From: an uncultured Rubrobacteraceae bacterium
GTDB lineage: Bacteria; Actinomycetota; Rubrobacteria; Rubrobacterales; Rubrobacteraceae
Reading direction: 5' to 3'
Length of the DNA: 18,329 bases
Assembly: GCA_902806105.1 (NCBI GenBank)
Contig: CADCVI010000005.1
Coordinates: forward strand, 1-18,329
A program made the translations under genes and the position numbers. Under the pieces are notes generated by a model, which was not told the DNA's origin, did no database searches, and worked only from the letters and a program-made list of their open reading frames with translations. Positions 1-18,329 of this stretch are shown here, piece after piece (position 1 is the stretch's first letter; each line of letters begins with the position of its first letter).

Positions 1-749
1 CCCCCGGGCCGAAGGCCGAGGCAGCGACGCCGCAAATCGTGAACGGCCCCCTCGAAGACCGCCGGGCACCGTTCGAAGGGGTTGGCGCCGAGGCCGCCGC
101 GAGCGGGTCCTCGGGCGAACCTGGCCGCGTCCGGTCGGGGGGGCCGCGCGTCGTTTGTACTCTCCGAGAGGTCGAGGACCGAGAGCTCCACGCCGAGGGC
201 GGCCATCTCGTCCCGCAGGCGTTCGCGTTCCCCGGGCGGGCGCCGGTCCGAGAGGGCGACGACCCGGTAGAGCGGGGCGACGTCGCGGACGGCGAGGAGG
301 AGGTTGCGCAGCGTGGATCCGGTGGTCAGCTCGTCCTCGACGATCACCACGCGTGCGTAGGAACGTCCGGGCGGGAGCGCGAGGGCGTGGACCGGGCCGT
401 GCGAGTGGGGCTCGAGAAACCTCCGGCTCTGCGCGTTCCCCCGTGTCTCGCGGGTGGTGAAGCGGAGTTCCGTGTCTTCGCCGAGGCGGGCCGCGAGAAA
501 CCAGGAGAGGAGCAGCGCAGACTCGGCCATGCCCACGACGAGGGTCCGGCCCGCGGCATCCCGGGGGAGGGCGTCGGCGGCGAGGGCCGCTATCTCCCGC
601 AGGGCGCCGGCGTCCACGGGGGAGATCTTGCCGATGTGCGGCGAGACGTGGCCGTAGCGGCGCAGGGGGTTACCGTCGCGCTCCACGGTCAGGAGGCGCG
701 TCACGGGTAGCGCGGCCGTGCCCGGACCGGGGCCCCGGAGCAGGTCCAA
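1..749 (-). CDS. Ter-associated phosphoribosyltransferase, 3' end cut off by window edge
   Basis: This frame is open from the window edge to just below the terZ-like stop, and 249 codons are visible. The signature is the PRPP-binding motif VVIVEDELTTGST near residues 134-146, a hydrophobic strand followed by the two acidic residues and TTGS loop of type I phosphoribosyltransferases. It is preceded by a segment reading TLVVGMAESALLLSWFLAAR, typical of the core fold. After the core comes a basic tail containing RFARG and NPFER, possibly the start of the TRSP domain that follows this PRTase in Ter clusters; I could not confirm that. In published Ter-locus comparisons such PRTases sit with ATP-grasp and HAD genes and are predicted to make a nucleoside-like metabolite. 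The start is uncertain: I chose TTG at 749 (GAGGA just upstream, 17 nt after the terZ-like stop); GTG at 704 or 686 are alternatives. It probably belongs to the ter operon. The family call is good, the substrate unknown. Confidence 0.8.
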   Translation of the reverse strand, partial: MDLLRGPGPGTAALPVTRLLTVERDGNPLRRYGHVSPHIGKISPVDAGALREIAALAADALPRDAAGRTLVVGMAESALLLSWFLAARLGEDTELRFTTRETRGNAQSRRFLEPHSHGPVHALALPPGRSYARVVIVEDELTTGSTLRNLLLAVRDVAPLYRVVALSDRRPPGERERLRDEMAALGVELSVLDLSESTNDARPPRPDAARFARGPARGGLGANPFERCPAVFEGAVHDLRRRCLGLRPG

Positions 750-766
750 GTTCCTCGGGCCCCGGG

Positions 767-1348
767 CTAGAGGTTGGCGGAGATCACGGGCATGAGCTCG
801 CGGAAGGTGCGGCCCGTGGCGTTCTCGCCGATGGCGTGCATCTTCCACTCCCCGCCCTGGCGGTAGACCTTCGCCATGACCTGGGCGGTGTGGTTGCCGC
901 GCCCGGAGAGGTTGTAACGGGCCACCTCGTTCCCCGTCCCCTCGTCCAGGATGCGGCAGAAGGCGTTCTCGATCTTGTCGAAGGTCTGCCCCGTAAAAGA
1001 GTTGACGACGAACACCAGCGCCCGCACGCCCTCCGGGACGCGGTCGAGGTCGACGACGATCTGCTCGTCGTCCCCCTCGCCGGCGCCCGTGAGGTTGTCG
1101 CCGGTGTGTACGATGGAGCCGTCCTTGCTGTAGAGCTGGCCGTAGTAGATCGTGTCGACCGCGTGGCCCGCCTCGTCGAACATGACGCAGGATGCGTCCA
1201 GGTCCACGGAGCCGCCACCACCCAGGAGGCCCCGCAAACCGCCGGCCTTCGCCACGTCCCATCCGAGGCCCATCCGGACGCGTGAGAGATGTCCCCCCGC
1301 CTCCTTCTCCAGCGAGATCCTCTGGCCCTTCTCAAGGTTGATCGCCAC
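767..1348 (-). CDS. terZ: TerD-family protein, TerZ-like
   Basis: This is a 193-aa protein with the full TerD signature: MGLGWD near residue 26, DLDASC with acidic calcium-binding residues, and [13 protein letters not shown] near residue 82. It resembles TerZ rather than TerD/E because it has the glycine insert after GLGWD (GGLRGLLGGGG), the YYGQLYSKDGS segment and SFTGQTF...ENAFCRI. TerD-domain proteins are cytosolic calcium-binding proteins in stress-response loci (tellurite, phage, colicin and oxidative stress); the biochemical role is unsettled. The start is GTG at 1348, behind a strong GGGGAGG ribosome binding site. It lies 48 nt after terA and 17 nt before the phosphoribosyltransferase, so it is almost certainly in the same transcript. 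The length is normal and no key residue is missing. The TerZ label is by resemblance and less certain than the family. Confidence 0.9.
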   Translation of the reverse strand: MAINLEKGQRISLEKEAGGHLSRVRMGLGWDVAKAGGLRGLLGGGGSVDLDASCVMFDEAGHAVDTIYYGQLYSKDGSIVHTGDNLTGAGEGDDEQIVVDLDRVPEGVRALVFVVNSFTGQTFDKIENAFCRILDEGTGNEVARYNLSGRGNHTAQVMAKVYRQGGEWKMHAIGENATGRTFRELMPVISANL

Positions 1349-1396
1349 GATCCTACCTCCCCTTCTCGTTCTCCACGGTTCCCGACCGGTACTCTA

Positions 1397-2587
1397 CTAC
1401 TTCGAACCCGCCGTCCATCGGAAGCCGAACCCGTACCGCTTGTCCGCGTCCTTGTGGCCGCGGAAGTACTGCTCTTCCTTCGTGATCTCCACGGAGCTTC
1501 CCGAGGCGCGAACGGTGCAGATCGCGCAGAAGTTCCGGCCCCGGTCCGGGCTGCCGAGCTGGATGAAGATCTGGTCGCCGGACCCGTCCGTGATCGCCAT
1601 GCGTCCGCCCACGCTCGTGAAGTCGCTTGCCCCGCCGTAGATGAACGCGAAGACCATCACGAGGTCTATCTCCTGCGCCCGGTGCAGGTACAGGTTCTCC
1701 CCGTCCGTCGCCACCCCGCTCCGGTCGTCCTTGTCCAGAAAGATGAACGGGGAGCGCTCCTTCGCCCCGAAGTTGCCGCCGAGCGCCTGTATGACGCCCG
1801 CGTCCCCGTTCTTGAGCCGGTACATGCATCCGAGGTCGAGGTCCGGCGCGCCGCCCCCGCCGAAGCCGAAGAACCCGCCGCCGCGCCCGCCCCCGGAGGC
1901 GTCCCAGTTCAGGTTGATGTGTATCGGCCGGTCCCCGCCGCGCTTGTTCAGGTCCACGACCTGCTTGTCGCCCTTCTTGTCCAGCGTGATCTTGCTGATG
2001 TTGACCTTCGGGGCCGGGGGCGCGGCCGGTGGGGGAGGGGGCGCCGGTGGAGCCTCTTGCGCCACCTCTTCGCCGCCGAAGTGCGCGAGGAGGGCGGAGA
2101 GGCCGCCGTTGAAGCCCTGGCCCACGGCGGCGAAGCGCCAGACGTCCTTCCGGTAGATCTCCCCTACGATGACCGCCTTCTCCTGGGAGAAGTCCGCCCC
2201 CGTGAACGGGAACCGGGCCACCTCGGAGCCGCCCGAGAGCAGCCTCAGGTGCCCGCGGGAGACCTGCGACATCGTGCCCGCGCCGTCGAGGGTCGCGGTG
2301 AAGACGAGCTTCTGTACCCCCTGCGGCAGCTCGGAGAGACGCACCTCGAAGGACTCGGCGTCGCCGTTTCGGGGTCCGGTCTGGCGGATCTCACCCTGCG
2401 GGCTCGCCTTCTGGTTGAAGAAGACGAAGTAGCGGTCGTCGGAGAGCTTGCCGTCCGCGTCCACCCCGAAGCAGCTTAAATCGAAGCTCGGCGAGCCCGA
2501 GGCTTGCAGGTCGAGGCCGACGGTCAGATCGGTGGATGGCGTCAGGTCGGCCAGCTTCGATTTCTGGCCGCGGGTGAACTCCTTCAT
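1397..2587 (-). CDS. terA: TerA-like tandem TerD-domain protein
   Basis: This 396-aa protein has two diverged TerD-like domains. The first, residues 1-165, has DLTVGLDLQASG, a FVFFNQKASP strand and ends AAVGQGFNGGLSALLAHFG as in TerD. A proline/alanine-rich linker (about residues 174-195) joins it to the second domain (about 196-396), which holds a glycine-rich FGFGGGG loop, DLDLGC, PFIFLDKDDRSG, VFAFIYGG and a terminal YGFGFRW. The second half matches the TerA family (COG4110), and the length is close to E. coli TerA. The canonical GDNxTGxGxGDDE calcium loop is absent from domain 1, where the corresponding stretch reads RQTGPRNGDAES, so this copy may have lost part of its metal site. The start is ATG at 2587, 25 nt after terD; no strong ribosome binding site is visible, which suggests coupled translation. 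It is likely a scaffold or partner for the other Ter proteins, by family inference. Confidence 0.88.
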   Translation of the reverse strand: MKEFTRGQKSKLADLTPSTDLTVGLDLQASGSPSFDLSCFGVDADGKLSDDRYFVFFNQKASPQGEIRQTGPRNGDAESFEVRLSELPQGVQKLVFTATLDGAGTMSQVSRGHLRLLSGGSEVARFPFTGADFSQEKAVIVGEIYRKDVWRFAAVGQGFNGGLSALLAHFGGEEVAQEAPPAPPPPPAAPPAPKVNISKITLDKKGDKQVVDLNKRGGDRPIHINLNWDASGGGRGGGFFGFGGGGAPDLDLGCMYRLKNGDAGVIQALGGNFGAKERSPFIFLDKDDRSGVATDGENLYLHRAQEIDLVMVFAFIYGGASDFTSVGGRMAITDGSGDQIFIQLGSPDRGRNFCAICTVRASGSSVEITKEEQYFRGHKDADKRYGFGFRWTAGSK

Positions 2588-2612
2588 AAGCTAAGGCCGC
2601 ACTTTCTCTCGC

Positions 2613-3191
2613 TCAACCGACGCTGACCCCGTAGTTTCGGGCCATCGGCCCGAGCCCCCCGGAAAAACCCTGCCCGACGGCCCGGAACTTCCACTCGCCC
2701 CTGTTGCGGTAGACCTCGCCGAAGAGCATCGCCGTCTCCGTCGAGGCGTCCTCGGAGAGGTCGTAGCGCACGATCTCCCGGTTGGTCTCGCCGTTGACGA
2801 CCCGTATGAAGGCCCCTCCGACCTGTCCGAAGTTCTGGCGGCGGGCGTCGCCCTCGTGGATCGTGACGCCGAAGACGAGCTTCGCCACGTCCTGGGGCAC
2901 GCTCTGTAGGTCCACCTTGACCTGCTCGTCGTCGCCCTCGCCCTCGCCGGTGAGGTTGTCCCCGGTGTGCTCCACCGAGCCGTCGGCCGAGCGGAGGTTG
3001 TTGTAGAAGATAAAGTCCGAGTCGCTCCGGACCTTGTTGCCCTCGTCGAGCAGGAAGACCGAGGCGTCGAGGTCGTAGTCCGCGCCGTCGGTGGCGCGCA
3101 CGTCCCACCCGAGCCCCACGACGACCCTCCTCAGGTTCGGGTCCTCCTTGCTCAGCGAGACGTTGCCGCCCTTGCTAAGAGAGATCGCCAC
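2613..3191 (-). CDS. terD: TerD-family calcium-binding stress protein (second paralogue)
   Basis: This 192-aa protein covers the entire TerD domain: [13 protein letters not shown] at the N-terminus, [47 protein letters not shown] and [16 protein letters not shown]. It closely resembles E. coli TerD and TerE and the neighbouring paralogue at 3292-3867, which points to a local duplication. The acidic residues of both calcium sites are present. The start is GTG at 3191, with GGAGGAAGG a few bases upstream. A strong terminator hairpin lies in the 100-nt gap between the two paralogues, and I see no promoter in the roughly 40 nt after it. This copy and the genes below are therefore probably expressed by read-through at a lower level than the first copy. 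TerD proteins are cytoplasmic and linked to tellurite and general stress tolerance; a direct activity is not established. Confidence 0.93.
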
Positions 3192-3229
3192 AGCTACCTT
3201 CCTCCTTCACCCATCCGGATTCGTGTTGC

Positions 3230-3274
3230 GGGAAAAAGAAGGCCCGGCCGGCGCTAGACTGCGCCGGCCGGGCC
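3230..3274 (-). terminator. Intrinsic terminator between the two terD genes
   Basis: A perfect 14-bp GC stem (arms 3241-3254 and 3261-3274) closes a 6-nt loop. On the minus strand it is followed directly by TTCTTTTTCCC (3230-3240), a textbook rho-independent terminator. It begins about 17 nt after the stop of the first terD. The next gene starts only about 40 nt beyond the T tract, so this is most simply a partial terminator inside the operon. Confidence 0.9.
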
Positions 3275-3291
3275 ACTGAGGAGTGCTACCT

Positions 3292-3867
3292 CTAGGCGTT
3301 CACGCCGTAGTTGCGAGCCATCGGACCGAGGCCGCCCGCGAAGCCCTGTCCGACCGCCTTGAACTTCCACTCGCCCTTGTTGCGGTAGACCTCGCCGAAG
3401 AGCATCGCCGTCTCCGTCGAGGCGTCCTCGGAGAGGTCGTAGCGCGCGATCTCGGAGTTGTCCGAGCCGTTTATCACGCGGATAAAGGCGTTTGAGACCA
3501 TCCCGAAGTTCTGGCGGCGGGAGTCGGCCTCGTGGATCGTGACGCCCACGGAGAGCTTCTGGACGTCCTGCGGGACGGTATCCAGGTTGACCTTGATCTG
3601 CTCGTCGTCGCCCTCGCCCGCGCCCGTGGTGTTGTCGCCGAGGTGCTCGACGGAGCCGTCGGAGCTCTTCTTGTTGTTGTAGAAGATAAAGTCCGAGTCG
3701 TTTCTTACCTTCTCGTCCTCCTTGAGCAGGAAGACCGAGGCGTCGAGGTCGAAGTCCTGTCCGTCGGTGGACCTCGTGTCCCAGCCGAGTCCTATTACGA
3801 CGTCCTTCAGCCCCGGAGCCTCCTTGCTTAGCGAGACGTTACCGCCCTTTGAGAGCGAGACTGCCAT
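3292..3867 (-). CDS. terD: TerD/TerE-family calcium-binding stress protein (first paralogue)
   Basis: This 191-aa protein is nearly co-linear with E. coli Ter[61 protein letters not shown], a central [14 protein letters not shown] and [16 protein letters not shown], ending in a short C-terminal segment. Two calcium sites rich in Asp and Glu are expected from known TerD structures and their residues are visible here. The start is ATG at 3867 with AAGGGGAA seven bases upstream. It is the first gene of the run and has its own promoter (TATAAT at 3903-3908), giving a leader of about 30 nt. A terminator follows directly, so this copy should be the most abundant product of the ter locus. The TerD versus TerE assignment is not decidable from sequence alone. 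Confidence 0.94.
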
Positions 3868-3902
3868 GTGGTTCCCCTTTCGATCGAAGCCCAGCGCTAT
3901 GG

Positions 3903-3908
3903 ATTATA
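3903..3908 (-). promoter_or_regulatory. Promoter -10 box for the ter operon
   Basis: A perfect TATAAT reads on the minus strand about 36 nt upstream of the terD start, in an AT-rich island within GC-rich surroundings. No good -35 hexamer is visible at 16-18 nt spacing; the sequence there reads GGATGC. The promoter may therefore depend on an activator or an alternative sigma factor. The latter is inference. Confidence 0.6.
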
Positions 3909-3952
3909 CAAGACCACTTGTTAATGCATCCCACGAAAGAGGGGATCTGACC

Positions 3953-4708
3953 CTATCCGAGACCCCCGTAATAGGCGAGCGTCTCGTAATCGAACGAGAC
4001 GCTCCCGTCCCTCCCATGCCTCCGAAAGACGTCCTCCAGCTCGCGCATCATGGCATCATGGCCCGCCTGCCCCTCGTCGGGGACGTAGGACGACGAGAGG
4101 AGCCTGCCCCGCAGCCCGTCGAGATCGAACGCCTGTGAGTGGCGAAACGCGCGCCTTCTAAAGTTCTCCGGCCCGAAGAAGGCCCGGACGCCCTCCTCGC
4201 GGTCGAAGTCCTCGTACTCTTCGGTCCTGTAACGCCGTATCAGGTCCTCGTAGGCTTCCATGAAGGCCGACGCATCGTGCCTGAGCTCGTTCCACAGGAG
4301 CATCACGCACCCGCCGGGACGCCGCAGGATGCGCGAGAACTCGGCGCGCGTGCCCCGAACGTCGAACCAGTGGAAGGCGTGGCCGACCACGACGAGGTCG
4401 ACGCTGCCGTCTTCCAGCGTCGTCCCCTCGGCCGTCCCGACGACGCTCGTGAAGAGCGGGTAGCCCGCGAGGTGGCGTTCCCCCGCCCCGCGCATCTCGT
4501 CGTTCGGCTCGATCCCGTAGACGCGGTTCCCGTTCTCCAGAAACAGCTCAGATAGAAGCCCCGTCCCCGAGGCGACGTCCGCGACCACGGAGCCTTTCGT
4601 GAACCCGCACTCCGCTCGCAGCACTTCCAGAATCTCCCGGGGGTAGCCGGGGCGGTACCTCGCGTAGTTTGCGGCCCTCGTCGAGAACCTAGCCTTCGGA
4701 TCGGTCAT
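3953..4708 (-). CDS. Class I SAM-dependent methyltransferase (Methyltransferase_11 type)
   Basis: This 251-aa protein is a small-molecule type methyltransferase. Motif I is VVADVASGTG (residues 41-50), with the acidic ribose-binding residue in GIEPND (65-70). The post-motif region VDLVVVGHAFHWFD is the usual motif II area with the family's AFHWFD signature, followed by RILRRPGG. The N-terminal ARFSTRAANYARYRPGYP is typical of this clade (UbiE/COQ5-like and trans-aconitate methyltransferase relatives). The start is ATG at 4708 with only a weak purine stretch upstream. It lies between terC and terD and ends 45 nt before the terD -10 box, so it is read in the same direction but is not in the same operon unless there is read-through. 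The substrate is unknown. Methyltransferases near tellurite genes sometimes volatilise tellurium, as TehB does, but nothing here shows that. Confidence 0.9.
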   Translation of the reverse strand: MTDPKARFSTRAANYARYRPGYPREILEVLRAECGFTKGSVVADVASGTGLLSELFLENGNRVYGIEPNDEMRGAGERHLAGYPLFTSVVGTAEGTTLEDGSVDLVVVGHAFHWFDVRGTRAEFSRILRRPGGCVMLLWNELRHDASAFMEAYEDLIRRYRTEEYEDFDREEGVRAFFGPENFRRRAFRHSQAFDLDGLRGRLLSSSYVPDEGQAGHDAMMRELEDVFRRHGRDGSVSFDYETLAYYGGLG

Positions 4709-4823
4709 GCGTCAGCCCCTGAGCCAGCATCTTCGTCCACCGCGGAGAAGTTCCATGGCTCAAGATGATCTCACACCTACGCCGCGCCGCGAAAGCTCGC
4801 GCCCCGAAGCGCCGCCCGCATGA

Positions 4824-4865
4824 CGAAGGCCCCCGGACCGATGATGCCGGTCCCGGGGGCCTTCG
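4824..4865 (-). terminator. Terminator-like hairpin after terC
   Basis: A stem of about 17 bp with one bulged base closes a 6-nt loop. Arms start at GAAGGCCCCCGG (4825) and end at CCGGGGGCCTTC (4864). It starts 24 nt after the terC stop on the minus strand. There is no T tract after it, so termination would be rho-assisted or the hairpin may act mainly as a 3' stabiliser. Confidence 0.6.
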
Positions 4866-4889
4866 AAACTTCGCCTGCGCGGCGTTCCT

Positions 4890-5579
4890 CTAGGCGGTCT
4901 TGTTCTGCGTGCTGCGGTTGACGAAGAAGGCGATGGCCGTAAAGATCGCGGCGGCGGCGATGGCGATGACCTGGTGCAAGCCCTCCGTCGACTCCGCGAC
5001 TGCCTGCGCGATGCCGAGCTTGTCGTCGAACATCAGCTCGACCGCGACGTAGACGAGCAGCGCTGCCCCCGCATAGACGATGATGGGGAAGCGGTTCATC
5101 AGGTTGCTCAAGATAGTGGCGCCGTAGATGATGATCGGGATCGTCAGCGCGATGCCGACGGCTACGAGCCAGACCCGCGGCTCGCCCTCCGGGTTGCGCG
5201 AGATGGCCACCAGCGCGATGACGTTGTCCAGCGACATGACCGCGTCGGCGATGGCGATGATGCGCACGGACTGCCACAGCCCCGACCCTGCCTTCACGTT
5301 CGCCTCCTCGTCTTCTCCCCGGACGAGCTGCCAGGAGATGTAGATCAGGAGCAGCCCGCCGATAAGCTGGAGCAGCGGCAGCTGAACGAGGAACGAGACT
5401 ATAAAGACGAAGATGACGCGAAGCCCGATCGCCGCCGCGACGCCGAGCTGAATGGCCCTGCGGCGCACGTTGCCCTGCAAGCCGCGCACCGCCAGCGCGA
5501 TCACCACGGCGTTATCGCCGGAGAGAATGAGATCTATTAACAGAACACCTAGAAACGCGCCTAAAAGCTCGAGGCTCAA
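4890..5579 (-). CDS. TerC-family integral membrane protein, YjbE type
   Basis: This 229-aa polytopic membrane protein has about seven hydrophobic segments. It carries the two TerC hallmark motifs with buried aspartates, DLILSGDNAVVIAL (residues 16-29) and DAVMSLDNVIALVA in the middle, arranged as an internal repeat. The family (TIGR03717-like) takes part in manganese export and in metal loading of exported proteins in Bacillus; tellurite resistance is the historic phenotype. The start is TTG at 5579, with GGGGGGAA about eight bases upstream; the protein then reads MSLELLGAFLGVLLIDLILS, the usual N-terminus of the family. The short soluble loop EDEEANVKAGSG follows transmembrane segment 3. It has its own TATAAT at 5651-5656 and a hairpin downstream, so it is probably monocistronic although next to the ter genes. 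Confidence in the family is high, but the transported ion is inference. Confidence 0.92.
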   Translation of the reverse strand: MSLELLGAFLGVLLIDLILSGDNAVVIALAVRGLQGNVRRRAIQLGVAAAIGLRVIFVFIVSFLVQLPLLQLIGGLLLIYISWQLVRGEDEEANVKAGSGLWQSVRIIAIADAVMSLDNVIALVAISRNPEGEPRVWLVAVGIALTIPIIIYGATILSNLMNRFPIIVYAGAALLVYVAVELMFDDKLGIAQAVAESTEGLHQVIAIAAAAIFTAIAFFVNRSTQNKTA

Positions 5580-5650
5580 AAGATTCCCCCCACGACATTA
5601 CCTTTCTCGGAAGTCCCGCTCGCCACCGTGGCTTCGAGGACACAGCGAAG

Positions 5651-5656
5651 ATTATA
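5651..5656 (-). promoter_or_regulatory. Promoter -10 box for terC
   Basis: TATAAT on the minus strand lies within GCGTATATAATC, predicting a start of transcription near 5644 and a leader of about 65 nt before the TTG start. No clear TTGACA lies 17 nt upstream. The short leader leaves no room for a full manganese riboswitch. Confidence 0.55.
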
Positions 5657-5842
5657 TACGCGAAGCCGAAAAACGCCGGAAAAATGTACGCCCGTTCTTT
5701 GTAGGCCGGGGCAACCATGGCCGAACCCGGCCTGCGTCTGGCCCGGGGAAGTGCCCACTCGCTACCCCCACCGGGCAGCGGTCGCATCCTGCACCGAGGC
5801 ACCACCATCTCACACTGCTCGCCCCGCTCCGCCCCTGACCGC

Positions 5843-6454
5843 TCAGTTCACGGAGCGCAGGCGCACGGCCGTGGCCACCATCCAGGAAACAAAGGCCGCG
5901 ACGAAGAGGCGCTCCGAGACCCCGAACAACCCCTCTCCCAGGACCGGGATCGCGAACAGCGCCCCGGCCGCGACGATCGTCCAAGCGGCGGTCGGGCGCG
6001 CGAACGCCCGCCAGCGCGCGTCCCTCCGAAACCCGACCGCGAACAGGAGCATCACGACGACGATGAGCAGAAAGGAAGCCGTCGCGACGGCCCCGTGCAG
6101 TACCGCGACGATCCCATCCGGCCCGGTCCTCAGAAAGGCCAGCATGCTCCACAGCAGGCCGCAGACAGCGAGCAGCAGCGGCGCGAGCATGGCCCCACCC
6201 ATCGAGCGGTACAGGCCGAAGGCGAGCGCCAGGCTGCCGAGGCCGAACGCGAGAAACGCCGCGTCCATGAACCGCCCGAAGCGCACGAGAGAGAGCGCGC
6301 TGATCGACTGCTCCACGGGGTCGTAGGCGTCGGGCGTGAGTACGGGCAGGGCGACCACCACGACGAGCCAGAAGCCGAAGCCCGCGAGCGCCAGCGTGGC
6401 CGCTCGTCCGGTACCCCCGTACGTCGAGCCGGTGGTGTTCCGCTCGCGCGACAC
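5843..6454 (-). CDS. DUF998-type membrane protein
   Basis: This 203-aa protein has about six predicted membrane spans. The first follows a basic N-terminus (LALAGFGFWLVVVVALPVL), and after it comes the conserved-looking PDAYDPVEQSISALS segment typical of DUF998 proteins. Short charged loops such as RTGPDG and GFRRDARWR lie between the later spans. No catalytic residues are evident. The start is GTG at 6454, only 12 nt after the LysR stop, so it is probably translated from the LysR transcript. No clear ribosome binding site apart from AAGGGA is present. Function is unknown. Being coupled to a LysR regulator suggests it could be a regulated permease or sensor, but this is a guess. Confidence 0.82.
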   Translation of the reverse strand: MSRERNTTGSTYGGTGRAATLALAGFGFWLVVVVALPVLTPDAYDPVEQSISALSLVRFGRFMDAAFLAFGLGSLALAFGLYRSMGGAMLAPLLLAVCGLLWSMLAFLRTGPDGIVAVLHGAVATASFLLIVVVMLLFAVGFRRDARWRAFARPTAAWTIVAAGALFAIPVLGEGLFGVSERLFVAAFVSWMVATAVRLRSVN

Positions 6455-6466
6455 TCCCTTAAAGCC

Positions 6467-7429
6467 CTAGGAGAACAGGTCTATAAGCTGGAGGTTCTCG
6501 AACTCCGCGGCGAGGGTGGGGGAGAGCTGGGCGGACCTCGTGCCCCCCTCGCCCATCTTGCTCGCTACCTCGAGAAAGGCCGCCACGGTGCCGGTCAGCG
6601 GGACGTCGCGGCGCCTGAGGGCGACGACGGGGCGCTGCATCTCCGGGGCGTCCTCCACCTCCACGAGGGAGAGGTGCCCGGCCGCCACGCTCCTCACGAC
6701 CGCCGTTCGGGGGAGGAAAGCCACCCCGAGGCGGTGCTCGACCATCCTCTTTGCGGCCTCTATGTTGTCCAGCTCTATAGTGCTCAGCTCGCGGATCCCG
6801 GCGTCCTTGAAGAGGGACTGGGTGGTCTCGTAGTAGCTCGAAGCGTGGTCGAAGAGGATCAGCTGTTCCCGCCCGACCTCCGAGAGCTCCGCCGAGCCCT
6901 TCTCCGTGAAGCGGTGCCCCGGATCGACTACCAGCACGAGCTCGTCCTCGTAGAGCGTTACGCTCTCCGCCTCGGGATGGCTGACGGCCCGCGCGATGCC
7001 GATCTGGACCGCCTCCTTCAGCACCATCTCCAAGACTTCCTCCGAATGCCCCGTCCTCACCGCGACGGACACCCCCGGATGAACCGCCCTGAACCGCTCC
7101 AGGATCGCCGGCAGGGCGTAGGTGCTCACCCCCGGCGACGTCCCTATGGAGATCCGGCCGCCCGAAGCCCCCCGAAGCTCCTTGAGGTGCTGCCTGCCCT
7201 CCTCGATGCTCCCGAGGCACCGCTCCGCGTAGGGCAGAAACTCCCTCCCCGCGGGCGTCAGCCGCATCCCACGGCTCGTCCGCACGAAGAGCTGGTCCCC
7301 GATCTCGTCCTCCAGCGCCTTCAACCGCGCCGTCAACGTCGGCTGCGTGAGATACATCTCCTCCGCCGCCCGGCTAACGTTCCCCAGCCGAGCCACCGCC
7401 AGGAAACACTCGAGCTGCCTCAACAGCAC
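6467..7429 (-). CDS. LysR-family transcriptional regulator
   Basis: This protein of about 320 aa has the LysR winged-helix domain at the N-terminus (LRQLECFLAVARLGNVSRAA, then YLTQPTLTARLKALEDEIG and LFVRTSRGMRLTPAG) and a substrate-binding-like effector domain from about residue 90 to 300 (GRISIGTSPGV, VSVAVRTG, EDELVLVVDPGH, GVAFLPRTAV). I placed the start at GTG 7429, because GGAAGGGG lies just upstream and the product begins MLLRQLECF as LysR proteins do; the open frame extends 19 codons further without a ribosome site. It is divergent from the 67-aa gene and aceB, the classic LysR arrangement, with a T-N11-A dyad over its own -10. It may control the aceBA unit, itself, or the downstream DUF998 gene. 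The effector is unknown, and control of the glyoxylate shunt is inference from position. Confidence 0.93.
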   Translation of the reverse strand: MLLRQLECFLAVARLGNVSRAAEEMYLTQPTLTARLKALEDEIGDQLFVRTSRGMRLTPAGREFLPYAERCLGSIEEGRQHLKELRGASGGRISIGTSPGVSTYALPAILERFRAVHPGVSVAVRTGHSEEVLEMVLKEAVQIGIARAVSHPEAESVTLYEDELVLVVDPGHRFTEKGSAELSEVGREQLILFDHASSYYETTQSLFKDAGIRELSTIELDNIEAAKRMVEHRLGVAFLPRTAVVRSVAAGHLSLVEVEDAPEMQRPVVALRRRDVPLTGTVAAFLEVASKMGEGGTRSAQLSPTLAAEFENLQLIDLFS

Positions 7430-7458
7430 GCAAACCCCTTCCGCCGTCTGCCTTCGAT

Positions 7459-7490
7459 ATAAATCTAATCTATTGCGACGATACAAGCAA
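7459..7490 (-). promoter_or_regulatory. LysR promoter with overlapping T-N11-A box
   Basis: On the minus strand, TTGCTT (7485-7490) and TAGATT (7462-7467) are spaced by 17 nt and resemble -35 and -10 boxes. An imperfect 15-bp dyad ATAAATCTAATCTAT (7459-7473), with T and A exactly 11 nt apart, overlaps the -10. This is the form expected for LysR self-repression. A possible opposite -10, TATAGT, lies at 7502-7507 for the divergent gene. Confidence 0.45.
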
Positions 7491-7560
7491 ACAATTGGAC
7501 TTATAGTAAACGCGTTGTTAACTTGGTGCCAGCTGAAGGATCGGATGGAAGGAGCGGGAC

Positions 7561-7764
7561 ATGGTTCCAGTTCAGTACAGGGATTCAGAGACCGAGGAGA
7601 TACTGGAGCGGCGTCACGAGGACGAGGCCCCGGGGATAGGCGCCGAGGTGTGGCTGGGCGTCAGGCGGTACGAGGTTCTGTACAGGTGGAAGTGCGTCCC
7701 GACCTGCTGCATCGTCTACGTGCGTCCCGTGAGGGCCGAGCGGGCCGTCCCGGTTGCGGTTTAG
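7561..7764 (+). CDS. Small conserved-looking protein of unknown function, CVPTCC motif
   Basis: This 67-aa protein starts at ATG 7561 with an excellent ribosome binding site (GGAAGGAG). The 14 bases GATGGAAGGAGCGG before it are identical to those before aceA, which argues that it is a real, co-evolved gene. The first half is acidic (ETEEILERRHEDE). The second half alternates hydrophobic and polar residues in likely beta strands (AEVWLGVRRYEVLYRW, then IVYVRPVRAE). Cys45, Cys49 and Cys50 form a CVPTCC cluster that could bind metal or be redox active. There is no signal peptide or membrane span. It lies between the divergent LysR gene and aceB, 143 nt before aceB with no terminator between, so it may be the first gene of an aceBA transcript. 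I do not recognise a family. Confidence 0.7.
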   Translation: MVPVQYRDSETEEILERRHEDEAPGIGAEVWLGVRRYEVLYRWKCVPTCCIVYVRPVRAERAVPVAV

Positions 7765-7907
7765 TTAGAGAAGCAGCAAGAGTTTTGGGCTTGGGTCTGC
7801 GCGGTGTGGTCCTCGCGGCGGCTTGCTAAAGTGGCTCCTGTTTGGAGAGAGTCGCGGGCAGGGCTGTCGCGGGACCTCGTGTAGAGAAGGAAGGAGCCCG
7901 AAACTAT

Positions 7908-9506
<1,599 letters not shown>

Positions 9507-9553
9507 ACAGGAACAGCGATAACCCGCTCCGCCATCATCCAACCCCGCGGCCA

Positions 9554-9584
9554 GGCCGGCGGCTCCACCCGGAGACCGCCGGCC
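9554..9584 (+). terminator. GC hairpin downstream of aceB
   Basis: Nine base pairs (9554-9562 with 9576-9584) plus four more (CTCC with GGAG, one bulged A) close an ACCC loop. No T tract follows, so it may be a weak terminator or a stability element between aceB and aceA. Confidence 0.5.
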
Positions 9585-9667
9585 CCCGCCCTGCTGCCCC
9601 GGAGCGTGGGCCACGTACCCACGCCCCACGCAGCCCCCCGACTACCGGGTGGGTTGCGTGTTGTAAG

Positions 9668-9694
9668 CACATACGTTTAGACTGAACGTATGTG
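9668..9694. promoter_or_regulatory. Perfect 10-bp-arm inverted repeat before aceA, candidate operator
   Basis: CACATACGTT (9668-9677) and AACGTATGTG (9685-9694) are exact inverted repeats around a 7-nt centre, ending 42 nt before the aceA ATG. The element is AT-rich compared with its surroundings and has no T tract, which suits a dimeric repressor or activator site better than a terminator. Its size is typical of TetR- or GntR-type operators. The cognate regulator is unknown, and no second copy was seen upstream of aceB. Confidence 0.65.
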
Positions 9695-9736
9695 TAACAG
9701 GGTGGTAGTGAACATCTCGATGGAAGGAGCGGTTGG

Positions 9737-11071
<1,335 letters not shown>

Positions 11072-11095
11072 CTCTCTGCATCAGGCTCTTGAGCC

Positions 11096-11140
11096 AAGGA
11101 GAGGGGCACCGGAGATTCTCCGGTGCCCCTCTCCTTATTT
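11096..11140 (+). terminator. Strong intrinsic terminator after aceA
   Basis: A perfect 19-bp stem (11096-11114 with 11118-11136) has a 3-nt ATT loop and is followed by TTATTT. It begins 25 nt after the aceA stop. Confidence 0.92.
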
Positions 11141-11229
11141 GGTTGGACTCGTGCGGAGGATACCGGTCCCCGCCGCGGTAGAGGTTTGGGTGCGTTATTC
11201 TGAAAGAGTCGTACTGGGAGAGGAGAGGT

Positions 11230-11643
11230 TTGATCCAACCGCCGCAACACCTGGTGCTGATCTTCGACGGGGCCTGACACTTCTGAACGCGGTCGGCGCG
11301 CTGGGTTCGAGCGCTCGACCGAGACCGCCGCGTGACGGTGGTGCCTTACCAGAAGGATGGCGTCCCGGCCTCCGCCGGATTGAACGTCGAGGACTGCGAG
11401 AGGGCCGCGTGGGCCTACGAGCCCGGGGACGAGCCCGGCGAGCCGCGCCGCCGGTGGCGGGCGGCGGCCGCGATCAACGCGTCTCTCGCCGTGGCACTCG
11501 GGACCGGGCTGCCGCTCTCCTTCTATGGGTTGCCCGGAGTTCGGTTTCTCCAGGACGTCGCCTACCAGATCGTCGCCGACAACCGCGGCAAGATCCCCGG
11601 CGACAAGCCCTACTGCAAGCAGTACCCCGAAGAGTGCCGTTGA
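11230..11643 (+). CDS. DCC-family thiol-disulfide oxidoreductase with two in-frame TGA codons (candidate UxxU selenoprotein)
   Basis: Read through two TGA codons, this frame gives 137 residues of the DCC family (DUF393, motif DxxCxxC). The N-terminus is MIQPPQHLVLIFDGA, then TGA (codon 16, 11275-11277), His-Phe, TGA (codon 19, 11284-11286), then TRSARWVRALDRDRRVTVVP. The C-terminal half, GLPGVRFLQDVAYQIVADNR followed by GKIPGDKPYC, is the usual DCC ending. Both TGAs fall exactly where the family has its two cysteines. The frame is otherwise free of stops up to 11641. The TTG start has AGGAGAGG just upstream. Other cysteines in the protein use TGC, so TGA is specific to the active site. A hairpin resembling a bacterial SECIS follows (11291-11320). 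I infer insertion of two selenocysteines; the alternatives are TGA read as cysteine or a young pseudogene. DCC proteins are thioredoxin-fold-like and probably act on disulfides; partners are unknown. It has its own terminator and sits between aceA and a convergent hydrolase. Confidence 0.72.
11291..11320 (+). promoter_or_regulatory. Candidate bacterial SECIS hairpin
   Basis: The RNA can fold with GGUCG/CGACC as lower stem (11291-11295 with 11316-11320) and GCGCU/AGCGC as upper stem (11298-11302 with 11310-11314), separated by a small asymmetric internal loop with a single U on the 3' side. The apical loop is GGGUUCG (11303-11309). The loop starts 16 nt after the second TGA and 25 nt after the first, inside the 16-37 nt range described for bacterial SECIS, and it begins with G as required. 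One element could serve both codons. SelB binding is inferred. Confidence 0.6.
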
Positions 11644-11671
11644 TGGAGCGCTCGCCCCGGCCATAACCCTC

Positions 11672-11710
11672 GAAGAGCAGAGAGAAGCTCACTCCTCTCT
11701 GCTCTTCTCA
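11672..11710 (+). terminator. Terminator after the DCC gene
   Basis: A perfect 13-bp stem (11672-11684 with 11695-11707) has a 10-nt loop and is followed by a short T-containing TCATTCC. It starts 28 nt after the DCC stop codon, supporting the view that the gene is transcribed to its end. Confidence 0.75.
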
Positions 11711-11812
11711 TTCCGGACGCCACGGGAAGGGACGTCCGGACGTACCCCGACCGTAAACGTGAGCCGGGGAACCAAACCTCGGGGCATATGGCTTCGCCGG
11801 TGTGTGCCGGTA

Positions 11813-12694
11813 CTAGTGAGTTCCTGGGCTCTTGAGGAACGCGCGGATGCGCTCGTTTACGCGCGCGAAAGCAGCCCTGGAGGGGATGTGGCGGCAACCC
11901 TTCAAGAGTTCCGCGTGCGCGAGGTTCGGAAAGATCCGGCGCGCCCGCGCGAGGACCGGCCGGGCGGGGAAGAAAACGTCGTCCTCGGAGGCGAACACCG
12001 CAACCGGACCCTTAAATCCCCTCAGCTCCTCCGGGGTGGCCATCCGGGGCAGGTCGGTGTCTAGCCTGACGTCCTGGTACAAAGCCCCGAGCTGGCGGAC
12101 GGCCGGTCCCTCGGGCTCCGTCATCAACGGGCTCGCCGCGCGCAGAAGGTGCTTGTCCGTGGGTAGCACGCGGTACAGGAGCATGGGAACCATCACTTCG
12201 AGAGCCATCCGGGCGACCGGACCGGTAGCGATGGCGGATGGAGAAACGAGCGCCACGCCGGAGATGCGCTCGGGAACGACGCCCATAGCCCTTATCGCGA
12301 CGCCCGCACCGTACGAGAGGCCCACGAGCGGCGCGCGTTCGAGGCCGAGCCCGTCGAGGACGTCCTCAACCCAGAAGGCGTGGCCGTCGCCCTTCGAGGA
12401 GGGCCTGGTCTGCGCGCTCCTGCCCGGCTGGCCGACGATATCCGGCGCGTAGAGGCGGTGGCTACGCGCCAGCGGCAGAAACCATTCCAGGCAGGTGGGG
12501 TTTAGAAAGTTGCCGCCCGGCAGGAACACCGCGGGCGGCGCCCCCTCCGGGCCGGTCACGAGAACGTGGGTCTCGCCGGATCTCGTACCGATCCGGCGGC
12601 TCTCGTAACCGGCGCCGAGGGCGGCGAGCGCCTCCTCGTAGAGCGAGTCGATCCTCGCCGCCCCTTCGGCCGTCTTGTAGACCGACGAGGGCAC
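11813..12694 (-). CDS. Alpha/beta-fold hydrolase
   Basis: This protein of about 293 aa has the complete catalytic triad layout: nucleophile elbow GLSYGAG (residues 125-131, Ser127), the acid in VFASEDDVFFPAR, and His269 in GCRHIPS. The early HVLVTGPEGAPPAVFLPGG corresponds to the oxyanion-side strand and HG-like loop, and LYAPDIVGQPGRS to the strand-4 region. It is cytosolic, without a signal peptide. The start is GTG at 12694 with AGGGGT upstream; the frame stays open above it but only because it overlaps the oxidoreductase gene. It begins 20 nt after the stop of the MDR gene, so the two form an operon. The substrate is unknown; lipase/esterase or C-C hydrolase activity is possible. About 105 bp of non-coding sequence with a 12-bp palindrome (11732-11743) follows. 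Confidence 0.92.
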   Translation of the reverse strand: MPSSVYKTAEGAARIDSLYEEALAALGAGYESRRIGTRSGETHVLVTGPEGAPPAVFLPGGNFLNPTCLEWFLPLARSHRLYAPDIVGQPGRSAQTRPSSKGDGHAFWVEDVLDGLGLERAPLVGLSYGAGVAIRAMGVVPERISGVALVSPSAIATGPVARMALEVMVPMLLYRVLPTDKHLLRAASPLMTEPEGPAVRQLGALYQDVRLDTDLPRMATPEELRGFKGPVAVFASEDDVFFPARPVLARARRIFPNLAHAELLKGCRHIPSRAAFARVNERIRAFLKSPGTH

Positions 12695-12714
12695 CGCCGT
12701 ACCCCTATGCGTCC

Positions 12715-13731
12715 CTACGCGGGGATGTTCAGGACTATCTTCCCTATGCCCTTGCCCTCTTCCATGTGGTTCATGGCGGCGGTCGCATCTTCGAGCTCGA
12801 AGGTCTCGTTGATGACCGGGTGCAGGTCGTGCTTCTCGTAGAAGGCGAGCATCTCGCCGAACTCCTGGGCGCTGCCCATCGCCGTACCGAGGACGTCGAC
12901 CTGCTTCAAGAAGATCTTGGGCATCACCAGCTTGGGCACCGGGCCCGCCGTCGCCCCGAAGGTGACTACCCGCCCGCCGGGCTTGGCGAGCGTCACGAGC
13001 GCGTCGAACACCTCGCCGCCGATGGAGTCGACGGAGAGGTCGACCCCGCCGGTCATCCCGCGCAGCTCCTTGGACCACTTCTCCGTCCCGTAGTTGACGC
13101 CGCCCTCGGCGCCGAGCTCCTTCGCCTTCTCTATCTTCTCGTCGCTCCCCGAGGTGACGAACACGCGCGCGCCCGCAGCGCTCGCTATCTGCACGAGGAA
13201 CGTGGCGACCCCGCCCCCGATGCCGGGGATGAGGACGGTCTCGCCCTCCTTCAACTGCCCCCGAGTAAACAGCGCCCGGTAGGCGGTCAGGGCCGCGAGC
13301 GGGATGGCCGCCGCCTCCTCTTGGGAGAGGTGGCCGGGCTTGGGGAAGACGTTCTCGGCCGGGACCTTGACGAACTGGGCGTAGGTCCCGTCCTCCGGGA
13401 GCCCGAGGATGCGGTAGTCCTTGCCGGGCAGGCGGAGGTCGTCGCCCCAGTAGAGCGACGGGTGGATCACTACCTCGTCGCCGTCGGCGGGGCCGTCCGC
13501 CCCGTCGCCCCGTGCTGCGACCTCGCCGGAGCCGTCCGAGCCGAGGGTCACCGGCAGGGCCTCGGGCTTCGCCCCCGGGTACATCCCCTGGGTCACGAAG
13601 ACGTCGCGGCGGTTCAGGGCGGCGTTGCGCAGGCGGACGACTACCTCACCCGGACCCGGTTCCGGCTCGGGGACGTCCTCGTAGGCCAGGCTCTCCGGAC
13701 CACCCAACTCGTTCAAACGAACAGCTTTCAC
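12715..13731 (-). CDS. MDR-family NAD(P)H:quinone oxidoreductase / zinc-independent alcohol dehydrogenase-like protein
   Basis: This 338-aa protein has the medium-chain dehydrogenase fold: a GroES-like domain (residues 1 to about 130, KAVRLNELGGPESLAYEDVP and ALNRRDVFVTQGMYP), a Rossmann domain with ETVLIPGIGGGVATFLVQIA, and a C-terminal GIGKIVLNIP. GSDGSGEV in the first domain corresponds to the conserved catalytic-domain turn. There are no cysteine clusters for structural zinc and no Cys/His catalytic set, so it is of the zinc-free quinone oxidoreductase class. The start is GTG at 13731, after GAAGGGAGAACAC. A 22-nt leader ending just before this start is nearly identical to that before the thiolase at 18160. 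It leads a two-gene operon with the hydrolase. The substrate is unknown. Confidence 0.93.
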   Translation of the reverse strand: MKAVRLNELGGPESLAYEDVPEPEPGPGEVVVRLRNAALNRRDVFVTQGMYPGAKPEALPVTLGSDGSGEVAARGDGADGPADGDEVVIHPSLYWGDDLRLPGKDYRILGLPEDGTYAQFVKVPAENVFPKPGHLSQEEAAAIPLAALTAYRALFTRGQLKEGETVLIPGIGGGVATFLVQIASAAGARVFVTSGSDEKIEKAKELGAEGGVNYGTEKWSKELRGMTGGVDLSVDSIGGEVFDALVTLAKPGGRVVTFGATAGPVPKLVMPKIFLKQVDVLGTAMGSAQEFGEMLAFYEKHDLHPVINETFELEDATAAMNHMEEGKGIGKIVLNIPA

Positions 13732-13732
13732 G

Positions 13733-13754
13733 TGTTCTCCCTTCGGTAGAACGC
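13733..13754 (-). repeat. Leader repeat before the MDR gene (copy 1)
   Basis: This 22-nt stretch matches 21 of 22 bases of the stretch before the thiolase at 18137-18158, including the core TACCGAAGGGAGAACA. It contains the ribosome binding site (GAAGGGAG) but extends upstream of it, so the ribosome site alone does not explain the identity. Confidence 0.75.
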
Positions 13755-13828
13755 CCGCCAATCCTCCGGCACGCCGCTGTCGGCGGCCCTCAGCCCATCA
13801 GCTTAATGGTTTCCACGGCTTCCTACCG

Positions 13829-13872
13829 GCAGAAGAAAGCGCCGGCCGGGAGAAGCTCTCCGGCCGGCGCTT
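13829..13872 (-). terminator. Intrinsic terminator after the acyl-CoA dehydrogenase gene
   Basis: A stem of at least 13 bp (AAGCGCCGGCCGG at 13837 with CCGGCCGGCGCTT ending 13872) is followed on the minus strand by TTTCTTCTG. It begins about 25 nt after the stop codon. It shares the core GCGCCGGCCGG with the terD terminator. Confidence 0.88.
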
Positions 13873-13897
13873 CGAGTTGTACGGGCTGGCCCTCGGG

Positions 13898-15097
13898 CTA
13901 CACGAAGGCCGAGACGCCCGTGACGTCGCGGCCGACAATGAGGGACTGTATGGTGTCGGTCCCCTCGTAGGTGTACACGATCTCCATGTCCGAGAGGTGG
14001 CGGGCGACGTGGTACTCAAGCAGGACGCCGTTGCCGCCCATGCAGTCGCGGGCCATCGAGCAGACCTCCTTCGCCTTCTTGGCGTTGTTCATCTTCGCGA
14101 GCGACGCCATCGGGCCGGTCATCTTGCCCTGCTCCTGGAGCTTGGCGAGCCGGTAGCACATGAGCTGCATAGTCGTGATCTCGGCGAGCATGTTCGCCAG
14201 CTTGTTCTGGATAATCTGGAACGACGCTATGGGCTTGCCGAACTGCACCCGCTCCTTGGCGTAGGTGAGCGCCGCCTCGTACGACGCGATGGCGTGACCG
14301 ACGGCCTCGTACGCCACCCCGCCGCGCGTCGCGGTCAGGACCTTGTTCGTGTCCTTGAAGGAGTTCGCGCCCTCAAGCCTGTTCGCGGCAGGGACGCGGA
14401 CGTTCTCCAGCGTGATGTTCGGCTGCCAGACGGCCCGCTTGCCCATCTTGCCGGTGATGAGCTCGGTCGAGTAGCCCTCGGGCATGTGGCCGTTCTCGTC
14501 CTTTTCGAGCACGAACGCCTTGACCTGCCCGTCCTCTGCGTCGCGCGCCCAGATGATCACGAGGTCCGCGAAGGTCGCGTTGCCGATCCAACGCTTCTCC
14601 CCGTTGATGACGTACTCGTCGCCTTCCCTGCGAGCGCTGGTCTCGAGCATCACCGAGTCGGAGCCGTGCTTTGCCTCCGTGAGGCCCCAGGCCCCTATCT
14701 TCTCCAGCTTCGCCATCCGGGGCAGCCACCGCTGGCGCTGCTCCTCGCTGCCGAGCATGTGGATCGTCCCCATCGCGAGCCCCGAGTGGACCCCGAAGAA
14801 AGTGTTCAAGGAACCGTCGCCCCGCGCCATCTCTATGGCGACGAGCGCCCCGGCGAGGTGGCTCATCCCCGGGCAACCGTAGCCCTCGATGGTCGTGCCC
14901 GCGATCCCGAGCTCCGCCACCTTCGGGATGAGCTCGAACGGGAACTGCGCCTTGTCCCAGTACTCGTTGATGACCGGGATGACCTCCCGATCCGCGAACG
15001 AACGGACCCTGTCCCGAACCTCCCGCTCCTCATCCGTCAAGAGCTCTTCGAGCAGGTAGTAGTCGGTCCCCAAAGATTGCGTTACGTCGGCTAGCAA
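13898..15097 (-). CDS. Acyl-CoA dehydrogenase, glutaryl-CoA dehydrogenase/ACX4-like
   Basis: This 399-aa FAD enzyme makes the trans-2-enoyl-CoA in the first step of beta-oxidation. Family landmarks are GAWGLTEAKHGSDS and INGEKRWIGNA, both in the middle FAD-contact region, then RVQFGKPIASFQIIQNKLA, ARDCMGGNGVLLEYHVARH and the catalytic base in YEGTD (Glu378). The C-terminal sequence MEIVYTYEGTDTIQSLIVGR resembles the glutaryl-CoA dehydrogenase/plant ACX4 clade more than short- or medium-chain enzymes, so the substrate is open. The start is TTG at 15097, with AAGGAGG five bases upstream and the product beginning MLADVTQSLGTDYY; the frame is open back to 15478 but overlaps the divergent padR, so the upstream codons are not used. 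It is transcribed away from the PadR-FadN-thiolase operon and shares its control region. Confidence 0.93.
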   Translation of the reverse strand: MLADVTQSLGTDYYLLEELLTDEEREVRDRVRSFADREVIPVINEYWDKAQFPFELIPKVAELGIAGTTIEGYGCPGMSHLAGALVAIEMARGDGSLNTFFGVHSGLAMGTIHMLGSEEQRQRWLPRMAKLEKIGAWGLTEAKHGSDSVMLETSARREGDEYVINGEKRWIGNATFADLVIIWARDAEDGQVKAFVLEKDENGHMPEGYSTELITGKMGKRAVWQPNITLENVRVPAANRLEGANSFKDTNKVLTATRGGVAYEAVGHAIASYEAALTYAKERVQFGKPIASFQIIQNKLANMLAEITTMQLMCYRLAKLQEQGKMTGPMASLAKMNNAKKAKEVCSMARDCMGGNGVLLEYHVARHLSDMEIVYTYEGTDTIQSLIVGRDVTGVSAFV

Positions 15098-15185
15098 AAC
15101 CGCCTCCTTCAAGTCTCCTTGCCCGGCGCCAACTCTAACATGACGCCCAGGCAAACGTCCTTTTGTTGCGTTATCATCCTTGATG

Positions 15186-15201
15186 TTGTCAAAAAAGACA
15201 A
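15186..15201. promoter_or_regulatory. Inverted repeat between divergent acyl-CoA dehydrogenase and padR
   Basis: TTGTC and GACAA flank an A6 centre. The site overlaps possible -35 hexamers for both directions (TTGTCT on minus with GATGAT 17 nt downstream; TTGTCA on plus). It differs from the best-known PadR operator form (ATGT-N8-ACAT) and five-base arms are common by chance, so this is a position-based candidate only. Confidence 0.35.
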
Positions 15202-15242
15202 GTTTGGGGTAAGGCGCATGGTTTGCGTGGCGGAGGTGGGCG

Positions 15243-15686
15243 TTGCTAGACTCGGGAGCGGTTCGGGAAGAGGGGAGCCACTTTAGTTTGGCGAACAGGG
15301 TAGGGGAGGCTCGGGCGGCGACGCCGAAGGATGTCTTTCTGAGCGAGGTCAAGTCGCGGAGCGTGTTTCCGTTGTTGGTCCTGCACCTCGTCCGGGAGAA
15401 GCCGGAGTACGGCAACAGCATCATCCGGGGGGTTCGCGAGATCACGGGCGGGGTCATGAGCGTCTCGCCGAACACCATCTACCCGCTGTTGAGGCGTCTG
15501 GAGGAGAAGGGGTACGTGGCGGGGGAGTGGGAGAAGCCCGAGACGAGGAGCCGCCGTTTCTACACCATCACTTCGGCGGGTGAGGAGAAGTACGCGGAGA
15601 TAAAGGACCGTTTCGAGGGGCACCTGTTGAGGGTGAAGGGGGCCGTGGAGGCCATTCACGGCGAGATCTACGGCCAGGACGATTAG
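15243..15686 (+). CDS. PadR-family transcriptional regulator
   Basis: This protein of up to 147 aa has the PadR winged helix: FPLLVLHLVREKPEYGNSII, VSPNTIYPLLRRLEEKGYV and the wing ETRSRRFYTITSAGEEKY, followed by a short C-terminal helix for dimerisation (RFEGHLLRVKGAVEAIHG). The start chosen is TTG at 15243, with GGAGGT five bases upstream; a TTG at 15288 behind GGGGAG is an alternative and would remove 15 variable residues. It is the first gene of an operon, 18 nt before fadN, and divergent from the acyl-CoA dehydrogenase gene. It probably represses both directions and its own operon, with an acyl-CoA or related ligand as inducer; this follows from arrangement, not from a recognised ligand site. 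Fatty-acid operons are more often controlled by TetR- or GntR-type FadR proteins, so a PadR here is less usual. Confidence 0.92.
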   Translation: MLDSGAVREEGSHFSLANRVGEARAATPKDVFLSEVKSRSVFPLLVLHLVREKPEYGNSIIRGVREITGGVMSVSPNTIYPLLRRLEEKGYVAGEWEKPETRSRRFYTITSAGEEKYAEIKDRFEGHLLRVKGAVEAIHGEIYGQDD

Positions 15687-15704
15687 GGAAAGGGGAGTTC
15701 CACC

Positions 15705-18065
15705 ATGCATAAGATCAAACGGGTAGCGGTGCTGGGGGCGGGGACGATGGGCGCGGCGATCGCGGCCCACTGCGCCAACGCCGGCCTGGAGGTCGACCTG
15801 CTGGATATCGCGCCGAAGGAGGGCGGCGACAAGAACGCCGTCGTCAAGGGCGGGTACGAGCGGATGATGAAGGCCAAGCCCGCCAACCTGATGAGCAAGG
15901 CCGTCGCCGAGAGGATCCGGCTCGGCAACTTCGACGACGACTTCGGCAGGGTCGCGGGGGCGGACTGGATCCTCGAGGCGATCATCGAGAAGCTGGAGCC
16001 GAAGCAGGGGCTCATGGCGCGCGTCGAGGAGATCGCCAAGGAGACCGCCGTCGTCTCCTCCAACACCTCCGGTATCCCGCTGCGCAGCGTCGCCGAGGGC
16101 CGTTCTGAGGGCTTCAAGAAGCGCTTTCTGGGGACCCACTTCTTTAACCCGCCGCGCTACCTGAAGCTGATGGAGATCATCCCGACCGACGAGACGGACG
16201 AAGAGATCGTCGAGGCCGTGCGCGCCTTCGGGGAGCGGCTCCTGGGCAAGGGCGGCGTGATCGCCAAGGACACCCCGAGCTTTATAGCCAACCGCCTGGG
16301 GGGCTACGCCGGGATGCAGTCGGCGAGGTACGCCTTCGAGAACGGCTACGGCATCGAGGAGGTCGACGCCATAACCGGCCCGCTCGTCGGCCACCCCAAA
16401 ACCGCCACCTTCCGGCTCAACGACCAGGTCGGCCTCGACATCGCCGTCGGCGTCGCCGAGAACCTCTACGAGCTCGTCCCCGAGGACGAGTCGCGCGAGG
16501 AGCTGAAGCCGCCGCCGAAGCTCAAGGAGATGGTCGAGAAGAACCTCCTCGGCAACAAGACCGGCGGGGGCTTCTACAAGAGGGACAAGCGCGACGGCAA
16601 GACCGTCTTCGACGTCCTGAACCTCGAAACGTTCGAGCACGAGCCGGTCCAGAACCCGGAGGTGCCGATCGCGAAGGAGGCCCAGGGCAACCTCGGCGCG
16701 AGGCTCCGCTTCCTCATGGAGAGGGCCGGGGACGACCGGCACGCGAGGTACCTGCGCGACACGCTGCTGCCGTACATGGCGTACGCGTCCCGGCGCGTCC
16801 CGGAGATCAGCGACACGCTGGAGGACGTGGACCACGCGATGGAGTGGGGCTTCGCCCACCAGGCCGGTCCATTTCGCACCTGGGACCTCCTCGGCGTCGC
16901 GAAGACCGTGGAGCAGATGGAAGGGCTCGGCATCGAGGTCGGCCCGTGGGTGAAGGAGATGCTCGACGGCGGCAACGAGAGCTTCTACAAGACCGAAGGG
17001 TCCAGGGAGCTCCAGTTCAGCCCGGTGAGCAAAAGCTACGAGCCCGTACGCGTGGACCCGATGATCCTCTCGCTCGACGGGGTGCGCGGGGAGGGCGGGG
17101 AGATCTCGCGCAACGATTCCGCGAGCCTGCTCGACCTCGGCGACGGGGTCCTGTGCTTCGAGATCCACTCGAAGGGCAACTCGATAGACGCGAAGGTGGT
17201 CGAGCTCGGCAACGAGGCGCTCCGCAGGCTCGAAGAGGAGGACTGGGCCGGGCTCGTAATCGGGAACGAGGGACGAAACTTCTGTGTCGGCGCTAACCTC
17301 GGGGAGGTAGCCGGGAGCGCGCAGAACGGCGACCTCGACGCGGTGGGGGAGGCCATAGAAGCCTTGCAGAAGCTCCTGATGGGCTTTCGCTATTCCTCCA
17401 AGCCCGTCGTCGCGGCGCCGCGCGGGCAGACGCTCGGGGGCGGGGCGGAGATCGCGCTGCACGCCGACAGGATCTGCGCCGCCGGCGAGACTTATATGGG
17501 CCTCGTCGAGGTCGGTGTCGGCCTGATCCCGGCTGGTGGCGGCACGAAGGAGCTTGTAAGGCGCCTCGTCTCCCCGGCCATGCACACCCGCGCCCCCGCG
17601 CTCCCCTACGTGCAGGAAGCCTTCCAGAACATAGCGCTCGCCAAGGTTTCGGCCAGCGCCCTGGAGGCGAGGGAGATGGGCTTTCTCGAAGAGCACGACC
17701 GGGTCGTGATGAACCCCGACCACCTCATAAACACCGCCAAGCGCGAGGTCCTGGACCTTGCCGACGGCTACGCCCCGCCGATCCACGACAAGGGGATCTA
17801 CGCCTCCGGGGAGTCCGTGCGCCTGGCCCTCGAAGTCGGCGTGAAGACCCTCCAGTGGGGCCGTTACGCCAGCGAGTACGACGGCGTCATCGCCGGACAC
17901 CTCGCCCGCGTCCTGACCGGCGGGGATCTCTCCCTGCCCCAGTGGGTTCCCGAGGAGTACATCCTCAAGCTGGAGAAGGAAGCCTTTCTGGAGCTCTTGA
18001 AGAACGAGAAGACCCACGAGCGGATCGGCGCGATGCTCAAGACCGGGAAACCTTTGAGGAACTAG
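15705..18065 (+). CDS. fadN: FadN-type 3-hydroxyacyl-CoA dehydrogenase / enoyl-CoA hydratase
   Basis: This 786-aa bifunctional enzyme has the dehydrogenase first and the hydratase second, as in Bacillus FadN (similar length) and opposite to E. coli FadB. The Rossmann motif GAGTMG lies at residues 11-16; SSNTSG (118-123) and THFFNPP (144-150) with the catalytic His145 follow, and KDTPSFIANRLGGY begins the C-terminal dimer domain. The crotonase part runs from about 470: GRNFCVGANL near 523 (oxyanion hole), GGGAEIALHADR near 577, and VEVGVGLIPAGGGT near 600 with a candidate catalytic Glu. It converts trans-2-enoyl-CoA to 3-hydroxyacyl-CoA and then to 3-ketoacyl-CoA with NAD. The start is ATG at 15705 after AAAGGGGAG. 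It stands between padR and a thiolase, so the products can be passed on to acetyl-CoA. Confidence 0.95.
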   Translation: MHKIKRVAVLGAGTMGAAIAAHCANAGLEVDLLDIAPKEGGDKNAVVKGGYERMMKAKPANLMSKAVAERIRLGNFDDDFGRVAGADWILEAIIEKLEPKQGLMARVEEIAKETAVVSSNTSGIPLRSVAEGRSEGFKKRFLGTHFFNPPRYLKLMEIIPTDETDEEIVEAVRAFGERLLGKGGVIAKDTPSFIANRLGGYAGMQSARYAFENGYGIEEVDAITGPLVGHPKTATFRLNDQVGLDIAVGVAENLYELVPEDESREELKPPPKLKEMVEKNLLGNKTGGGFYKRDKRDGKTVFDVLNLETFEHEPVQNPEVPIAKEAQGNLGARLRFLMERAGDDRHARYLRDTLLPYMAYASRRVPEISDTLEDVDHAMEWGFAHQAGPFRTWDLLGVAKTVEQMEGLGIEVGPWVKEMLDGGNESFYKTEGSRELQFSPVSKSYEPVRVDPMILSLDGVRGEGGEISRNDSASLLDLGDGVLCFEIHSKGNSIDAKVVELGNEALRRLEEEDWAGLVIGNEGRNFCVGANLGEVAGSAQNGDLDAVGEAIEALQKLLMGFRYSSKPVVAAPRGQTLGGGAEIALHADRICAAGETYMGLVEVGVGLIPAGGGTKELVRRLVSPAMHTRAPALPYVQEAFQNIALAKVSASALEAREMGFLEEHDRVVMNPDHLINTAKREVLDLADGYAPPIHDKGIYASGESVRLALEVGVKTLQWGRYASEYDGVIAGHLARVLTGGDLSLPQWVPEEYILKLEKEAFLELLKNEKTHERIGAMLKTGKPLRN

Positions 18066-18071
18066 AAGATC

Positions 18072-18112
18072 CCCCGGTGCTCCAGACGGGATAGCCGCCT
18101 GGAGCACCGGGG
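18072..18112 (+). repeat. 14-bp intercistronic hairpin between fadN and thiolase
   Basis: A perfect 14-bp stem (18072-18085 with 18099-18112) encloses a 13-nt loop, six bases after the fadN stop. The downstream sequence CCGCAAGGGG has no T tract, so it is more likely a 3' stability element or partial attenuator than a full terminator. Confidence 0.7.
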
Positions 18113-18136
18113 CCGCAAGGGGCGGCCTGCTCACAA

Positions 18137-18158
18137 GCGTTTTACCGAAGGGAGAACA
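18137..18158 (+). repeat. Leader repeat before the thiolase gene (copy 2)
   Basis: This stretch differs at one base from the stretch before the MDR gene (13733-13754), and the TGAA of the start region also matches. It includes the thiolase ribosome site GAAGGGAG. Confidence 0.75.
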
Positions 18159-18159
18159 G

Positions 18160-18329
18160 ATGAAGGAAGCAGTTATCGTCTCGGGGGCACGGACCGCTGT
18201 AGGGCGGGCCCCGAAGGGATCCCTCCGGGGCGCTCACCCGGTGGACGTCGCCGCCGCCTCGATCCGGGGGGCGGTCGAGCGTGCCGAGGGCCTCGACCCG
18301 GGCGACATAGAAGACGCCATCATCGGGTG
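18160..18329 (+). CDS. fadA: Acetyl-CoA acyltransferase (thiolase), N-terminal part
   Basis: Fifty-six codons are visible before the window ends. The product begins MKEAVIVSGARTAVGRAPKG, the well-known thiolase N-terminus, and continues with HPVDVAAASIRGAVERAEGL and DIEDAIIG, the first helices of the fold. Catalytic Cys and His residues lie beyond the window. Thiolase cleaves 3-ketoacyl-CoA to acetyl-CoA and a shortened acyl-CoA, completing the cycle begun by the acyl-CoA dehydrogenase and FadN. The start is ATG at 18160 with GAAGGGAG upstream. The arrangement fadN-fadA matches the fadNA part of the Bacillus fadNAE operon; the acyl-CoA dehydrogenase here is divergent instead of in line. Confidence 0.93.
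   Translation, partial: MKEAVIVSGARTAVGRAPKGSLRGAHPVDVAAASIRGAVERAEGLDPGDIEDAIIG

What the first reader, a model, noticed from the sequence alone, without database searches (positions are those of the whole stretch)
11230..11643. DCC/DUF393 protein with TGA at both DxxCxxC cysteines: candidate UxxU selenoprotein
Seen: a 137-codon frame with good TTG start and ribosome site, interrupted only by TGA at codons 16 and 19, spaced exactly as the two cysteines of the DCC motif (FDG-A-TGA-H-F-TGA-TR). The flanking sequence is intact and family-like on both sides, and the remaining cysteines use TGC. Known: DCC proteins carry DxxCxxC; selenocysteine often replaces a redox cysteine; UxxU pairs are rare. 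Inferred: both TGAs are decoded as selenocysteine, giving a diselenide-capable active site. Gene callers would give a truncated 103-aa ORF starting at GTG 11332 and miss the active site.
Basis: partly seen in the sequence, partly recalled or inferred. Interest (0 to 1): 0.93.

Follow-up and report, generated by a model that had tools for sequence, protein, structure and literature searches.

The report
Double-selenocysteine DCC redox protein in Rubrobacter
A small redox-protein gene from a Rubrobacter-like bacterium has the UGA stop codon at both of its active-site cysteine positions, as do most of its close relatives, so the cell likely builds two selenium atoms side by side into a protein that databases mostly record in a shortened form.

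Summary
Confirmed. The frame 11230-11643 reads as an intact DCC1-like (PF04134) protein with in-frame TGA exactly at the two DxxCxxC cysteines. Homologues occur in 12 of 39 Rubrobacteraceae genomes: 10 have TGA at both positions, 2 have TGA then TGC, none has two Cys codons. In a 396-genome phylum sample the 11 other homologues found use TGC/TGT at both. A start codon with a ribosome site stands 11 codons before FDG in 13 of 13. A conserved stem-loop follows the second TGA, in a stretch of low synonymous divergence. R. marinus has selA-selB-selC with UCA anticodon and a selD with its own TGA. The window's own genome is not held, so its machinery is inferred. Of 90 database homologues 87 start after the motif. 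Paper searches pairing selenoprotein or selenocysteine with the family's names returned none. Best reading: an unreported UxxU selenoprotein family, probably a selenol/diselenide oxidoreductase. Selenium incorporation and activity are untested.

The parts
11216..11229 (+). ribosome binding site (purine-rich stretch GGGAGAGGAGAGG) before the start codon
   Evidence: anti-SD duplex -8.4 kcal/mol; -5.7 to -11.0 in the 12 relatives
11230..11643 (+). DCC1-like (PF04134) gene, 137 codons plus terminal TGA, predicted UxxU selenoprotein
11230..11232 (+). TTG start codon, 11 codons before FDG; a start codon (ATG, GTG or TTG) stands here in 13 of 13 sequences
11275..11277 (+). first in-frame TGA (codon 16), predicted Sec; TGA in 13 of 13 Rubrobacteraceae sequences
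11284..11286 (+). second in-frame TGA (codon 19), predicted Sec; TGA in 11 of 13, TGC in 2 of 13
11290..11321 (+). predicted SECIS stem-loop; 7-nt loop GGGTTCG at 11303-11309, 25 nt after the first and 16 nt after the second TGA
   Evidence: low synonymous divergence here
11332..11643 (+). truncated 103-aa ORF that an annotation pipeline would call (GTG start, weak ribosome site -3.0)
   Evidence: a 103-aa counterpart is deposited for R. marinus (P0007)
11641..11643 (+). terminal stop TGA; TAA, TAG or TGA in relatives

Best explanation
The gene is a DCC-family (PF04134) redox protein whose two active-site cysteine codons are both TGA, and both are likely read as selenocysteine, which would give a UxxU active site. 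Shown: the codons, their conservation, the start codon kept upstream, the stem-loop kept downstream, and the Sec machinery in relatives. Inferred: SelB carrying Sec-tRNA binds the single stem-loop just after the second UGA, whose loop lies 25 nt from the first and 16 nt from the second UGA, and so serves both codons. Inferred from the predicted model: the two selenols sit at the start of the first helix and cycle between a reduced pair and a diselenide, making a selenol-disulfide oxidoreductase that would resist over-oxidation. Its partner and substrate are unknown.
For: Both TGAs fall on the motif cysteines. Of 39 Rubrobacteraceae genomes 12 carry the gene: 10 UxxU, 2 UxxC, 0 CxxC. A PF04134 search of the same 39 at E up to 1e-5 found 10 matches, every one this gene with TGA, and no Cys paralogue. 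The 11 homologues outside the family found in a 396-genome phylum sample are CxxC. Start codon at the same place in 13 of 13, with ribosome site. Mean synonymous divergence of residues 19-32 is 0.268, below all 90 overlapping windows further downstream (0.306 to 0.532). Stem-loop pairing 93.1% of cells, covariation score reached by 1 of 500 shuffles, slid versions 29.9-47.2%. R. marinus selA-selB-selC side by side, tRNA anticodon UCA. selD over the cut-off in 9 of 12 gene-bearing genomes, 10 copies, each with one TGA; FdhA over the cut-off in 4 of 12, each with one TGA. Predicted fold pLDDT 95.8, motif at the start of helix 17-29.
Against: No genome is held for the window, so its own machinery is unseen. 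G038 (UxxC) shows no selA, selB, selC or selD over the cut-offs, and G003 only selA; G003 is a MAG and G038 is in many contigs, completeness not told. Carrying selC does not separate genomes with the gene (10 of 12) from those without (19 of 27). A hairpin within the published bacterial SECIS limits is not specific here: 211 of 334 other TGAs in the window pass the same test. One of 13 sequences (L032) has no G in the first two loop positions, and in L024-L027 the lowest-energy fold is in another register. In the shuffle control the number of pairs with double changes (260 of 500 as high) and of pair types (339 of 500) is not unusual. In 1 of 7 pairs dN exceeds dS in the 14 codons before the first TGA. 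Two relatives have a strong ribosome site before a later internal start (L028, L033). No direct protein evidence.
Confidence: 0.91

Rival explanations
1. The UGAs are recoded with SelB but by cysteine, through a Cys-charged tRNA with a UCA anticodon or a Sec-like body, giving an ordinary CxxC protein.
For: Such recoding with a non-canonical tRNA-Cys has been described in other bacteria (recalled, not read here). Sequence cannot tell Sec from Cys at UGA.
Against: The tRNA-Sec search of three relatives found one gene over the cut-off in two of them and none in the third. ARAGORN on the 8 loci fetched gave only Sec, Ser and Leu. selD, the selenophosphate donor, is present with its own TGA. Not every tRNA of these genomes was examined.
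Confidence: 0.04
2. The gene is a decaying pseudogene, or only the 103-aa fragment after the TGAs is made.
For: TGA is a stop in the standard code, and annotation gives the fragment. L028 and L033 have a strong ribosome site before a later internal start.
Against: The same TGAs and no other inner stops in the 12 relatives; dN below dS after the TGAs in 7 of 7 pairs, and before them in 6 of 7; start codon and ribosome site kept upstream of the TGAs in 13 of 13, and stronger than that of the first internal start in all 13; the fragment, from residue 35 on, lacks the first strand and the first helix of the predicted fold.
Confidence: 0.02
3. TGA is reassigned to a common amino acid (such as Trp) in this lineage.
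For: The frame is open through TGA.
Against: TGA ends this very gene in the window and 2 of 13 other window ORFs checked. The TGAs align with Cys, not Trp, in homologues. Canonical Sec genes are present in relatives.
Confidence: 0.005
4. Only the first UGA is read as Sec efficiently, and the second mainly terminates or is a tolerated relic.
For: The second position is TGC in one supported clade (L026, L027). The second UGA is at the lower spacing limit (16 nt).
Against: The second UGA is kept in 11 of 13 sequences, on every other branch of the family. Termination there would abolish the product.
Confidence: 0.02

Closest known systems
DCC1-like / DUF393 thiol-disulfide oxidoreductase family (PF04134; YuxK-like)
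   Same: Near whole-length Pfam match, DG-x-C/U-x-x-C/U motif; model with the motif between a strand and a helix
   Different: Both motif cysteines are TGA; the 11 other Actinomycetota homologues found have Cys
UxxU Prx-like selenoproteins (Prx-like 2; Prx-like thiol:disulfide oxidoreductase PF00578; SelL)
   Same: Two Sec in a UxxU redox motif (passages of PMC2398784 and PMC13188914; SelL's diselenide seen only as a reference title)
   Different: Different protein family; no Prx domain in the Pfam scan
MerA-like UxxU metal-binding selenoprotein (NF041115) and FmdB-family UxxU (TIGR02605)
   Same: Two Sec spaced as UxxU (table passages of PMC13188914)
   Different: Unrelated families; neither appears in the NCBIfam scan
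SelD and FdhA selenoproteins of the same genomes
   Same: One in-frame TGA followed by a hairpin with a GGU-type loop
   Different: One Sec, different proteins; here one hairpin must serve two UGAs

Membership tests
DCC1-like family PF04134 | Score over Pfam's gathering cut-off | tested here: met
   54.4 bits against 27.8 with C for U
DCC1-like family PF04134 | DxxCxxC motif | tested here: inconclusive
   Motif in register, but both Cys positions are TGA (Sec if recoded)
Bacterial selenoprotein | In-frame TGA aligned with Cys of homologues | tested here: met
   11 of 11 homologues found outside Rubrobacteraceae in the phylum sample have TGC/TGT at both positions
Bacterial selenoprotein | TGA conserved in other species | tested here: met
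   12 of 12 Rubrobacteraceae homologues have at least one TGA, 10 have two
Bacterial selenoprotein | SECIS-type hairpin: spacing 16-37 nt, loop 3-9 nt, G in first two loop positions, -7.5 kcal/mol or lower | tested here: met
   Window: 7-nt loop GGGTTCG, spacing 25 and 16 nt, about -20 kcal/mol. A G-bearing hairpin at the homologous place in 12 of 13, spacing counted from 14 nt. The test alone is weak: 211 of 334 control TGAs pass
Bacterial selenoprotein | selA, selB, selC, selD in the host | tested here: inconclusive
   Complete in R. marinus; window genome not held
Bacterial selenoprotein | Selenium in the protein | not testable with these tools
   needs 75Se labelling or mass spectrometry
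Prx-like UxxU selenoproteins (PF00578) | AhpC-TSA/Prx domain | tested here: not met
   Pfam scan lists only PF04134 and a weak TraF match

The most novel reading that the evidence does not exclude
The DCC/DUF393 family contains an unrecognised diselenide branch confined, as far as seen, to Rubrobacteraceae: both catalytic cysteines are selenocysteine, placed by one hairpin that serves two UGA codons 9 nt apart. A sister clade with UxxC gives a natural pair for asking what the second selenium does.
Probability: 0.87. Interest if true: 0.76.

Novelty: new variant of a known kind. Interest (0 to 1): 0.74.

Why it matters
It would add a protein family without a reported Sec member (in what I could search) to the bacterial selenoproteome, in a lineage known for radiation and desiccation tolerance (recalled). 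It joins the few UxxU families named in the reviews, and it has natural UxxC and CxxC relatives, so the value of a diselenide over a selenenylsulfide or disulfide can be tested directly. A single hairpin apparently serves two closely spaced UGAs. It also exposes an annotation loss: 87 of 90 database homologues lack the active site.

Tried and rejected
SECIS by single-sequence test: rejected as evidence on its own, because 211 of 334 other TGAs in the window pass the same limits. I rely on conservation instead.

Co-occurrence with selC inside the family: uninformative (10 of 12 with the gene, 19 of 27 without).

Conserved gene neighbourhood as a clue to function: not the same across clades. The glyoxylate-shunt genes lie upstream in the window, R. 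marinus, L056 and L062 (isocitrate lyase alone in the shorter L063); L057 and L058 have a UbiA prenyltransferase next door; L059 has an HTTM protein, with a homologue near the gene in L064. A crude ORF caller was used.

Rfam and ARAGORN on the window: nothing.

Tree: 28 of the 39 rows of A4 were used; 11 truncated database proteins were left out. UxxC is one clade (98/91). The tree does not rule out a single origin of Sec and does not show it.

Other tRNAs able to read UGA: not searched for beyond the tRNA-Sec model.

Full report
Observation. The frame at 11230-11643 is as described: TTG start after a purine-rich ribosome site, TGA at codons 16 and 19, then open to codon 138, which is TGA too. 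With C put for U the protein scores 54.4 bits against PF04134 DCC1-like, cut-off 27.8. No tRNA or Rfam family at threshold lies in the window.

Relatives. A scan of genome contigs returned 5 loci: three Rubrobacter (the complete R. marinus chromosome and two MAGs), all with TGA at both positions in nearly identical DNA, and two distant ones with Cys. A search of the 39 held Rubrobacteraceae genomes found the gene in 12: 10 with two TGAs, and two (L026, L027) with TGA then TGC. The terminal stop is TGA, TAA or TAG among the 13 sequences. A PF04134 search of the same 39 genomes gave 10 matches at E up to 1e-5, all the same gene with TGA, and no Cys paralogue; two of the 12 fell under its threshold. 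The class holds only the same 39 genomes. In a phylum sample of 396 genomes, with up to 10 candidates scored in each and E up to 1e-15, there were 23 matches: these 12 and 11 others, and those 11 have TGC or TGT at both positions. The tree does not rule out one gain of Sec; the two UxxC rows form one clade (98/91).

Translation through the TGAs. A start codon stands exactly 11 codons before FDG in 13 of 13 sequences, with ATG, GTG or TTG used, and an anti-SD energy of -5.7 to -11.0. The first internal start codon scores 0 to -6.1, weaker than the upstream start in each sequence; two later internal starts do have strong sites (L028, L033). dN is below dS after the TGAs in 7 of 7 pairs tested, and in the 14 codons before them in 6 of 7. 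Of 90 database homologues 87 begin after the motif, at positions 23-37; the three that span it are two CxxC proteins and P0004, with R then C. Their DNA was not seen, except where a locus here covers the same gene. R. marinus's deposited protein is the 103-aa fragment.

Stem-loop. RNAalifold on 13 sequences gives a hairpin at 11290-11321 in the window. Counted on 12 distinct rows, 93.1% of cells pair against 29.9-47.2% for slid partners, a comparison that leans towards the structure because it was derived from these rows. The covariation score 0.164 was reached by 1 of 500 shuffles, while the number of pairs with double changes was not unusual (260 of 500). The upper stem slips register in L028, L031 and L032, and the lowest-energy fold is in another register in L024-L027. 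A G-bearing loop at the homologous place can be formed in 12 of 13, not in L032, with spacing counted from 14 nt. Against the published bacterial limits (passage of PMC13188914) the window hairpin with its 7-nt loop fits for both UGAs. This fit alone means little: 211 of 334 other TGAs in the window pass. A stronger sign is synonymous divergence: residues 19-32 have a mean of 0.268, against 0.306 to 0.532 (median 0.461) in 90 overlapping windows further downstream; codons before the motif were not in that comparison, and one 8-codon bin near residue 106 is also low (0.294).

Machinery. In R. marinus, selA (404.8 bits to PF03841), selB and a tRNA-Sec with UCA anticodon lie side by side. Over their cut-offs, tRNA-Sec is found in 10 of the 12 gene-bearing genomes, selB in 9 of 12, selD in 9 of 12. 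SelA was sought in six genomes of these and found in four, including G003. G038 alone shows none of the four. All 10 selD copies over the cut-off carry one TGA; the KAGUASKF-type context was printed for 8 of the 9 loci fetched, the script's pattern having picked an unrelated frame in the ninth (L072). FdhA over the cut-off in four genomes also carries one TGA. So in-frame UGA in known selenoproteins is an established trait of these hosts. The window's own genome is not held; its gene order partly matches R. marinus around the gene, so I infer the same.

Novelty. Searches of the open-access library for selenoprotein or selenocysteine with DUF393, DCC family, DCC1-like and YuxK returned no paper, nor did DUF393 with thiol-disulfide oxidoreductase. 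Two reviews of prokaryotic selenoproteins and the deep-Sep paper, searched by term and seen in passages only, do not contain the word DCC; PF04134 and DUF393 were sought in PMC13188914 and are absent. UxxU is named for Prx-like, MerA-like and FmdB proteins. R. xylanophilus is listed in a table of PMC1794560 with 5 and SelD. NCBIfam lists no matching selenoprotein model. Subscription papers and supplements were not searched, so earlier notice cannot be excluded. I file it as a DCC protein by Pfam score and a predicted selenoprotein, a new variant of a known kind.

Noticed in passing
L026:1525 and L027:1525 (G038, G033): A sister clade keeps the first TGA but has TGC at the second position (UxxC), a natural comparison for the diselenide.
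   Followed up: yes
P0004 (metagenome protein, 137 aa): Motif reads FDGARGFC: Arg at the first position (CGA would be one transition from TGA), Cys at the second.
   Followed up: no
G036:C109:716-1633 and G036:C188:18212-19117: Two selD copies over the cut-off in one genome, each with one in-frame TGA.
   Followed up: no
L055:263-352 (G019): A tRNA that passes the Rfam tRNA-Sec cut-off (57.1 bits) but that ARAGORN calls tRNA-Ser with anticodon TGA.
   Followed up: partly
L059:5047-5967: An HTTM-domain protein lies directly upstream of the DCC gene; a homologue lies near the gene in L064. In L004 (Omnitrophota) the DCC frame runs on for about 600 residues, not scanned.
   Followed up: partly
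L057:6390-7283 (homologue in L058): A UbiA-family prenyltransferase next to the DCC gene in two genomes, a possible quinone link.
   Followed up: partly
window 767-5579: Tellurium-resistance-type block on the minus strand: a TerD protein (767-1348), further ORFs of similar look (1397-3867, not scanned) and a TerC protein (4890-5579).
   Followed up: partly
window 7842-11071: Malate synthase and isocitrate lyase (glyoxylate shunt) directly upstream of the selenoprotein gene; both also lie upstream of it in R. marinus, L056 and L062.
   Followed up: partly
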